DNA of 64,000 bases from Thiosocius teredinicola (GTDB taxonomy: Bacteria; Pseudomonadota; Gammaproteobacteria; Chromatiales; Chromatiaceae), in contig NZ_CP019936.1 in assembly GCF_002009425.1 (NCBI RefSeq), positions 1,411,001 through 1,475,000 on the forward strand. The letters run 5' to 3'. The translations under genes were made by a program, and so were the position numbers. Shown in pieces: positions 1-64,000 of the stretch. Each line of letters starts with the position of its first letter. Within the stretch, counting starts at the first letter, position 1. Under the pieces are notes generated by a model that had not been told where the DNA came from, made no database searches, and saw only the letters and a list, made by a program, of their open reading frames with translations.

Positions 1-219
1 GGTTGTCCGATTGTGCCCGCGGCGATCCATGGCGCCTACGCGATGTGGCCCGCCCGAAATCGCATTCCCCGGCCGGGCCGCATTCACGTGAAATTCGGCA
101 GCAAAATCGACCAGTGGGATCCGTCCGATCTGGCCAGCCTGTCGCCGCTGGGTGTCCAGAAGAAGAAACTCGACACTCTGCATGCGAAGGTGCAGGCATT
201 GTTCAATGCCATACAGTAG
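1..219 (+). CDS. 1-acyl-sn-glycerol-3-phosphate acyltransferase (PlsC family), 3' end only
   Basis: Only the last 72 codons are present; the gene enters from the left edge in frame 1 and ends with TAG at 217-219. The visible residues read PIVPAAIHGAYAMWP, then RPGRIHVKFGSKI. This is the usual C-terminal block of PlsC-type acyltransferases (PIVPVAIxGT... PRPGxIxVxFGxPI). Such enzymes transfer an acyl group to lysophosphatidate or a related acceptor at the inner membrane. The HX4D catalytic motif would lie upstream of the window. Its position ahead of a desaturase, an acyl carrier protein and a ketosynthase suggests it may transfer the fatty acid made by that cassette. The family call is fairly safe; the exact acceptor is unknown. 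Confidence 0.7.
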   Translation, partial: GCPIVPAAIHGAYAMWPARNRIPRPGRIHVKFGSKIDQWDPSDLASLSPLGVQKKKLDTLHAKVQALFNAIQ

Positions 220-304
220 CGCCCTTGGACCGTGTCTGAAACGGTGTTGTCAATTATCGCTGTTTGATACTTAATGAGGCGGTAATGCTCCGCATGCCGA
301 TGAG

Positions 305-1285
305 ATGGTTATGGCAGATCAAAACCTGCTGAAGGAAACACGCGTCTACGCGAAAGAAGATCGACGCAAGAGCTGGCGCTTCGTCGTCACAACGATGGCG
401 CTGTTGGTGGCGAGCATGGTGCTGGCGGTCGTCGTCGACAACGCCGTCGCCAGACTGTTGCTGTCGATACTCATCGGTCTGTTGATGGTGCGAGCATTCA
501 TTCTGTTTCACGATTTCTACCATCACGCGATCCTGCGGGATTCGCCCATAGCGAAAGGTTTGTTCTGGACCTATGGCATGCTGACCCTGAGTCCGCCGAG
601 CATTTGGAAGGAGACACACAACTTCCATCACGCGCATACCTCGGTCATCGAGTTCTCGAACATCGGCTCGTTTCGCATCATGACGGTCGAGGAGTGGCGG
701 CGTTCCTCACCTCTGAGCCGCTGGCTTTATCGAGCGCAACGACACCCCTTGACGATCGTGTTCGGGTATTTCACGGTATTTCTGTACGGCATGTGCATAC
801 AGGGCTTTTTGCGCAAGCCACGCAAGAACTGGGAAGGGTTGTTGGCGGTCGCGATCGCGGTATTGATCTTCGCCGGCTTCCTTCTCGCTGATGCCTTGGC
901 GCTGTACTTTTTTGTATGGCTGCTACCTTCGATGATCGGTGCGGCGCTCGGCGCTTACCTGTTCTACGCGCAGCACAACTTTCCCGGTATGGAACTCAAA
1001 GAGCGCAATGACTGGACGTATACCTACGCGGCATTGCATTCAACGTCATTTATCGACATGCCGAAGATCATGCATTGGTTCACCGGCAATATCGGGTATC
1101 ACCACATACACCACATCAATCACCGGGTACCGTTCTACCGTCTCCCGGAAGCCATGCAGGGGATTCCTGCACTGCAGGTGCCGCATGTCACCACGCTGAA
1201 TCCCAAAGAGGTGTGGCGATGCCTGAAATTGATGTTGTGGGATAGCCAGGCAAACCGAATGATTACAACAGAAGAAATCGCGTGA
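305..1285 (+). CDS. membrane fatty acid desaturase
   Basis: A 326-residue integral membrane protein with the three histidine clusters of the di-iron fatty acid desaturase/hydroxylase superfamily: HDFYHH at residues 69-74, HNFHHAH at 105-111 and HHIHHINH at 266-273. Hydrophobic segments lie near residues 28-65, 150-168 and 178-220. The spacing matches acyl-lipid or acyl-ACP desaturases that use O2 and a ferredoxin or cytochrome donor to insert a double bond. ATG at 305 is used; ATG at 311 is possible and would remove two residues. The gene is followed after 10 bases by an acyl carrier protein and then a ketosynthase, so the substrate may be ACP-bound. Regiospecificity cannot be read from the sequence. 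Confidence 0.9.
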   Translation: MVMADQNLLKETRVYAKEDRRKSWRFVVTTMALLVASMVLAVVVDNAVARLLLSILIGLLMVRAFILFHDFYHHAILRDSPIAKGLFWTYGMLTLSPPSIWKETHNFHHAHTSVIEFSNIGSFRIMTVEEWRRSSPLSRWLYRAQRHPLTIVFGYFTVFLYGMCIQGFLRKPRKNWEGLLAVAIAVLIFAGFLLADALALYFFVWLLPSMIGAALGAYLFYAQHNFPGMELKERNDWTYTYAALHSTSFIDMPKIMHWFTGNIGYHHIHHINHRVPFYRLPEAMQGIPALQVPHVTTLNPKEVWRCLKLMLWDSQANRMITTEEIA

Positions 1286-1295
1286 GGAAGTATTG

Positions 1296-1544
1296 GTGAG
1301 TGAATCTACAGAACAAAAAGTAATCGAGCTGGTCGCAAAGCATTCGGAAACCGATGTTGCGCAGATCTCTGCCGACACCAACCTGACGGATACCGGTATT
1401 GAGTCCGTCGGTGTCGCCGAGTTGATCTTCGATCTGGAGGAATACTTCGATATCACGATTGAAGATACCGACGATATTCAGAACCGTTTCAACCTCGGGA
1501 CCATCGCCGACATCGTCAAACTGATTGAGAAACTGCGGGCCTGA
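1296..1544 (+). CDS. acyl carrier protein
   Basis: A small acidic protein (82 residues) with the ACP fold signature. The phosphopantetheine serine sits in GIESVGVAEL (about residue 37), replacing the DSL of housekeeping ACP with ESV, followed by the acidic helix IFDLEEYFDI. The start is taken as GTG 1296 because GAGGAAG at 1284-1290 lies at suitable spacing; TTG 1293 is the alternative. It lies between a desaturase and a FabF-like synthase with very short gaps, so it is probably a dedicated carrier and not the main fatty acid ACP. The divergent DSL motif supports a specialised role. Confidence 0.88.
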   Translation: MSESTEQKVIELVAKHSETDVAQISADTNLTDTGIESVGVAELIFDLEEYFDITIEDTDDIQNRFNLGTIADIVKLIEKLRA

Positions 1545-1549
1545 ACACG

Positions 1550-2776
1550 GTGGATCAACGTATCGTTGTTACCGGTTTCGGTGCGATTTCCGCATTGGGC
1601 AACAATCGCGAAGCATTTGCTCACAACCTGTTCGCGGGATTCGATGGCGTCGATGAAATCAGCCGCTTCGACCCGGAGTCGGTGCAATGCCGCCGGGCGG
1701 CCGAGGTTCGCGGCTTCGTTCCGGCCGAACATATCAACGAGAAGGACTTGTCGTTCTACGACCCTTTCTCCCAGTTTGCCGTGGTCGCAGCGCGCGAAGC
1801 GGTCGCCCATGCCGGCATCACAATCGATACCGAGCTTGCCGAACGGTGCGTCGTGTTGTTCGGTACCGGTGTCGGTGGGCAACAAACACAGGAAGACGGC
1901 TATCGTCGACTGCTCATAGAAGGCGCGAAACGCCTGCATCCGTTTACCGTACCGAAGCTCATACCCAGCTCGGCGGCGAGCCTGATCAGCATGGACCTGG
2001 GCGTTACCGGGCCGACCTTGGGGATCACCAGTGCCTGTTCGTCGTCGGGGCATGCTATCGCTCAGGGCATGCTGATGCTGCGCAGTGGCATGGCTGACGT
2101 CGTGATCGCGGGTGGTGCAGAAGCCCCGGTGGTGTACGGCTGCGTGAAGGCCTGGGAGAGCATGCGGGTGTTGGCCAAGGATTGTTGCCGGCCGTTCTCG
2201 GCCAATCGTGGCGGTACGATTCTGGGTGAAGGTGCAGCGGCCCTGATACTTGAAACCCTGGACCACGCGCAGGCTAGGGGTGCTGATATTCACGCCGAGA
2301 TCGTAGGCTTCGGCATGAGTTCAGATGCGCACCATATCGTGCAGCCGACGGTCGATGGCCCGGCACGTGCGATGTCGAATGCTGTGCAATCGGCGGGCAT
2401 CGATATTCAACAGATCGACTACCTCAACGCGCACGGCAGTGGTACCGGGCAGAACGATCCGATTGAGACGAAGGCGATCCGTAAGGTATTCGGCGAGCAT
2501 GCGGACAGGCTTGGTGTATCGTCGACGAAATCGATGCACGGCCATACGCTCGGTGCCGCCAGTGCGCTGGAGGCTGTCGCCACAATCCTCGCGTTACGCA
2601 AACAGCGCATGCCGCCGACGATCAATTACCTTGGGGCTGACCCGGATTGTGATCTTGACTATGTGACCAACGAGGCGCGCGACAAGCCAATGCGCTACGC
2701 GATGTCGAACTCGTTTGCCTTCGGTGGATTGAACGTATCGCTTGTATTAGGGCCGGTACACGATGCTGATGTCTGA
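1550..2776 (+). CDS. beta-ketoacyl-ACP synthase II-like (FabF family)
   Basis: A 408-residue condensing enzyme of the thiolase fold. The active-site cysteine is C163 in TSACSSSGHAI. The two catalytic histidines are H295 in NAHGSGTGQND and H332 in KSMHGHTLGAAS, with the conserved lysine K327; NSFAFGGLN closes the family pattern. It would condense malonyl-ACP with an acyl thioester. GTG 1550 follows the ACP stop by five bases, so the two are probably co-translated. With the adjoining desaturase, ACP and acyltransferase it forms a small lipid-modifying cassette. No ketoreductase, dehydratase or enoyl reductase lies alongside, so those steps must come from the housekeeping set or from genes left of the window. 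Confidence 0.9.
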   Translation: MDQRIVVTGFGAISALGNNREAFAHNLFAGFDGVDEISRFDPESVQCRRAAEVRGFVPAEHINEKDLSFYDPFSQFAVVAAREAVAHAGITIDTELAERCVVLFGTGVGGQQTQEDGYRRLLIEGAKRLHPFTVPKLIPSSAASLISMDLGVTGPTLGITSACSSSGHAIAQGMLMLRSGMADVVIAGGAEAPVVYGCVKAWESMRVLAKDCCRPFSANRGGTILGEGAAALILETLDHAQARGADIHAEIVGFGMSSDAHHIVQPTVDGPARAMSNAVQSAGIDIQQIDYLNAHGSGTGQNDPIETKAIRKVFGEHADRLGVSSTKSMHGHTLGAASALEAVATILALRKQRMPPTINYLGADPDCDLDYVTNEARDKPMRYAMSNSFAFGGLNVSLVLGPVHDADV

Positions 2777-3018
2777 ACGGGTCTCGATCGCCTGATCACG
2801 GCTATTATCCGCCAACCGGCAAAAGGTCGGTTGAACGTCCCATCAACTTGCTACGCCCGCGGCTTCAGCGTTTGGCGCTCTCGTGTGAGGGCGCATGCCT
2901 TCAAATCGACCAAGCGACATGTCTAAGACGGTCGAAAATTAACACATGATATCGAACGTGCTTTCCGAAGAGTGGACGATTTCGGCCAATCCAACTTTCT
3001 CGGAAGTCAACGTTACCC
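2777..3018. other. intergenic region before the CheB-CheR kinase gene
   Basis: Between the ketosynthase stop and the next start codon there is no convincing gene. An imperfect dyad, AACCG and CGGTT around 2815-2833, lacks a T-run and is not called a terminator. The region presumably holds the promoter of the downstream signalling gene, but no clear -35/-10 pair was recognised. Confidence 0.4.
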
Positions 3019-6000
3019 ATGACCCACGTCGATCGATTCCCGATCGTCGGTATCGGTGCGTCGGCCGGTGGTCTCGAAGCACTTGGAGACATGCTGTGCC
3101 AAGCGTCCGATGCCGATCCGATGGCCTATGTCATCGTGCAGCACCTGGACCCGAACCATCAAAGCCTGATGGCGGAGTTGCTCGGGCGCAAAACGCATGT
3201 TCCGGTCAAGCAGGTCGACAGTGGCGAGCCGGTTGAACCGGGTTGCGTTTATGTTATTCCACCCGGCAAGAACCTGGGCATCGAGAACGATCGCCTGGTG
3301 CTCCGCGATTTTGCTCAGCCGCGCGGTCTGCGCCGACCAATAGACGACTTCTTCGTCAGCCTCGCTGAACACCATGGCGCTGACGCTGCGTGCGTCATCC
3401 TGTCAGGAACCGGGGCGGACGGCACGATCGGTCTGCGCAGCATCAAGGAACATGGCGGTGTCGGTCTGGTGCAGGCGCCGGAGACCGCCGGTTACGACGG
3501 TATGCCTTCGTCTGCGGTGGCCACCGGCCTGGTCGATTTCATCTGCGACGCGCCGGATATCATTTCCACCCTCAAACGCTATTTCGAACGCCGCGACGAC
3601 CCGGACGGCACGGGTCAGGCTACCTCGGTTGCGGGGTGCATCGGCGAACTGTGCAAGAGCCTGTCGGCTACGACCGGGCATGATTTCGCTGGCTACAAGA
3701 AAACCACCGTGTCACGGCGGATCGAGCGCCGAATGCAGATTCTGAATATCGGCGACGCCGGCGAGTATGTTGAACGCGTCAGGTCGGATGCCAATGAAGT
3801 CGACCTGTTGTTTCGAGACTTGTTGATCAACGTCACCCGCTTTTTCCGCGATCCCGAATACTTCGACGTGCTCGATCAGACGGTGATCCGTCCGTTGGTA
3901 GAGGAAGCGGACGACGAGGTTCGTATCTGGGTGCCAGGCTGTTCAAGTGGCGAAGAGGCTTACTCCATTGCCATGTTGGTTGCCAACGCGCTCGACAGTC
4001 TGTCGTGCGACGCCAAGGTCCATATATTCGCCACCGACATCGACAGCGCCATGCTGGCGGTGGCGCGCGAAGGTCGCTATCCGCCGGCAAGCTTCGCCGA
4101 CATCCCGGAAAAGATGAGATCGAGATACACCATCGGTGACAGCACCGGTTTTCGAATCGTCCCGCGAATTCGCGACATGATCCGGTTTTCCGAACACAGC
4201 TTGGTCAAGGACGCACCGTTCTCGCGGATAGACCTGATTTCGTGCCGCAATCTGCTCATCTACTTCGAGACCAAGCTGCAGCAGGTGGTGTTACCGCTGT
4301 TTCACTATGCCCTGAATGCCGGTGGTTACCTGTTTCTCGGGTCGTCCGAAAGCGTAGGCCGGTTCGACGACTTGTTCGACCCGCTGGATCGAAGAGCACG
4401 CATCTTCACCCGACGCGACGGCAATACCAAGTACCTGACCTACTTGCCGCTGAATAGCACCGCCAGTCGTCACCGGTCGTCACGCATGCCGGCCGGTACG
4501 AAAGCTGCGTCGCCGGCTGCGTGGGAAGAAAGCATAGCGACGCGGCGTGTGCTTGATTCCTATGCGCCTGCATCGATGGTGGTTGGCGCGGACGGAGAGA
4601 TACTGGTTACCAATGGCCAGCTGGGGAAGTTTTTCGAGTTTCGTGCCGGGCGGTTTGCTTCGCAGCTGGCACCGGCCTTGGCGCGAGCTGGGCTGCGGGA
4701 AGTGTTGTCGCCTCTGCTTCAACAAGCCTCGCAATCGCGTAAGCGAATGATTGCGCGCGACGTCGAAGTACGCGCCGAGTTCGGTGTGCAGCAGGTCGAT
4801 GTGGTTGTCGACCCCTTGCCCGATGACACGATGCTGCTGATCTTCAAGTCGGTTGCGCCGTTCAAGGCTTTCTCGCAAGACGATTTCATCGATTTTCAAC
4901 CGGGCGGCAGTCAGGTCGAGTTACTGGAAGACGAACTACGGCTCACGCGCTACCGCCTGCGCGGCACCGTGGAAGAGCTTGAAACGGCAAACGAAGAGCT
5001 CAAGAGTTCCAACGAAGAAATGATGTCGATGAACGAAGAGCTGCAATCCACCAACGAGGAACTCAGTACAGTCAACGATGAATTGAAGGACAAGGTTGAT
5101 CAGCTGACTGTGGCCAATGCCGATTTGCGCAACTTCTTCGAAGCGACCCAGATGGCCGTGGTTGTCCTCGATCGTGACCTGAGGATCAGAAGCTTTACCG
5201 ATTCGGCGCTGTCTGTGTTTTCGATAACCCCTGCGGATAAAGGCCGCAGGATTACGCATGTGTCGAGTGTTCTCAGTGATGTCGACTACCTCAAAGACAT
5301 CAAGAAGGTCGTGGCCGGCGGTGATATTGCAGTCCGCAATGTCTCCACCAGTGACGGCAGCAAAACCTGGGTGATGAGGATCGCACCTTACCGTACCAGC
5401 GATGGCTGTGTAGAGGGGGCAACGATGACCTTGAACGATGTGACTGCCGATCTGGCTATCCAATCCGAGCTCGACACGCAGAGCAGGCGCCTGCAACTTG
5501 CGTTGTCGGTTGCGGGCATCGGGGTATGGGAATATCTCGTGGAGTCCGGCGAGACCAAGCTGGACGAGAACGAACGCCTGTTGCTCGGTGTCGGCCCCAC
5601 CGAATCGATCGACGTGGACGCGATCATCGCCAGGATCCATCCCGAAGACCGACCAGCCGTCGAGTCGAGCCTGCGTCGGGCGATCTCGGGCGAGACCGAC
5701 TATCAAGCCATGTTCCGCGTCAAAGGCCTGTCAGGCGAGTTGCGTTATCTGCGCGGCCTGGGGAGCCTGGTGGAAGGCGAAGTGCCGAAGCGGCTGGTCG
5801 GCGTCAACTTCGATGTCACGGCGGAACAATTGCTGAAGCAGGCGCGCGAGACCATGCTGAGCGAGCTCAACCATCGCGTTAAAAATCTTTTCGCAGTCAT
5901 AAACGGTTTGGTCGCTATCGCATCTCAACATACCGACAGCGTGGATGAACTGGTGAGTGACGTCCGGGAAAGGATCGGCGCATTGGGGCGTGCCCATTCG

Positions 6001-6423
6001 CTTACCCAGGTTACCGAAGACAACGGCCCGGTGTTCCTGAAAAGTCTGGTCGAGACTTCGCTCAGCCCCTACCTGGGTCACCACACCATCACGCTGAGAG
6101 GTGACGACGTCTTGATTGGGTACCAACAAATCACCTCGCTCGCGCTGATTTTTCACGAGTGGGCGACCAATGCGACCAAACATGGCGCGCTGCGTAATGG
6201 GAGCGGGCAACTCGACGTCGACTGGCGGCTCAATGAAGAAGACTCATTTCGACTGCGTTGGACCGAATCCGTGCCGCCCAAGAACGGCTCCTCGGTACGC
6301 AAAACCGGCTTTGGGTCCAAGCTCATTGAACTGTCGGTACAACAACTGCGGGGATCGCTGGACATCGAAACCACGGGAAGCCGCAGACAAATGGAGTTGA
6401 CCGTACCGTTGGGTAGCCAGTAG
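3019..6423 (+). CDS. CheB-CheR-PAS-HWE sensor histidine kinase fusion
   Basis: A 1134-residue cytoplasmic fusion. Residues 1-185 are a CheB-type methylesterase with S15 in GIGASAGG, H42 in VQHLDP and D134 in GTGADGT. Residues about 210-480 are a CheR-type methyltransferase with the SAM loop VPGCSSGEEAYS near 304. A heptad-rich coiled coil (ANEELKSSNEEM, MNEELQSTNEEL) spans about 648-700. Two PAS modules follow, the second with HPED. The C-terminus is a histidine kinase of the HWE/HisKA_2 class: phospho-acceptor box ELNHRVKN near 948, then HEWATNATKHGAL near 1046. No receiver domain is fused and no chemotaxis gene is adjacent, so it probably phosphorylates a separate regulator. The input signal is unknown, and soluble PAS modules suggest an internal one. 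Confidence 0.92.
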   Translation: MTHVDRFPIVGIGASAGGLEALGDMLCQASDADPMAYVIVQHLDPNHQSLMAELLGRKTHVPVKQVDSGEPVEPGCVYVIPPGKNLGIENDRLVLRDFAQPRGLRRPIDDFFVSLAEHHGADAACVILSGTGADGTIGLRSIKEHGGVGLVQAPETAGYDGMPSSAVATGLVDFICDAPDIISTLKRYFERRDDPDGTGQATSVAGCIGELCKSLSATTGHDFAGYKKTTVSRRIERRMQILNIGDAGEYVERVRSDANEVDLLFRDLLINVTRFFRDPEYFDVLDQTVIRPLVEEADDEVRIWVPGCSSGEEAYSIAMLVANALDSLSCDAKVHIFATDIDSAMLAVAREGRYPPASFADIPEKMRSRYTIGDSTGFRIVPRIRDMIRFSEHSLVKDAPFSRIDLISCRNLLIYFETKLQQVVLPLFHYALNAGGYLFLGSSESVGRFDDLFDPLDRRARIFTRRDGNTKYLTYLPLNSTASRHRSSRMPAGTKAASPAAWEESIATRRVLDSYAPASMVVGADGEILVTNGQLGKFFEFRAGRFASQLAPALARAGLREVLSPLLQQASQSRKRMIARDVEVRAEFGVQQVDVVVDPLPDDTMLLIFKSVAPFKAFSQDDFIDFQPGGSQVELLEDELRLTRYRLRGTVEELETANEELKSSNEEMMSMNEELQSTNEELSTVNDELKDKVDQLTVANADLRNFFEATQMAVVVLDRDLRIRSFTDSALSVFSITPADKGRRITHVSSVLSDVDYLKDIKKVVAGGDIAVRNVSTSDGSKTWVMRIAPYRTSDGCVEGATMTLNDVTADLAIQSELDTQSRRLQLALSVAGIGVWEYLVESGETKLDENERLLLGVGPTESIDVDAIIARIHPEDRPAVESSLRRAISGETDYQAMFRVKGLSGELRYLRGLGSLVEGEVPKRLVGVNFDVTAEQLLKQARETMLSELNHRVKNLFAVINGLVAIASQHTDSVDELVSDVRERIGALGRAHSLTQVTEDNGPVFLKSLVETSLSPYLGHHTITLRGDDVLIGYQQITSLALIFHEWATNATKHGALRNGSGQLDVDWRLNEEDSFRLRWTESVPPKNGSSVRKTGFGSKLIELSVQQLRGSLDIETTGSRRQMELTVPLGSQ

Positions 6424-6942
6424 CCGGCATCGTTGGCGTGCCGCCGAGCCATCAATGTCGGCTCTCGCCATTCGTCGCGCGCCCGTCGCCGGGTCGTTTG
6501 TGCATCTTTGGTCGTGGTGCGAGATCATGCCGGGTAGCGTGGTCGCCATCGCTCGCCTGTCGCCAAGCGCGAGGGCGAACGCATTCCCGCGACGTCGGGC
6601 GTCGTGATCACTTCTGCCTGTCTGCCGCGTGGGGCGTCTCTATCCGATGGGTTCGAGGGACGCATTCATCGATTGATCCGAAGCTTTCGAGGGCGTCGTA
6701 TAGATGACCTTATATCTGACGTTCTACGCGCGGCACGCGCAACTGATCGCTCGTTTTGCTTGGCGCGACAAAATCGTTCTGCTGAATGACGCCGGCAGCG
6801 GCGACCGTCATTGCCTCGACGGTAATTTCCTTAAGCTATCGATAAGAATGTTCACTCAAAAAATGTCGCTGCAAGCCGACAGCATGGTGTAGGCGGTAAA
6901 TCCGTCGGCAATCGCCATTTCCGTTCACCAGGAGACTGCTGC
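6424..6942. other. 519-bp intergenic region, no supported gene
   Basis: It lies between the kinase gene and the binding-protein gene. Short open frames here (for example 6704-6892) have no ribosome binding site or recognisable motif and are not called. An AGGAG lies eight bases before the ATG at 6943. An AT-richer stretch around 6825-6870 could hold the downstream promoter, but no hexamers are convincing. Confidence 0.4.
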
Positions 6943-7914
6943 ATGACAAACGGCACGGCCGGATGGCGCGTCCTGTGCGCAGCGACAATCGCGGTGTTTT
7001 TCGCAGGCGGGCCCGCTTACGCGGCGTCTCCCACGATCAAGATATTGACGCTCGATTGGACCAGTCAGATCGTCGTGTCGCACATTGCCGGCGAACTCCT
7101 GTCTGCACAGAAGTATTCCGTCTCCTACCTCAGCGAAGCAGCCGACAGTCAATGGTTTCTGCTCAGCAGCGGGCAGGCTGACCTTCAGATCGAGGTCTGG
7201 GAAGGCAGCATGGCCAAAGAGATGTCTGACCTCACCCGGCGCGGCTTGATTGTCGATGCCGGTGACCACGAGGCGGTGACGCGCGAAGAGTGGTGGTACC
7301 CAGCTTACGTGAAAGCCCAGTGCCCCGGCCTGCCGGACTGGCGAGCGCTGCGTGAGTGTGCGCCGCTGTTCGCGACTGCCGGCGGCACGCGCGGCACCTA
7401 TTACAGCGGGCCGTGGGAGAAGCCGGACCGTGCACGTATCCGCGCCCTGGGTCTCCCGTTCGATGTCGTGCAGCTGAAGGATGGCGACGAACTGAGAAGC
7501 GTGCTGGAAGAGGCGGTTGCACAACAGCGCCCGATCGTGTTGTTCAACTGGACACCGAACTGGGTCGAATCGATATACGAAGGTGAGTTTGTCGAGTTCC
7601 CCGTTTACGCGCAGGCTTGCGAAACTGAGCCTGAGTGGGGGATCAACGAGCAACTCACCTGGGACTGCGGCAATCCGAAAGACGGTTGGCTGAAGAAGGC
7701 GGTTTCGCGCCGCTTTCCGACCATCTGGCCTTGCGCGTATGCACTGATACAACGCATCAGCCTGTCCAATGCCGATATCTCGCAAGCGGCCGCGTTGGTC
7801 GATGTGCGCGGTTTCAGCCATCAGGATGCGGCCAGGCACTGGTTGGCCGAAAACGAACCCAAATGGCGTGCTTGGTTGCAGGACGCGGGATGCGTCGCAG
7901 AAGGCAGCGGGTGA
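6943..7914 (+). CDS. periplasmic glycine betaine/choline-type substrate-binding protein (OpuAC family)
   Basis: A 323-residue protein with a Sec signal peptide ending near PAYAAS (residues 24-29). The mature part follows the OpuAC/ProX pattern: an ILTLDWTSQ opening, LQIEVWEG, EWWYPAYV, and a tryptophan-rich core (LFNWTPNW) typical of quaternary-amine aromatic cages. Such proteins normally feed an ABC transporter, but no permease or ATPase gene adjoins. Its stop overlaps the GTG of a GGDEF/EAL receptor gene (GTGA at 7911-7914), so the two are translationally coupled. This suggests the binding protein presents its ligand to that receptor. The start is fixed by an AGGAG motif. The ligand is inferred from family membership only. 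Confidence 0.85.
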   Translation: MTNGTAGWRVLCAATIAVFFAGGPAYAASPTIKILTLDWTSQIVVSHIAGELLSAQKYSVSYLSEAADSQWFLLSSGQADLQIEVWEGSMAKEMSDLTRRGLIVDAGDHEAVTREEWWYPAYVKAQCPGLPDWRALRECAPLFATAGGTRGTYYSGPWEKPDRARIRALGLPFDVVQLKDGDELRSVLEEAVAQQRPIVLFNWTPNWVESIYEGEFVEFPVYAQACETEPEWGINEQLTWDCGNPKDGWLKKAVSRRFPTIWPCAYALIQRISLSNADISQAAALVDVRGFSHQDAARHWLAENEPKWRAWLQDAGCVAEGSG

Positions 7915-10415
7915 GCGATAGCGTGAAGGCTCCGGAGCAACCACCGGCAAACAAAGAATCGGGCAGCGGCTGGCAATGGCTGGTATCGCGGAGGTTCGCC
8001 TTCACCAGTCTCAACGTGCGCTTGTTGCGCAGAATCTTGGTGGTGAGCGCACTGCTTACCGTGATAGCGACCGGCGTAGAGTTGTATGCCGACTACCGAA
8101 AAGACATCGAACGCCTCGACGATCGCATAGCCAGTATCAAGAGCAGCCACTTGCCGGCGCTGGCGCTGAGTGTCTGGCAGGTCGATCCACAGTTGATAGA
8201 GACTCAACTGCAGAGCATTCGGTCGCTACCCGACGTTCACGCGGTCGAACTCAAGACCGCTTATGGCGGCTTTTATCGGGCTGGCGCGGAACAGCCGGCG
8301 CAGGATCCGCGCAGCTACGACGTCGCACTCATCTTCGAGCGCGGGCGCCGGATAGCCCTTGGTTCGCTGCGGGTCAGCGTAGACCTCGGATCGATCAACG
8401 ATCGCACCATGCGTCGTTTGTTGGTGATGCTGGCCGCCGAAGGTGTTCGCATCTTCTTCGTCTCGTTCGGTATCTTGCTGATCGTGCAATTCACCGTGTC
8501 CAGGCACCTCGGCGACATTGCCGCCTATCTGCGTCATTTCAGAACCGACAGCCTCGATGAGCCGTTGTCGCTGAAACGCGGCAGGCAAAAAACCCGGGAT
8601 GAACTCGATGTATTCGTCGCAGCCTTCAACGGCATGCGTGAAAACCTCAGGGCCGAGATTGAGCAGTTGGAGGACGTCAAGAAGAGCCTGCAGGTCAGCG
8701 AAGAAACTCACAGGCTGGCTCTCGACGCTGCGCATGATGGGCTTTGGGACTGGGATATCAAGGAGGGCACGGTCACCTACAGTCCCGCGTGGTGCAGGAT
8801 TCTCGGAGAGCAGGAGGTCGCGCCCGAATACGAAACCTGGGCGTCGCGTATCCATCCGGACGACCGCGACGCCACATTGGCGAGTCTGCAGGAACACCTC
8901 GCAGGGCGCTCGGATACATGGGGCGCCGAACACAGGCTGAAGACCCACGACGGCAGCTGGATCTGGGTGCTTGGCCGGGGGCGCGTGGTGGCACTCGATG
9001 CAGACGGCAAGCCCAAGCGTATGGTCGGGACGATGTCCGACATCTCGCAAACCAAGGAGAAGGAAGAGATCGTTTGGCACCAGGCTAACTACGACGCGCT
9101 GACAGAACTGCCGAACCGCACCTTGTTCCACGAACTCCTCAACCGCGAGATCAGTTTTTCGGTGCGCGCGGAGAAGATGATCTGGGTGTTGTTTCTCGAC
9201 CTTGATGGGTTCAAGGAGGTGAACGACGTCTTGGGTCACCAGAGCGGTGATCTGCTGCTGACCAAGGTGGCCAATAGACTGATCGACACGGTCCGGCAGT
9301 GCGACGTCGTGGCCCGATTGGGTGGCGACGAGTTTGTCGTGATGTTGGCCGGCAAGCTCTCCAGCGCGGACGTCGACCGTATCGCAGGCAAGCTCATCGA
9401 GGTGGTGAGCAAGCCCTACGATCTCGCCGGTCAGGAGGTTTTTATTACCACCAGCATCGGTATTGCCAGTTATCCGAATGACGCCAGCAACGCCGGAGAC
9501 CTGATCAAATTCGCCGACCAATCGATGTACGAGGCCAAGAAGCAGGGAAAGAATCAGTTCCACTATTTCACGCCTGCCCTCGAGGTGGCGTCTGCGTTGC
9601 GCTTGCAGATGTCGTCCGATCTGCGCAAGGCGATCAGTGCCAACGAGTTCGAGCTCTACTACCAGCCCGTCATCGATCTTGCCAGCGAAAGAGCCTGCAA
9701 GGCGGAGGCATTGCTGCGCTGGAACCACCCTGAGAAAGGCGAGATCAGTCCTGCCGGGTTCGTTCCGATCGCCGAAGAAACCGGTGTGATTATCGAGATC
9801 GGTGACTGGGTATTCGAAAATGCACTGCAACAAATGGCGCAATGGTCGAAAGAGCTGTGCCGGGATTTTCAACTGAGCATCAACGTCTCGCCACTGCAAC
9901 TTAAGTCGCGTGCGCAGTCGCAGAGCGATTGGCTGTCACTGTTGGCGCAATACGGCATTTCCGGAAGTGCCGTGGTGATCGAAATCACCGAAGGGATGCT
10001 CGTTGAGCAAGAGCCGGAAGTGGCCGACAAACTGGCGCGCTGCCGTCAAGCCGGGGTGCAGATTGCGATCGACGATTTCGGTACCGGTTATTCGTCGTTG
10101 GCGTACTTGAAGAAGCTCGACATCGATTTTCTCAAGATCGACAGGTCGTTCACTCGCAATCTTGGCACTTGCCGTACCGATGAATCATTGGTCGAAGCGA
10201 TGATCGTCATGGCGCACAAGTTGGGCATCACGGTGATTGCCGAAGGTGTGGAAACCGAATTGCAGAAGGACCTTCTCAAGAAGATGCAATGCGACTATGC
10301 GCAGGGCCACTACTTTGCGCGCCCGATGCCGGCCGACGACTTTGAGCGTTATGTCGCGAGCGTAGGGAGTGCCGAGATGGCCATCAACCGTCGGCGTAGG
10401 GATGCCGGCGATTGA
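7911..10415 (+). CDS. membrane GGDEF/EAL c-di-GMP regulator with periplasmic sensor and PAS domain
   Basis: A protein of about 834 residues. One membrane helix near residue 40 and another near 185-205 bracket a periplasmic loop of about 130 residues. After a HAMP-like linker comes a PAS/PAC module (WDWDIKEG, HPDD), then GGDEF with intact RLGGDEF near 468 and the inhibitory I-site RQCD five residues before it, then EAL with KAEALLRW near 596 and DDFGTGYSSL near 720. Both diguanylate cyclase and phosphodiesterase sites look competent. GTG 7911 overlaps the stop of the binding-protein gene; ATG 7890 is an alternative. The periplasmic loop is the likely docking surface for the coupled binding protein. 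Which activity dominates cannot be judged. Confidence 0.92.
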   Translation: MSDSVKAPEQPPANKESGSGWQWLVSRRFAFTSLNVRLLRRILVVSALLTVIATGVELYADYRKDIERLDDRIASIKSSHLPALALSVWQVDPQLIETQLQSIRSLPDVHAVELKTAYGGFYRAGAEQPAQDPRSYDVALIFERGRRIALGSLRVSVDLGSINDRTMRRLLVMLAAEGVRIFFVSFGILLIVQFTVSRHLGDIAAYLRHFRTDSLDEPLSLKRGRQKTRDELDVFVAAFNGMRENLRAEIEQLEDVKKSLQVSEETHRLALDAAHDGLWDWDIKEGTVTYSPAWCRILGEQEVAPEYETWASRIHPDDRDATLASLQEHLAGRSDTWGAEHRLKTHDGSWIWVLGRGRVVALDADGKPKRMVGTMSDISQTKEKEEIVWHQANYDALTELPNRTLFHELLNREISFSVRAEKMIWVLFLDLDGFKEVNDVLGHQSGDLLLTKVANRLIDTVRQCDVVARLGGDEFVVMLAGKLSSADVDRIAGKLIEVVSKPYDLAGQEVFITTSIGIASYPNDASNAGDLIKFADQSMYEAKKQGKNQFHYFTPALEVASALRLQMSSDLRKAISANEFELYYQPVIDLASERACKAEALLRWNHPEKGEISPAGFVPIAEETGVIIEIGDWVFENALQQMAQWSKELCRDFQLSINVSPLQLKSRAQSQSDWLSLLAQYGISGSAVVIEITEGMLVEQEPEVADKLARCRQAGVQIAIDDFGTGYSSLAYLKKLDIDFLKIDRSFTRNLGTCRTDESLVEAMIVMAHKLGITVIAEGVETELQKDLLKKMQCDYAQGHYFARPMPADDFERYVASVGSAEMAINRRRRDAGD

Positions 10416-10506
10416 CTTCCATAGTGCCGAAACCGTTAAAGAGGTGTGCGGGAGAGCTGCGGTGCCTCGTCAATGCGAGATCAGACGGCGCCCAGCGCGA
10501 AGGCGT

Positions 10507-11211
10507 CTACCGCCACAGACCTTTGTTGTATAGATAGCTGCGCAAGGGTTTGTGCAACGATTGGGGGATAATGCGCTTCATGGCGCCTGACAAAGAGCGG
10601 TCGGCCCACTTCGTCTTCATGTTGTAAGGTTGGTGCTCCCAACCGTCACCCAGTGGATTGAATGCTTCCTGGCCGGTACGCTGGAAGAAAGCCGTGTTCT
10701 GCACCACCTCGAGGAGTTCATACATTCCGTCCTTCTTCATGAATTGAAACATGTTGTAGATCGTCGGGATGTGTATGTCATCGATGACGAAGATCGCGCC
10801 CTCATCGAGCAGCGGATAGATGAAGTAGTATTCGAGTTCCGCAAACGGGTAGGCATGTGGGCCGTCGATCAGGGCGAACTGCAGTTTTCCTTCAAACGCG
10901 TGCTTCGGAATCGTCTGTTGGGTCGGTCCTTCGATGAATTCGACATGTTCCTTGGCCAGCAGGTGGCATTGTCTGGTGGCCGTCAGGCTGCCGCCGCCGT
11001 CAATGGCGAACACTTTGTGATTGGCGCTGACCTGCGACAATAGCAGTGTCGACTTGCCGACCCCCGTTTCAACTGATCTTTCGATGTTTTTGTCTGCACA
11101 ATGTTTTGCCATCGCCCGTAGTATCTTCGGTGACATCGAGCCAGCAGCGTGCCATTCGGGTGGAAGATCGATGATCTGGTCGACGATGTTTTCGAGGTCA
11201 CTGGTGTTCAT
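10507..11211 (-). CDS. class I SAM-dependent methyltransferase (Methyltransf_24-like)
   Basis: A 234-residue soluble protein. ERSVETGVGKSTLLLS (residues about 44-59) matches the glycine-rich SAM loop, and FALIDGPHAYPFAELEYYF with GAIFVIDDIH matches the acidic and metal-binding part of class I methyltransferases related to Methyltransf_24. These often modify sugars or cell-surface glycans, but the substrate here is unknown. The C-terminus is basic (MKRIIPQSLHKPLRSYLY). It is convergent with the GGDEF/EAL gene and lies downstream of, on the same strand as, the ABC/DUF2380 genes, separated from them by 321 bases. It is probably its own unit. Confidence 0.72.
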   Translation of the reverse strand: MNTSDLENIVDQIIDLPPEWHAAGSMSPKILRAMAKHCADKNIERSVETGVGKSTLLLSQVSANHKVFAIDGGGSLTATRQCHLLAKEHVEFIEGPTQQTIPKHAFEGKLQFALIDGPHAYPFAELEYYFIYPLLDEGAIFVIDDIHIPTIYNMFQFMKKDGMYELLEVVQNTAFFQRTGQEAFNPLGDGWEHQPYNMKTKWADRSLSGAMKRIIPQSLHKPLRSYLYNKGLWR

Positions 11212-11532
11212 CGGCAGGCTGCTTCCATGTGTAGGGCGGCTTGATTGATCGGATAAAGATCGGCTAGCTCGCGTTTGAAGCGTTGTTGTTTCGACGCAGA
11301 CGCTACCGCAAAGGCACTGTGTGGCTCAACATGGTTTGGTGTGCAAGCGTGGGAGACAGATCAACGAAAGTCGATTTAGCGGCGCGCGCTCAAGATCACG
11401 ATGCTGTATTTGCAGGGTGCAAGTGCGGGTCTCGAAACACACGTGCACACGGGGCGAACGAGGCCGCGGTGCCGCAATGAGTCGTGCAGCGCGGCGTGCC
11501 AGGAGCCGTCCGAACGCTGAGAGAACCAGATG
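11212..11532. other. 321-bp intergenic region, nothing recognised
   Basis: It lies upstream of the methyltransferase gene and downstream of the DUF2380 gene, all on the minus strand. Short open frames on the plus strand have no coding character or ribosome binding site. No strong hairpin with a T-run or clear promoter was found. Confidence 0.4.
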
Positions 11533-12069
11533 CTAGTGCTGTGGTGCGTGATTGAGGCGAACGGACAGTTTTTGTGCCAGGCGTTCTATTCCTTTTTGCG
11601 TAACGACATCCTGTTGACCCTTGATCTCAACGATCAGGTCTTCGGCCACCTCGGCCGTGTGCACATTGACCAGGCGTGCCATCAGGTACGAAAACAAGAA
11701 GCTGGGTTTGTGAACGCGTCCGACAACGATCCAATCGGCGCCATACTTCTTGCCCAGCCTGGCCGCTTCCCCGGGGTGCTCGAAAAGATAGCCGAAGCCG
11801 GCGTTTGCGCGATCTGCGTCGGATGCCTCTATGCGGACGATATCGACATCGGAAACCGCCGATACCTGCTGTTCGAGCATGCCGCTCAGCGTCGCTACGT
11901 ATTGTTTCTCGGCGGGGCTTTCTTCGACCGGCGTGAGGTTGTACGACTCAAAGTCGACAATCGCGATGCCGGCCGCTGCCACTGCGAACGAGGGCAGCAC
12001 GAAGAACAGCGAACACAGCAGCGCACACTGCGCCGTGTGCGATAAGAACCCGTTGGCCATTCTTGGCAT
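11533..12069 (-). CDS. periplasmic DUF2380-like protein
   Basis: A 178-residue exported protein. The start is ATG at 12067-12069 because AGAGGTGG lies three bases upstream; the reading frame stays open further upstream. A signal peptide of about 30 residues ends near SFAVAAAG. The mature protein begins IAIVDFESYNLTP and contains KKYGADWIVVGRVHKPSFLF and RLVNVHTAEVAEDLIVEI. This is the architecture of DUF2380 proteins, which resemble the TolB-N/CsgG-like fold that reports cumulative signals. It is the last gene after a binding protein, permease and ATPase on the same strand, so it is probably co-expressed with that transporter. No biochemical role is established. Confidence 0.62.
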   Translation of the reverse strand: MPRMANGFLSHTAQCALLCSLFFVLPSFAVAAAGIAIVDFESYNLTPVEESPAEKQYVATLSGMLEQQVSAVSDVDIVRIEASDADRANAGFGYLFEHPGEAARLGKKYGADWIVVGRVHKPSFLFSYLMARLVNVHTAEVAEDLIVEIKGQQDVVTQKGIERLAQKLSVRLNHAPQH

Positions 12070-12101
12070 AATCCACCTCTGAACGGTGTCACGCGGCGGC
12101 A

Positions 12102-12899
12102 TCAGCGCCGCTTGCGAAATGGCAGCACACCGCTCTGATCCGCGAGGGGCGAGGGCGGCGAAGCGCCGGGCTGCCCCGATTTGGGATACAGGGCGTCGAA
12201 CTGTTGTCTGATCACCGTGTAGCGCGCATCGACGGCGGCCTCGATCGAGCGTTGTTCACGTGGCAGGTCGACGATGACTTCACTGACAAGGTGTGCCGGC
12301 GACGGCGACAGAAACAGAATTCGATCGGCCAGCTGCACGGCTTCGCGCAGATCGTGGGTGACGAACAACACGCTGCTGCGATGCCGCGTCCAGACGCTCA
12401 ACAAGAGTTCGCGCAGCAACTCCGCCGTCGGGTTGTCGAGCGAGACGAAGGGTTCGTCCATCAACAACAACTGGGGTTGGATGACAAAGGCGCGCGCCAG
12501 CGCGACGCGTCGTTGCATACCGATGGATATCTGGCCCGGGTGGTAGTCGGCATAGCCGGTCAAGCCCATGGCGTGCAGCAGGTCGTCTACCCGCCCTGCG
12601 GCTTCTTTGGAGCCGTCGGTGACCAACAGCACGTTGTCTCGAACCGTCGACCAAGGCAGCAGGCGCGGGTTCTGAAACATGTAACCCAGGCGACGTTCAC
12701 GGGTGTCTGTCCATTCGATTCTGCCGTCGAAGGCGGTGTCGAGGCCGGCGATGAGGTGCAACAGCGTACTCTTGCCGCAGCCCGACGGACCGACGACCGC
12801 GACGAACTCCTCGCGCGCCATGCTGAACTGCAGGTCGGCAATGACCGGCTTGTCGGCGTTGCGGGCGAACGACTTTTGCTGAATATCGATTGTTAGCAT
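12102..12899 (-). CDS. ABC transporter ATP-binding protein (taurine/nitrate/sulfonate type)
   Basis: A 265-residue ATPase with Walker A GPSGCGKST (about 37-45), Q-loop YMFQNPRLLPW, signature ISIGMQRRVALARA (a variant of LSGGQ), Walker B LLLMDEPF and switch THD. The sequence and neighbours match the SsuB/TauB/NrtD group that energises uptake of small organic anions or thiamine-type precursors. It follows the permease gene by 13 bases. The C-terminal tail of about 50 residues is longer than usual and proline-rich. The substrate cannot be assigned; proximity to the quinoprotein island suggests a link to alcohol or cofactor metabolism. Confidence 0.88.
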   Translation of the reverse strand: MLTIDIQQKSFARNADKPVIADLQFSMAREEFVAVVGPSGCGKSTLLHLIAGLDTAFDGRIEWTDTRERRLGYMFQNPRLLPWSTVRDNVLLVTDGSKEAAGRVDDLLHAMGLTGYADYHPGQISIGMQRRVALARAFVIQPQLLLMDEPFVSLDNPTAELLRELLLSVWTRHRSSVLFVTHDLREAVQLADRILFLSPSPAHLVSEVIVDLPREQRSIEAAVDARYTVIRQQFDALYPKSGQPGASPPSPLADQSGVLPFRKRR

Positions 12900-12912
12900 C
12901 GTTGTCGCACTG

Positions 12913-13668
12913 TTATGCCGTGCGCCATTGGTTGGTGGTCTTCTCGAGCGGCTGAAGCAAACCGTATTCGATCACCAACATAATCAGGATGAACGCCATA
13001 CTGTAGGCCATGATCGCCGTTACATCGAACAGGTGAAAATACAGGTGCAGCTGAAATCCGACGCCGTTGCTGCGCCCCAGCAGTTCGACCACCAGGACAA
13101 TCTTCCATATCAGTGCCAGGCCGTTGCGCGCGGCAACGGTGAAATAGGGCAGCAGTTGCGGCAGAACGATGCGCCACAGGGTTTTCCATCGACCCAGTTG
13201 GAAGCTGCGCGCCATCTCCAGATAGTCGCGCTCCAGTACGCGGGCGCCTTCACGCAACGTGACCACCACGTTGGGAATCTTGTTGGCCGCGATCGCGAGT
13301 ATGGCCGTTGTCTCGACCAGGCCGAACCAGATATAGCCGAGTACGATGATGACCAGGGCAGGGATGTTGAGAAACAGCACAAGCCACGGATCGAGCAACA
13401 GATCGGCAGTGCGGAAGCGTCCCATGACGATGCCGATGACGCTACCGACCAGCATCGCGATCAAGAACGCGAGCGCCACCCGGGTAAGTGTGGCGCCGAG
13501 GTGCATCAACATATCGCCCGAGACCGTTTCGTGCCACACGACGGCGACGACGTCGATCGGCGAGGGCAGTAGCGGGTCGGCGGCGATCATCGCAGCGGCC
13601 TGCCAGGCGGCGATCAGCGTAGCGGCCGAACCCAGACGTAGCGCAAGGGCGGAAGTCGACGTCGTCAT
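12913..13668 (-). CDS. ABC transporter permease (SsuC/TauC-like)
   Basis: A 251-residue membrane protein of the BPD_transp_1 family with about six hydrophobic helices. The coupling loop is recognisable as GARVLERDYLEMARSFQLG followed by WKTLWRIVLPQLLPYF, which corresponds to the EAA motif contacting the ATPase. It starts six bases after the binding-protein stop. Together the three genes make a complete importer of the taurine/nitrate/sulfonate family. No feature of the sequence fixes the substrate. Confidence 0.88.
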   Translation of the reverse strand: MTTSTSALALRLGSAATLIAAWQAAAMIAADPLLPSPIDVVAVVWHETVSGDMLMHLGATLTRVALAFLIAMLVGSVIGIVMGRFRTADLLLDPWLVLFLNIPALVIIVLGYIWFGLVETTAILAIAANKIPNVVVTLREGARVLERDYLEMARSFQLGRWKTLWRIVLPQLLPYFTVAARNGLALIWKIVLVVELLGRSNGVGFQLHLYFHLFDVTAIMAYSMAFILIMLVIEYGLLQPLEKTTNQWRTA

Positions 13669-13674
13669 CGCCCG

Positions 13675-14691
13675 TCAGTCGTCTGCTACGGCCCAGAAGG
13701 TGCCGGGGCTGAGGGTCGTGGCCTGTCCTGTCAGCTCATGGCCGCCGATCTTGGACAGGGTCTGCCAGAGACGCGCCGCAGCCTGTACCTGGGCCGGCGT
13801 CATCGGCTGTGGGATGCCTTCACGATAGCCATCACGTAGCGCAACGAACTCGGCATCGTTGGCGGCGCCCATCACCGGTCTGAGTCGCTCCCAGGCCTCA
13901 TCTGAGGTCTGCAGCAGGTTGCGTGCGCGCGCTATGGCCGCTTCGAACGATTCCACCAGGCGCCTGTTTTGTTCGGCCCACCCGGCGTCGAAGACGTAGC
14001 CGATCAACGGCGGCTTACCGTCTATGCCAAGCTGCTGTGCGGCCTCTCCCGCATCGAGCAGCACGCGCATGCCCTGCGCGCGCAGGCGTGCGACATACGG
14101 CCAGAAATTGATCACGGCGTCGATGCGGCCGCGCTCGAGTTGGTTGTTCAGCAGCGGTGGGGCTCCGAACACCGGGACAACGGTATCCGCCAGGTCATCC
14201 AGGCCCTGTTGCATCGCCAGGGCGCGCAGCAGCAACCAGTTCTTGTCGAGTGGGCCACCGGCGATACCGAGTCGCTTACCCTGCAGTTTCGATAGCGAAT
14301 CGATGTCGGAATCTGCCGGTACGACCAGCGAGCCGGCCGCAGTCGAGTAGGGCAGGAAACTGAAATTCTTGCCGGCTGCACGTTGCCGGGATACCCAGAG
14401 CCAATCGGTCAGCGCCATGTCGACCTCCTTGCCCTGCAGCGCCACCATGGTTGCCTGTTTACCGGCCAGCGGCAGCACCTCCAGGCGGAAGCCCTGTTCG
14501 ACGTCGAAGCCATTGTGTCGCAGCGTATCGAGTTCCCAGTTGGCTGTGCCGAATTTGAGCACTGCGATGCGAATGCCGGGCTCGGCGGCAAGGCTGTCAC
14601 CGACGGCGGCGATGAACAGCAGCACGAACAGCCAGGGCAGCGTTCGGCTGCGGGCTGCGTCGATCGTCTTGACCACTGCGGTGGTCTGCAT
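13675..14691 (-). CDS. ABC transporter substrate-binding protein (NMT1/SsuA-like)
   Basis: A 338-residue exported protein; the signal peptide ends near GDSLAAEPG (about residue 36). The mature part has the SsuA/NMT1 pattern: IAVLKFGTANWELDTL, an ALQGKEVDMALTDWLW ligand-domain segment, KLQGKRLGIAGGPLDKNW and ERGRIDAVINFWPY. ATG 14691 is preceded by GGGGAG at six bases. It heads a transcript with the permease, ATPase and DUF2380 genes and is divergent from the quinoprotein-relay metallohydrolase gene across only 126 bases. That shared control region is the main hint that this transporter serves the alcohol-oxidation island. Confidence 0.85.
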   Translation of the reverse strand: MQTTAVVKTIDAARSRTLPWLFVLLFIAAVGDSLAAEPGIRIAVLKFGTANWELDTLRHNGFDVEQGFRLEVLPLAGKQATMVALQGKEVDMALTDWLWVSRQRAAGKNFSFLPYSTAAGSLVVPADSDIDSLSKLQGKRLGIAGGPLDKNWLLLRALAMQQGLDDLADTVVPVFGAPPLLNNQLERGRIDAVINFWPYVARLRAQGMRVLLDAGEAAQQLGIDGKPPLIGYVFDAGWAEQNRRLVESFEAAIARARNLLQTSDEAWERLRPVMGAANDAEFVALRDGYREGIPQPMTPAQVQAAARLWQTLSKIGGHELTGQATTLSPGTFWAVADD

Positions 14692-14817
14692 GGGCGTCTC
14701 CCCGGTGTCGGTGGTGGCGATTTGGCGCTTTTATTGCGTCGTAATCGAGGTGTTACGGCACATCGATTGTTCCCACTGTTAAAGCAAGTCGTGGGCCAGT
14801 AGAGCCACCGGGGAGGC
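14692..14817. promoter_or_regulatory. divergent control region between the ABC operon and the relay metallohydrolase gene
   Basis: These 126 bases must carry the promoters of both flanking transcripts because the genes point away from each other. An AT-richer core lies near 14725-14780. No convincing hexamer pair was identified, so the call rests on gene geometry. Confidence 0.45.
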
Positions 14818-15744
14818 GTGTTGCGCTATTTTTACCTGCCGGCAATCCTGTTCGGATTGTTTGCGACGCCTGTGTTTGCCGAGACTGGCATGCACTTTTC
14901 AGAGATCGCCCCGGGGCTCTATCTGCGGCCCGGCGTTCAGGCGGTGTCCGATGCAGACAACGAGGGCCGCATCGCCAACTTGGGATTCGTGGTCGGCGAA
15001 CAGCGAGTGGCGGTGATCGACGCAGGCGGCAGCTACGCCGAGGGACTTGCCGTGCTGCAGGCAATCCGCGCAATCACGGACAAGCCGATCCAGTGGTTGA
15101 TCGTCACCCATATGCACCCCGATCACAGCCTGGGTGCGGCGGCGTTCGCCGATCAGGGGATCGAGATCATCGGTCATGCCAATCTTGCTGATGCCTTGAA
15201 CCGTCGCCGTGACGCCTATGTGAACCCGGTGAAAGACTACCTTGGGCCTCAGGCGGAAGGCACGAGGATCGTGCTGCCGAATACCGATGTGTCGGTCGGC
15301 CAGCCACGCCGCCTCGATCTGGGCGGCCGGGTGTTGACGTTGCAGGCGCACCCCACAGCGCACACCAACAACGACCTGACCGTTTACGACGAGCAGACCG
15401 GCGCACTGTGGCTTGCCGACCTGCTGTTCGTCGATCATATCCCGGTGGTCGACGGCAGCGTACTGGGTTGGCAGCAGGTGATGCAATCGCTGGCCGAACA
15501 GACGCCGACGATGATCGTGCCGGGGCATGGCGCGGTGCAGGCGCATTGGCAACCGGCGCTCGACAGCCAGCAGCGCTATCTACAGGCGGTGGCAGATGGT
15601 GCGCGCCGCATCATCCGTCGCGGCGGCGATATCAGCGAAGCGGTCGATGTGGTCGCCCAGGACGAGCGCCGGCACTGGCTGTTGTTCGATGATTTTCACG
15701 GGCGGAACGTCACCGCCATTTTCACCGAGCTGGAGTGGGAATAG
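14818..15744 (+). CDS. quinoprotein relay system zinc metallohydrolase (metallo-beta-lactamase fold, SoxH-related)
   Basis: A 308-residue protein with a signal peptide ending at PVFAET (about residue 21) and the metallo-beta-lactamase zinc motif THMHPDH at 97-103. Further ligands lie in HPTAHTNNDL, LLFVDH and VPGHGAV. It matches the periplasmic SoxH-related hydrolases that co-occur with PQQ dehydrogenases and a SoxYZ-like carrier (quinoprotein relay system metallohydrolase 2). The substrate is not established for the family. GTG 14818 is used, though TTG 14821 sits at better spacing from GGGAGG. The SoxYZ-like gene follows on the same strand. Confidence 0.85.
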   Translation: MLRYFYLPAILFGLFATPVFAETGMHFSEIAPGLYLRPGVQAVSDADNEGRIANLGFVVGEQRVAVIDAGGSYAEGLAVLQAIRAITDKPIQWLIVTHMHPDHSLGAAAFADQGIEIIGHANLADALNRRRDAYVNPVKDYLGPQAEGTRIVLPNTDVSVGQPRRLDLGGRVLTLQAHPTAHTNNDLTVYDEQTGALWLADLLFVDHIPVVDGSVLGWQQVMQSLAEQTPTMIVPGHGAVQAHWQPALDSQQRYLQAVADGARRIIRRGGDISEAVDVVAQDERRHWLLFDDFHGRNVTAIFTELEWE

Positions 15745-15834
15745 GGCAAAGTGGGCTGAGCACGGCAATTTGGCACCGAACTTGGATTGCTACTGGGTTG
15801 GTTGGCCGAGCAACCGCAATCGTGGAGAGCGCGC

Positions 15835-16692
15835 ATGGTGCCTGTTACAGAAGTGGGACGGAAGTCGATCAGGAAGCCTCGGCGTCGGCACACCTCGGCG
15901 TGGTGGTTGTTGCTGGTGGTGATTGCCGCCGCAGTTGCAGCCCAGGCCCAAGCGGCGCAGCAGTCCAGCGCACGTTGGACGGAGATCCAATCCGCGATAC
16001 TCGGTGACACACCCGTTGCCGACGGTGACAGATTGATCGCGCTGGATACGCCGAGCCGCGCGCAGGATGCAGCAGTGGTCCCGGTCGAGATCGCCACCAA
16101 GTTCGATCAAACACCGCAACGTCATATCCGCAAGCTATTCCTGATTATCGACAACAACCCGTCACCGGTCGCCGCCATCTTCGAGTTTCCGGGTGACCGC
16201 AACTGGAAGACGATCTCGACCCGCATCCGTGTGAATGCTTATACCGATGTGCGTGTCGTAGCCGAGTTGAACGACGGCAAGACCTACATGGTGTCGAACT
16301 TCGTCAAGGCTTCGGGCGGTTGTTCGGCGCCTGCGCTGAAGGACCCGGCGGCCGCGATGGCGCAACTGGGTCGCATGAAGCTGATCGTGCCCGACGACAA
16401 TGTCGACGACCTGCTGCTGGCAAAGCTGATGGTCCGTCACCCCAACAGCTCGGGGCTGCAGTTCGACCAGATCACGCGCAACTACATCCCGGCCGACTAT
16501 ATCCGCAGCATCGAAGTCACGTACAAGGACGAGCCGCTGTTCAAGGTGGCGACCGATATTTCGATCAGTGAGAATCCGATGATTGCGTTCGGTTTCGCTG
16601 CCGATTCGTCGGACGGCAGCATCGACGTGCAGGTCAAGGATTCGGAAGGGCGCGAGTTCGAGCAATCATTCCCGGTCGTTCCAACCAACTGA
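15835..16692 (+). CDS. quinoprotein dehydrogenase-associated SoxYZ-like carrier protein
   Basis: A 285-residue exported protein with a basic N-terminus (RKPRRRH) and a hydrophobic segment ending in AQAQAAQQ, a Sec- or Tat-like leader. The first half resembles SoxY (LFLIIDNNPSPVAAIFEF, then KASGGCSAPALKDP with C163 at the place of the SoxY carrier cysteine). The second half resembles SoxZ (DYIRSIEVTYKDEPLFK, SISENPMIAFGF). In Sox systems such carriers hold sulfur intermediates covalently; in this fused family the cargo is unknown. ATG 15835 is chosen for GGAGA upstream; the frame is open to 15787. It probably shares a transcript with the metallohydrolase. Confidence 0.85.
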   Translation: MVPVTEVGRKSIRKPRRRHTSAWWLLLVVIAAAVAAQAQAAQQSSARWTEIQSAILGDTPVADGDRLIALDTPSRAQDAAVVPVEIATKFDQTPQRHIRKLFLIIDNNPSPVAAIFEFPGDRNWKTISTRIRVNAYTDVRVVAELNDGKTYMVSNFVKASGGCSAPALKDPAAAMAQLGRMKLIVPDDNVDDLLLAKLMVRHPNSSGLQFDQITRNYIPADYIRSIEVTYKDEPLFKVATDISISENPMIAFGFAADSSDGSIDVQVKDSEGREFEQSFPVVPTN

Positions 16693-16729
16693 CGGTAGTG
16701 GGTGGACATCGCCGGCCCGGCCCGGTGAT

Positions 16730-16758
16730 GCACCCGTCGCATGTGCCACAACGGGTGC
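16730..16758. terminator. hairpin between convergent genes, possible bidirectional terminator
   Basis: GCACCCGT at 16730-16737 pairs with ACGGGTGC at 16751-16758 around a 13-base loop. It lies between the SoxYZ-like gene stop and the convergent small Cys-rich gene stop. There is no T-run, so intrinsic termination is uncertain. Confidence 0.35.
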
Positions 16759-16765
16759 AGGGTGT

Positions 16766-17137
16766 TCAGAAACAGCGCAGCGTGGACTCCGCCTGCACCT
16801 CGCGCAGATTGGTCACGGCGGCCTTCGCCCAGTTCGATCCTTTATATACCGCGACCCGGCCCTGTCCCTGCATCTGCTGCAGTCCCAACAGGGTCTCGAC
16901 GCGCTCGTATTCTTCGTAGGGTATCGACTCGGCAATGAAGTCCATGCTGCAGGAACACTTGCGCAGCAGGTCGGGCGACTTGCCGTTCGACAGCATACAA
17001 CCCAGGACGTAGTCGGCAATAACCTCGGTCGGGTAACCGTTTGCGGCTGCTGATTTGGCGCACTCTTCGGCGAATGCACTCTGACAGCAGGTGGCGGCTA
17101 GCAGCGTGGCGGATGCCAGCAAGACCGGCAGTTTCAT
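16766..17137 (-). CDS. small cysteine-rich periplasmic protein of unknown function
   Basis: A 123-residue protein with a clear signal peptide (KLPVLLASATLLAATC to AFAEE). The mature chain has cysteines at about 26, 47, 61, 63 and 122; 61 and 63 form a CSC pair in LLRKCSCSMDF. ATG 17137 has AGGAG seven bases upstream. It is the last gene of a minus-strand series that begins with the MxaD-like gene, all exported. I do not recognise the family. The disulfide-capable pattern and location suggest a folding, redox or metal role in the quinoprotein system, but that is inference. Confidence 0.72.
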   Translation of the reverse strand: MKLPVLLASATLLAATCCQSAFAEECAKSAAANGYPTEVIADYVLGCMLSNGKSPDLLRKCSCSMDFIAESIPYEEYERVETLLGLQQMQGQGRVAVYKGSNWAKAAVTNLREVQAESTLRCF

Positions 17138-17170
17138 GTTATGTCTCCTGGTGTGAACCGTTGGCTTGTG

Positions 17171-17851
17171 TCATTGGGTCGCGTCCGAAGGGTGATAGCT
17201 GAGTTCCTCTTCCAGCGAATTGCCGTCGGGTTTGGCGACTCGTGTACGAATTCGAACGAGATCGCCCGGCACCTGCTCTGAATAGACAAACAGGTATTCC
17301 TTTTGCGTATACCCGTCGACCTCTGCCAGTACCGGGTCGTCGACAAAGGGTACGACGGTAATCTGCGTCGCGTTGATTCGGCGACCGCCGACGTCGACCG
17401 GCGCGTCTTCGATCTGCGGTTCGCGGAAGGCACGGCGGATACGACTGCGGAAGTAGGCGCTGGATTGTCCGGTCAGGCGCGACATGTCGCGGATATCGCG
17501 TTCGAGGAACTGGATGGCGATCGGGTTGCCGCGGTAGCCGTGCGCGTCAGGGAAATCGATCTGATCGTCGCCGCTGAGGAAATCGAAAGACAGATCGCGA
17601 CGTGCATCGTCGCGCACCTTGGTGACCGTCATCGATACCTTATCGGCCTTGTCCGGCTGTCCCGTTTCGTGGCGCGCGAAGTCGTAGGTCAAGACCTGGC
17701 CTTGCTGTGTCTCGCGCAGATGGTCGCCCATGAAAACCAGTACCTGCGCCCGGTTGGCTTCAAGCGGCGGCTCGTCGGCGGCCGAGGTGAAACCGGGAGC
17801 CAGCAGCAAGGCAGCGGCGGCGGCGAACAATCCGACAGTTATGCGTGACAC
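17171..17851 (-). CDS. exported protein of unknown function in the quinoprotein island
   Basis: A 226-residue protein with a signal peptide ending at TSAADEP (about residue 25). The rest is soluble, beta-rich in appearance and free of cysteine. Segments such as QVLTYDFARHETGQPDKADKV and LVRIRTRVAKPDG do not match a family I can name. GTG 17851 is supported by GGAG seven bases upstream. It follows the short repeat protein and precedes the Cys-rich protein on the same strand, so co-transcription with the MxaD-like and beta-propeller genes is likely. An outer-membrane- or periplasm-associated accessory of alcohol oxidation is possible. Confidence 0.72.
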   Translation of the reverse strand: MSRITVGLFAAAAALLLAPGFTSAADEPPLEANRAQVLVFMGDHLRETQQGQVLTYDFARHETGQPDKADKVSMTVTKVRDDARRDLSFDFLSGDDQIDFPDAHGYRGNPIAIQFLERDIRDMSRLTGQSSAYFRSRIRRAFREPQIEDAPVDVGGRRINATQITVVPFVDDPVLAEVDGYTQKEYLFVYSEQVPGDLVRIRTRVAKPDGNSLEEELSYHPSDATQ

Positions 17852-17894
17852 AAGTCTTCTCCAGCGGCTGGATGGTGGGTTCGGTACATCGCAA

Positions 17895-18185
17895 TCACCC
17901 GAAAAACCGTTTCAACCAGGCAAAGAAGCCACCATCGTTTCTGGCCTCTTGGGTGGTTGCCGGCTGCTGTGGTTTGCGGGCGGGGGTGACCGCGGGTGCC
18001 GGCTTGGGTGCCGGTGCCGGCCGGGGAGCGGCGGCGCGCACCGAACCCTGAGTCATCGCCAGGCGACGTTGCTCGTAGTGTCGGCGCAACACCGAGTCGC
18101 TGGGCGGCTGGTCTGCCGCGAAGCGCTTGGCGGATTCGTAGTGGCGTCGCAGCGTCGAGTCTTGGGGATAGGTCGCTGTGTACAT
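17895..18185 (-). CDS. small protein with duplicated LRRHYE motif
   Basis: A 96-residue protein from ATG 18185, chosen because GAGGAG lies five bases upstream; a TTG at 18230 overlapping the previous stop is the alternative. It contains a short internal duplication, DSTLRRHYESAKR and DSVLRRHYEQRR about 23 residues apart, then a proline/alanine-rich linker and a hydrophobic-basic end, FFAWLKRFFG. There is no signal peptide from this start. It lies between the beta-propeller and the unknown exported gene. The function is unknown; the C-terminal amphipathic segment might touch the membrane. Confidence 0.55.
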   Translation of the reverse strand: MYTATYPQDSTLRRHYESAKRFAADQPPSDSVLRRHYEQRRLAMTQGSVRAAAPRPAPAPKPAPAVTPARKPQQPATTQEARNDGGFFAWLKRFFG

Positions 18186-18226
18186 GGCGGCTCCTCGGTC
18201 GTTGTTGTAGGTAAAGGCGAAGCGGC

Positions 18227-19213
18227 TCAACCGCCACCGGCCACGAAGATGCCGAATGCCCTGGGGCCTTCGCCGGTCGCGATACGTCGAATCAAACTCA
18301 GGTCGCGGCTGTCGAGTACCAGCAACTCGTTACTGAACCAGCTGGCCACGTACACCTCGTCGCCGGATGGCGCCACGACAATCCCTTCGGGAAATTCACC
18401 CGTCTCCACTTCGGCGGTCACTGTCAGCGACTGCGCATCGATGATCGAGACACTGTTGGCGTGCTGATTTGAAACATAGACCTGCTTGCCCTGGGGGGCT
18501 ATGGCGACACCGTACGGTGTGCTGCCGACAGGCACGGTCGCCAACGTTTGCAGCGTGTCGGTGGCAATCACGCTGACGTCGTTGCTGGCGACGTTGGCGA
18601 CATACAGGCGCTCACCGCTCGGGTCGACCCCCAGTCCGAACGGTCGTTGCCCGGTGAGCGCGCGCCCGATGACCGCATTTTTGTGCGTGTCGATCACGCT
18701 GATCCGGTCATCGTCGCGATCGGCGACGAACACCCGTTTACCGTCGGGGCTGACTGCGACGCCGGAAGGTGCCTTGCCGACAGGGATACGCGCCAGAATA
18801 TCCAGCGAGTCGGCGTCGAGCACGAACAGGCAATCGTCGAACCAGTCCGCGGCGTATACCCGGGTGCCGTCTGGGCTGAGTGCGATGCCCAGCAGACCCT
18901 TGCCGACGTCGCGTTGCGCATCGATGCGCTGCGTACGCTGGTCGATGCGGTAGATCTTGTGCGTCTTGGGGTCGCTGATAAACGCGCGCCGGCCGTCACG
19001 TGACGCCGCAACACCGGCCGGCGCTGCACCGACGGCGATGGTTTGCGTGGCCTCACGTCCGGCCAGATCGATCACCGAGACCGATTGACCATCCTGGTTG
19101 GTGACGTAGGCAAACGGCTCAGCGCACGCCATGCCGTGTAAACAGATGATCAACGCCGAGCCGATCAGCGACGATCGCAGAGCCATAGGGGCGGCGGATC
19201 GTGGTGCGTTCAC
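18227..19213 (-). CDS. periplasmic YVTN-type beta-propeller protein
   Basis: A 328-residue exported protein; the signal peptide ends near MACAEPF. It consists of about seven repeats of roughly 42 residues, each of the form GVAVSPDGKRVFVADRDDDRISVIDT, diagnostic of YVTN/lactonase-like propellers. GTG 19213 overlaps the stop of the MxaD-like gene (GTGA), so the two are translationally coupled. This is one of two propellers in the island; the other (21293-22276) belongs to the ABC transport set. Propellers near PQQ enzymes are thought to act as binding scaffolds, without proven enzymatic function. Confidence 0.85.
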   Translation of the reverse strand: MNAPRSAAPMALRSSLIGSALIICLHGMACAEPFAYVTNQDGQSVSVIDLAGREATQTIAVGAAPAGVAASRDGRRAFISDPKTHKIYRIDQRTQRIDAQRDVGKGLLGIALSPDGTRVYAADWFDDCLFVLDADSLDILARIPVGKAPSGVAVSPDGKRVFVADRDDDRISVIDTHKNAVIGRALTGQRPFGLGVDPSGERLYVANVASNDVSVIATDTLQTLATVPVGSTPYGVAIAPQGKQVYVSNQHANSVSIIDAQSLTVTAEVETGEFPEGIVVAPSGDEVYVASWFSNELLVLDSRDLSLIRRIATGEGPRAFGIFVAGGG

Positions 19214-19740
19214 GAGCCCCCTTCGGCGAGCTTCTTGACGTTGTCGAGTCCTGATTCGTAGACGCCGGTCACGGCATCGACGGCGGCCTGGTCACTCAAC
19301 TCGGGCGGCGGATCGTTGTTGGGATAGCCGCGGTAGAACGCACCTTTCCAGGTCACGGTGCTGCCGCCGGGCGCTTCTTTGACGCTGACCCACGACGAAT
19401 AGTTGGTGACCGGCAACACGGCCACGTCGACGTCTTCGATGCGATAGAACAGGCTGTGCTTTTCGCCGTCGTACTTTTCAAGCTTTTCGTGGATCTTGCC
19501 GCCGTTGCCCAGGGTCAGGGTACGGGTTGCGCCGGGCGCGTTGCCACCTTCACCTTCGATGCCGGCGACCGCAGGATGCCAGCTCATATCCTGAAAATTG
19601 CCGATCAGTGCCCACACGGCGTCGGGCGGGGCAGCGATATCGCGCGTGATGACCACCTTCTTGCGGGTCGGCCCGTGGGCGTAGGCTAAGCTACTGAGTA
19701 CGATGAAAAAGGCTGTGGTGACAATCAGCAGTCGTTTCAC
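19210..19740 (-). CDS. MxaD-like SRPBCC family protein
   Basis: A 176-residue exported protein; the signal peptide ends near AYAHGPT. The mature part follows the SRPBCC/polyketide-cyclase fold: KVVITRDIAAPPDAVWALIGNF, DMSWHPAVAGIEGEG, TRTLTLGNGGKIHEKL, and a C-terminal helix with DNVKKLAEG. MxaD, which aids electron transfer between methanol dehydrogenase and its cytochrome in methylotrophs, has this fold and location. GTG 19740 is preceded by AGGGAG. It starts the minus-strand accessory operon, divergent from the ABC transport genes. The name MxaD-like rests on fold plus neighbourhood. Confidence 0.75.
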   Translation of the reverse strand: MKRLLIVTTAFFIVLSSLAYAHGPTRKKVVITRDIAAPPDAVWALIGNFQDMSWHPAVAGIEGEGGNAPGATRTLTLGNGGKIHEKLEKYDGEKHSLFYRIEDVDVAVLPVTNYSSWVSVKEAPGGSTVTWKGAFYRGYPNNDPPPELSDQAAVDAVTGVYESGLDNVKKLAEGGS

Positions 19741-20071
19741 GGAAGGCGTCTCCCTCTCTGGCGGCCAATGGCGGTAGAGGGGCGCAGCAAACTCTGTGCC
19801 GTTGCCCCCGATGGCCGGCCGACCGGAGGTGCGCCCGTTCTACTTGGTAAGCGGGATACGTGCGATGACGCCGGTGTGGCGTGCGATGCGTAACGCCGGT
19901 GACACGCTATGTCGCACCCGGGCCGCGATCGCGTTTCACGATCTGAAACCGTCGCGGTGGCGACGCAGTCGCGCCCGCATGCCGTGGTCTCGCCCGCGAT
20001 CGGCAGTTGTGTGGTATGCGGCTTGCTACAGTTGGAAAGCATCCACGTTGAAAGGTCACCTGCGAATCGAT
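19741..20071. promoter_or_regulatory. 331-bp divergent control region between the accessory and ABC transport operons
   Basis: The MxaD-like operon reads left and the PedA1-like operon reads right from this region. The frame of the rightward gene stays open back to 19796, but the signal peptide begins at 20072, so the region is treated as non-coding. No convincing promoter hexamers were found. Confidence 0.4.
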
Positions 20072-21244
20072 ATGCGGAAACCACTGTGCCTGGCGCTTGC
20101 GCTGATTTTCATGCCAATGATCTGTCATGCGCTGACATTCGACATCGGATTGATCAGCCGGGTACCCGTGGAAGATATCCCGCTGACCTCGCTCGAGCCG
20201 CGTATCGACGACAACGGCATCGCGGGGGCCGAACAGGGTATACGCGACAACAACACGACCGGACGATTTACCGGCCAGGAGTTCGTGCTGAGCTCGCACG
20301 TACTGGCGCAAGGTGAGACAGCGGCCGACGCATTTCGCGACATGCACGCCAAGGGGATCCGCCTGTTCCTACTCGACCTGACGGCTGAAGATCTGCTGGC
20401 CCTGGCGGATCTGTCCGAGGCGGCCGACAGCCTGCTGTTCAACATCAGCGCACAAGACAACGAACTGCGCGTGCAGGCGTGTCGCGCCAATCTGCTGCAC
20501 ACGGCACCGAGCAGGGCGATGCTGGCCGATGCCTTGGGCCAGTACCTGTCATGGAAGCGCTGGACCGAGTGGTTCCTGGTTGTGGGCAAGACGCCGCAGG
20601 ACCGTGCCTTTGCCGCCTCGCTCGAACGTGCGGCCAAGCGCTTCGGCGGCGCCATCGGCGAACGCAAGGACTGGACCTTCGAGTCAGGTGCCGGTCGGAC
20701 CGATTCGGGGCATTTCAACGAGCAACAGGCGGTCAACGCCTTCACCCAGGTGGATGACTACGACATCCTGCTGGTCGCTGATGAGGCCGATGATTTCGGT
20801 GAATTCCTTGCTTATCGCACCTTCCTGCCACGCCCGGTCGGCGGCACCCAGGGATTGCACGCGACCACCTGGAGCGGTGTGTTCGAGCAATGGGGGGCGA
20901 CCCAGTTTCAGCGGCGTTTCCATGAAAAGACCGGCCGTTGGATGACGCCGCTCGACTATGCCGCATGGCTCGCGGTACGCAGCGTCGGTGAGGCCGCGAC
21001 CCGGGTCAACAAGACGGAGGTGGCAGCGTTGCAGCAGCACATGTTGAGCGCCGATTTCAAGCTCGCGGCGTTCAAGGGTGTGCCGGTGACCTATCGCGAC
21101 TGGAACGGCCAGATGCGGCAGCCGATATTGATCGTATCGCGGCGGATCCTGGTTTCGGTTTCGCCCCAGGAAGGATTTCTACACCAGTTTTCACCGCTCG
21201 ATACGTTGGGATACGACCGCCCGGAAGTGACGTGCAAGCGCTGA
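20072..21244 (+). CDS. ABC transporter substrate-binding protein of PQQ alcohol dehydrogenase systems (PedA1-like)
   Basis: A 390-residue exported protein starting MRKPLCLALALIF, with cleavage near CHALTFD. It matches the periplasmic-binding family found with PQQ-dependent alcohol dehydrogenases: IGLISRV opening, RFTGQEFVLSSH, DMHAKGIRLFLLDL, RWTEWFLVVG and LHATTWSGVFEQWGATQF. The Pseudomonas counterpart PedA1 belongs to PedA1A2BC, reported to be needed for growth with scarce lanthanide. Here the order binding protein, propeller, ATPase, permease is the same. The ligand has not been shown for this protein; a lanthanide or a metallophore-lanthanide complex is a reasonable inference from XoxF nearby. 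The upstream ribosome site is weak. Confidence 0.82.
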   Translation: MRKPLCLALALIFMPMICHALTFDIGLISRVPVEDIPLTSLEPRIDDNGIAGAEQGIRDNNTTGRFTGQEFVLSSHVLAQGETAADAFRDMHAKGIRLFLLDLTAEDLLALADLSEAADSLLFNISAQDNELRVQACRANLLHTAPSRAMLADALGQYLSWKRWTEWFLVVGKTPQDRAFAASLERAAKRFGGAIGERKDWTFESGAGRTDSGHFNEQQAVNAFTQVDDYDILLVADEADDFGEFLAYRTFLPRPVGGTQGLHATTWSGVFEQWGATQFQRRFHEKTGRWMTPLDYAAWLAVRSVGEAATRVNKTEVAALQQHMLSADFKLAAFKGVPVTYRDWNGQMRQPILIVSRRILVSVSPQEGFLHQFSPLDTLGYDRPEVTCKR

Positions 21245-21292
21245 ACAAATAACAACTACACGAAGTTTGAGTCGACGAGGAGAATTCGAGAA

Positions 21293-22276
21293 ATGATGCA
21301 ACGAACGATAAAGGGTTCGGCGTATGCCTGTGCCATATTGATGATGGCGGGCATCGCGAGTCAGGCACAGGCCTACACGGTTTACGTATCCAGCGAGAAA
21401 GACAACACGATCTCGATTGTCGATGGCGAGAGCCTGAAGCTGCTGGAACAGGTGAAGGTCGGCGAACGACCGCGCGGCATTGCGCTGAGCAAGGACAAAA
21501 AGGTGTTGTTCGTCTGCACCAGTGACGAGGATCACATCGAAGTGCTCGATCTTGCCACGCGCAAAGTGACCCATACGCTGCCGTCGGGTCCCGACCCCGA
21601 GCTGCTGGCATTGGGGCCGGAGGGTCGCTATCTGTACGTCGCCAATGAAGACGACAACATGGTGACCGTGGTCGATGTCGAAAACCGTAGCAAGGTGGTC
21701 GAGGTGCAGGTGGGTGTCGAACCGGAAGGCATGGGTGTCAGCGCCGACGGCAAATGGTTGGTCAATACCTCCGAGACCACCAACATGGCACATTTCATTG
21801 ACCTTTCGACCAACGAGGTCGTCGCCAACGTACTGGTCGATCAGCGGCCGCGCGTCGCGCAGTTCACGCCGAACAGTCGCCAGGTGTGGGTATCTTCAGA
21901 GATCGGCGGTACGGTCAGCGTGATCGATGTCGAGAGCAAGAGCATCACGAAAAAGATCGGCTTCGAGATACCGGGGATTCGTGCCGAGTCGATTCAGCCG
22001 GTCGGCATCGTGATTTCAGACGACGGCAAGCGCGCGTTCGTCGCGCTTGGACCAGCCGCGCGGGTGGCGGTGATCGATACCGAAACGTTGGAAGTCGAGA
22101 AGTACCTGCTGGTCGGGCAACGGGTGTGGAACCTGGCGTTCTCTCCGGATGGGTCGCGTCTGTTCACGACCAATGGCGTGAGCAACGATATGTCGGTGGT
22201 CGATCTCGAAAAACTGCGTGTGCGCAAGACCGTGCCGGTGGGTCGGTTGCCGTGGGGTGTGGTGGTCGCACCTTGA
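21293..22276 (+). CDS. PQQ-catabolism-associated beta-propeller protein (PedA2-like)
   Basis: A 327-residue exported protein starting MMQRTIKG with a signal peptide ending at SQAQAYTV. Seven YVTN-like blades are visible, for example YVSSEKDNTISIVDGESL, YVANEDDNMVTVVDVENR and FTTNGVSNDMSVVDLEKL. The family is specifically associated with the alcohol/PQQ ABC transport set. GAGGAG precedes ATG 21293 by about ten bases. The stop overlaps the TTG start of the ATPase gene (TTGA at 22273-22276). In Pseudomonas the homologue is counted as a second periplasmic component of the lanthanide-linked transporter. Confidence 0.87.
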   Translation: MMQRTIKGSAYACAILMMAGIASQAQAYTVYVSSEKDNTISIVDGESLKLLEQVKVGERPRGIALSKDKKVLFVCTSDEDHIEVLDLATRKVTHTLPSGPDPELLALGPEGRYLYVANEDDNMVTVVDVENRSKVVEVQVGVEPEGMGVSADGKWLVNTSETTNMAHFIDLSTNEVVANVLVDQRPRVAQFTPNSRQVWVSSEIGGTVSVIDVESKSITKKIGFEIPGIRAESIQPVGIVISDDGKRAFVALGPAARVAVIDTETLEVEKYLLVGQRVWNLAFSPDGSRLFTTNGVSNDMSVVDLEKLRVRKTVPVGRLPWGVVVAP

Positions 22277-23028
22277 ACGAACCGTCTGCCGAGGTCGGCC
22301 CGGCGCTCGACATCCAGGGCGTTGCGTTCGCTTACGGGCAGCGCAAGGTGCTGCAGGATGTCTCGTTCCAGGTGCCGCCGGGCCGCTTCTGCGTCCTGCT
22401 GGGCGTCAACGGTGCGGGCAAGACCACGCTGTTCTCGTTGCTGACCCGTCTGTTTTTGTACCGCCAGGGCCGCATCGAGATCCTGGGTCACGATCTGCGA
22501 ACCGATGGGCGCGCGGCACTGGCGCAGTTGGGCGTTGTCTTTCAGCAGCCGACGCTCGACCTCGATCTGAGCCTGATGCAGAACCTGCGATACTTTGCGG
22601 TGCTGCAGGGCATGGCGCCGGCGCTCGCCGAACAGCGCATCGCAGCCGCGTTGAACGATATCGGCCTGGCCGACCGGGCGGGCGACAAGGTGCGTCAATT
22701 GAGCGGCGGTCAGCGCCGCCGTTTGGAGCTGGCGCGTGCTCTGGTCCATCAACCGCGTTTGTTGCTGGCCGACGAGCCGACGGTGGGGCTGGATATTCAC
22801 AGTCGTCACGCGATTCTGCAGCAGGTACGTCAAGAATGTCGTGAGCGCGGCGTCGGTGTGCTGTGGGCGACGCACCTGGTCGACGAAGTCGATAGCGACG
22901 ATCTGGTCGTCGTGTTGCATCAGGGCGAGGTGTTGAAACAGGCCACCGCGGAAGTCCTGCTGCGTGATACCGGCGCGGCGACTGTTGAGCAGGCCTTCAA
23001 CACACTGACACGGGATCGCGCCGCGTGA
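22273..23028 (+). CDS. ABC transporter ATP-binding protein, PQQ alcohol dehydrogenase system (PedB-like)
   Basis: A 251-residue ATPase read from TTG 22273, which overlaps the propeller stop. Walker A is GVNGAGKTT, the signature is LSGGQRRRLELARAL, Walker B is LLLADEPTVGLD, and the switch is ATHLVDEVD. The VDEVDSDD context and gene order match the PQQ-associated ATPase family. The next gene, an ABC-2 permease, starts at GTG 23025 inside this stop. Although ABC-2 permeases usually export, this family is linked genetically to lanthanide uptake in Pseudomonas, so direction should not be assumed. Confidence 0.87.
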   Translation: MNEPSAEVGPALDIQGVAFAYGQRKVLQDVSFQVPPGRFCVLLGVNGAGKTTLFSLLTRLFLYRQGRIEILGHDLRTDGRAALAQLGVVFQQPTLDLDLSLMQNLRYFAVLQGMAPALAEQRIAAALNDIGLADRAGDKVRQLSGGQRRRLELARALVHQPRLLLADEPTVGLDIHSRHAILQQVRQECRERGVGVLWATHLVDEVDSDDLVVVLHQGEVLKQATAEVLLRDTGAATVEQAFNTLTRDRAA

Positions 23029-23822
23029 CCGTCGTTCAATATACGCGCTGCCTGCTGGGGATTTTCAAGCGCGAGGCGCTGCGTTTTATCCACCAGCGCG
23101 AGCGCTTCTTCGGCGCCCTGGTGCGGCCCCTGGTGTGGCTGTTCATCTTCGCCGCGGGCTTTCGCTCGATTCTCGGCGTCTCGATCATTCCACCGTACGA
23201 GACCTACATCCTCTACGAGGAATACATCACGCCCGGGCTCGCGGCGATGGTGTTGCTGTTCAGTGGTATGCAGGGCTCGTTGTCGATGGTCTATGACCGC
23301 GAGATGGGCAGCATGCGGCTGTTGATGGTCAGCCCGTTTCCACGCTGGTACCTGCTGGTGTGCAAGCTCACGGCAACCACGTTGGTCGCGATGCTGCAGG
23401 TCTACCTGTTTCTGGCGATCGCCTGGCTATGGGACGTACAACCGCCGCCCATCGGTTACCTGGCGGTCTTTCCGGCGCTGTTGTTGTCGGGTTTGATGCT
23501 GGGCGCGCTCGGTTTGTTCCTGTCGTCGATGATTCGCCAGCTCGAGAACTTCGCCGGGGTGATGAACTTCGTGATCTTCCCGATGTTTTTTGCATCCTCC
23601 GCGCTTTACCCCTTGTGGCGCATTCGCGACGCGAGCGTGCCCTTGTACCAGATCTGTCTGTACAACCCTTTCACGTCGGCTGTCGAACTGATTCGCTTCG
23701 CGCTTTATGGTCAAGTCAACTGGGAGGCCCTGGCATGGGTCGTTGGTGCACTCATCGTCTTCCTGGGGGCATCGATCTATGGCTACGATCCCGCACGCGA
23801 ACTCATCAAGCGCAAACGCTGA
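23025..23822 (+). CDS. ABC-2 type permease, alcohol/PQQ system (PedC-like)
   Basis: A 265-residue membrane protein with about six helices. It has the ABC-2 (NodJ/DrrB-like) pattern: RPLVWLFIFAAGFRSIL, GMQGSLSMVYDREMGSMR, LLMVSPFPRWYLLVCKL, and FPMFFASSALYPLW. It overlaps the ATPase stop by four bases and completes the four-gene PedA1A2BC-like set. No separate periplasmic adaptor is encoded beside it other than the two periplasmic proteins upstream. Confidence 0.87.
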   Translation: MTVVQYTRCLLGIFKREALRFIHQRERFFGALVRPLVWLFIFAAGFRSILGVSIIPPYETYILYEEYITPGLAAMVLLFSGMQGSLSMVYDREMGSMRLLMVSPFPRWYLLVCKLTATTLVAMLQVYLFLAIAWLWDVQPPPIGYLAVFPALLLSGLMLGALGLFLSSMIRQLENFAGVMNFVIFPMFFASSALYPLWRIRDASVPLYQICLYNPFTSAVELIRFALYGQVNWEALAWVVGALIVFLGASIYGYDPARELIKRKR

Positions 23823-23849
23823 CAGACAACCCATCGAGAAAACACGCCG

Positions 23850-24479
23850 ATGACGAAACTCAGAAGATATCGTTCGACGACACTCACCACCGGATTGCTG
23901 TTGCTGCTGACCAGTCATGTCGTCAGCGCGTCGGAGGAACGCGACTGGCCGTGTGAGCAGGTGTATGTGCCGGAGGTGTCGGCGGCCGTGGTATGGGATG
24001 GTCCCAACATCGACGGCATGCTTGACCAATGGCGCCAACAACCTGATGTCGAGGCCCTGGTCAGACAATTGACAGCCCGGCGAGCGGCGGCGGCCGATGC
24101 CGAACCGGCCATCGAGGCCTTCGCCAAGCAGCAGCCGCCAACCGAGCGCAATGGCAAGCTGACCCTGTTGTTTGCCGGTGTCTGGCAGTCACTCAATGCA
24201 GACCGGCGCAAACTGAACAACGGAATTCTCCGCTATGCACGTGATCAGCAGCAGCGGGCCGAGAAGCTCGACGCGCACTTGGTGGAGATGGTCAGGCTGG
24301 AGAACGATCCGTCGGTGCAAGCCGGCGAAAAGCTGAGTGCCTTGCGCAAGCAAGTCGACATCGAACAACGGGTGTTCGACGATCGAGAGCGCACGATACC
24401 TTTCTTGTGTACGCGGCCTCGCGTGCTCGAGCAGAAGCTCGGCGAACTCGCCCGCAGTATTGCCTACCAGCTGGAGTGA
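23850..24479 (+). CDS. exported helical protein of unknown function, ABC transport operon
   Basis: A 209-residue protein with a signal peptide ending near VVSASEERD. The mature part is mostly helical and charged, beginning WPCEQVYVPEVSAAVVWDGP and containing two cysteines (in PCEQ and FLCTRP). It starts 27 bases after the permease stop and is the last gene of the PedA1A2BC-like operon. I do not recognise the family name. Its conserved-looking first segment and export suggest a periplasmic partner of the transporter or of XoxF. Confidence 0.75.
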   Translation: MTKLRRYRSTTLTTGLLLLLTSHVVSASEERDWPCEQVYVPEVSAAVVWDGPNIDGMLDQWRQQPDVEALVRQLTARRAAAADAEPAIEAFAKQQPPTERNGKLTLLFAGVWQSLNADRRKLNNGILRYARDQQQRAEKLDAHLVEMVRLENDPSVQAGEKLSALRKQVDIEQRVFDDRERTIPFLCTRPRVLEQKLGELARSIAYQLE

Positions 24480-24491
24480 CCTGATTCTGTT

Positions 24492-24521
24492 GGCTGGTCA
24501 GCACGCGCTGACTGCGCAGCC
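24492..24521. terminator. hairpin between convergent operons, likely bidirectional terminator
   Basis: GTCAGC at 24497-24502 pairs with GCTGAC at 24507-24512 around ACGC. GGCTG (24492-24496) and CAGCC (24517-24521) can extend the stem across a small bulge. It lies exactly between the stops of two convergent operons; no long T-run follows. Confidence 0.45.
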
Positions 24522-24522
24522 G

Positions 24523-25107
24523 TTATTTCATCGGGACAGGTGAGGCCGCGGCGAACGGTAGGTCGGCCGCTTGCCAGCCGTCGTTGCCCTCCGGAAACCA
24601 CATCACGTTCTTGTAGCCGTAGGATGCAGCGCGTTGTGTTGCGTTCCATGACATCCAGCAATCTGCCTGGCAGTAAAAGATGATCGCCTGGCGGTCGTCT
24701 CCCCGGGTCAGCGTTGCCAATTGACTGCGAAAGTAGTCTTCGAGTTCATCCGAGAGACGTCCGAAGCCAACGTTCGGTAACCATACCGACCCGGGTATGT
24801 GCTGACGCGGCGGCGGCAGCCACAGGGCGGTGGGGCTGAGGTTCTTCGGCTTCGGCGGGCTGGGCATGACGTCGACCAGCAATGGCCGCCCGGTCTCCTG
24901 AGCCAGCAATTGCCTGACGGTGTCGGTGTGGATGGTCTCGCCGCCGGGAACCGTGTCGGGCACAGGTGCCCTGAAATCAGCAATGCGGTAGCCGTCGGTG
25001 GAAAAAAAAGATGTCTGCCCGTCGGCCATGGGAGCGACCGCGAAGAGCAGACATAAGGAGGAACACAGTGTGACGTCGCGATACCGGTGGAATCGCCCGC
25101 ACGTCAT
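24523..25107 (-). CDS. rhodanese-like PQQ-catabolism-associated protein with CQADCW motif
   Basis: A 194-residue exported protein from ATG 25107, which overlaps the XoxJ-like stop (ATGA). The signal peptide ends near PMADGQT. The rhodanese-type fold is seen in RPLLVDVMPSPP, HIPGSVWLPNVG, AIIFYCQADCWMSWNATQRA and a C-terminal YKNVMWFPEGNDGWQAADLP. The CQADCW motif occupies the catalytic loop and is characteristic of the PQQ-associated CXXCW family, for which a redox role has been proposed. Its substrate is unknown. It is co-transcribed with xoxJ, a cytochrome c gene and xoxF. Confidence 0.85.
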   Translation of the reverse strand: MTCGRFHRYRDVTLCSSLCLLFAVAPMADGQTSFFSTDGYRIADFRAPVPDTVPGGETIHTDTVRQLLAQETGRPLLVDVMPSPPKPKNLSPTALWLPPPRQHIPGSVWLPNVGFGRLSDELEDYFRSQLATLTRGDDRQAIIFYCQADCWMSWNATQRAASYGYKNVMWFPEGNDGWQAADLPFAAASPVPMK

Positions 25108-25985
25108 GGGGTGCCGGATAGCTGAACATTCGGATCGGCTATCACGTGATTGTCCTGACCCAGCAACGGAACCTGGTATTCGAACAGAATGTGTTCGATC
25201 TCCGGCTTCAGCTGCTCGATCAGACTGTTGACCTGATGCTTCCATTGGCGCTCGCGGTGGCGCAGCCCCATCGAGACATTGAACGCCAGTTCGACGCCAT
25301 CGACCTTGGCGGGGAGCGGGGTCACCTTCAATGGTGGTGAATGGCGTGCCGCGGCATAGGCGGCAATGGGCCCCCAAATCACGGCGACATCGATATCGCC
25401 GGAGGCCACGTCGTTGACCGCTTCACGCGCCGGTGAAAAATGTCGCGTATCGACGGTGAGTTGGTAGGGCTTGGTCTGGTCCATCAGGTCGTAACGCGTC
25501 AGCAGGGTCGCCGGCGGCGTACCGGCTACGATGCCGAGCTTTTTGTCGCGCAAGGCGGGATCGTCGAGGCCGGTAACCAGAGGTTCGTCGGCCCTTTGTA
25601 CCAGGCAATACACGGAACGGTAATAGGGGTTGCTGTTCTGCACCATCTCGTTGACCGACGTCACGCCCATGACCAGATCGCAGAGGCGGGTGCGCAGCGT
25701 GTTGCGTACGAAACCGATACTCTGCGGCCACCAGCGATAGTGCAGGGGGCGGTCGAGTTTCGTCGCGATCAACTGCGCGATACGGTTTTCGAAACCTTCC
25801 ATCTTGTCGTTCGAAAACGGCAGGTTGTTGGCGTCACCGCAAACCGCAAGGTATTCGGTATTGCGCCCCTCGCGGTCGGCCGGCGATGCACACACGCCCA
25901 GCCCTAAGAGTAAGAGACCCAGCCCCCATCCCAGCAGGAAGAAGGGGCCGGGCCGCGAGGTACTCTGTAATGCCTCAGCTTTCAC
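25104..25985 (-). CDS. xoxJ: quinoprotein dehydrogenase-associated periplasmic binding protein (XoxJ/MoxJ-like)
   Basis: A 293-residue exported protein whose hydrophobic leader ends near CASPADREG. The mature part has the extracellular solute-binding family 3 pattern: LAVCGDANNLPFSND, GFENRIAQLIATKL, RTRLCDLVMGVTSVNEM, YYRSVYCLVQR and GDIDVAVIWGPIAAYAA. MoxJ/XoxJ proteins are companions of methanol dehydrogenases and may help to activate them without being transporters. GTG 25985 starts 12 bases after the cytochrome gene. The neighbouring xoxF and cytochrome fix the assignment. Confidence 0.85.
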   Translation of the reverse strand: MKAEALQSTSRPGPFFLLGWGLGLLLLGLGVCASPADREGRNTEYLAVCGDANNLPFSNDKMEGFENRIAQLIATKLDRPLHYRWWPQSIGFVRNTLRTRLCDLVMGVTSVNEMVQNSNPYYRSVYCLVQRADEPLVTGLDDPALRDKKLGIVAGTPPATLLTRYDLMDQTKPYQLTVDTRHFSPAREAVNDVASGDIDVAVIWGPIAAYAAARHSPPLKVTPLPAKVDGVELAFNVSMGLRHRERQWKHQVNSLIEQLKPEIEHILFEYQVPLLGQDNHVIADPNVQLSGTP

Positions 25986-25997
25986 CGGCGGTGGTCA

Positions 25998-26459
25998 CTA
26001 TTTGACCTTGGGGAACTTCGCCGGGCGGGTGGCACCGGGTATCGCACCGTCCGCGCGAGCCTTCAGATAGGCATAGATATCGTCGAGGTAGGGCAGTACG
26101 TTCATGTTGTCGGCAAAACTCGGCATGACCAGCGTGCCGTCCTGCTTGCCGCGTACCACGACGTCGACGAACTTGGCGAAGTCCATGACGTCCATCGACT
26201 TGATCAATGCCGGCGCATAAGAACTGCCGAGGCCGGCCGGCCCGTGACACACGTGGCATTCGGAATGATACCGGCGGAAACCGTTATAGGTACCGAAGTC
26301 GACCTTGCCGTCCTGAAAGAAATAAGGCGTATCGGCGTTGAAGGTGAATTCGCGATAGTCGCCGTCGGAATCTGATACGGCCAGCGAGCTGCCGGCGAAC
26401 AGACTGCCACCGATGATGGCGGCAGCGGCGACATGTTTGATGCTGCTTTCAAGTCCCAT
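25998..26459 (-). CDS. cytochrome c, methanol-oxidation related (XoxG-like)
   Basis: A 153-residue exported monohaem cytochrome. The leader ends near SLAVSDSDG. Haem attachment is CHVCH in YHSECHVCHGPAG, and a likely axial methionine is in TLVMPSFADN. The remainder, NVLPYLDDIYAYLKARADG, is typical of class I cytochromes next to methanol dehydrogenase. It lies directly downstream of xoxF and is the probable electron acceptor of PQQ-reduced XoxF, passing electrons to a terminal oxidase. A GC-rich hairpin separates it from xoxF. Confidence 0.85.
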   Translation of the reverse strand: MGLESSIKHVAAAAIIGGSLFAGSSLAVSDSDGDYREFTFNADTPYFFQDGKVDFGTYNGFRRYHSECHVCHGPAGLGSSYAPALIKSMDVMDFAKFVDVVVRGKQDGTLVMPSFADNMNVLPYLDDIYAYLKARADGAIPGATRPAKFPKVK

Positions 26460-26504
26460 GTTGTCCCTCGAATCCTGAATCTGGGTATGCGTTCTTTTGT
26501 GAAT

Positions 26505-26529
26505 ACCGCCGCCCTCGAGGGGCGGCGGT
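26505..26529 (-). promoter_or_regulatory. GC-rich hairpin between xoxF and the cytochrome gene
   Basis: ACCGCCGCCC at 26505-26514 is a perfect inverted repeat of GGGCGGCGGT at 26520-26529, with a five-base loop. It follows the xoxF stop (26549) by about 20 bases. On the transcribed minus strand it is followed by ATTCACAAAAG and no T-run, so it is better read as a stabilising or partial-readthrough element than as a full terminator. Confidence 0.6.
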
Positions 26530-26548
26530 TGCGCTTTGCAGACAGGTC

Positions 26549-28345
26549 TTAGTCAGGCAGTTCGAACACGGTCAACTGGCCACCGAGCTGGGTGTACTCG
26601 CTCAGTGACGCGTAGGCACCGACTGCACCGAGACCGGCGGTCGGATCTTCGAGGCCAGCAGCCATGCCGATGCCGGCCCAGCCACCGAGTCCCGACAACA
26701 CGGCGATGTACTGCTTGCCGTTGTGCATGTAGGTGTTGACGTTGCCGATGATGCCCGACGGGGTCTTGAACTTGTACAGTTCCTTGCCGGTGTTGGCATC
26801 GACTGCCTTGAGGTAGCCCTCGAGCGTGCCGTAGAACACGACATCGCCAGCGGTCGACAGCGCGCCGCTCCATACCGAGAACTGCTCAGGGTTGGACCAC
26901 AGGATCTTGCCCTTGTCGGCGTCCCAGGCAATGAAGTTACCCAGATGGTCGCCGCCCGGTGCGGGGTACATGCTCAGCGTTGCGCCAACGTAAGGCTGGC
27001 CGGCCGTGTATGAGACCTGGAACGGCTCATAGTCCATGCAGACGTGGTTGGTCGGTACATAGAACACACCGGTTTTCGGCGAGTAGCTTGCCGGCTGCTG
27101 GTCTTTTGTACCGAGTGCCGCCGGGCAGATGCCGGTGCTGTTGACGTCTTCGCCGTTCTGGTGGGTCGAATACTTCGCGACGACCTGCGGACGGCCGGTC
27201 TCCATATCGACATGGGTAGCCCAGTTGACGGCAGGGTCGTACTTCTCGGCAACCAGCAGCTCACCGTTCTCGCGGTCCATGGTGTAGGCAAAGCCGTTAC
27301 GATCGAAGTGCACGAGCGCCTTGCGCATCTTGCCGCCGATCTCTTTGTCGACCAGGATCATCTCGTTGATGCCGTCGTAGTCCCACTCATCGTGCGGCGT
27401 CATCTGGTAGACCCACTTGGCCATACCGGTGTCGGCATCACGTGCCCAGATGGTCATCGACCAGCGGTTGTCGCCCGGACGTTGTACCGGGTTCCAGGTA
27501 CTCGGGTTACCGCTGCCGTAGTACACGAGGTTCAGATCCGGATCGTAAGAGTACCAACCCCAGGTTGTACCGCCGCCGATCTTCCACTGGTCGCCTTCCC
27601 AGGTTGCTGTGCCGGAGTCTTTGCCGACCGGCTTGCCGAGATGGGTGGTCTTCTGCGGATCCATCAGGGTGTCGGAGTCCGGACCCATGGAGTAACCGCG
27701 CCAGGCCTGCTTGCCGTCTTTGATGTTGTAGGCGGTCAGGTGGCCGCGTACACCGAACTCACCACCGGAGATACCGACGTACACCTTGTCTTTGACAACC
27801 ATCGGAGCGCTGGTACCGGTTTCACCCTTCTTGGGATCGCCGTTGGAGACCGACCAGACTTTCTCGCCGCTCTTGGCATCGAGTGCGACCAGCGTGGCAT
27901 CGGCCTGGTACAGGAAGATCTTGCCATCACCGTAAGCGACACCACGGTTTACGGTGTCACAACACATCACAGGGATGACGCTGGTGTCCTGGCGTGGTTC
28001 GTATTTCCAGAGGATCTTGCCTTCGTTTTTGAGGTCGAGGGCAAAGACGGTGTTGGGGAAGGGCGCATGGATGTACATGACATCGCCGATCACCAGCGGA
28101 CCACCTTCATGGCCGCGCAGAACGCCGGTGGAGAAGGTCCAGGCCACTTTGAGGTCTTTGACGTTGTCGGCGTTGATCTGATTGAGTTTGCTGTATCGCG
28201 TGCTGGCGTAGTCGCCGTTCTGCATTACCCAGTCGTTGGGGTTCTCCTGCATCTTCAGCAACTCGGCATTCGCAAAAGCGGTGCCGGAGGAGCCGAACGC
28301 GATGGCAGCCATGGCTGCCGCCGCTGTAGTTTTAAGTCGCATCAT
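26549..28345 (-). CDS. xoxF: lanthanide-dependent PQQ methanol dehydrogenase XoxF
   Basis: A 598-residue periplasmic quinoprotein from ATG 28345 (leader ends TAFANAE; AGAGAGG upstream). The vicinal disulfide is C128-C129 in [10 protein letters not shown]. Probable metal and PQQ residues are E196 in GGEFG, N280 in GSGNPSTWN, and D322 and D324 in HDEWDYDG. The second aspartate (DYD instead of D-x-Ala) is the hallmark of lanthanide-using XoxF as opposed to calcium MxaF. Tryptophan-docking blades (WAGIGMAAG) are present. It oxidises methanol, possibly to formate, and passes electrons to cytochrome c. The next genes are the cytochrome, xoxJ and the rhodanese-like gene; no mxaI small-subunit gene was found. 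Confidence 0.96.
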
Positions 28346-28436
28346 GTTGGTCGTGCCTCTCTGGTGAATACTTTTTCTGTGGGAAATCGTATTGATGCGT
28401 ACCGGCGTCACCGACACCTGTACCCGACACTTGACC

Positions 28437-28463
28437 GTGAAACCGATGTGCTGCTGATTTCAC
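28437..28463. promoter_or_regulatory. inverted repeat GTGAAA-N15-TTTCAC upstream of xoxF
   Basis: GTGAAA at 28437-28442 and TTTCAC at 28458-28463 form a dyad 92-118 bases upstream of the xoxF start. Arm and spacer sizes suit a dimeric activator site. The regulator is unknown; no MxaB or PedR-like gene lies in the window. Confidence 0.3.
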
Positions 28464-28805
28464 GCTCGGTACCGTTTTCCCCCTCCCGTAGCCCGTGCGT
28501 TTTTAATTTGCGTCGAATAAACCACCGCGTCCCGGACGGCGTATTCGGGCCACCGACAATGCAAAGGCAGCAACCGTGCCAGTTCATCGGTCGGGCGGTG
28601 GACGTCGTATTGAAAGCGGCGACCGTGTGTTCGCTCGCCGTTTGCGAATTGCGGGGCAAGCGGATAAGCCCTTAATAAAAAAAGAAAATGGAGCGATAAA
28701 TCGTGTCCTCATCGACGCGTGCTGCGGTGTCGCCGTTGTTTTGACGCATTGCGCAAATCGTGCACCGACGAGCCTGTCATATAGCGGCCGCGCCAAGGCC
28801 TATGC

Positions 28806-28838
28806 ACCTGTCACCAGGTTGTGTCACGGGGGTGACAC
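28806..28838. promoter_or_regulatory. tandem dyads upstream of the aminopeptidase gene
   Basis: ACCTG-TCAC-CAGGT (28806-28819) is followed at once by GTGTCAC-GGGG-GTGACAC (28821-28838). TGTCACC in the first can also pair with GGTGACA in the second. Overlapping alternative stems 57-89 bases before a start codon suggest an operator cluster or a folded leader. Confidence 0.35.
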
Positions 28839-28894
28839 CGGTGAATTTCGGGGATTTTTCTTTGTACTTTCCGGCAGTCGCGTTAGGGTGAGTC

Positions 28895-29839
28895 ATGCAC
28901 GAGTTGTATCCCGCTATTGACCCGTATCTCGCTGAACACATCGACGTGGGCGAGGGTCATCAGGTGTACGTCGAGCAGTGTGGCAACCCGGCTGGAGAAC
29001 CGGTTGTTTTCCTGCACGGCGGCCCGGGTTCAGGCTGTAATCCGGTTCATCGCCGTTTCTTCGATCCGTCTCATTACCGCATCATCTTGCTGGATCAGCG
29101 CGGCTGCGGTCGCTCGCGGCCATTGGGAAGCACCGAGCACAACGACATTGAATCGCTGGCCGGTGATCTCGAGACGATTCGCACGCGGCTGGCGATCGCG
29201 CGGTGGCAGGTTTTCGCGGGATCATGGGGCGCAACCCTGGCCGTGTTTTATGCCCGGCGTTATCCCGAGGCGGTTGCATCGATGGTACTGCGCGGCGTCT
29301 TTCTTGCCAGGAGCGAAGACCTGGCGTGGTTCTTCGGCGACAGCGGCGCTGCGCGTTTCTTTCCCGATGCCTATGAGCAGTTCGTTGCCGATATCTCAGC
29401 GCCAACCGTTGCCGGCGTCATCGACGCCTATCACCGGCACATTCACGGTGCCGACACCGGAGTCGCATTGCATTGGGCTGTGCGTTGGGTGACGTGGGCC
29501 GATCGCCTGGTGACCTGGACGTGGGGCGAAACGGATAGCGCCGAGCCGCAGGATGAACAGCGCCTGCTGGCGAAGACACGGATCGAAACGCACTATGCGC
29601 TCAATCGCTATTTTGTCGACGCATCGCCGCTACTGGACGACATCGATTCATTGGCGGAGATGCGTATTGTGATCGTCCACGGCCGGCGCGACCTGGTGTG
29701 CCCCGTGGAAGGGGCATGGGCACTGCACCGTCGTTTGCCGGCGTCGCGCCTGAACATTGTGCCCAATGCCGGCCATTTGCAGATCGAGCCGGCGATGATC
29801 GATGCGCTGGTTCAGGAAACCGACCGCCTGCGAGCGTGA
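28895..29839 (+). CDS. pip: proline iminopeptidase-like alpha/beta hydrolase
   Basis: A 314-residue cytosolic enzyme of peptidase family S33. The oxyanion motif HGGPG lies at 41-45, the nucleophile elbow is GSWG with S110, the acid is D in VHGRRDLV, and the base is H in NAGHLQIE. LDQRGCGRS is the family signature. It removes N-terminal proline from peptides. AGGGTGAG precedes ATG 28895. It is convergent with pqqE across a small hairpin. No pqqF protease gene is seen here; a role for this peptidase in PQQ precursor breakdown is only speculation. Confidence 0.88.
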   Translation: MHELYPAIDPYLAEHIDVGEGHQVYVEQCGNPAGEPVVFLHGGPGSGCNPVHRRFFDPSHYRIILLDQRGCGRSRPLGSTEHNDIESLAGDLETIRTRLAIARWQVFAGSWGATLAVFYARRYPEAVASMVLRGVFLARSEDLAWFFGDSGAARFFPDAYEQFVADISAPTVAGVIDAYHRHIHGADTGVALHWAVRWVTWADRLVTWTWGETDSAEPQDEQRLLAKTRIETHYALNRYFVDASPLLDDIDSLAEMRIVIVHGRRDLVCPVEGAWALHRRLPASRLNIVPNAGHLQIEPAMIDALVQETDRLRA

Positions 29840-29848
29840 CGCCTCTCG

Positions 29849-29870
29849 GCATCGCGCCTGTTGGCGATGC
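29849..29870. terminator. hairpin between convergent pip and pqqE genes
   Basis: GCATCGC at 29849-29855 pairs with GCGATGC at 29864-29870 around eight bases, within the 33 bases between the two stops. It could end transcription from both sides; a T-run is absent. Confidence 0.45.
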
Positions 29871-29872
29871 GA

Positions 29873-31012
29873 TCAGAGCTCGCCCGAGATGATCCGTTTT
29901 GAGTTGCGCATATTGCGGAACACGATTGGCGCGACGTTGCCCTCACGGTGTTCGGCATGGATGCCCGACACACGTTGCTGCAGTTCGGCGTGATGCGGCG
30001 ATTTGCTGCATACCGGATCGGCGTTGGTCGCATCGCCGGTCATCAGGTAGGCCTGGCAGCGACAGCCGCCGTAATCCTTGGCGCGCTCCGGGCAGGTGCG
30101 GCACGGTTCCTTCATCCAGTCTTCGCCGCGAAACTTGTTGAAGTCCGGCGAATCGCGCCAGATCCATTCGATCGAGTGTTCGCGCACGTTGGGAAACTCC
30201 AGGCCCGGCAGGATACCGGCGGCATGGCAGGGCAGGGCAGTGCCATCCGGAGCCACCGCGAGGAAGATGCCGCCCCAGCCGCGCATACACGGCTTGGGTC
30301 GATCTTCGTAATAGTCCGGTACGACGTACAGGATGCGCATCTTGCCGTCGAGTTTCTTCTGGTATTCATGTGCAACGGCTTCGGCCCGCTGGACCTGGTC
30401 GAGTGTGGGCAACAACTGATCGCGGTTCTTCAACGCCCAACCGTAGTACTGCGTGGTCGCCAGTTCGACATAGTCGGCTTCGAGCGAGTGTGCGAAGTTG
30501 ATGATCTCTTCGATCTGGTCGGTGTTCTGCCGGTGCAGCACGAAACACAGCACCATCGGGTAGTCGTATTTCTTGACCAGACGCGCCATCGCCAGCTTGT
30601 GCTGGAACGAATCGTTGCGCGCGATGTGGTTGTTGATCTCTTCGTTGCTCGCCTGGAAGCTGATCTGTATGTGGTCGAGTCCGGCCTGCTTGAAGGCGCG
30701 GATACGCGCCTCGTCCATGCCGACACCCGACGTGATCAGGTTGGTATAAAAACCCAGTTGATGGGCCTCGGCGATCAGTTCCTCGAGGTCGTCGCGCACC
30801 AACGGTTCGCCGCCGGAGAAACCGAGCTGCACCGCGCCCATCTTGCGCGCCTCACGAAACACGCGTTTCCAGTCGTCCGTGCTCAGTTCAGAGTCGAACT
30901 TGGCGATGTCCACCGGATTCGAGCAATACGGGCATTGCAATGGACACTTGTAGGTCAGCTCGGCGAGCAGCCAGTAGGGGTTAGGCAGATTTGCGGATCC
31001 ACTGGTGCTCAT
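29873..31012 (-). CDS. pqqE: PQQ biosynthesis radical SAM protein PqqE
   Basis: A 379-residue radical SAM/SPASM enzyme. The SAM cluster motif is CPLQCPYC (C23, C27, C30), followed by [13 protein letters not shown]. The C-terminal SPASM cysteines lie in [35 protein letters not shown] and [10 protein letters not shown]. PqqE forms the carbon-carbon bond between the glutamate and tyrosine of PqqA while PqqA is held by PqqD. It overlaps pqqD by 32 bases. It is the last gene of the pqqABCDE operon. Confidence 0.97.
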
Positions 31013-31265
31013 GAGCAGTGCCTAGAAAGTTGAAGACATCGTTGCGCAGACCATCGGCCTCGGGAAACTGTTTTTCCAGATCGTCGATCAGGCTGGCAAC
31101 CGTGTGTTCGCCGTTGCAACGGCTGAGGATCTCGCCGGCGGCAGGATTGAGTTTGATCATGCCCTCCGGGTAGAGAATGACGTAGGCGTTCTGTGCATCC
31201 TCCCATTGCAGGCGGAAGGTCGGCGCCATGACCGGTACATCGCCGGGTGCAAACTCGGTGCTCAT
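30981..31265 (-). CDS. pqqD: PQQ biosynthesis peptide chaperone PqqD
   Basis: A 94-residue RRE-type (RiPP recognition element) protein. [31 protein letters not shown] and the following [15 protein letters not shown] match PqqD. It binds PqqA and hands it to PqqE. The start codon overlaps the pqqC stop (ATGA), and its 3' end overlaps pqqE by 32 bases, so translation of B, C, D and E is coupled. Confidence 0.95.
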
Positions 31266-32017
31266 GCTGTGCCCTCGACGTTATGGTACGGCGGGCGCTT
31301 TTCGATGTAGGCCATCCACATGCAATCGAGCATGGTCCACAGGATGTCGAGTTTGAACTGCAGCACCTGCAGCATGCGTTCCTGTTGCTCGCGTGTGCGG
31401 TAGTAGTCGAGCGTGATCGACAGACCGTGCTCGACATCGCGGCGCGCCTCTTTCAGCCGCTTGCGGAAATACTGGTAGCCGCGCTCGTCGATCCACGGAT
31501 AGTGCTTCGGCCAGTTGTCCAGCCGCGATTGATGGATGGTCGGCGCAAACAGCTCGGTCAGCGATGAGCTTGCCGCGACCTCCCATGGCTGTTGGCGCGC
31601 GAAGTTGAGGTAAGCGTCGATGGCGAACTTAACGCCCGGCAATAGAAAACGGTGTGACCACAGGTCTTCGCGCTTGAGGCCGACGGCCTCGCCAAGCAGT
31701 AGCCACGCCTCGATACCACCTTCATCGCCTTCGGTGCCGTCGTGATCGATGATGCGTTGCGCCCATTGCCGGCGCACGTCGCGGTCGGGGCAGTTGGTCA
31801 TAATCGCGGCGTCTTTTTGTGGGATGGTCGTCTGGTAGTAGAAGCGATTGGCTACCCAGCCGCGGATGGCTTCCTCGTCGAGTTGCCCCGAGTTCATGCG
31901 CTGATGAAACTCGTGGTTGATATGGTAGTAACGCTCCTTGGCGCGAATCCGTTTTTCGAATTCCTCGCGTGTCCAGGGCGCGTCGTCGCCCGAGTTCAGC
32001 GGTGCGGTCGCATTCAC
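31262..32017 (-). CDS. pqqC: pyrroloquinoline-quinone synthase PqqC
   Basis: A 251-residue protein of the TENA/haem-oxygenase-like fold. Conserved segments are [50 protein letters not shown] and the C-terminal [15 protein letters not shown]. It carries out the last step, ring closure and eight-electron oxidation with O2. Start and stop overlap pqqB and pqqD by four bases each. Confidence 0.97.
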
Positions 32018-32928
32018 AATGTTATCTCCATGCCATCCTCGGCCACTTCGATGCCGGCATCGTGCAGCAACTGCCGCTGCGCCGACTGTTCGTTCAGTAT
32101 CGGATTGGTGTTGTTGATGTGGATGAGGACCTTGCGCGGCCGATCCAAACGACGCAGACGCTCGACGATGCCGCCGTCGCCGGATTGGTCCAGATGGCCC
32201 ATGTCGATGCCGCGCTTGTTGCTGAAGCCGCCGCGGATCATCTCATCGTCGGTCCACAAGGTGCCGTCGACCAGTACGCAGTCGGCATCGCGCATATAGT
32301 GTTCGATGTGTTCGTCGATCTCGCCCAGGCCCGGTGCATAGAACAGGTTCTTGCCGGTCGACAGATCGCGCACCCGCACGCCGATGTTGTCGCCCGGCAC
32401 GGTGTTGTGGCGGTGCGGCGAGTAGGGCGGTGCCTCGCTCTTCAGCGGTACGGCGGTGAACTCGATACCGGCAGCCTGCGGCATCGTGAACGGCGTTTCG
32501 TCGGTTGCAACCGGGTGCCAGTTCACACCGCGAAAATGCTCGAGGATGTTGAAGATCGGAAAGCCGGTGGTCAGATCTTCTTTGACGGCCGCGGTGCAAT
32601 AAACATCCCAAGGCTTGGTGTGTTCGCGTAGCAGCAGCAGGCCGGTGGTGTGATCAATCTGCGCGTCGACCAACAGGATCGCGGCGATAGCGGTGTCGCG
32701 GTGAGCGCGTGCCGGCTGCAGGGCCGGAAATGATTCGATCTGGGCGCGGATATCGGGCGAGGCATTGAACAAAACCCAATCTTCGTTATTCGCGCTGATG
32801 GCAATCGAAGATTGGTTGCGTGGCTTGGCTGCGATGCTTCCTTCGCGTACGCCTCGGCAATTGTCGCAGTTGCAGTTCCATTGCGGGAAACCGCCGCCGG
32901 CGGCCGAGCCTAGTATGCGAATCCGCAT
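32014..32928 (-). CDS. pqqB: PQQ biosynthesis protein PqqB
   Basis: A 304-residue metallo-beta-lactamase-fold protein. It opens with [21 protein letters not shown], carrying the CxCxxC zinc site, and continues with [17 protein letters not shown] and [11 protein letters not shown]. PqqB is thought to hydroxylate the tyrosine-derived part of the intermediate. The gene starts 159 bases after pqqA; that gap carries a strong hairpin. Its stop overlaps the pqqC start. Confidence 0.97.
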
Positions 32929-33040
32929 GATGTGCCTGCGTTAGTCCGGCGCTGTGTGACCGATCCGCTGTTCGATTCAGCGCAATGATTCTGGAAAGTC
33001 GGGATGAATCGGCCGCTTGCTGCAACGGCTCTTGTTGTTG

Positions 33041-33079
33041 GCCCGTCCGGCTCCGGATAGTGACCCGGGCCGGACGGGC
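33041..33079 (-). promoter_or_regulatory. attenuator-like hairpin between pqqA and pqqB
   Basis: GCCCGTCCGGC at 33041-33051 is the exact inverted repeat of GCCGGACGGGC at 33069-33079, an 11-bp stem with a 17-base loop. It begins nine bases after the pqqA stop. No T-run follows on the minus strand, so partial termination or protection of the short pqqA message is more likely than full termination. Confidence 0.6.
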
Positions 33080-33087
33080 GCAGAATA

Positions 33088-33162
33088 TTAACGGTTATTG
33101 ATATACAGATTGATCTCGAAGCCAAGACGCAGATCTTCGAAGGTTGGGGTGCTCCACTTCAT
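33088..33162 (-). CDS. pqqA: PQQ precursor peptide PqqA
   Basis: A 24-codon gene read on the minus strand from ATG 33162 to TAA 33088. The peptide is MKWSTPTFEDLRLGFEI followed by NLYINNR. The invariant E16 and Y20 (E-x3-Y) that are cross-linked to make PQQ are present, and LRLGFEI matches known PqqA leaders. GAGGA lies eight bases before the ATG. It precedes pqqB, C, D and E on the same strand. Confidence 0.95.
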   Translation of the reverse strand: MKWSTPTFEDLRLGFEINLYINNR

Positions 33163-33220
33163 TTTCGATATCCTCGGTTGTTGATGAATGCTACCGGATA
33201 CTGCATCGGCACTTTAGTTT

Positions 33221-33239
33221 AGACGATGTCAAAACGTCT
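33221..33239. promoter_or_regulatory. dyad and -35-like hexamer upstream of pqqA
   Basis: AGACG (33221-33225) and CGTCT (33235-33239) form an inverted repeat about 60 bases before pqqA. A perfect TTGACA lies inside it on the minus strand (33227-33232), but no good -10 hexamer follows at normal spacing. It may be an operator overlapping an activator-dependent promoter. Confidence 0.3.
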
Positions 33240-33391
33240 GGGTTCCCGGTGTATTTAGCAAGCACGTCTGATGCCAACCCCTGCGGTGCCCTTGGGAGCG
33301 ACATCGCCGCCGATTGCCGGCCTGTCGTTTGTCCCCGTCCGGTAGCGAAGTTGAACACTTTTGTGCCGCCCAAGTGACAATCGTCTCGCTG

Positions 33392-33715
33392 TCAACGCTG
33401 CAGGGAGCCCAGCCAGTCGGCGATGATGCGCATCTCGTCGTCGTTGACGTTCTGCATGATGCCCGTCATGGCCGCCGTCATGGCGTTTTTGCGGGCTTCC
33501 GACTTGATGTCCTGCAGCTGCTGATACAGGTAGTCGGCGTTCTGCCCGGCAAGCTTGGGGTACACCGGCAACACCGGCGCTCTGCCTTCTGCCCCGTGGC
33601 ACGAGATACAGGTTTTTTCCTGGTAGAGTGTGGCGCCGTCTTTATCGGCCGCTGCGGTACCGCCGGCATGTACCGCAACGACTATCGCGATGGCGTAGGT
33701 GCTTCTCAAGCGCAT
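33392..33715 (-). CDS. small exported monohaem cytochrome c
   Basis: A 107-residue protein from ATG 33715 (GGAG upstream); a signal peptide ends near GGTAAADKDG. Haem binding is CISCH in EKTCISCHGAEGRAP, and a likely axial methionine is in AMTGIMQNVNDDEM, as in cytochrome c4/c5-like proteins. KLAGQNADYLYQQLQDIKSEARKN matches the c4-type half-domain. It lies upstream of pqqA on the same strand, separated by 229 bases. It may carry electrons from XoxF or another donor to a terminal oxidase. Confidence 0.88.
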   Translation of the reverse strand: MRLRSTYAIAIVVAVHAGGTAAADKDGATLYQEKTCISCHGAEGRAPVLPVYPKLAGQNADYLYQQLQDIKSEARKNAMTAAMTGIMQNVNDDEMRIIADWLGSLQR

Positions 33716-34115
33716 AGGTCGAATTCTCCGTCTCTTTTCTTTATGTGACTTGCTGGTTGAGTTACGTGCGATATAGAACAGCTGGCAGCAGAAAACATGC
33801 CATCGCCATTCGCACAAATTTCGCCGGGAATATGGCGTGGCGCTGCGCAAGCGTATCGGCATGGCTGTTTGTGCCGACTGTGAGCCGGGCGACGCACAGT
33901 GCAACGCGGCGTGTCGCGCTTTGCGACGCTTGGTCTGGAAATGCCGGCGGCACGAGGTCGCCATTTATTGACCGATCAACTTGCGGCTACCGTCTCGCCG
34001 GCGTATGAACGAAAGAGTAGGTGGTGGTTTCCGATGCAAGGCGCGCGCAACGGCCGCCGCGTGTTGGGGGGCGTCGTCGGCAGACGCCGGATGGCAGTAA
34101 GCAAAGGACAACAGT
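33716..34115. other. 400-bp divergent intergenic region
   Basis: It lies between the cytochrome gene (minus) and the membrane-fusion protein gene (plus). Open frames crossing it have no supporting motifs. It should contain promoters for both sides, but none was recognised with confidence. Confidence 0.4.
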
Positions 34116-35168
34116 GTGAAGAAACCGATCTTGGGGTTGCTGCTGGTCGCAGCATTGGGCGCTGCGGCCTGGTGGTATTTCGCCGAAAACCCGGTGGATG
34201 CGTCGAGCGACCTGGTGTTGTACGGCAACGTCGATATCCGCGAAACCGATCTGGCCTTCAACAACAACGAACACATTCACCAGGTGCTGGTGCAGGAAGG
34301 CGACCGGGTGCGTAAAGGGCAGTTGCTGGCGACCTTGCACCGGTCACGCCGTCAGGCCGAGGTGAATGCTGCCGCAGCCCGGGTCAAGGCGCGCGAGGCG
34401 GCGCTGGCGAGGCTGCTTGCCGGCAGTCGCCCGGAAGAGATCCGCCAGGCTACGGCCAATGTCGCCGCGGCCGATGCGCGCCTTGCCGACGCGCGCGCGA
34501 CCTACGAACGTACGCGTGATCTTTCACGCCGGCAGGCCGCTTCGGCGCAGGCGCTCGACGATGCCCAAGCAGCGCTGAACACTGCGCGGGCCAACCTGAA
34601 AGTTGCGGAGGCGGCGCTGGCGCTGGCCGAAGAAGGGCCGCGCGCCGAAGACATCGAAGAGGCGAGGGCAATGCTGATGGCCGACAAGGCGCAACTCGAA
34701 CTTGCCGAAGTGGTGCTCGCCGATACCGAGTTGCATGCCCCGGCCGACGGTGTGATCCGCAACCGGATTTTGCAGCCGGGCGACATGGTGTCGCCGCAGA
34801 CGCCGGTGCTGACGCTGGCGTTGACCGATCCGGTCTGGGTGCGCGCCTATGCGCCCGAAACGGTGCTCGGCAAGCTGGTGCTCGGCACCTCGGCGGTGAT
34901 CACCACCGATAGTTTCCCCGACAAGCAATACACCGGCTGGGTGGGCTATGTCTCGCCGACTGCCGAGTTCACGCCGAAGAACGTCGAGACCACCGAGTTG
35001 CGCACCCGCTTGGTGTACCAGGTGCGGGTGTTCGTGTGTAACCCGCAGGGCGAGCTGCGCCTCGGTATGCCGGCGACCGTGACGATCGCCATTGCGCAGG
35101 AGCAGACGCAGACACCGGCGCAAGACGGGCAGGCGCCGCCGGACTGCGCCCGTTCGCAGGTTGAGTGA
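34116..35168 (+). CDS. HlyD-family membrane fusion protein (YbhG-like)
   Basis: A 350-residue periplasmic adaptor anchored by an N-terminal hydrophobic segment (residues 4-23). The barrel-sandwich start is GNVDIRETDLAFNNNEHIHQVLVQEGDRVRKGQ, a long alanine-rich alpha-hairpin spans about 75-205, and the lipoyl half returns at LHAPADGVI. GTG 34116 follows AAAGGA. It links an inner-membrane ABC-2 exporter to an outer-membrane channel. The following ATPase and two permease genes give the YbhG-F-S-R set, a group implicated in drug or cation efflux. Confidence 0.88.
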   Translation: MKKPILGLLLVAALGAAAWWYFAENPVDASSDLVLYGNVDIRETDLAFNNNEHIHQVLVQEGDRVRKGQLLATLHRSRRQAEVNAAAARVKAREAALARLLAGSRPEEIRQATANVAAADARLADARATYERTRDLSRRQAASAQALDDAQAALNTARANLKVAEAALALAEEGPRAEDIEEARAMLMADKAQLELAEVVLADTELHAPADGVIRNRILQPGDMVSPQTPVLTLALTDPVWVRAYAPETVLGKLVLGTSAVITTDSFPDKQYTGWVGYVSPTAEFTPKNVETTELRTRLVYQVRVFVCNPQGELRLGMPATVTIAIAQEQTQTPAQDGQAPPDCARSQVE

Positions 35169-35169
35169 T

Positions 35170-36930
35170 GTGGACAGCACAGCCTTGTCGTTCGAGGGCG
35201 TCAGCAAGTCGTTTCAGGTAGACGACCGGGTGATCCCCGCGTTGCGTTCGGTGGATGTGCGCGTTGCCGCCGGCAAGGTGACCGGCCTGATCGGTCCGGA
35301 CGGTGCCGGCAAGACGACCTTGATGCGTCTTGCGGTCGGCCTGCTGAAAGCCGATGAAGGTGCGATCGATGTCCTGGGAATCGACGTGACGCGCGACCCG
35401 CTCGAGGTGCAGGCGTCAGTCGGTTACATGCCGCAGCGCTTCGGCCTGTACGAAGACCTGAGCGTGCAGCAAAACCTCGATCTGTATGCCGACCTGCAAG
35501 GTGTCGAACAGGCGCTGCGGCCGGAGCGCTACGCCGAACTGATGCACATGACCGGCCTCGGTCCGTTCACCGGTCGACTGGCGGGCCGTCTTTCCGGCGG
35601 TATGAAACAGAAACTCGGGCTGGCCTGCACGCTGGTCAGGCCGCCACGCCTGCTGGTGTTGGACGAGCCGACGGTCGGTGTCGATCCGGTATCACGCCGC
35701 GAGCTGTGGAAGATCATCTACCGCCAGGTCAACGAGCAGGGCATGACGGTACTGCTCAGTACCGCCTATCTCGACGAGGCCGAGCGCTGCGACGAGGTGA
35801 TCCTGATGCATGCCGGCAGGCGCCTGGGGCACGGCACCCCGCAGCACTTCAGCGAGCCGATGCGCGGTCGCACGTTTCGCGTGGCGGCGCCGAACATTAG
35901 CAAGCGCAAGTTGCAGGCGCGCCTGAGCGCCACACCGGGGATCATCGACGCGATCATCGAAGGCGACCTGGTGCGCGTCGTCACGTCGGCGGACGGTCTG
36001 CCGGACTTGTCATCGCTGGGCGAAGACGGGTACGCCCTGCAGGCCGAGGCGACGTCGCCGATCTTCGAGGATGCCTTTATCGCGACGCTGCACGACGACG
36101 CCACGCACGCTGCCGAGGGTGCGTCGATGCACGCCATGCAACTCGACGCCAACCCGGTCGACGGTGACGGGGCGATGATCGAGGTGCGCGATCTGCAACG
36201 CCGTTTTGGCGACTTCTACGCGGTGCGCAACGTGAACTTCGAGGTGCGGCGCGGCGAGATCTTCGGCCTGCTCGGTGCCAATGGGGCCGGCAAGTCGACC
36301 ACGTTTCGCATGCTGTGCGGGCTGTTGCCGGTATCCGCCGGCGAGGTGCATGTGGCCGGCGTCGACCTGCGGCATACCGGTGCGCAGGCGCGTGCGCGGC
36401 TCGGTTACATGGCGCAGCGCTTCGCCTTGTACGGCGATCTCACGGTCGTGCAGAACCTGCGCTTTTTCGCTGCCGCCTATGGTTTGGGCGGCTCGCGGGC
36501 GAAACAGCGTATCGCCTGGGCGCTCGATGCCTTCGAGTTGAGCCCGCACACCGATCAGAACAGTCGCGACCTGCCGCTCGGCTTTAAGCAACGCCTGGCG
36601 ATGGCCGCAGCGTTGATGCACGAACCGGATATCCTGTTTCTCGACGAACCGACCTCGGGCGTCGACCCGCTGGCGCGGCGTGAATTCTGGCAACGCATCA
36701 ATGCCCTGGCCGAATCGGGCGTCACGGTGTTGGTCACCACACATTTCATGGACGAGGCGAACTACTGCGATCGCCTGGTGATCATGGCCGACGGCGAAGT
36801 GCTCGCCGAAGGCACGCCGATGGAGATGAAGGCGCGTTTCCGCAATCCGGCGCACCCCGATCCGACGATGGAGGACGCCTTCATCGGTCTGATCGAGGCA
36901 CATGCCACAGCGCGAGGAGAGTCGGCGTGA
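35170..36930 (+). CDS. tandem ABC ATPase (YbhF-like)
   Basis: A protein of about 586 residues with two complete nucleotide-binding domains. The first has GPDGAGKTT, LSGGMKQKLGLACTL and LLVLDEPTVGVDP. The second, from about residue 335, has GANGAGKST, LGFKQRLAMAAALMHEP and ILFLDEPTSGVDP; its signature is LPLGFKQ instead of LSGGQ, so the two sites may be unequal. GTG 35170 follows the adaptor stop by one base. The stop overlaps the GTG of the first permease. This duplication is standard for YbhF. Confidence 0.9.
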   Translation: MDSTALSFEGVSKSFQVDDRVIPALRSVDVRVAAGKVTGLIGPDGAGKTTLMRLAVGLLKADEGAIDVLGIDVTRDPLEVQASVGYMPQRFGLYEDLSVQQNLDLYADLQGVEQALRPERYAELMHMTGLGPFTGRLAGRLSGGMKQKLGLACTLVRPPRLLVLDEPTVGVDPVSRRELWKIIYRQVNEQGMTVLLSTAYLDEAERCDEVILMHAGRRLGHGTPQHFSEPMRGRTFRVAAPNISKRKLQARLSATPGIIDAIIEGDLVRVVTSADGLPDLSSLGEDGYALQAEATSPIFEDAFIATLHDDATHAAEGASMHAMQLDANPVDGDGAMIEVRDLQRRFGDFYAVRNVNFEVRRGEIFGLLGANGAGKSTTFRMLCGLLPVSAGEVHVAGVDLRHTGAQARARLGYMAQRFALYGDLTVVQNLRFFAAAYGLGGSRAKQRIAWALDAFELSPHTDQNSRDLPLGFKQRLAMAAALMHEPDILFLDEPTSGVDPLARREFWQRINALAESGVTVLVTTHFMDEANYCDRLVIMADGEVLAEGTPMEMKARFRNPAHPDPTMEDAFIGLIEAHATARGESA

Positions 36931-38054
36931 ACAAAGCGGCTCGCATGCGCCTGCGCGGCATGATCCGCAAGGAGAGCTGGCAGATCCTGCGTGACCCGTC
37001 GAGCATTGCGATCGCTTTTGTCATGCCAGTGGTGCTGTTGTTGCTGTTCGGCTATGGCGTGTCGCTCGATGCGCGCAGTGTGCCGCTGGCGATGGTCGTC
37101 GAACAGCCGGACGCCAGCACTGCCAGCCTGGTTGCGGCCTTCGGCCATTCCGAATACTTCGAACCGATGATGTTCAACAATGTGCAGCAGGCGCAGCGCG
37201 CGTTCGACGAACGTATCGTGCGCGGCATCGTCTGGCTGCGCGCGAACTTCAGTGAGCGCCTGCTGGCCAAGGGCGATGCGCCGATTGGCGTGATCATCGA
37301 CGGGGTCGATGCCAACCAGGCGAGGATCACCGAAGGCTATATCCAGGGCGTGTGGCAGGCATGGCTGTTCAGTTATACGCGCGAGAAAGGGGTTGAGATG
37401 ACCATGCCGGTCACGCTGGAACCGCGCATCTGGTTCAACGCCGCGGTACGTAGCCGCAATTTCCTGGTGCCAGGACTGATCGCGGTGATCATGACCTTGA
37501 TCGGCGCGATGTTGACCTCGATGGTGGTCGCGCGCGAATGGGAACGCGGCACGATGGAGGCACTGATGGTCACGCCGATCCGCCTGGGCGAACTGGTGGT
37601 CGGCAAACTGGTGCCGTATTTTGTGCTCGGCATGGGCGGCATGCTGGTCAGCGTGGCGATGGCGCTGTGGCAGTTCGATGTGCCGCTGCGCGGATCGTTC
37701 TGGGCGCTGGCGGTATCGTCGGCGTTGTTCATGCTGGTGGCGCTGGGGCTGGGCCTGCTGATCTCGGTGGTCGCCAAGAACCAGTTCGTCGCCGGGCAGA
37801 TCTCGATGATCGCCACCTTCCTGCCGGCCTTTCTGTTGTCGGGGTTCATTTTTCAGATCAGCTCGATGCCCGAGGTTGTGCAGATCATCACGCATATCGT
37901 CCCGGCGCGGTATTTCGTTGCCATTTTGCAGACGGTGTTTCTCGCCGGCGACATCTGGCCGATCATTCTCAGCAACTGTGTCGCACTGATCGTAATGGCG
38001 TTGATCTTCTTGGGGATCGCACGGCGCAAGATGCACAAGAGGTTGGATGCATGA
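36927..38054 (+). CDS. ABC-2 permease (YbhS-like)
   Basis: A 375-residue membrane protein: one N-terminal helix (residues 27-46), a large periplasmic domain, then five helices from about residue 175. The typical segments are KESWQILRDPSSIAIAFVMP, MVVAREWERGTMEALMVTP and FLLSGFIFQISSMPEVVQ. GTG 36927 overlaps the ATPase stop, and its own stop overlaps the ATG of the paired permease. It is the first half of the translocation pore. Confidence 0.9.
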   Translation: MNKAARMRLRGMIRKESWQILRDPSSIAIAFVMPVVLLLLFGYGVSLDARSVPLAMVVEQPDASTASLVAAFGHSEYFEPMMFNNVQQAQRAFDERIVRGIVWLRANFSERLLAKGDAPIGVIIDGVDANQARITEGYIQGVWQAWLFSYTREKGVEMTMPVTLEPRIWFNAAVRSRNFLVPGLIAVIMTLIGAMLTSMVVAREWERGTMEALMVTPIRLGELVVGKLVPYFVLGMGGMLVSVAMALWQFDVPLRGSFWALAVSSALFMLVALGLGLLISVVAKNQFVAGQISMIATFLPAFLLSGFIFQISSMPEVVQIITHIVPARYFVAILQTVFLAGDIWPIILSNCVALIVMALIFLGIARRKMHKRLDA

Positions 38055-39166
38055 CGGCCTGGCGACGCATCTTTGCCCTGATCGTCAAAGAGCTGCTGGC
38101 GATCCTGCGCGACAAGAAGAGTCGCATCGTGTTGATCGGTCCGCCGATCGCGCAATTGTTGGTATTCGGCTACGCTGCGACCTTCGATCTCAACAATCTC
38201 GCGATCGCGGTTTACGACCAGGATCGCAGCGCGGCATCACGTGAGCTGATCGCCAAGATGACCGGATCGCCGCACTTCGAGTTGGTTGCGCAGGTCGAAC
38301 ATGATGCACAGATCGCGCCGCTGATCGACAACAAGGATGCGCTGATGGTCTTGCGCATCGGGCCGCGTTTCAGCGAAACACTGTTGCGTGGCGATACCGG
38401 CGCGGTGCAGGTCATCATCGACGGCCGCAACTCGAACACGGCGCTGCTTGCGTTGAGCTACGTCCGCTCGATCCTGATCGATTTCAATGTGACTTGGGCC
38501 AAGCAACATGGTCGACCGAGCCCGCCGGCCACGCTCGAGATCCGTCCGTGGTACAACGAGAACCTCGAATCGCGCTGGTTCATCGTGCCGGGCATCGTTG
38601 GCCTGATGGCGTTGATCATCACCACGGTGGTAACCAGTCTGTCGGTTGCCCGCGAACGCGAGGCCGGCACGTTCGATCAGTTGCTGGTCACGCCGCTGCG
38701 GCCGATCGAGATCCTGATCGGAAAATCGATCCCCGGGATGTTGATCGGGCTGGTCGAGGCGACCTTCATCCTGGTGCTGGTCGTGCTGTGGTTCGAGGTG
38801 CCGCTGCGCGGCAGTCTCGGTGCCTTGTATCTCGGCGTGCTGTTGTTCCTGCTGTCTGCGGTGGGCATCGGGCTGATGATCTCTTCGTTCGCCGTGACCC
38901 AGCAGCAGGGGATTCTCGGCGCCTTTCTGTTCGCTGTGCCGGCGGTGATCCTGTCGGGCTTTGCGACCCCGATCGACAACATGCCGGATATCGTTCAGCA
39001 GCTGACGCTGATCAACCCGATGCGCTACTTCATGGTGATCCTGCGCGGCGTGTTCCTGCGCGGCGATTCGTATGGCTTGTTGTTCGAGCAGTTCTGGCCG
39101 ATGGCCGTAATCGGTGTCGTCTCGCTGGCCATTGCCGGCTGGTTGTTTCGCCATCGCATGTACTGA
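38051..39166 (+). CDS. ABC-2 permease (YbhR-like)
   Basis: A 371-residue paralogue of the preceding permease with the same topology. Key segments are KELLAILRDKKSRIVLIGPP, LSVAREREAGTFDQLLVTPL and ILSGFATPIDNMPDIVQQ. ATG 38051 overlaps the previous stop (ATGA). It completes the four-gene exporter. No outer-membrane factor gene is adjacent, so a TolC-like channel from elsewhere is needed. The exported compound is unknown. Confidence 0.9.
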   Translation: MTAWRRIFALIVKELLAILRDKKSRIVLIGPPIAQLLVFGYAATFDLNNLAIAVYDQDRSAASRELIAKMTGSPHFELVAQVEHDAQIAPLIDNKDALMVLRIGPRFSETLLRGDTGAVQVIIDGRNSNTALLALSYVRSILIDFNVTWAKQHGRPSPPATLEIRPWYNENLESRWFIVPGIVGLMALIITTVVTSLSVAREREAGTFDQLLVTPLRPIEILIGKSIPGMLIGLVEATFILVLVVLWFEVPLRGSLGALYLGVLLFLLSAVGIGLMISSFAVTQQQGILGAFLFAVPAVILSGFATPIDNMPDIVQQLTLINPMRYFMVILRGVFLRGDSYGLLFEQFWPMAVIGVVSLAIAGWLFRHRMY

Positions 39167-39497
39167 GCGCCGCGCGTTCACGGTGCGTCGGTGTCTGTTT
39201 GATGACACAAAGATTGTCTTTGTTTATGCCCACATCAGCAAAGCAAACAAGGTGCAGCGAAAGCCCTTATGTCGTTTGAAATTCACAGCGGCATTGCTCA
39301 ACCCTTGATCCAGATTAATACAAGAATCCGCGTACGGTGTTTACATAAGTAGAGTCATCATACGACGCGGATGTGTCGTAAACCGCGTACCGTATCGAAC
39401 GATTTTCCAGGTCGAATTGGCCCCGAGGTGGCACGCGCATGTTGATTCCAAACGCGGGGTGCACGGTGTTGAGCGAAATGCAGTTGAACCGCAGCAC
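39167..39497. promoter_or_regulatory. 331-bp control region before the rnf operon
   Basis: It is free of genes and AT-richer than its surroundings. It carries three inverted repeats: ACAAAGA-TTG-TCTTTGT at 39207-39223; TACGAC-N8-GTCGTA at 39361-39380; and a longer imperfect dyad, GTACGGTGTTTAC at 39332-39344 against GTAAACCGCGTAC at 39378-39390. The first could partly terminate the exporter transcript. The others lie 107-166 bases before rnfB and look like regulator sites. Confidence 0.45.
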
Positions 39498-40376
39498 ATG
39501 GCCTTGTTTCCCGATCTGCTGACCGCCGTCGGCTTTATGGCCGTGCTCGGTCTGCTGTTGGCCGGCATTCTTGCCGTCGCCAACCGCCGTCTCTATGTCT
39601 ACGAAGATCCGCGCATCGATCAGGTCGAGGCGCTGCTGCCAAGCGCCAACTGCGGCTCCTGCGGCACAGCCGGATGCCGCGCGTTCGCCGAGAAGCTGGT
39701 CAGCGGCGAATTGCAGCCGGCGCTGTGCACCGTCAATTCGAAAGAGGGCAACCAGGTGATTGCCAATTTTCTGGGTGTCGAACTCGGCAGCCAGGAGCGG
39801 CGCGTTGCCCGGCTGGCGTGTGCCGGCGGCAGCAACGTTGCACAACGTCACGCGAGCTATGTCGGACTGGACAGCTGTCGCGCCGCGGTGATGGTCGCCG
39901 GCGGCGGTAAGGGTTGTGCCTGGGGGTGTCTCGGCCTGGGCGATTGCGCCAAGGTATGCGAGTTCAATGCACTGGCGATGAATCAAAACGATCTGCCGGT
40001 GGTGGATGTCGAGCGTTGCACGGCCTGCGGCGATTGTGTCGAGATCTGTCCTCGCGATCTGTTTTCGCTGCATGCGATCAGTCACCAGCTCTGGGTGGCC
40101 TGCAAGAACCTTGAGAAAGATGAGCAGGCCGAGGCCGAGTGCGCCGTGTTGTGCACCGCCTGTGGCCGTTGTGCCGCCGATGCGCCCGAAGGGTTGATCA
40201 CGATCGACAACAACCTTGCGGTCATCGACTACGCCAAGAACGGCTTGGCCAGCAGGTTGGCGGTGGAACGTTGTCCGACCGGCGCGATTGTCTGGTTGGA
40301 CGATGTCAGTGGCGCGGCGCACAAAGGCAGAGACGCCAAACGGATCGTACGCAAGGGGGCATTGCCGGTCGGCTGA
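39498..40376 (+). CDS. rnfB: Rnf electron transport complex subunit B
   Basis: A 292-residue iron-sulfur protein with an N-terminal membrane helix (8-28). Cluster ligands: C52, C55, C60 and C77 (NCGSCGTAGC...LC) for the Fe-S domain; C140, C144, C150, C154 and C174, C177, C180, C184 for a 2[4Fe-4S] ferredoxin domain; and C219, C222, C225 with C259 for an additional C-terminal cluster. RnfB accepts electrons from ferredoxin. It is about 100 residues longer than enteric RsxB and resembles the multi-cluster forms of anaerobes. ATG 39498 is chosen for the helix that follows; the ribosome site is weak. The pyruvate oxidoreductase gene follows after about 110 bases. Confidence 0.92.
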   Translation: MALFPDLLTAVGFMAVLGLLLAGILAVANRRLYVYEDPRIDQVEALLPSANCGSCGTAGCRAFAEKLVSGELQPALCTVNSKEGNQVIANFLGVELGSQERRVARLACAGGSNVAQRHASYVGLDSCRAAVMVAGGGKGCAWGCLGLGDCAKVCEFNALAMNQNDLPVVDVERCTACGDCVEICPRDLFSLHAISHQLWVACKNLEKDEQAEAECAVLCTACGRCAADAPEGLITIDNNLAVIDYAKNGLASRLAVERCPTGAIVWLDDVSGAAHKGRDAKRIVRKGALPVG

Positions 40377-40484
40377 AGGCCGTCTGCGGCAATCCCAGGG
40401 TTTAAGAACAGCGGCCGGCGTAGCAATGCGCTTGTCCGCACAGGCCACACGCGCTGTGTGGCGAACGCAAGGGTAGGGCGAGTC

Positions 40485-43400
40485 ATGTTCGGAAAGAAGG
40501 AACCGCAGCAGTTCAAGTATCCAGGCAAGCGCATGGCGATGGACGGCAACACCGCCGTCATCATGTGCGAGCGTGAGTCATCCGACGCCGCCGGCGCGTA
40601 TCCGATCACACCGTCGACGCAGATGGGTGAGTACTGGGCCGAGGAGACGGCCAAGGGCCACATCAACGTATCCGGCCGGGCGCTGATCTTCGTCGAGCCG
40701 GAAGGTGAGCATGCGGCAGCGGGGGTGACCGCGGGTATGTCGATGTCGGGCCTGCGTGCCAGCAACTTCTCCTCGGCGCAGGGCATCGCCTATATGCACG
40801 AGTCGCTGTACGCTGCGGTCGGCAAGCGTCTGCCCTATGTGCTCAACATGGGCTGCCGGGCGATCACCAAGTCGAGCCTGAACGTACATGCCGGACATGA
40901 CGATTATCACTGTGTCGACGACACCGGCTTCGTGCAGTTGATGGCCAAGGATGCGCAGGGCGCCGCCGACCTGAACCTGATCGGCCGCAAGATCGCCGAG
41001 TTGTCGCTGACCCCGGCGATCGTCGCGCAGGACGGTTTTCTGACCACCCACCTGATCGAACCGTTGCAGGTGCCCGAGCGCGAACTGGTCGCCGAGTATC
41101 TGGGCCGCCCGGACGACATCATCGATTCACCGACGCCGGCGCAACGTATGCTGTACGGCGACAAGCGTCGCCGCATCCCGGTGCTGTGGGATGTCGATAA
41201 CCCGGTGTTGGCCGGGCCGGTCGAGAACCAGGACTCGTACATGCAGTCGGTGGTCGCGCAGCGGCCGTATTTCTTCGACCACATCGAGGAGATCACCGAC
41301 CAGGCGATGCAGGAGTTCTATGCGCTGACCGGTCGACGCTACCAGCGCGTCAGCGGCTACCGCATGGATGATGCCGACTACGTGATACTCGGCCAGGGCA
41401 GCATGATCGTGCAGGCGCAAGCGGTGGCGGATTACCTGCGCAAGACGCGCAACCTCAAGGTGGGTGTCGTCGACCTGACGTTGTTCCGCCCGTTCCCGGG
41501 TGATCTGCTCGGCGAGCTGTTGCACGGCCGCAAAGCGGTCGCCGTGCTGGAGCGCACCGACCAGCCATTGGCCGAAGACCTGCCGCTGATGCGCGAGGTG
41601 CGTGCGGCGCTGTTCAAGTGCGTCGAAAACCAATTGGCCGGCGACCGCAGACCGTACCCGGAGTATCCGAGCTTGGCCGCCAAGGAGATACCGCGACTGT
41701 ACTCCGGCTGTTATGGCCTGGGCAGCCGCGACCTGCAGCCCGAGGCGTTGGTCGGCGCCGTCGAGAACATGTTGCCCGACGGTGCGCAGCGGCCGTTCTA
41801 TTACCTGTCTGTCGATTTCGTGCATGCCGAGGCCGCCAGCCCGAAGCAGGAGATCCATCAACAGCGCCTGCTCGACGACTACCCGCACATCAAGGACCTC
41901 GCGATACGCGGCAGCGAAAACCCCGACCTGACACCGGACGGTTCGATCACGGTACGCATGCACTCGGTCGGTGGCTGGGGTGCGATCACCACCGGCAAGA
42001 ACCTGGCGATGACGCTGTTCGACCTGCTCGGCTATGACATCAAGGCCAACCCCAAGTACGGTTCGGAAAAGAAAGGTCAGCCGACCACCTACTACCTGTC
42101 GGCGGCGCCCGAACCGATTCGCCTGAACTGCGAATATCACTTCGTCGATGTCGTGATGTCGCCCGATCCGAACGTGTTCAGCCATTCAAATCCACTGTAC
42201 GGTCTGAACAAGGGCGGGGTGTTCATCATCCAGAGCAGTCTTGCCGGTCTTGAAGACGTGTGGGCCGGTTTTCCGCGTCAGGCGCGTCAGTTCATCATCG
42301 ACAACGACATCCGCGTGTTCTGCCTCGACGGCTTCAAGATAGCGCGTGAAGAGGCAACCAATCCCGATCTGCAGTACCGCATGCAGGGCAACGCCTTTCA
42401 GGGTGCGTTCTTCGCGACATCGCCGGTCATGGCGCAGAACAATCTCGATGAGCAGGGGTTGTTCGACGCGATCGATCGCCAGTTGCGCCACAAGTTCGGC
42501 GGCAAGGGCGAACGCATCGTGCAGGACAACCTGCGCGTCGTTCAACGTGGCTTCGACGAGGTGCGCGAGATCGTCGACAAGCCGATCGATGCGGTCTCCG
42601 TCGAGCCGCATCGCAAGTCGGCCGGCATGCCGGTTATGCTCAAGCAGATGCCGGAGGCCGACGGTGGCATCACCGATGTGCATCGCTTCTGGGAGCAGAC
42701 CGGCAGCTTCTACGCGGTCGGCAAGGGCGAAGAGAACCTGGCCGATCCGTACATCGGTTTGAGTCTGATCCCGGCGTCGTCGAGCGTGTTCCGCGACATG
42801 ACGCAGATCCGTTTCGAGTATCCGAAATACATCGCCGAGAACTGTACCGGCTGCGGCAACTGTTTCAGCGTGTGCCCCGACAGCGCGATACCCGGGCTGG
42901 TCAACAGCGTCGCCGACGTGTTCGAGACGGCGATCCGTCGCATCGAACGCGAACAGCAGCCGACGATCTGGCTGCGTCGTGCGGTGCGCGATATCGAAAA
43001 GCGCCTGCGTGCCTTGATCGAACCGCTCGGTGATCATGCCAACGTCAACGCCTGTCTCGACCAGGCGGTGCTCGAGTCGGTGGCCGCGTCCGAACTGCAC
43101 GGCGATGACAAGGCGCGTCTCGAAGAAGAGTTCGGCTGGTTCATGGCGACGATCGGCGATTTCCGTTTCGCCGTGACCAAGCCGTACTACAACAACCGCG
43201 AAAAGAAAGAGAAGAACAGCGGCGGGCTGTTCTCGGTCACGATCAATCCCTATACCTGCAAGGGCTGCATGGAGTGTGTCGATGTCTGCGGCGACGAGGC
43301 GCTGGTGCCGACACCGCAGACGGCCAAGGAGGTCGAGCGGCTGCGCAGTGAGTGGGACTTCTGGCTCGACCTGCCGACCACGCGTCCGGAATACATCCGT

Positions 43401-45437
43401 ATCGACGACCTCGACGAACGTATCGGCGCACTCGAAACCCTGTTGCTCGACAAGCACAACTATGGCTCGCTGACCTGCGGCGACGGTTCCTGTGTCGGCT
43501 GTGGCGAGAAGTCGTCGATTCATCTGTTCACATCGGTCGTCACCGCGCTGATGCAGCCGCGCGTGAAGCGTTTCGTCGAACACGTCGACGACCTGATCAA
43601 GCGTCTCGATCAGCATGTGCGCCTGCGCCTGGCTGAGGGCATCGACCTTTCGAACGATACCGCGATCGATGAGATCGTGTCGCAGCATCACAGTAGCGAC
43701 CTGAGCCTGGCGGAACTGTCGGGCGGACTGGATCGGGCGGGCGCCGGTGAACCTGTCGATGCCGAATGGCTGCAGCGCACCACACACCTGCTCAAGGACC
43801 TGCGTCAGCTCAAGTGGCTGTACACCCAGGGTCGCTTAAACCGCGGGCGCGCTGAGATGGGCATCATCAATGCGACCGGTTGTACTTCGGTGTGGGGCTC
43901 GACCTATCCCTACAACCCGTACCCGTTCCCGTGGGCCAATCATCTGTTCCAGGATTCACCGTCGGTTGCGATGGGCGTATTCCAGGGTCATATGGCCAAG
44001 ATGGCCGACGGCTTCAAGACCGTGCGCCGCGCCGAGATCGAACTCGACGGCGGTTACAAGGCCGATGAGCACGACGAGCTGTTTGCGTACTTCGACTGGC
44101 GCAAGTTCAGCGATGAAGAATGGCTGCTGTGTCCGCCGGTGGTCTCCGTTGGCGGCGACGGTGCGATGTACGACATCGGATTCCAGAACCTGTCGCGCAT
44201 GCTGATGTCGGGCTTTCCGATCAAGGCGCTGGTGCTCGATACCCAGGTGTACTCGAACACCGGCGGCCAGGCCTGCACTTCGGGCTTCACCGGCCAGGTG
44301 TCGGACATGGCGCAATACGGCAAGGCGCACAAGGGCAAGGAAGAGATCCGCAAGGAGATGGCCCTGATCGGTGCGGCGCACCGTACCGCTTACGTGATGC
44401 AGGGTTCGATCGCCAACATCACGCACCTGCTCGAAGGTTTTATTGCCGGACTGAACAGCCGCCGCCCGGCGCTGTTCAACATCTACGCGGCCTGTCAGCC
44501 CGAGCATGGTATCGGCGACGATGCCTCGGCGGCACAGAACAAGTTGGCCGTCGAATCGCGTGCCTACCCGCTGTTTCGTTACGACCCGGATGCCGGCACC
44601 ACGTTTGAAGAGTGCGCCGACCTCGAGGGCAACCCGGCGATCGATGACGACTGGCCGACCTACACGCTGAGCTATACCGACGACTTCGGCAACCCGGCGA
44701 AGGTCGAGGTGCCGATGACGTTTGCCGACTTCGCTGTGACCGAAGGTCGCTTCCGCAAGCACTTCCGCAAGGCGCCGCCGGATTCGTGGAACGAGAACAT
44801 GACACCGCTGCACGAACTGCTCGACATGGCGGCCGAGGATCGCGAAGACCTCGTGCCCTATATCCTCGGCGTCGACAGCAAGAACCGCTTGATGCGCGTG
44901 TTGGTGTCGGAAGAGATCGTGGCCTCGTGTGAAGACCGGCTGCGCTATTGGCACCAGTTGAAATCTCTGGTCGGCATGCAGCGCAGCAGCGCCGGTGTCG
45001 ATGTCGACCAACTGGTGAACCAGGCGCGCGCAGACATGGCGCAAAAGCTGTCGGCGAGCCTGCTCGGGTTGGTCGGGTCGGGCGACGCAGCGGCATTGCT
45101 GGCTGAAGCGCCAGTCGCGCCGAGCAACGGCGGAGGCAACGGCAGTGCAGCACCTGCACCGGCCGGTGCTGATGCGGGCAGCGGTGGCTACGAGCCGGTA
45201 TGGATAGAGACGCCCGAGTGCACCGCCTGCGATGAATGCACCAAGATCAATCCGAAGATCTTCGCCTACAACGATGACAAGAAGGCGATCGTGATCAACC
45301 CGAAAGGCGGTCCGTTCCGCGACATCGTCAAGGCAGCGGAGAAGTGCACCGCGGGTGTGATCCATCCGGGGACGCCGTTCGATCCGAAAGAGAAGGATCT
45401 GGATCGGCTGATCAAGCGCGCAGAGAAATACCAGTAG
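40485..45437 (+). CDS. pyruvate:ferredoxin (flavodoxin) oxidoreductase with C-terminal ferredoxin domain
   Basis: A 1650-residue fused 2-oxoacid oxidoreductase, much longer than usual NifJ/Por proteins (about 1200). In order: the pyrimidine/substrate domain (ERESSDAAGAYPITPS, near 40); the gamma domain (GGWGAITTGKNLA, near 496); two [4Fe-4S] motifs (CTGCGNCFSVCP near 786, CKGCMECVDVC near 925); the TPP domain (GDGSCVGCGEKSS near 998, GDGAMYDIG near 1224, then YSNTGGQAC). A Gly/Ala/Pro linker leads to a further ferredoxin-like module near 1575-1650 with CTACDEC and a distant cysteine in AEKCTAGVIHPG. It converts pyruvate and CoA to acetyl-CoA, CO2 and reduced ferredoxin, or the reverse. It lies inside the rnf operon. 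Confidence 0.93.
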   Translation: MFGKKEPQQFKYPGKRMAMDGNTAVIMCERESSDAAGAYPITPSTQMGEYWAEETAKGHINVSGRALIFVEPEGEHAAAGVTAGMSMSGLRASNFSSAQGIAYMHESLYAAVGKRLPYVLNMGCRAITKSSLNVHAGHDDYHCVDDTGFVQLMAKDAQGAADLNLIGRKIAELSLTPAIVAQDGFLTTHLIEPLQVPERELVAEYLGRPDDIIDSPTPAQRMLYGDKRRRIPVLWDVDNPVLAGPVENQDSYMQSVVAQRPYFFDHIEEITDQAMQEFYALTGRRYQRVSGYRMDDADYVILGQGSMIVQAQAVADYLRKTRNLKVGVVDLTLFRPFPGDLLGELLHGRKAVAVLERTDQPLAEDLPLMREVRAALFKCVENQLAGDRRPYPEYPSLAAKEIPRLYSGCYGLGSRDLQPEALVGAVENMLPDGAQRPFYYLSVDFVHAEAASPKQEIHQQRLLDDYPHIKDLAIRGSENPDLTPDGSITVRMHSVGGWGAITTGKNLAMTLFDLLGYDIKANPKYGSEKKGQPTTYYLSAAPEPIRLNCEYHFVDVVMSPDPNVFSHSNPLYGLNKGGVFIIQSSLAGLEDVWAGFPRQARQFIIDNDIRVFCLDGFKIAREEATNPDLQYRMQGNAFQGAFFATSPVMAQNNLDEQGLFDAIDRQLRHKFGGKGERIVQDNLRVVQRGFDEVREIVDKPIDAVSVEPHRKSAGMPVMLKQMPEADGGITDVHRFWEQTGSFYAVGKGEENLADPYIGLSLIPASSSVFRDMTQIRFEYPKYIAENCTGCGNCFSVCPDSAIPGLVNSVADVFETAIRRIEREQQPTIWLRRAVRDIEKRLRALIEPLGDHANVNACLDQAVLESVAASELHGDDKARLEEEFGWFMATIGDFRFAVTKPYYNNREKKEKNSGGLFSVTINPYTCKGCMECVDVCGDEALVPTPQTAKEVERLRSEWDFWLDLPTTRPEYIRIDDLDERIGALETLLLDKHNYGSLTCGDGSCVGCGEKSSIHLFTSVVTALMQPRVKRFVEHVDDLIKRLDQHVRLRLAEGIDLSNDTAIDEIVSQHHSSDLSLAELSGGLDRAGAGEPVDAEWLQRTTHLLKDLRQLKWLYTQGRLNRGRAEMGIINATGCTSVWGSTYPYNPYPFPWANHLFQDSPSVAMGVFQGHMAKMADGFKTVRRAEIELDGGYKADEHDELFAYFDWRKFSDEEWLLCPPVVSVGGDGAMYDIGFQNLSRMLMSGFPIKALVLDTQVYSNTGGQACTSGFTGQVSDMAQYGKAHKGKEEIRKEMALIGAAHRTAYVMQGSIANITHLLEGFIAGLNSRRPALFNIYAACQPEHGIGDDASAAQNKLAVESRAYPLFRYDPDAGTTFEECADLEGNPAIDDDWPTYTLSYTDDFGNPAKVEVPMTFADFAVTEGRFRKHFRKAPPDSWNENMTPLHELLDMAAEDREDLVPYILGVDSKNRLMRVLVSEEIVASCEDRLRYWHQLKSLVGMQRSSAGVDVDQLVNQARADMAQKLSASLLGLVGSGDAAALLAEAPVAPSNGGGNGSAAPAPAGADAGSGGYEPVWIETPECTACDECTKINPKIFAYNDDKKAIVINPKGGPFRDIVKAAEKCTAGVIHPGTPFDPKEKDLDRLIKRAEKYQ

Positions 45438-45447
45438 GTCATCCGAC

Positions 45448-46785
45448 ATGGGATTGCGCGATCTGTTCAGACGTCACACGTTCGAACACGGTATACATCC
45501 GCCGGACCACAAGGCGTTGACCGCGGGGCTGTCGATCCGACGCCTGCCGTTTGCGCCTTACCTGGTCATACCGCTTTCCCAGCATGCCGGTGCGCCGGCA
45601 ACACCGCTGGTCAAGAAAGGGCAGGATGTCGCGCGTGGCGAACCGATTGCCGAGGCGAACGGTTTCGTTTCGGTGCCGATGCATGCACCGGCCAGCGGGG
45701 TCGTCGACGACATCAGGCTGATGCCGAGTGCGCGTGGCCCGAAGAGCCTGTCGATCGTCATTCGGGTTTACGAAGGTTCGCCGCAGCGCGTCGAGTATGA
45801 ATCGCCGCGCAACGTCGACGACATGACGCCCGAGCAGATCGTCGAGGCGGTGCAGGCGACCGGCATGGTCGGGCTCGGTGGCGCGGCGTTTCCGACACAC
45901 GTCAAGATGCGCCCGCCCAAAGAGCACACGGTGGATACCGTGGTCGTCAACGGTTGCGAGTGCGAACCCTACCTGACATGCGACCACCGCCTGATGCTCG
46001 AGAAACCGGACGAGCTGATCGCCGGCATCAAGATCGCGTTGCGCGCTACCGGCGCCAAGCGGGCGGTCATCGGGATCGAAGATAACAAGATGGATGCGGT
46101 CGAGGTACTCAGCGCACGTGTACGCAGCGAAGCGCTCATCGATGTACAGGCGGTGCCGACCAAGTATCCGCAGGGCGCCGAGAAAATGCTGATCGAAAGC
46201 CTGCTGCACCGTCGCATCCCACCGGGTTCGCTGCCATCGTCGGTCGGCGTCAGCGTGTTCAACGTGGGCACGCTGGTGCAGATCGGCGAGTTGTTGCCCA
46301 CCGGGCGTGGCCTGATCGAACGCGTCGTGACGGTGACCGGTGCCGGTATCCGCCAGCCCGGCAACTACCTGGTGCCCGTCGGCACGCCGATCCGCTATCT
46401 GCTCGAGCACGTAGGGGCGAACGAGCCGGTGCATGAATTGATTCTCGGCGGGCCGATGATGGGGATGTCGGTCGCGGCGCTCGACGTGCCGGTGACCAAG
46501 GCGATGTCCGGCATGGTGGTGTTGCCGCCGCCGAAGCAAAGCAAACAACTGCCGGTCATGGCCTGTATCCGCTGCGCCTACTGCGTCGAGGCCTGTCCGA
46601 TGCATCTCAATCCGTCGACACTCGGCCTGCTCGCGACCAAGCGCGAGTACCAGAAGATGGCGGCCGATTTTCATCTCAACGATTGTTTCGAATGCGGCTG
46701 CTGTACCTACGTCTGCCCGTCGAACATCCCGCTGGTGCAGTACTTCCGCATCGCCAAGGCGATCAATCGCGAGAGGGCGGCGTGA
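45448..46785 (+). CDS. rnfC: Rnf electron transport complex subunit C
   Basis: A 445-residue peripheral subunit. The N-terminal glycine-rich NADH/FMN-binding region includes GMVGLGGAAFPTHVKM and VVNGCECEPYLTCD. Two [4Fe-4S] motifs lie near the C-terminus: CIRCAYCVEACP and CFECGCCTYVCP. RnfC is the NAD(H) site of the complex. It ends soon after the clusters and lacks the long Ala/Lys-rich tail of enteric RsxC, so it resembles the short forms of anaerobes. It begins ten bases after the pyruvate oxidoreductase stop, which argues for one transcript. Confidence 0.95.
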   Translation: MGLRDLFRRHTFEHGIHPPDHKALTAGLSIRRLPFAPYLVIPLSQHAGAPATPLVKKGQDVARGEPIAEANGFVSVPMHAPASGVVDDIRLMPSARGPKSLSIVIRVYEGSPQRVEYESPRNVDDMTPEQIVEAVQATGMVGLGGAAFPTHVKMRPPKEHTVDTVVVNGCECEPYLTCDHRLMLEKPDELIAGIKIALRATGAKRAVIGIEDNKMDAVEVLSARVRSEALIDVQAVPTKYPQGAEKMLIESLLHRRIPPGSLPSSVGVSVFNVGTLVQIGELLPTGRGLIERVVTVTGAGIRQPGNYLVPVGTPIRYLLEHVGANEPVHELILGGPMMGMSVAALDVPVTKAMSGMVVLPPPKQSKQLPVMACIRCAYCVEACPMHLNPSTLGLLATKREYQKMAADFHLNDCFECGCCTYVCPSNIPLVQYFRIAKAINRERAA

Positions 46786-46786
46786 G

Positions 46787-47842
46787 ATGAGCGATCAACA
46801 CATCCAGGTTGAGCTGCGCAGCTCGCCGCACCTTAAGCAGACGATCAGCACCGCACAGATCATGCGCAATGTGGTCTATGCGCTGCTGCCGGTGTGTGCC
46901 TTTGCCGTGTACAACTTCGGCCTGAGCGCCTTGTTGCTGCTCGCCGTGACCACGGCCGGTTGTATGGCGACCGAGCGGCTGTTTTGTCGGCTGTCCAACA
47001 GACCATCGAGTTTGAACGACTGGAGCGTGGTGATTACCGGCCTGCTGCTCGGCCTGACGCTGCCGCCCGGTTTCCCGCTGTGGATGGCGCTGGTCGCCAG
47101 CGTGGTTGCGGTCGGCCTGGGCAAGGCGTTGTTCGGCGGTCTCGGTCACAACGTGATGAACCCGGCGTTGGTCGGACGCGCCTTCGTGCAGGCGGCATTT
47201 CCTGTCGCGATCACCACCTGGACCCCGTCACTGTTGCCGGCACGCTTCAGCGAGCTGATCCCGACGACGCTGACGGCGCCTTTCATGCAGCCGCCGGATG
47301 TCACGCAATGGATCGCCACGCGCACGGCCGATGCCTTCACCGGCGCGACGCCGCTGGCACTGCAGAAGTTCGAGCACGTCAGCACCGACAGCATGGAGCT
47401 GTTGATGGGCATGACGGCCGGTTCGGCCGGCGAGACCTCGGCGATCATCATCCTGCTTGGCGGCCTGTATCTCGCGGCGCGGCGCATGCTCGATTGGCGC
47501 ATACCGATCGGCGTACTGCTCGGGGCGGCACTGACCGCGTTGCCGTTCTGGTTGATGGACTCGGCGCGCTATCCCGACCCCTTGTTCGTGGTGGCGTCGG
47601 GTGGATTGATGCTCGGTGCCTGGTTCATGGCGAGCGACATGGTCGCCTCGCCGGTCACGCCGATGGGCGTGTGGATCTATGCGCTGTTCATCGGTGCGTT
47701 GACGGTCGTGATCCGTCTGTTCGGAGGTCTGTCCGAAGGTGTGATGTACGCCATTCTGCTCGGCAATGCCATCTCGCCATTGATCGCGACCATCTCGCAG
47801 CCGCGGGTATTCGGCAGTCGACGGCGTGGGGCGCGGCCATGA
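46787..47842 (+). CDS. rnfD: Rnf electron transport complex subunit D
   Basis: A 351-residue membrane subunit with about nine or ten helices. The flavinylation motif is FTGATPLA, whose threonine near residue 188 carries covalent FMN in the family. Other hallmarks are GLLLGLTLPPGFPLWMALVA, GLGHNVMNPALVGRAF and ASDMVASPVTPMG. It is part of the ion-translocating core. It starts just after rnfC, and its stop overlaps the rnfG start. Confidence 0.95.
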   Translation: MSDQHIQVELRSSPHLKQTISTAQIMRNVVYALLPVCAFAVYNFGLSALLLLAVTTAGCMATERLFCRLSNRPSSLNDWSVVITGLLLGLTLPPGFPLWMALVASVVAVGLGKALFGGLGHNVMNPALVGRAFVQAAFPVAITTWTPSLLPARFSELIPTTLTAPFMQPPDVTQWIATRTADAFTGATPLALQKFEHVSTDSMELLMGMTAGSAGETSAIIILLGGLYLAARRMLDWRIPIGVLLGAALTALPFWLMDSARYPDPLFVVASGGLMLGAWFMASDMVASPVTPMGVWIYALFIGALTVVIRLFGGLSEGVMYAILLGNAISPLIATISQPRVFGSRRRGARP

Positions 47843-48546
47843 GCGAAGCGACGTCTCACGCCCAACAGCCGCTGCCGACGACGCCGAGCATGGCGATGCT
47901 ACGCACGCTCGGGCTGGTGGCGGCAATCTCCGGTTTCCTGGTCGTGCTGGCCTACCAGATCACGCAACCGATGATCGAAGAGAACAAGCGTCTGGCGATC
48001 GAGCGCGCCCTGTACCAGGTGGTGCCGGGAGCGGTAGCGCGCCGCGACTTCGTCCTCACGGCCGACGGCATTGCGCCACGTGACCCATCGGCAGAGCTCA
48101 ACGGCGTCCTGCTGTATGCCGGTTACGATGCAGACGGCAAACTGCAAGGCATCGCGCTCGAAGCGGCTGCGCAGGGCTACCAGGACGTTATCCGGTTGCT
48201 GTATGGCTACGATCCGAAGTGCCGTTGCATTCGCGGCATCCAGGTGTTGAAGATGGCCGAGACTCCGGGCATCGGTGACCAGATCGCCAAGGATCCCGCA
48301 TTCATCGAAAACTTTCGTGCGCTCGACGTGAGTCTGAACGATGCAGGCGATGCGCTGCGCAATCCGGTTGTAGCCGTCAAGCACGGCAAGAAGACCGATC
48401 CGTGGCAGATTGATGCGATCTCGGGCGCGACCATTTCATCCAACGCGGTGGCGCGTATGTTGAACGACAGTGCGCAATCGGTGCTGCCGCGCGTCCATGC
48501 CGATCTGGAGCAACTGACGAATCCGCAGAACGGAGGTGCGCCATGA
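47839..48546 (+). CDS. rnfG: Rnf electron transport complex subunit G
   Basis: A 235-residue protein with an N-terminal membrane helix (23-42) and a periplasmic FMN-binding domain. SGATIS at 195-200 is the covalent FMN attachment motif, with T198 as the likely site. ATG 47839 overlaps the rnfD stop. It contains an unusual KCRC pair (C128, C130). It passes electrons on the periplasmic side of the complex. Confidence 0.94.
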   Translation: MSEATSHAQQPLPTTPSMAMLRTLGLVAAISGFLVVLAYQITQPMIEENKRLAIERALYQVVPGAVARRDFVLTADGIAPRDPSAELNGVLLYAGYDADGKLQGIALEAAAQGYQDVIRLLYGYDPKCRCIRGIQVLKMAETPGIGDQIAKDPAFIENFRALDVSLNDAGDALRNPVVAVKHGKKTDPWQIDAISGATISSNAVARMLNDSAQSVLPRVHADLEQLTNPQNGGAP

Positions 48547-49235
48547 GCGCAGACAGCGGTGACAAGTCGGCCGTACCGGGCCTGCTCAATCGCGAAGAAG
48601 ACGTGACGCTCGATACCTTTCTGCGCGGTCTGTGGCAGGAGAACCCGGTATTCGTCATGTTGCTGGGCATGTGTCCGGTGCTGGCGGTGACGAACTCCGC
48701 GATCAATGCGTTGGCGATGGGGCTGGCCACGACCTTCGTGCTGGTGAGTTCGAACATCCTGGTTTCGTTGTTCCGCCACGCGATACCCAAGCAGGTGCGC
48801 ATCGCGACCTACATCGTCATCATCGCCACCTTCGTGACGATGGTCGATTATGCGATCCAGGCGATCAGCCTCGATCTCTACAATGCGCTCGGTGCTTTCA
48901 TCCAGCTGATCGTTGTGAACTGCGTGATCCTCGGCCGTGCCGAGGCCTATGCGTCCAAACAGCGCCTGTTGCCGACCGTGGTCAATGGCCTGGGGATGGG
49001 CGCCGGCTTCACCTTTGCCTTGCTGTGCCTGGGCAGCGTGCGCGAAATACTCGGTGCCGGCAGTCTGTTCGGTGTCGCACTGTTCTCCGAAGGCTTTCAG
49101 CCGTGGGTCGTGATGATTCTGCCGCCCGGCGGTTTCTTTGTGTTGGGTGGTTGGTTGCTGTTGTTCAACTGGCTCAAGCGGGTACGTGAGCGGCGTGCCG
49201 TCGAACAAACGGGGGTGACTGTCCATGGAAGCTGA
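48543..49235 (+). CDS. rnfE: Rnf electron transport complex subunit E
   Basis: A 230-residue six-helix membrane subunit paralogous to RnfA. C44 in LLGMCPVLAVT and a cysteine near 127 in VVNCVILGRAEA are the half-site residues that, with RnfA, hold the intramembrane iron-sulfur centre in the Rnf/Nqr family. GGAGG lies five bases before ATG 48543, which overlaps the rnfG stop. It overlaps rnfA by 11 bases. Confidence 0.95.
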   Translation: MSADSGDKSAVPGLLNREEDVTLDTFLRGLWQENPVFVMLLGMCPVLAVTNSAINALAMGLATTFVLVSSNILVSLFRHAIPKQVRIATYIVIIATFVTMVDYAIQAISLDLYNALGAFIQLIVVNCVILGRAEAYASKQRLLPTVVNGLGMGAGFTFALLCLGSVREILGAGSLFGVALFSEGFQPWVVMILPPGGFFVLGGWLLLFNWLKRVRERRAVEQTGVTVHGS

Positions 49236-49815
49236 TTCGCTCACGTTCATCTTCTTGAACGCCGCGGTCATCAACAATTTCGTGCTGGCGATGTTCCTTG
49301 GCATCTGTCCATTTCTCGGCGTGTCGGCCAAGCGCGACACCGCGTGGAGCATGGGGCTGGCCGTGGTGTTCGTCATGCTGGTCAGCTCGGTATGCGCGTT
49401 CGGCATCAACTGGCTGCTGGTCAGGCTCGAGATCGAGTTCCTGCGTCTGATCTGCTATATCGCCGTGATCGCATCGGCGGTGCAACTGGTCGAGATGGCG
49501 ATGAAGAAGCTGAGTCCGGCGCTGTTCCGCGCGCTTGGTATCTTCCTGCCGTTGATCACGACCAACTGCGCCATCCTCGGCGTCGCGTTGTTTCAGACGT
49601 TCCGTGAGTACAGCTTTCTGCAGAGCCTGGCATTCAGCCTGGGCGCCGGTTTCGGCTTCACCCTGGCGTTGATGCTGATGGCCGGATTGCGCGAACGCCT
49701 TGAGCTGTCGGCCGTGCCGGACGTGAGCAAAGGGGCTGCATTGACTCTGATGCTCGCCGGCATGCTGTCGCTGGCGTTCATGGGGTTCGCCGGGCTCGGA
49801 GGTCAGCATGCTTGA
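49225..49815 (+). CDS. rnfA: Rnf electron transport complex subunit A
   Basis: A 196-residue six-helix membrane subunit. VINNFVLAMFLGICPFLGVS with C28 and ITTNCAILGVAL with a cysteine near 115 match the RnfA/NqrE iron-sulfur half-site. GGGGGTGA precedes ATG 49225. The rnf gene order here is B, then C-D-G-E-A, unlike the A-B-C-D-G-E order of enteric and Vibrio systems. The stop overlaps the next small gene. Confidence 0.95.
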   Translation: MEADSLTFIFLNAAVINNFVLAMFLGICPFLGVSAKRDTAWSMGLAVVFVMLVSSVCAFGINWLLVRLEIEFLRLICYIAVIASAVQLVEMAMKKLSPALFRALGIFLPLITTNCAILGVALFQTFREYSFLQSLAFSLGAGFGFTLALMLMAGLRERLELSAVPDVSKGAALTLMLAGMLSLAFMGFAGLGGQHA

Positions 49816-50029
49816 TTATGTCGTCGCGGTGGTTCTGATTTTTGCCGCCTTGATCGGCTGGCTTAAGGTACAGGAGACGGCCCGCCGGTTCGCTGCGCGG
49901 CATCCGCAGTTCGGGCCGGCGCGGGAAGAAGGGGGAGGTTGTGGCAGTAGTTGCAGTTGCAGCCAGGGACAATGTTCGTCGAAACACGAGGTGGTGTTGC
50001 AGCCGCAACACCGGGAGCATGCATCATGA
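49808..50029 (+). CDS. small membrane-anchored Cys-rich protein, NqrM-like by architecture
   Basis: A 73-residue protein with one N-terminal helix (residues 4-19), a basic stretch, and four clustered cysteines: C45, C49, C51 and C56 in GGGCGSSCSCSQGQCSS. It overlaps rnfA at its start and the flavoprotein gene at its end (ATGA), so it is firmly inside the operon. NqrM, which is needed to mature the iron centre between NqrD and NqrE, has the same plan: one helix and four cysteines. Sequence identity to NqrM is not obvious, so a maturation role for the RnfA/RnfE centre is an inference. A FeoB-associated-type Cys-rich protein is an alternative. Confidence 0.75.
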   Translation: MLDYVVAVVLIFAALIGWLKVQETARRFAARHPQFGPAREEGGGCGSSCSCSQGQCSSKHEVVLQPQHREHAS

Positions 50030-50892
50030 CCAGTCTCAGTGAATACGATACCAGTGACCGCTACATGGCCAAGGTTTTGGAAACCCACCGGATAACCCCG
50101 GAGAATGCGCCGGAGGTGCGCAGCATCCTGCTCAATGTGTCGCGACCGGGATTCCATTTCGACGAGGGACAGAGCGTCGGTGTGCTGTTGCCCGGGCCGC
50201 ACGAGCATGGCGAGTTGCAGCACTTTCGTCTGTACACCATCGCCAGCGCACAGGAAACGGCCAAGGTCGGCGAGGCCGATATCGAACTGTGCGTGCGGCG
50301 TTGCTTCTATATCGACGAGGTCAACGGCGAAGAGTATCCGGGGCGTTCTTCCAACTTTCTGTGCGATGCGCGACCAGGCGACACGGTGATCCTGACCGGG
50401 CCCTACGGTGATGCGTTTCGCTTACCGAACGACAACGAGGCAAACTTGTTGTTGATCGGCACCGGCACTGGCATTGCGCCGTTCCGCGCCTTCGTCCGTC
50501 ACATCTACGAGAACCGCGCGGACTGGAAGGGCGATGTGCGCCTGTACTATGGCGCGCGCACCGGCATGGAAAAGCTCTATCAGAATGTCGAGCGCAACGA
50601 CTTTGCCAACTATTACGATCATGCGACGTTCGAGGCGTTCGAGGGCTTGAGCAAACGCCCGTGGATGCACGGCGACGATCAGGGACTGAGCGCGTTGCTC
50701 GAACAGAATGCGCAGGATATTTGGGAGCGCATGCAGAAACCCAAGACCTACGTCTACATCGCCGGCCTGGAAAACACCCGCGAGGCCTTCAACAAGGCCA
50801 TGGTGCAAGCGGCCGGTTCAGAGGCGCGCCTGCGTCTGCAGCGCGAAGAGATGATGGAGCAGGGGCGTTGGTCTGAGTTGATCTACGGCTGA
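50026..50892 (+). CDS. ferredoxin-NADP+ reductase-like flavoprotein
   Basis: A 288-residue FAD/NAD(P) oxidoreductase of the plant-type FNR fold. The FAD site is FRLYTIAS (RxYS/T type), FVPGD-like RPGDTVILTGPYG follows, the nucleotide-binding GTGTGIAPFRAFVRH is intact, and LYYGARTGMEKLY and YVYIAGLENTREAF match the C-terminal half. No fused ferredoxin domain is present. The closest functional types are FNR and the reductase part of BoxA. As last gene of the rnf/pyruvate oxidoreductase operon, it probably exchanges electrons between ferredoxin and NADP(H). ATG 50026 overlaps the previous stop. Confidence 0.88.
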   Translation: MTSLSEYDTSDRYMAKVLETHRITPENAPEVRSILLNVSRPGFHFDEGQSVGVLLPGPHEHGELQHFRLYTIASAQETAKVGEADIELCVRRCFYIDEVNGEEYPGRSSNFLCDARPGDTVILTGPYGDAFRLPNDNEANLLLIGTGTGIAPFRAFVRHIYENRADWKGDVRLYYGARTGMEKLYQNVERNDFANYYDHATFEAFEGLSKRPWMHGDDQGLSALLEQNAQDIWERMQKPKTYVYIAGLENTREAFNKAMVQAAGSEARLRLQREEMMEQGRWSELIYG

Positions 50893-51230
50893 ACCGATCT
50901 GCCTGTATCTTGCTATTCCCCAAGCGGCGCCGGTGCCGATGGGCTGCGGCAGAGTTCTGGCGTCGCAGTCATGCAGCGGCTGCCGTCCGCGGTGCGTGAT
51001 ATCGAGTTTTTCTCTCTGCCTTCAACGCGCTGGTAGCCGCTTTGCGAACGCTTGAACTATCTGAAGCGTCGCTTTAATTCGACGAAATTCAAAATTTTTC
51101 CGCACATTCCGGCAGGATCGAAATTCGCTGTCTATACTCAATCTAAATCCGATAATTAGAATCAGTCTAAGTCCAAATCTAAAGCAGTACCGTCACGATT
51201 CCGGCCCGAAAGGGGCGAGGAGGAAGCGTT
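50893..51230. promoter_or_regulatory. 338-bp control region before the peroxidase cassette, with TCTAA repeats
   Basis: The last 150 bases are clearly AT-rich. TATACT at 51133-51138 resembles a -10 hexamer but lacks a good -35. Immediately downstream are repeated TCTAA units: AATCTAAATCC (51140-51150), TCTAAGTCC (51166-51174) and AATCTAAAG (51176-51184), with TTAGA (51156-51160) forming the dyad TTAGA-ATCAG-TCTAA. This looks like an operator near the transcription start. GAGGAGG precedes the ATG at 51231. Confidence 0.45.
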
Positions 51231-52364
51231 ATGTGTCGTCTTTTGCCTGCCTGTTTGGCGTTCAGTGCGGTTGTTTCCGGTCTTTCACTCAGCGTGGTCA
51301 GCGCGGCCGAGGTGCCTCTCGGACTGCCACCGTTGCCGGTTCCTGCCAACAATCCTCAAACCGATGCCAAGGTCGAATTGGGCGACAAGTTGTTCCACGA
51401 CGCCCGGTTCAGCACCACCGGCGAGGTCAGCTGCTCGACCTGTCACGACGCGAACAAGGCGTTCACCGACAATCTCAAGGTGTCGAAAGGCATCAACAAT
51501 CTGACCGGCACGCGCAACGCGCCGACGGTCATCAACGCTGCGTACATGGAGACGCAGTTCTGGGACGGACGTGAGCCCGATCTTGAACGCCAGTCGACCC
51601 AACCCTTCATCAATCCGGTGGAAATGGGCCTGGCCGATCACCAGCCGATCATCGACGTCGTGCAGAAGGACCCTGAGTACCAGGCGATGTTCAAGCAGGT
51701 GTTCGGGATCGCGCCGGACAAGATCTCGATGACCGAGGTGACCCAGGCGATCGCTGCATTCGAGCGCACGCTGCTGTCGGGTAACTCGGCGTTCGATCGT
51801 TACTACTTCGGTGGTGACAAGACCGCGATGAGCGAACAGCAGGTTCGTGGTCTCGACGTGTTTATCGGTGACGGCCGCTGTGTGTCGTGCCATACGATCG
51901 AAGAGACCCAGGCGCTGTTTACCGATAGCCGATTTCATAACCTCGGTGTCGGTTTCAAGCGCATCCGCGACTCGGTCAACGAGACGGCCGCGCAGTTCGT
52001 CATGTCCAAGCAGCAGGGCGCCGATGTGGACGTAGCGGTGCTCACCAAGGCGAACATGTCGGAACTCGGGCGCTTTGCAGTCAGTGAAGACGTGACCGAG
52101 GTCGGTGCGTTCAAGACGCCGACGTTGCGCAATGTCGAACTCACTCAGCCCTATATGCACGACGGCAGTCTGGAAACGCTCGAAGACGTCGTTGACTTTT
52201 ACAACAACGGCGGGCGCGAACAGCCGGACGATCCGATCGATGACTTTCAAAGCGGCGGCATACGCCCGTTGGACCTCACCGACCAGCAGAAGGCCGACCT
52301 GGTGGCGTTCTTGAAGGCGCTGACCAGTCCGGAATACACCCACTTGGCCAAGTCGCAAGACTAG
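51231..52364 (+). CDS. di-haem cytochrome c peroxidase (CcpA/MauG family)
   Basis: A 377-residue exported protein; the leader ends near SVVSAAEV. Two haem c motifs are present: CSTCH in VSCSTCHDANKAF and CVSCH in GRCVSCHTIEE. FWDGREPDLERQ and INPVEMGLAD carry the tryptophan and glutamate expected between the haems, and FKTPTLRNVELTQPYMHDGS is the C-terminal family block. It would reduce H2O2 in the periplasm with electrons from a small cytochrome, or act as a MauG-type oxidant. The following phosphoesterase and cytochrome genes are closely spaced (17 and 12 bases). Confidence 0.92.
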   Translation: MCRLLPACLAFSAVVSGLSLSVVSAAEVPLGLPPLPVPANNPQTDAKVELGDKLFHDARFSTTGEVSCSTCHDANKAFTDNLKVSKGINNLTGTRNAPTVINAAYMETQFWDGREPDLERQSTQPFINPVEMGLADHQPIIDVVQKDPEYQAMFKQVFGIAPDKISMTEVTQAIAAFERTLLSGNSAFDRYYFGGDKTAMSEQQVRGLDVFIGDGRCVSCHTIEETQALFTDSRFHNLGVGFKRIRDSVNETAAQFVMSKQQGADVDVAVLTKANMSELGRFAVSEDVTEVGAFKTPTLRNVELTQPYMHDGSLETLEDVVDFYNNGGREQPDDPIDDFQSGGIRPLDLTDQQKADLVAFLKALTSPEYTHLAKSQD

Positions 52365-52381
52365 GCTCGCAGGAGGACACC

Positions 52382-53458
52382 ATGAGCAAACGCATGAACC
52401 GGCGCGAATTTCTCACGCGGGGCGGCGCGGTACTGGCTGCTTCCACCTTGCCGCTGAGCCTGGTCGAAGTAGCGTTCGGCAAGACCGACGAGCGCAATTT
52501 CACCTTCGCCTTCATATCCGATTCGCATATCACGCACATCCGCGGCAACGAGTTCGTCCGCAACTGGGACCGTGGCCTGGTGCGGGCGATAGCGGAAACC
52601 AACCTGCTCAGTCCGAAACCGGACTTCATCATGTACGGCGGTGACATTGCGCAACTCGGCAAACCGGAAGAGATCGATCACGGCCTGGAGCTGTTGTCGA
52701 AGCTGAACGGCGATGTGCACTACGTGATGGGTGAGCACGACTACTACCTCGACCTGGGCGAGTACTGGGAGAAGCAACTCGGCCCGCAGTGGTACAGCTT
52801 CGATCACAAGGGTGTGCATTTCATCGTGCTGAACAGCATCCTCACCTACGACGACTGGATGCACAAGAAATGGGACAGCGGCATGGCGCGCATGCTGCAA
52901 ATGGCCCGCCTGGACAACCCGCAGGGTTCGCCGTTCATGGTCGGTGAGACGCAACGCCAATGGCTCAAAGACGATCTCGCCAAGGTGAGCCATGACACAC
53001 CGGTCGTGGTGTTTTCGCATTCGCCGCTGCAGAAGATCTACAAGGGTTGGAACTTCTGGACCGAAGACGCCGACGACGTACAGGCCCTGCTCAAGCCGTT
53101 CAGCAAGGTCACGGTGTTCTATGGCCACGTACACCAAATCCAGTACAACCAGGTCGACAATATGAGCTTTCATGCCGCGATGGCGACCGCCTGGCCCTGG
53201 CCGTATCCGCAAAGCTACGCCCAGGCCAAGAGTTACATGCCGAAGCTGACCGTGCAGATGAACCGTGCCGATCCGTTCTTCGAACGCGATGCCACCGGTT
53301 GGCAGTTCATCGACATGGATACCGGCGACGCCGCGATGAAATACAACCTGTACGACAACCAGAATCGCACGGTCGCCTACAACGATGCCTCCGGCAAGCC
53401 GGAAGACCAGCGCTACCAGGCCGCCGAAAACCGCATTCCGCCACAAGACCACTATTGA
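52382..53458 (+). CDS. Tat-exported calcineurin-like metallophosphoesterase
   Basis: A 358-residue protein with a twin-arginine leader (NRREFLTRGG, cleavage near residue 33). Metal-site motifs are D47 and H49 in ISDSHITH, D88 in YGGDIAQ, GEHD at 117-120, VVFSHSPL and GHVHQ. The usual GNHD is GEHD here, so the metal- and phosphate-binding asparagine is replaced by E118. Tat export implies folding with a cofactor in the cytoplasm. Its partners upstream and downstream are a di-haem peroxidase and a monohaem cytochrome. The substrate is unknown; a periplasmic phosphoester or phosphoanhydride is expected. Confidence 0.85.
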   Translation: MSKRMNRREFLTRGGAVLAASTLPLSLVEVAFGKTDERNFTFAFISDSHITHIRGNEFVRNWDRGLVRAIAETNLLSPKPDFIMYGGDIAQLGKPEEIDHGLELLSKLNGDVHYVMGEHDYYLDLGEYWEKQLGPQWYSFDHKGVHFIVLNSILTYDDWMHKKWDSGMARMLQMARLDNPQGSPFMVGETQRQWLKDDLAKVSHDTPVVVFSHSPLQKIYKGWNFWTEDADDVQALLKPFSKVTVFYGHVHQIQYNQVDNMSFHAAMATAWPWPYPQSYAQAKSYMPKLTVQMNRADPFFERDATGWQFIDMDTGDAAMKYNLYDNQNRTVAYNDASGKPEDQRYQAAENRIPPQDHY

Positions 53459-53470
53459 GGGAGCAGACGG

Positions 53471-53899
53471 ATGAATAGCCCAAGTCATACAGCCATCGTG
53501 GCCCTGCTGTCGCCCTGTGTAGTGGCAGGCCTGTTGTTCGTGTTTCCGACGGGGTCGGGCGCCGACGAGTTCACCGCGGGCGACCAGGCACGCTGGCAAA
53601 GCGAGTACATGAGCGTGGTCGGGGAGGGCGAGCGCCTGTTTCACGGCGGTTTCAAGTCGAAGAACACCGTGTCGTGCGATCAATGCCATCCGAACGCGAC
53701 CAACACCCACCCCGAAACCTATCCGAAGTTTCAGCAGCAGCTCGGCCGGGTGGCCGAACTCTTCGAGATGATCAACTGGTGCATTCAGAATCCGTTGGAA
53801 AGCGACCCGATGGCCGCCGACGACGAACGCATGATCGCCTTGCAGGCCTATATCGCCCACGAGCGCCGTGGCGTGCCGCTGGAGCCGGGCAAGCACTGA
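53471..53899 (+). CDS. exported monohaem cytochrome c-like protein
   Basis: A 142-residue protein with a leader ending near GSGADEFT. Haem attachment is CDQCH in VSCDQCHPNATNTHP. The region FQQQLGRVAELFEMINWCIQNPL and a later ERMIALQAYIAHERRG resemble the SoxX/SoxA-type or thiosulfate-related cytochromes, in which a conserved MINWC-like segment occurs. It starts 12 bases after the phosphoesterase gene. A role as redox partner for the di-haem peroxidase is plausible. C-terminal length is short for a full class I fold, but it looks complete. Confidence 0.82.
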   Translation: MNSPSHTAIVALLSPCVVAGLLFVFPTGSGADEFTAGDQARWQSEYMSVVGEGERLFHGGFKSKNTVSCDQCHPNATNTHPETYPKFQQQLGRVAELFEMINWCIQNPLESDPMAADDERMIALQAYIAHERRGVPLEPGKH

Positions 53900-54159
53900 G
53901 CGCCGTATTCGCCTGGATTCTCCCGGGCATGGAAGCCCGTCGTTCGCACTCCCTGCGACCGTCGGCAGGCACGTCGCCGCGGAGGATTCTCTGCGCTCCC
54001 ACGGCTTGCCCCCGATGCTGATCAGCCGCCGTTTTCAAAGCCGAATAAGCTTCGCGATTAGTGGAGGCATAGTTCAAGAATTCGCCCCAAGTGCCGACAT
54101 AAGCTCAGATAATCCGACAATTATTTTGACGTATCTGTACGTTATCAAGGGGCCCAAGG

Positions 54160-56217
54160 GTGTTCGCAAAGATTCGAAATTCGTCGCTGGTTTTCCAGCT
54201 ATCCGTCGCGGTGTGCGTGATCACCGCCATCGTGTTTGCCGGTCTGATCTGGTTTGTGTCGGTAAGGACCGTCCACGATGCCATCGCCGAACAGGAGCAT
54301 GGATTGGCTGACGAAGTCGGTTTGGTCGCAACCTCTCTCGAGTTCTTCAACGACCAATTGGTCAGTCAGACCGACAAGTTGAGCGATATCTTTTTCGGCA
54401 TGTTCGCCGACGGTCAGTTCGAAGTGGACGGCAGCGCAACGGTGCAGGTCGGCAGCTTCTCGGTGCCGACCTTGCTTTACCAGGGTGAGGCCATCAACAA
54501 CAACTTCGCCAAGCCGGACGCCTTCACCCGGATGACCGGTGGTTCGGCGACGATCTTCTTCCGTCACAATGACGACTTCCTGCGCATTTCGACCTCGCTG
54601 AAGAAGCAGGACGGCAGTCGCGCCTTCGGTACCATGCTCGGTCGCCAGCACCCGGGTTATGAAAGGCTGATGCGTGGCGAGACCTACGCCGGACCGGCCA
54701 AGCTGTTCGGCAAGAACTACATGACCAAGTATGTGCCTTTCAAAGACGGCAATGGCGAGGTCATGGGTATCCTGTACATCGGCTTCGATTACACCAAGCA
54801 GTTCACCGCGCTCAAAGAGCAACTGGCGAAAGTCACCTTCGGTGAAACCGGTTACGTGTATGCCGTCGATGCCAAGGCGGGTCCGCATCAAGGCGAGTTG
54901 GTGATGCATCCCTCGCTCGAGGGCAAGAACCTTTTCGAGATGCCCGATGCCGATGGCAACCAGGTGTTTCGCGGATTGCTCGACGGCGAGAAGGGAATCC
55001 TTCGTTATTTCTGGAAGACCGGCAATGCCGAGCCGCAGCACAAGATGGTCGCCTACGAGCATGTCGACGGTTGGGACTGGGTGGTCGCCGCCGGCAGCTA
55101 TACCAGCGAGTTCACCAGCAATGCAATGGTATTGCGCAACACCCTGGTCGTGGTCGCGTTGATCAGCGCAGCGCTGATTGTCGCTTTGATCGTACTCGTC
55201 TTGCGGACCCAGCTGCGTCCGCTCGCTGCCATCGGCGAGCGCATGGAGAAGCTTGGCCAGGGTGATCTGTCGACCAAGTTGGCTCTCAAAGGGGTCGATA
55301 CCGACGGCAAGACCAACAACGAGATCTATCGCCTGGCGCGCCAGGTACAGATGATGGTCGACTCCCTCGGCGATCTGATCACGGGTATCTCGGCATCCAC
55401 GCAGGCGCTGAGCAATGCCTCGCAGCGCGTTGCCCAGGTGGCGTTCCAGACCAATGACGGGGTCAAGAACCAGCAGGTCGAGACCGACCAGGTGGCCACG
55501 GCGATCAACGAACTGGTTGCAACCGTTCAGGAGGTCGCGCGCAACGCGGCATCGGCGGCCGAAGAGACCAAGCAGGCGGATCAGAAAGCCGGCCACGGTG
55601 CGAGCGTGGTGCGCAGTGTCGCCGCTGCGATCGAATCGCTGGCCTCGGAGGTCGAGCAGTCGGCCCAGGTCATCGGGCGCGTCGAACGCGAGAGCGAGAA
55701 CATCGGCACGGTACTGGAAGTCATCCGCGGTATCGCTGAGCAGACCAACCTGCTGGCGTTGAACGCGGCGATCGAAGCGGCACGCGCCGGCGAACAGGGT
55801 CGTGGCTTTGCGGTGGTGGCCGACGAGGTACGCAACCTTGCGCAGCGCACCCAGCAGTCGACGACCGAGATCGATGAGATGATCCAGCGCTTGCAGGCCA
55901 GCTCGAAAGAGGCCGTGGCTGCGATGGAGGCCGGCCGCAGCAAGGCCACCGACAGCGTGACGCGTGCCGGCGAAGCGGGCGAGAACCTGACCGAGATCGC
56001 CAAGTCGACCTCGGCGATCACCGGTGTCACAGTGCAGATCGCGTCGGCTGCCGAAGAACAGACCTCGGTGGCCGAGGAGATCAACCGCAGCGTCATTCGT
56101 ATACGTGATGTGGCGAACGACACCGCCAGCGGTGCCGACGAGATGCGCGGCGCCACCGACGAACTGCAGTCGGTCGCCGAACAGTTGCAGTCGGCGGTCG
56201 GCCGCTTCCGCGTCTGA
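54160..56217 (+). CDS. methyl-accepting chemotaxis protein with periplasmic Cache-type sensor
   Basis: A 685-residue chemoreceptor. Helix 1 is at about 14-34. The periplasmic domain, about 35-325, resembles the Cache3-Cache2 arrangement ([26 protein letters not shown] and [17 protein letters not shown]). Helix 2 is near 327-348, followed by HAMP. The signalling tip is [19 protein letters not shown] with [16 protein letters not shown]. There is no C-terminal CheR-binding pentapeptide. GTG 54160 is used. The sensor type often binds small organic acids or related ligands; which one is unknown. A strong terminator follows. Confidence 0.93.
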
Positions 56218-56235
56218 TCGGTTTCAGTGGATGAC

Positions 56236-56270
56236 AAAGGTGCGCGGCCGCTGGCTGCGCACCTTTTTTT
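56236..56270 (+). terminator. Rho-independent terminator after the chemoreceptor gene
   Basis: AAAGGTGCGC at 56236-56245 pairs perfectly with GCGCACCTTT at 56257-56266, and the loop can form an inner GCC/GGC pair. T residues at 56264-56270 complete a classic intrinsic terminator. Confidence 0.92.
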
Positions 56271-56455
56271 GTTTCTCGCCTACATAGGTCCAGGTCGCCA
56301 GAGATAACGAGCGTTCATCGGCGGCGAGGGGCGGGCATTGCCACACCTTTACCCCGATTTATGACGGTACTCGCATTCGGGTAGGTTCGGTCTCGTGCGC
56401 ATCGGCGGCAGACGTTAGATTTCGGCACCAGCAGCTCGCAGAGAAGGTCAAGCCG

Positions 56456-57289
56456 ATGTCGCCGTATTTCACAGCATTTCGTTCGTTGATGTTTGTCGCC
56501 TTGGTCGCCCCATGGTTGGTGGCGTGCGGCGACGCTGACTCGCTCAGCGCCCTGTCGGCCGACGATGCCAACGAGGTGGTCGCTGAAGCCGACGGCAAAC
56601 GGCTGACTGCAGGCATGCTGCACGATTTCATCGCCGTGGGTGAATTGATGGCTGGGGAAGCATTCAGTAGCGGCGAGCGCGACGATATCCACGAGCGTGA
56701 GGTCGAGGATTTTGAAGCCGCGCCGGATCGCGTCCTCGCCTATATGCAGCGCTATACACAGCAGGCCGCTGCGATGCGCTCTGCCGAGAACGAAGCGGCA
56801 CGTACCGAACTCGGCAGCAAGTACTATGTTGAGCTGGTGCAGAACCTGATGTACGGCCTGGTAAGCAAGGGCGGCAGCCGTCCGCTGCCGACCGATACGG
56901 GCGGGTTCTTCGCCGTCGCCAAGCCCGAGATGGAAGCGCTGGACGATACCCTCGAAGACCTCGCCGAACGCGGTGATCTGGCCGGCGTGGTGCTGACCCA
57001 CCGTGTGCCCGATGGGGAGTTGGTACAGGCGGTTATGGTCGAGATCTACCGCATGAATCTGAACCAGCGGGTGGTGATGCCGGCCTACAATGCCGCCATG
57101 AATCAAACCCGCCAGTCGTTCGAGCAGGCCGGCCGGGCGACCAACGACGCGATGGCCGAGCACGGCGCATTGAACGCCTGCGATCTCAATCCCGACTGCA
57201 AGAGCGAATACCGGCTGGAATACGACAGCAGCGGCAAGCTCGAGGAAAAGCTATACATCAACGAGACACCGGTGATCCCGGCGGATTAG
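56456..57289 (+). CDS. putative lipoprotein of unknown function
   Basis: A 277-residue protein with a lipoprotein leader: hydrophobic LMFVALVAPW followed by the lipobox LVAC (C24). The mature part is acidic and helical, with a conserved-looking opening NEVVAEADGKRLTAGMLHDFI that resembles the linker of periplasmic foldases or SurA-like proteins but without a recognisable PPIase domain. A late CDLNPDCKSEY pair could form a disulfide. AGAAGG lies eight bases before ATG 56456. It stands alone between a terminator and a convergent phosphatase gene. Function unknown. Confidence 0.75.
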   Translation: MSPYFTAFRSLMFVALVAPWLVACGDADSLSALSADDANEVVAEADGKRLTAGMLHDFIAVGELMAGEAFSSGERDDIHEREVEDFEAAPDRVLAYMQRYTQQAAAMRSAENEAARTELGSKYYVELVQNLMYGLVSKGGSRPLPTDTGGFFAVAKPEMEALDDTLEDLAERGDLAGVVLTHRVPDGELVQAVMVEIYRMNLNQRVVMPAYNAAMNQTRQSFEQAGRATNDAMAEHGALNACDLNPDCKSEYRLEYDSSGKLEEKLYINETPVIPAD

Positions 57290-57388
57290 GCCCTGTTTCG
57301 TCGTTGCCCGGGTCGGGGATAGGGCGGTCCGGTCGAAGCTGGGTAGACGAGCGGGGCGGGGCGCAACGCGCGTGTAATCTGATGACCG

Positions 57389-58177
57389 CTAGCGAGCCAG
57401 GCGGCCGCAGATGCCGGCCAGATGCATCCACGCCTTGCGCAGGCGCGACGGTCGGTAGGTAGCCAGGGCAACACTGACGTTGTCGCCGAATGTCCCGCCG
57501 CGGTGGGTTGCAACGGCTGCCAGATCGGCGGCGATATTGTGCTCGCCGGGCACCTTCAGTCGCCGTTGTGAAACCTCTCCGGCGTCGACCTGGCTCCAGA
57601 ATCCATCGCTGCACAGCATGAACCAGTCGTGATCGCCGACCGCGGTCGCACCGAACTCGGGCTCGAGTTCATTCTCGCCGCCAAGGCACATGTACAGCCG
57701 GTTATCGATGGGTTGGCTCGACAGATAGTCTTCGGCGCCATCGGTTGCGTTCTTCAGAAGCTCGTTGATGGTGTGATCGTTGGTGCGCCCCAGCAGCCGT
57801 TCTTCACGAAAGTGGTAGAGGCGGCTGTCACCGACGTGTATCCAGTAGGCCTCGCTGCCTTGGATATACAAAGCGGTAAAGGTGCTGGCCGGGTTGCTGT
57901 TGCGCTGCGCGCCGACATCGCGGATAGCCTGGTCGGCCTGAAAACACAACTCGGTAAGAAAGCGCTGCGGGTTCTTGATGGCCTTTGAGTGAAACTCGGC
58001 CTGCGCGGTATCGACCACGGCTTTGGATGCGAGGGCGCCGTCCTGCTGACCGCCCATGCCGTCGGCCAGGACGACCAGGTGCTCGTTCTTGCGATTGAGT
58101 TTGCTGAAGACTTCGGCGCGATCCTGTTGATCAGCGCGCCCGCCGATGTCGGTTGCAAGGTGGAATTGCCATTGCAT
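57389..58177 (-). CDS. PP2C-family protein serine/threonine phosphatase
   Basis: A 262-residue protein with PP2C metal-binding motifs: DIGGRADQQDRAEVF near the N-terminus, VLADGMGGQQDGALAS, a WIHVGDSRLYHF block, LCSDGFWSQVD, and DNVSVALATY near the end. It removes phosphate from Ser/Thr residues using two Mn or Mg ions. It starts 30 bases after the kinase gene, so the FHA protein, kinase and phosphatase form one operon. It most likely reverses the phosphorylation made by the adjacent kinase. Confidence 0.92.
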   Translation of the reverse strand: MQWQFHLATDIGGRADQQDRAEVFSKLNRKNEHLVVLADGMGGQQDGALASKAVVDTAQAEFHSKAIKNPQRFLTELCFQADQAIRDVGAQRNSNPASTFTALYIQGSEAYWIHVGDSRLYHFREERLLGRTNDHTINELLKNATDGAEDYLSSQPIDNRLYMCLGGENELEPEFGATAVGDHDWFMLCSDGFWSQVDAGEVSQRRLKVPGEHNIAADLAAVATHRGGTFGDNVSVALATYRPSRLRKAWMHLAGICGRLAR

Positions 58178-58207
58178 CGTCGCGTACCGTTCGAGTCGTT
58201 GCGGCGA

Positions 58208-60142
58208 TCAGTCGAAGATCGCTCGCCAGACGCTCTTGAAGTCCTTGACGATGTTGCCGCTGCCTTCGCGCCCGCGAACGCCTTGGTTCTGGTTTGGCAC
58301 TGCGACGGGTTCAGCGACACTGATGACGGGTTCGGGCGGTTGTTGCGCAGCCGCGATGCGGGCCTCCCTAATCTCGTTTATTTCACGCCTTGCGGCCAGC
58401 AGTGCCCGGTTGCGAGGCTGCAACCGCAGACCGCGACGCAGGTAGATCTGTGCACGCCGTTCACTGCCGGCTTGCATCGCGCCCAGGGCGAGGTCGGCAT
58501 AGCGGTCGATGATTGCCTGCATGCCTCGCTTGGCCGTGGTGTTCTCCGGATCGACCTCGAGGATCTGTTCGAAGTAGCTGTAGGCATTGTCTTTTGCCGG
58601 CGTCGTCAAGCGATTGCGTTCGAGCGCACGCCGCGCCAGTTGTTTCAGTTCATCGACGCGTGCTGTTTTGTCGTCTTCGGCGTTGTGCAGCGCTGCCACG
58701 TCGTCGGCAACCGGTGCTGTCGTATCGCTGACTTCGCCGTCGGCAGGTTCATCGGTCTGTGTCTGCTCGGCGAGCTCTGCCGTTTCATCGGCCGAGTCGG
58801 TCTCGGTCGCCAGGATGTCGTTCTGTGTTTTGTAGCTCTCAGGTGCGTCGGTGTCAGCCGTGAAGGTCGTACCGGGAACTGACGCTGTGTCGTCTGCCGC
58901 AGGTTCGTCGGGAGCACTGAGAGTCGCGGTATGGCTTTCACCCGATGACGTGGCTATTGCGGGCGAATCGGACTCGATAATCTGCGTTTGCGCTTCATCC
59001 GGTGTCGCGTCGCTCGTCGCGGCGGTCGACGGTGCTGCATCGATAACCGGCAAATCGACGGTTTGTGATGGCGGCTTGTCTGCCGGTGCCGAGTCCTCAA
59101 GTGCCCCGGTGTTTTCGACGACCTCGACGCGCGCTGCCGAATCACTGTCAGCCAGCGCGTCGGGCGTGTCCGGGTCGCTGCTCATCAGCAGTGCGCCACC
59201 GAGGATGACGGCGAGGATGCCGCCGGCGATGGCCGCAGACTTGGGCAATGAGAATTCACCGTTGTGGGTGAATGCGGCAGCCACGATCTCCTTGAGCCTG
59301 CTGCCCGTCTGGAAGCTGCCGTCGCGCGGCCCATGCACCGACAGCGGCTCCGGCGGCGAGCGCCGCAGTTCGCGCATCATGTACACCAGTTCCTTGGCCG
59401 AGCCGACCCGGTCTTCCGGGTTCTTGGCGATCATGCGGTCGAGCAGCGGCTGGTAGCCGGACAGTTCATGCGGCAGCAGCGGGATGGGTTGGGTCAGGTG
59501 GGCAACGATGGTCTCGATCGGCGATGCCTTGGCGAACGGCTTTTGGCCGGTGAGCATCTGGTACAGCACGATGCCGAGCGCGTAGATATCGGTACGGCCG
59601 TCGAGTGGCCGTCCTTCCGCCTGTTCGGGACTCAGGTAATAGGGGCTGCCGAGTGCGGCGCCGTCCATGGTCAGATCCTGGTCGCTGTCGAGCAGCTTGG
59701 CGATGCCGAAGTCGGTCAGCTTCGGCGTGCCGTCCGAATGGAACAGGATGTTGCCCGGCTTGATGTCGCGGTGCACGATGCCCTTGCGGTGCACGAAGCG
59801 CAGGCAACCGGCGATCTGCTCCAGAATCGACAATGCCTTGGCCGGCGGCATGCCGTTTTCGCCGATGCGGTCTTCGAGCGAACCACCTTCGAGGTACTCC
59901 ATCGAGATGAAGTGGCGGTCGCCGATAACGCCGACGTCGTGAATCGTGATGATGTTGCGGTGGCCGAGCGACGCGATGATGCGCCCCTCGTGCAGGAAGC
60001 GTTCAGCCTGTTTCGGGTTGTCGAACTTGCGCATCAGCTTCAAGGCAACGCGGCGCCCGAGCGACTCCTGTACCGCGAGGTACACGGATGACATACCGCC
60101 CTTGGCGATGCGTTTTTTTACCTTGAACTTCGGTGCGCTCAT
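58208..60142 (-). CDS. transmembrane Ser/Thr protein kinase with periplasmic repeat domain
   Basis: A 644-residue Hanks-type kinase. Kinase motifs: GGMSSVY glycine loop, K35 in VALKLM, HRDIKPGN with D126, DFG with D144, and GSPYYLSPEQ activation/P+1 segment. A single membrane helix lies at about 303-320. Outside it is an acidic, Ser/Thr-rich linker (about 320-490) and then a TPR-like helical region (YFEQILEVDPENTTAKRG, RAQIYLRRGLRLQPRNRAL). The gene follows the FHA gene by six bases. The linker is a likely target for modification or a flexible spacer. The signal sensed outside the membrane is unknown. Confidence 0.93.
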   Translation of the reverse strand: MSAPKFKVKKRIAKGGMSSVYLAVQESLGRRVALKLMRKFDNPKQAERFLHEGRIIASLGHRNIITIHDVGVIGDRHFISMEYLEGGSLEDRIGENGMPPAKALSILEQIAGCLRFVHRKGIVHRDIKPGNILFHSDGTPKLTDFGIAKLLDSDQDLTMDGAALGSPYYLSPEQAEGRPLDGRTDIYALGIVLYQMLTGQKPFAKASPIETIVAHLTQPIPLLPHELSGYQPLLDRMIAKNPEDRVGSAKELVYMMRELRRSPPEPLSVHGPRDGSFQTGSRLKEIVAAAFTHNGEFSLPKSAAIAGGILAVILGGALLMSSDPDTPDALADSDSAARVEVVENTGALEDSAPADKPPSQTVDLPVIDAAPSTAATSDATPDEAQTQIIESDSPAIATSSGESHTATLSAPDEPAADDTASVPGTTFTADTDAPESYKTQNDILATETDSADETAELAEQTQTDEPADGEVSDTTAPVADDVAALHNAEDDKTARVDELKQLARRALERNRLTTPAKDNAYSYFEQILEVDPENTTAKRGMQAIIDRYADLALGAMQAGSERRAQIYLRRGLRLQPRNRALLAARREINEIREARIAAAQQPPEPVISVAEPVAVPNQNQGVRGREGSGNIVKDFKSVWRAIFD

Positions 60143-60148
60143 ACTGCG

Positions 60149-60868
60149 TCAAGCTGCATCCGCCGATCGATAGTAGAAGCGCAGCGGGATACCCCGCACC
60201 GACAGCGTGTCGCCGTCGTTCAGCTTTTGCTCGTCGATGATCTTTTCGTCGTTCAGCGAGACCTTTCCGCGGCGCGCCGGCACCACGTAAAAGCCATCAT
60301 TGCGGCGCTGGATGCGGGCCGCGAGGCTGGGCGCGAAAAAGCCCTTGGTGTTGAGGTCGCAGGCCGGCGAACGGCCGATCGTGAAATTGACCATGTCGAG
60401 GCGGAACTGCGTGTCCTCACCTTCGCCTTTGCCGATAACGGCGAGGAAAGGCACCTTGGCGCGCTTTTTCAACTGCGCCAGGTCGCCAATGCTGGAGATG
60501 TCCAGCTCCATGGTCTTTTCCTGCTCGGTGCGCGTCTTGGCTTCCCAATCGGCCGAGCCGCTCTCTTCGCCCTTTGCGCGGGCAACGGCCATGAACTTGA
60601 GGACGAAATTGAAGATCTGAATCTCGTCCCAGTAGTTGAGTACCTGTGCCTTGACCCGCTTGCCGCCGACAAAGGTGCCATTCGAACTGCCGTTGTCGAT
60701 CAGTACGTAGTTTTCGCCTTGTTTTTCGATGATGGCGTGTTGCTTCGACACGCCGCTGTTTTTCAGCACGATGTCGTTCTGTTCAGATCGTCCGATCGTC
60801 GTGCGATCCGGCTTCAGCTCCCTCTGCTCGAGAAGCTTGTCGCCGATGAATATGCGAAGGTAGGCCAT
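60149..60868 (-). CDS. double FHA-domain protein
   Basis: A 239-residue protein from ATG 60868. The first FHA domain is complete: TTIGRSEQNDIVL, SKQHAIIE and NGSSNGTFVGG, the set that binds phosphothreonine. A second FHA-like domain begins FTIGRSPACDLNT but lacks the SxxH and NG elements, so it may not bind phosphopeptide. It heads the operon with a Ser/Thr kinase and a PP2C phosphatase. It probably reads the phosphorylation state set by those enzymes. Confidence 0.9.
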   Translation of the reverse strand: MAYLRIFIGDKLLEQRELKPDRTTIGRSEQNDIVLKNSGVSKQHAIIEKQGENYVLIDNGSSNGTFVGGKRVKAQVLNYWDEIQIFNFVLKFMAVARAKGEESGSADWEAKTRTEQEKTMELDISSIGDLAQLKKRAKVPFLAVIGKGEGEDTQFRLDMVNFTIGRSPACDLNTKGFFAPSLAARIQRRNDGFYVVPARRGKVSLNDEKIIDEQKLNDGDTLSVRGIPLRFYYRSADAA

Positions 60869-61315
60869 GTCCCGATTGATTCCTGCGTCGTTATAAGTTT
60901 TCCGCGCGTGCACGGCAACCGGCGGATTTCATTGCGAATTTCTGCCTGGATACCGGTCGCTCACCCTGCTGTCAACCGACTCCCCCTAGTGACTAAACGG
61001 TATTCGGCAGTAGCGCGCATTTCTGAAGTTTTATGCCTACTTAGGGCTTGCCGTGGTCCCAAAACCTGAGCTGGGTATCACAATCGCGAGGCGCCGGCCT
61101 GGCGCGGGCAACGACGGCTGCAAAGCGCAGGGTTCGGCAACGCGATCTGCCGGGCGTCAACGGCGTTCGGCTGGCGAACGACCGGAACCTCGAGTATGGC
61201 TACGAGCAGGCAGGCGTGGGAATGTTATTCGTTTGTCCGGATTGTGTGGCAACGGTTGGTGGTGCGCAACCGCCGGGGGCCGCTCGGCGAGCGGCTGGGC
61301 CAGGCGCGAGCGGTC
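60869..61315. other. 447-bp intergenic region, no supported gene
   Basis: It lies between the FHA gene (minus, promoter expected here) and the 3' end of metR. Plus-strand open frames around 61048-61374 run into metR antisense and have no motif or ribosome site. No repeat or terminator was found. Confidence 0.4.
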
Positions 61316-62233
61316 CTAAACCGGTTCGATCTCCGCCAGCTCGGCAAACGCGCTGCGCTGCGCTGTCGCGATGAAATCTTCCAGATAGGTCTGCCCCTGG
61401 TCGGCCTTGCGCGATGCGGCGTAAAGGGTGGCGGCAAGCCCCCGTTTGCCGAGCCGGCGGGACGCCACCTGGCCGGCGGCCAGCGGCGCCGCCAACACCC
61501 AACCGGGCAGCACGGAGACCCCGCGGTTGCTCTTGACCAACTCGAGCATCATCAGCGCCAGCTCGGCGGTGCGTACCGCTGCGGGTTCCACGCCGGCCGG
61601 TGTCAGGAAGCGGCTGAAGACGTCGAGACGCTCGCGCTCCACGGGGTAGGTGATCAAGGTTTCACCCGCCAGGTCGGAGGGTTTGATGTATTTCCTGCCG
61701 GCCAGCCTGTGACTGGGCGACAAGGCAAGCAGGATGTCGAAGCGGAACAAGGGCTGAAAGCGCAATCTGGGGTCGGCGATCGGATCGGAGGTGATGACCA
61801 GATCGAGCTCGCCCTGCAACAGCGCGGGCAGGGCCTCGAAACTCTGGCTGGCGTTCAAGTCGAGCTCAACGTCCGGCCAGTCTCTGCGATACACGTCCAT
61901 CGCCGGCAACAGCCAGTCGAAACAACTGTGGCATTCGACCGTGATGTGCAAGCGTGCGTCCGCTCCGCTGGCGATGTGGCGTAGCGCACTCTCGGTACGA
62001 CGCACGGCCGGCAGTACCGTCTTGGCGAGTTCGAACAGTGCGGCACCGGCCGGCGTCAATCGCGGTGGACGCGTTTTGCGTTCGAACAACACTACGCCGA
62101 AATGCGACTCCAGGCCTTTGATCTGGTGCGATAGCGCCGACTGGGTCAGATGCAGTTGCTCTGCCGCCCGCGCCAGCGAACCGGAGCTCATCAGGGTCTC
62201 GAGGGTGAGCAGGTGCTTGGTTTCGAGAAACAT
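61316..62233 (-). CDS. metR: LysR-family transcriptional regulator MetR
   Basis: A 305-residue LysR-type regulator. The helix-turn-helix is SGSLARAAEQLHLTQSALSH. The effector domain contains ITVECHSCFDWLLPAM and QGELDLVITSDP, closely matching enteric MetR. MetR activates metE and other methionine genes with homocysteine as coeffector. The gene is divergent from metE over 98 bases. The start codon at 62233 is chosen because FLETKHLLTLETL matches the MetR N-terminus; a perfect MetR box abuts it. Confidence 0.94.
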   Translation of the reverse strand: MFLETKHLLTLETLMSSGSLARAAEQLHLTQSALSHQIKGLESHFGVVLFERKTRPPRLTPAGAALFELAKTVLPAVRRTESALRHIASGADARLHITVECHSCFDWLLPAMDVYRRDWPDVELDLNASQSFEALPALLQGELDLVITSDPIADPRLRFQPLFRFDILLALSPSHRLAGRKYIKPSDLAGETLITYPVERERLDVFSRFLTPAGVEPAAVRTAELALMMLELVKSNRGVSVLPGWVLAAPLAAGQVASRRLGKRGLAATLYAASRKADQGQTYLEDFIATAQRSAFAELAEIEPV

Positions 62234-62245
62234 GAAAAATATTCA
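62233..62245. promoter_or_regulatory. MetR binding box
   Basis: TGAA-AAATA-TTCA at 62233-62245 matches the TGAA-N5-TTCA consensus exactly. It touches the metR start codon and lies about 90 bases before metE. It could serve metE activation and metR autoregulation. Confidence 0.75.
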
Positions 62246-62256
62246 ACTACAAATGA

Positions 62257-62270
62257 AAAACGATCGTTTT
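62257..62270. promoter_or_regulatory. 14-bp perfect palindrome in the metR-metE region
   Basis: AAAACGATCGTTTT is a complete palindrome 11 bases from the MetR box. It may be a second regulator site or part of overlapping promoters; it does not match the MetR or MetJ consensus. Confidence 0.4.
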
Positions 62271-62331
62271 ACGTCAAGTTAACGCTATCCCATCATGCGC
62301 CGCTCGGCAACGATTCAGGGAACAGCAAACA

Positions 62332-64000
62332 ATGATTTCGGCACATAACCTGGGATTTCCGCGCATCGGTGGAGCACGCGAACTGAAATGGGCGCTGGAG
62401 CGCTATTGGCGTGGCGAGATTCCGTCCGCCGTGTTGCAGACGACGGCATCTGAGTTGCGCTCGCGGCATTGGCGACTGCAGGCCGACGCCGGGCTGGACA
62501 ATGTGCCGGTAGGCGACTTTTCCCTGTACGACCAGGTGCTCGACCATAGCCTGATGTTCGGCGTCGTTCCGTCACGCTTTGGCGCGGCAGGCGACATGCC
62601 GACGCTCGATACCTACTTCGCGATGGCCCGCGGCATGGCGGCTAAGCCCGATGTGGGTTTCGCCAGCGAGATGACCAAGTGGTTCGACACAAACTACCAC
62701 TACCTGGTGCCGGAATTCGAACCCGAGCTGCAATTCAACCTGCATGCAGATGCCTTGTTGCAGCAAGTCGGCGAGGCGCAGGCGATGGGCCTGAGCGCCA
62801 AACCGGTGGTCATTGGTCCGTTGACCTATCTGTGGCTGGGCAAGGTCAAACGCCAGGCCTGCGCAAAGCTCGATCTGCTGCCCGACCTGGTCCGCGTCTA
62901 TGCGCGTCTGTTCGCACAGCTCAAGCAGGCAGGCGTCGAGTGGGTGCAGGTCGATGAGCCCATACTCGCGCTGGACCTGTCCGCCGAGTGGCGCCAGGCA
63001 TTCGAGTCTGCCTATACGCAACTGGCGACACAACGGCCCAAGCTGTTGTTGACCACTTACTTCGGCGACCTGCGAGAACATCTGCGACTCGCCTGTCATC
63101 TGCCGGTCGACGGCCTGCACCTGGACTTGTGCCGGGCGCCGCAACAACTGCTGCCGGCGATGGACTGGTTGCCTTCGCACAAGGTCCTGTCGCTGGGCGT
63201 GGTCGACGGCCGCAACATCTGGCGCGGTGATCTGACCGGCCTGTTGGATACGCTCGATCCGGTTGCGCAGCAACTGGGCGACCGTTTGTGGCTGGCGCCA
63301 TCCTGTTCGTTGCTGCATGTGCCGATCGATTGCAGCGCGGAGCATACGATCGATTCGGCGATTCGCGGCGGCTTGGCGTTTGCAGTTCAAAAGCTCGAAG
63401 AGGTCGGCCTGCTGAAACGCGCGCTGGCCGAGGGGCATGCGGCCGTTGAGCATGAACTGCGTGCAGCCGAACACGCGATAGCGATGCGACTGGCACATCC
63501 CGCGCGGCTCCGTCCCGTGGTGCGCGAACGCGTGGCGGGTGTGAACGATGCGATGGCGCGGCGCAATACCGGTTACGCACAGCGGCGCCAGGTGCAACGC
63601 GCGCGCCTGCAATTGCCGCTGTTTCCGACGACGACGATCGGCTCGTTCCCGCAGACGGCGGAGATCCGGAGCGCTCGTCGCAACTACAAGCATGGCGAGT
63701 TGCCGCTGGCCGGCTATGAAGATGCGATGCGCCAACACATAGCCGACACCATACGTCGCCAGGAGGCGCTGCAACTCGATGTCCTCGTGCATGGCGAGGC
63801 TGAACGCACAGACATGGTCGAGTACTTCGGCGAGCAACTCGACGGTTTTGTTTTCACCCAGCAGGGATGGGTACAGTCGTATGGCTCACGTTGTGTGAAG
63901 CCGCCGATCATTCACGGCGACGTCGCGCGACCGCGGGCGATGACGGTCGAATGGGCGCGCTATGCGCAATCGCTGACCGACCGACCGGTGAAAGGCATGT
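62332..64000 (+). CDS. metE: cobalamin-independent methionine synthase, 5' part
   Basis: The first 556 codons, running off the right edge. The protein opens HNLGFPRIGGARELKWALE, followed by MARG and MTKWFDTNYHYLVPE, which are MetE hallmarks of the N-terminal folate-binding barrel. TTIGSFPQT and the following RRNYKHGELPLAGYE begin the C-terminal catalytic barrel. The zinc-binding residues (His-x-Cys, Glu, Cys) lie beyond the window. It methylates homocysteine using 5-methyl-tetrahydropteroyl-polyglutamate without vitamin B12. AGGGAAC precedes ATG 62332. Its control is probably by the divergent MetR. Confidence 0.95.
   Translation, partial: MISAHNLGFPRIGGARELKWALERYWRGEIPSAVLQTTASELRSRHWRLQADAGLDNVPVGDFSLYDQVLDHSLMFGVVPSRFGAAGDMPTLDTYFAMARGMAAKPDVGFASEMTKWFDTNYHYLVPEFEPELQFNLHADALLQQVGEAQAMGLSAKPVVIGPLTYLWLGKVKRQACAKLDLLPDLVRVYARLFAQLKQAGVEWVQVDEPILALDLSAEWRQAFESAYTQLATQRPKLLLTTYFGDLREHLRLACHLPVDGLHLDLCRAPQQLLPAMDWLPSHKVLSLGVVDGRNIWRGDLTGLLDTLDPVAQQLGDRLWLAPSCSLLHVPIDCSAEHTIDSAIRGGLAFAVQKLEEVGLLKRALAEGHAAVEHELRAAEHAIAMRLAHPARLRPVVRERVAGVNDAMARRNTGYAQRRQVQRARLQLPLFPTTTIGSFPQTAEIRSARRNYKHGELPLAGYEDAMRQHIADTIRRQEALQLDVLVHGEAERTDMVEYFGEQLDGFVFTQQGWVQSYGSRCVKPPIIHGDVARPRAMTVEWARYAQSLTDRPVKGM

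Follow-up and report, generated by a model that had tools for sequence, protein, structure and literature searches.

A pyruvate oxidoreductase with a fused ferredoxin domain encoded within a conserved rnf operon of Thiosocius teredinicola

Related rnf operons and layout of the locus

In the gill symbiont of Solemya velum, a pyruvate oxidoreductase (PFOR) gene lies between rnfB2 and rnfC2, and pyruvate has been suggested as the electron donor (PMC4287430). The gene arrangement is thus already known from this one symbiont genome, where it is read as pyruvate oxidation, and the published passages on it deal with gene position only, with no mention of a fused ferredoxin, a wider family or a relic (PMC4287430). 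The order rnfBCDGEA, with rnfB first, is that of Bacteroidetes and Chlorobi, whereas rnfB comes last in Firmicutes (PMC4014512, PMC3534657). In Caldithrix abyssi, the six rnf genes carry the consecutive tags Cabys_3129-3134 and the named PFOR lies elsewhere, at Cabys_0262 (PMC5317091), so the rnfB-first order exists without a PFOR gene inside it.

The window analysed here is a stretch of 64,000 nucleotides from T. teredinicola, in which nine genes occupy positions 39498-50892, all on the + strand (Table 1). The gene set and order described in the earlier note (rnfB, PFOR, rnfCDGEA, a Cys-rich protein and an FNR) are all present, with the same gene ends. The short spacing claimed from PFOR onward is also found, with a gap of 10 bp between PFOR and rnfC, 1 bp between rnfC and rnfD, and overlaps between the downstream genes. 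The gap between rnfB and PFOR is 108 bp, and a search for a terminator-like site inside it found none. As in the Bacteroidetes, Chlorobi and Caldithrix abyssi operons, rnfB stands first and CDGEA follows (PMC4014512, PMC3534657, PMC5317091).

Table 1. Genes of the operon and the PFOR ferredoxin domain, with positions in the window
Feature	Position	Strand	Properties and evidence
rnfB	39498..40376	+	292 aa, long type; PF04060 and Fer4 matches; TIGR01944 77.1 bits (cut-off 68.7); PDB long RnfB; Cys table
PFOR	40485..45437	+	1650 aa; POR_N, PFOR_II, POR, TPP_enzyme_C, Fer4_13; PDB 6cin, 1b0p, 7plm; motifs
PFOR ferredoxin domain, about residues 1579-1650	45219..45434	+	Cys 1579, 1582, 1585, 1621; Fer4_13; 1dax FERREDOXIN I in profile search
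rnfC	45448..46785	+	445 aa, NADH/FMN subunit; TIGR01945 512.8 bits (cut-off 245.95); Complex1_51K, RnfC_N, SLBB; trees
rnfD	46787..47842	+	351 aa; TIGR01946 293.4 bits (cut-off 207.05); TGAT motif
rnfG	47839..48546	+	235 aa; FMN_bind PF04205 above cut-off; TIGR01947 98.6 bits, slightly below cut-off 102; SGAT motif
rnfE	48543..49235	+	230 aa; TIGR01948 243.6 bits (cut-off 213.4)
rnfA	49225..49815	+	196 aa; TIGR01943 236.2 bits (cut-off 229.3)
Cys-rich peptide	49808..50029	+	73 aa; N-terminal hydrophobic stretch; conserved next to rnfA in relatives
FNR-type flavoprotein	50026..50892	+	288 aa; NAD_binding_1 above cut-off; nearest PetH/BoxA ferredoxin-NADP reductases

The arrangement was compared across the best 80 named loci, whose PFOR is 62-72% identical to the window PFOR and whose carriers span several phyla as labelled in their records. 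Cultured bacteria with the operon include Allochromatium palmeri, Thiocapsa roseopersicina and Sedimenticola hydrogenitrophicus. Specifically, rnfB directly precedes PFOR in 69 of the 70 loci that reach far enough, rnfC follows it in all 66 that do so, and all six rnf genes are found in 51 of the 53 loci with full flanks, counts which argue that the arrangement is more than chance. Distances of PFOR and the rnf genes correlate moderately in a mirror-tree comparison (Spearman 0.57-0.63; FNR 0.38), which weakly backs shared descent and is confounded by common taxonomy. The earlier proposal of a link from pyruvate through ferredoxin to ion-pumping NAD(H) chemistry, and probably also to NADP(H), is supported in that the genes form one conserved unit.

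The two genes after rnfA are conserved to different extents: among the 53 fully flanked loci, a Cys-rich peptide gene lies beside rnfA in 47 and an FNR gene is present in 25. The Cys-rich peptide has no Pfam family above cut-off. Homology to NqrM is not supported, as there is no PF04400 match and the hhalign Prob is 2.4, against values of up to 13 in 20 column shuffles; to call it NqrM-like is a guess from position and layout. The FNR scores under the cut-offs of the PetH (158.7 of 600) and BoxA (121.6 of 459.2) models, and the Arg, Lys and Tyr within its GARTGMEKLY motif presumably point to a putative preference for NADP.

Features and placement of the Rnf complex

All six Rnf subunits, A, B, C, D, E and G, are encoded together, and the NCBIfam subfamily cut-offs are passed by A, B, C, D and E. 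RnfD carries TGAT at residue 185 and RnfG carries SGAT at residue 195, both of which we take to be flavin attachment sites. These motifs, together with the paired Cys of RnfA (28 and 115) and RnfE (44 and 127), are presumably hallmarks of the Rnf complex, and ion-coupled ferredoxin:NAD+ activity is predicted from the sequence. RnfB comprises an N-terminal FeS domain, a central 2x[4Fe-4S] region and one more C-terminal Cys set, in line with the extra clusters proposed earlier, and its best PDB matches are 9eri_B and 7zc6_B, presumably from the Rnf complexes of A. woodii and C. tetanomorphum, respectively. RnfC does lack the enteric tail: it has 445 aa, whereas the genome's other two rnfC reading frames encode 553 and 542 aa.

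With the A. woodii (9eri) and C. tetanomorphum (7zc6) complexes, the window Rnf shares six subunits, a long RnfB and a short RnfC, whereas it differs in having rnfB first, PFOR inserted and RnfC elsewhere in the tree. A four-Cys set present in RnfB of these two clostridial structures is absent from the window RnfB, as from all 72 PFOR-operon rows and all six KorAB-operon rows. Its absence was considered as a PFOR-docking signature and dropped, since the set is likewise absent in 8 of 11 other long RnfB used as controls (the phylum of genome G093).

Trees were built for RnfC and PFOR among the operon subunits. In the RnfC tree, the window-type sequences form their own clade, separated by a branch with SH-aLRT 99, outside gammaproteobacterial Rsx/Nif-type Rnf and apart from the A. 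woodii and C. tetanomorphum rows, the only two Firmicutes rows in the tree; the S. velum symbiont locus (L127) falls within this clade, and its operon is the same operon. A placement of all subunits inside ordinary gammaproteobacterial Rsx, which the earlier note had named as evidence against its reading, is thus not seen in the RnfC tree. The locus shows none of the marks of enteric or gammaproteobacterial Rsx, namely the ABCDGE order, a short RnfB, an extended RnfC frame and placement in that clade. Nor does it resemble the Rnf of acetogens (Firmicutes), in which rnfB comes last and RnfC would group with the A. woodii or C. tetanomorphum sequence. The description of the gene order as acetogen-type is therefore not upheld.

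The giant PFOR and its sister operons

PFOR contains domains I, II and III, 2x[4Fe-4S] and a ThDP domain with the catalytic residues, as judged from Pfam, alignment to 6cin, 1b0p and 7plm, and motifs; its parts are two ferredoxin-type clusters, a proximal cluster, the ThDP domain and, at the C terminus, a ferredoxin domain. With NifJ-type PFOR (PDB 1b0p, 7plm and 6cin, which we take to be from D. africanus and M. thermoacetica) it shares the domains, the cluster Cys and the catalytic motifs. The window PFOR is distinct in its length, 1650 aa versus 1171-1232 aa, with insertions and a fused ferredoxin, and scores 388 bits against the classical NifJ equivalog TIGR02176, below the cut-off of 911.35. 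At almost all positions, catalytic motifs and internal cluster Cys are kept in 79/79 PFOR rows. The Arg that aligns to 7plm residue 114 is likewise kept in 79/79, and the Cys of the fused domain, which resembles Ferredoxin I (PDB 1dax) in a profile search, in 78-79 of 79. Judged from the kept motifs, the putative substrate is pyruvate.

We lean slightly towards a pyruvate:NAD(H) oxidoreductase at the membrane: PFOR with its tethered ferredoxin would dock on a dedicated Rnf pump and run mostly toward pyruvate. Gene content, conservation, domains, retained catalytic residues and the RnfC and PFOR trees are observations, whereas docking, electron path, direction, NADP preference and ion are all features that we infer. 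Electrons would move reversibly between NADH at RnfC and the ThDP site by way of the flavin/Fe-S chain (RnfG, D, E and A), then RnfB and the PFOR ferredoxin domain, and this transfer would be coupled to ion movement. The ion gradient would raise NADH electrons to ferredoxin potential, PFOR would add CO2 to acetyl-CoA to give pyruvate for gluconeogenesis or acetate/PHA assimilation, and FNR would act as a second port, for NADP(H). Because the chemistry is reversible, the complex may also oxidise pyruvate with ion export.

PFOR and Rnf might instead be co-regulated only, sharing a free ferredoxin pool, with the fused ferredoxin as a local relay that does not dock on Rnf. We infer the PFOR-Rnf contact rather than observe it directly, and a related giant PFOR of another type has a ferredoxin-like tail with no rnf alongside (one locus adjoins an NfnAB-like fusion), so Rnf is no prerequisite for tethering a ferredoxin. 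However, nearly all loci have PFOR between rnfB and rnfC, and a free pool leaves unexplained the persistence of dead PFOR relics in KorAB-Rnf operons, so that we regard co-regulation alone as unlikely.

These KorAB-Rnf operons, which form the sister clade to window-type RnfC, hold two PFOR relics, one large and one small. All seven large relics aligned lack the substrate and ThDP motifs, and eight Fe-S Cys are retained; in the small relics, ThDP is lost in 5/5 and the ferredoxin Cys are retained in 4/5. The large relic of genomes G260 and G261 has no CxxCxxC motif, so an electron relay via the large relic is not general. Additionally, the KorAB cluster of these two genomes has rnfB and rnfC without rnfDGEA, and the single full RnfD-type gene in each of them is that of the PFOR operon. 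That dead PFOR relatives persist in the sister operon suggests a physical connection between enzyme and pump. More tentatively, and at somewhat less than an even chance, there may be an Rnf pump family whose peripheral arms are integral 2-oxoacid oxidoreductases: in one branch a giant PFOR that is active and has its own ferredoxin; KorAB catalysis in the other, with two dead PFOR descendants as scaffold and ferredoxin carrier between KorAB and RnfB/RnfC; and two arms on one shared membrane core in G260 and G261.

In Endoriftia, a dimeric OGOR (korAB) and a 'PFOR-like' gene are reported to change in parallel, which would fit a KorAB-relic-Rnf operon like that of relatives, and the 'possible PFOR', which we know from the published text, would, if a relic, be catalytically dead by the relic motifs (PMC11636981). 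KorAB-type RnfC occurs in 9/29 operon-bearing versus 2/29 operon-free family members (Fisher p 0.04, from a set of three tests of this kind and with kinship not removed).

Direction and physiological role

The earlier suggestion that the system could run in reverse, toward pyruvate, is favoured by neighbouring genes in relatives and is not proven. Of 48 loci, 7 have a PEP synthase gene after the operon and 41 have none, and there is none beside the window operon; three such neighbours were tested, and all are above the family cut-off. One Calditrichales contig carries, in a row, KorAB-Rnf, NADP isocitrate dehydrogenase and PFOR-Rnf-FNR. These neighbours make pyruvate synthesis from NADH and an ion gradient the likelier direction. 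They count against the same complex running forward, from pyruvate to acetyl-CoA and CO2 with Rnf making NADH and an ion gradient under anoxia, yet the reductive-TCA-type enzymes on one contig are not decisive, since the oxidoreductase and dehydrogenase steps are reversible. The forward run is the interpretation offered for the S. velum symbiont (PMC4287430) and the established Rnf direction in fermenting clostridia (PMC12174285), and we hold it to be possible but doubtful here. In 20 of 61 loci, a LysR-type regulator gene is divergently oriented to the operon; none of three examples exceeds any NCBIfam cut-off, so it is uninformative on direction.

The same genome also encodes a NifJ-length PFOR, a further Rnf close to nifH and one Rsx-type Rnf, so NifJ, nitrogenase-side and Rsx roles have other candidates. 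Supply of low-potential ferredoxin to nitrogenase would fit the presence of nifH in the genome and the origin of the name Rnf in nitrogen fixation. Nevertheless, it is a different Rnf (RnfC at C1:1491032) that lies about 15 kb from nifH (C1:1506927), grouping with the 8ahx row, presumably A. vinelandii Rnf1. Moreover, in a nif search covering 93 relatives, nifH shows no association, occurring in 12/29 operon-bearing versus 10/29 operon-free family members, and we consider this role very improbable. The idea that the operon stands in for a missing glyoxylate shunt was also rejected: the T. teredinicola genome retains isocitrate lyase, found in 15/29 operon-bearing versus 10/29 operon-free members with no association. 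RuBisCO, present in 48 of 58 family members, does not discriminate either (26/29 with and 22/29 without the operon).

Beyond the earlier note, our analysis adds the fused ferredoxin on PFOR, the occurrence in several phyla and the dead PFOR relics of the sister operons. In the open-licence PMC literature, as far as its text was accessible, we found no description of an rnf operon whose PFOR has a fused ferredoxin, or of dead PFOR relics, which is no proof of novelty. The relics offer a testable case of an enzyme that has become a wiring part, and some genes annotated 'PFOR-like' may be non-catalytic.

An open question is how microaerobic and aerobic bacteria supply pyruvate synthase with electrons of sufficiently low potential, in the range of about -500 mV, NADH being at about -320 mV. 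The reported Rnf stoichiometry is two ions per NADH (12 Na+ for 6 NAD+; PMC12174285), at which a gradient of about 180 mV would bring NADH electrons down to that range. If true, a PFOR on an ion-driven pump would answer this question without light-driven ferredoxin reduction or electron bifurcation.

The operon of the window and its giant PFOR

The nine genes that the earlier note claimed as a same-direction run are borne out by gene coordinates and domain matches on the single 4.79 Mb contig of the genome (window, bases 1411001-1475000). Downstream from PFOR the genes are spaced by 10 bp and 1 bp and then overlap, and no terminator-like site was found inside the 108-bp rnfB-PFOR gap. A simple promoter scan of the operon region is uninformative on the transcript, since it yields 0 matches against a mean of 2.9 in shuffles. 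Neither flank looks related to the operon: upstream are two ABC-2 membrane proteins, and the downstream genes encode a di-haem cytochrome c peroxidase, a phosphoesterase, a SoxA-like cytochrome and a chemoreceptor. A divergent CysB-like LysR regulator, which 20 of 61 relatives carry within 600 bp of rnfB on its upstream side, does not adjoin the operon in the window.

The PFOR consists of 1650 residues with the domain set of classical PFOR, and scores far below the cut-off of the NifJ equivalog TIGR02176 (388 vs 911 bits). Alignment to solved PFORs reveals that YPITPS, the Glu-rich ThDP contact, GDG, YSNTGGQ, the Arg aligned with residue 114 of PDB entry 7plm, both ferredoxin-type cluster motifs and the proximal cluster Cys are kept. 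The two cluster motifs are separated by an insertion of ~100 residues. The last 70-80 residues form a one-cluster ferredoxin, which in a profile search matches Ferredoxin I (PDB entry 1dax), the protein that partners PFOR in D. africanus. The genome also holds a second PFOR of NifJ length. In the S. velum symbiont, the PFOR frame is broken in the linker ahead of the ferredoxin domain, a break that may be genuine or an artefact of assembly.

The Rnf models match each of the six subunits, only RnfG slightly under its cut-off, and the flavin attachment motifs and membrane Cys motifs are present. RnfB is of the long type and RnfC of the short type. Because two additional Rnf sets, both ordered A-B-C-D-G-E, exist in the genome, the window set is a third, distinct one. 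The FNR is closest to the PetH and BoxA models, under both cut-offs, and its GARTGMEKLY motif contains the Arg, Lys and Tyr that serve as NADP-phosphate binders in plant-type FNR, which makes it the likely NADP(H) port of the operon. The Cys-rich peptide, conserved beside rnf, has no Pfam match over cut-off. Elsewhere in the genome lie two RuBisCO large-subunit genes.

Features of the own genome (C1) and of relatives' loci (L numbers)
Feature	Location	Remark
Second PFOR	C1:80865	1204-aa frame
Additional Rnf set near nifH	RnfC C1:1491032-1492315	542-aa RnfC frame; ~15 kb from nifH
Additional Rnf set elsewhere	RnfC C1:3610505-3611806	553-aa RnfC frame; away from nifH
RuBisCO large subunits	C1:3880682; C1:4224029	
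Broken PFOR frame	L127:10001-14912	S. velum symbiont
Third giant PFOR	L066:6054-14076 (G003); also L067, L068, L069	1685-1710 aa
KorAB-Rnf operons/clusters with dead PFOR relics	L070, L071, L072, L073, L074, L075, L260, L317, L318	L074, L075 cut by contig ends
Calditrichales row	L260:4687-19700; L261:1464-15213	isocitrate dehydrogenase on other strand
Genes resembling second 2-oxoacid oxidoreductase	L115:10044-14504	alphaproteobacterial MAG

Conservation and descent of the PFOR-Rnf unit

That PFOR, its tethered ferredoxin and Rnf make up a conserved genetic unit is well supported. As read from match rows, window-type PFOR occurs in 29 of 58 family members searched (50 genera, own genome included) and in 1 of 35 other genomes, and at least one rnf gene adjoins it in 27/27 of its loci examined over a wider stretch. 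A named-genome scan returns at least 572 confirmed wide-sense relatives, and the best 80 of these, to which the following counts apply, share 62-72% PFOR identity over the best segment. By title, these carriers comprise Chromatiaceae, Sedimenticola, Thiodiazotropha, Ectothiorhodospira, Shewanella atlantica, Rhodocyclales, Thiobacillus and Gallionellaceae, together with MAGs, whose titles may be wrong, of Alphaproteobacteria, Verrucomicrobia, Kiritimatiellae, Acidobacteria, Hydrogenedentota, Calditrichales, Spirochaetaceae and Bacteroidetes. The closest named kin by PFOR (best 80) and by RnfC (tree) are uncultured Gammaproteobacteria and Sedimenticola. Among the best 80, 70 loci extend at least 1.1 kb upstream of PFOR, and 69 of these, all but L140, have rnfB directly upstream; rnfC lies downstream in 66/66 with at least 2 kb on that side. 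The 53 loci with full flanks carry all six rnf genes in 51 cases (rnfG, E and A were not found in L117, nor rnfG in L135) and the Cys-rich peptide in 47, and FNR, present in just 25, is not essential to the core unit. In Ca. Sedimenticola endophacoides (L088), the rnfB match upstream of PFOR is split into two pieces ~290 bp apart, as if interrupted.

The PFOR-linked RnfC is the sole match at E 1e-40 in 7 of 20 genomes searched (G094, G096-G100 and G104), several of which are MAGs with possible gaps. In contrast, 17 other Rnf regions from the phylum of genome G093, some cut by contig ends, have no PFOR inside the operon; their sole PFOR match is a 56-residue ferredoxin-domain match (L272). In Caldithrix abyssi, the rnf genes are ordered B-first under consecutive tags and enclose no PFOR (PMC5317091).

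In a first RnfC tree (128 rows, some of odd composition; quick method, SH-aLRT as one support measure), 70/70 PFOR-operon rows fall on one side of a branch with SH-aLRT 99. Nearest to them are the KorAB-operon rows and a second Calditrichales RnfC (joint support 100); 23 of 24 gammaproteobacterial Rsx/Nif rows are set apart with support 99, the 24th (L200) being a long branch elsewhere, and two Firmicutes rows also stand apart from the PFOR-operon rows. A second tree, combining 24 of the 70 PFOR-operon rows with 30 rows and four further KorAB-type RnfC of the G094 phylum, gives the same picture (PFOR type 99, KorAB type 92, joint 100). Within the PFOR clade, rows from other phyla surround those of Pseudomonadota, which points to a likely entry of the unit into Pseudomonadota from outside, although the root is placed at the midpoint only. 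The RnfC and PFOR trees both place Shewanella atlantica with Sedimenticola, the PFOR tree with Chromatiaceae as well, suggesting that here the unit was transferred as a whole.

PFOR relatives in other settings

The sister KorAB-Rnf operon is ordered korA, korB, a protein of 820-840 aa, rnfB, a protein of 1420-1560 aa and rnfCDGEA. KorA is above the 2-oxoacid oxidoreductase alpha-model cut-off in 2/2 operons tested; a single KorB was scored and falls short of its model's cut-off (229.6 vs 261.9). The 820-840-aa and the 1420-1560-aa protein are both diverged giant-PFOR copies. In 7/7 large relics YPITPS, GDG, YSNTGGQ and the proximal Cys are missing, and the two ferredoxin-type motifs have kept their eight Cys, also in 7/7; the small relics lack the ThDP motif in 5/5 and retain the four ferredoxin Cys in 4/5, the frame of the fifth (L071) ending before them. 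The PFOR tree joins large relics and window type with support 97 (window type alone, 88), the exact position of the large relics being unsure because of long branches.

In genomes G260 and G261, the KorAB cluster ends after rnfC, with rnfD, G, E and A absent beyond, and one full RnfD-type gene each lies inside the PFOR operon. Their large relic is 21% identical to that of L070 and lacks the CxxCxxC motif, and their small relic retains the ferredoxin. The simplest reading is that this cluster is a peripheral arm borrowing a membrane core. Further partial RnfD matches fall in 405-406-aa frames, taken for NqrB, and a core borrowed from Nqr is a possible alternative, as is a soluble role of RnfB/RnfC.

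A third giant PFOR, in genomes G003, G004, G019 and G053, keeps all catalytic and cluster motifs examined and has no rnf match beside it within the stretches fetched. In L066, the one locus examined, the next gene encodes an NfnAB-like fusion (981 aa, above the NF009415 cut-off), so PFORs with a ferredoxin-like tail may pair with differing ferredoxin partners.

Direction of the pyruvate reaction and precedents

PEP synthase is the gene directly after the operon in 7 of the 48 loci that extend far enough to show it (L089, L093, L121, L123, L124, L147 and L150; L121/L124 and L147/L150 are near copies), and 3/3 tested pass the equivalog cut-off. A PEP-synthase regulatory protein comes next in five of the seven (PF03618 in the one tested), and its gene also occurs near operons L079 and L082. 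On a Calditrichales contig, the row of KorAB-Rnf operon, NADP isocitrate dehydrogenase (monomeric type; 1212 bits vs cut-off 950) and PFOR-Rnf-FNR operon brings together the reductive TCA cycle's three steps of CO2 fixation. In genome G187, KorA and KorB lie past the PFOR operon on the same strand, one gene between. These neighbours favour pyruvate synthesis, which we infer with moderate confidence as the net direction, the oxidoreductase steps being reversible. The operon of the window itself has no PEP synthase, KorAB or isocitrate dehydrogenase neighbour. Past the PFOR-Rnf operon of L115 lie gamma, alpha and beta genes resembling those of another 2-oxoacid oxidoreductase (alpha scanned), accompanied by an NAD(P)H/Fe-S-protein-like gene. 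For Kentron symbionts, PMC6593406 argues that their PFOR, which may or may not be of the window type, carboxylates acetyl-CoA in PHA use.

The PFOR-in-rnf arrangement is already known and not new. PMC4287430 places PFOR between rnfB2 and rnfC2 in the S. velum symbiont and proposes pyruvate as electron donor, and PMC11636981 describes dimeric korAB and a 'PFOR-like' gene of Endoriftia that change together, direction not assigned there; our open-licence literature search returned nothing closer. Taken together, the gene arrangement of the earlier note is confirmed and its interpretation holds in part: PFOR-Rnf is a conserved unit, there is good reason to infer docking of PFOR on Rnf, and the reductive direction is moderately supported. 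Within the scope of the literature search, the new elements are the fused ferredoxin, the wider family, the relic operon and the arm-sharing case.
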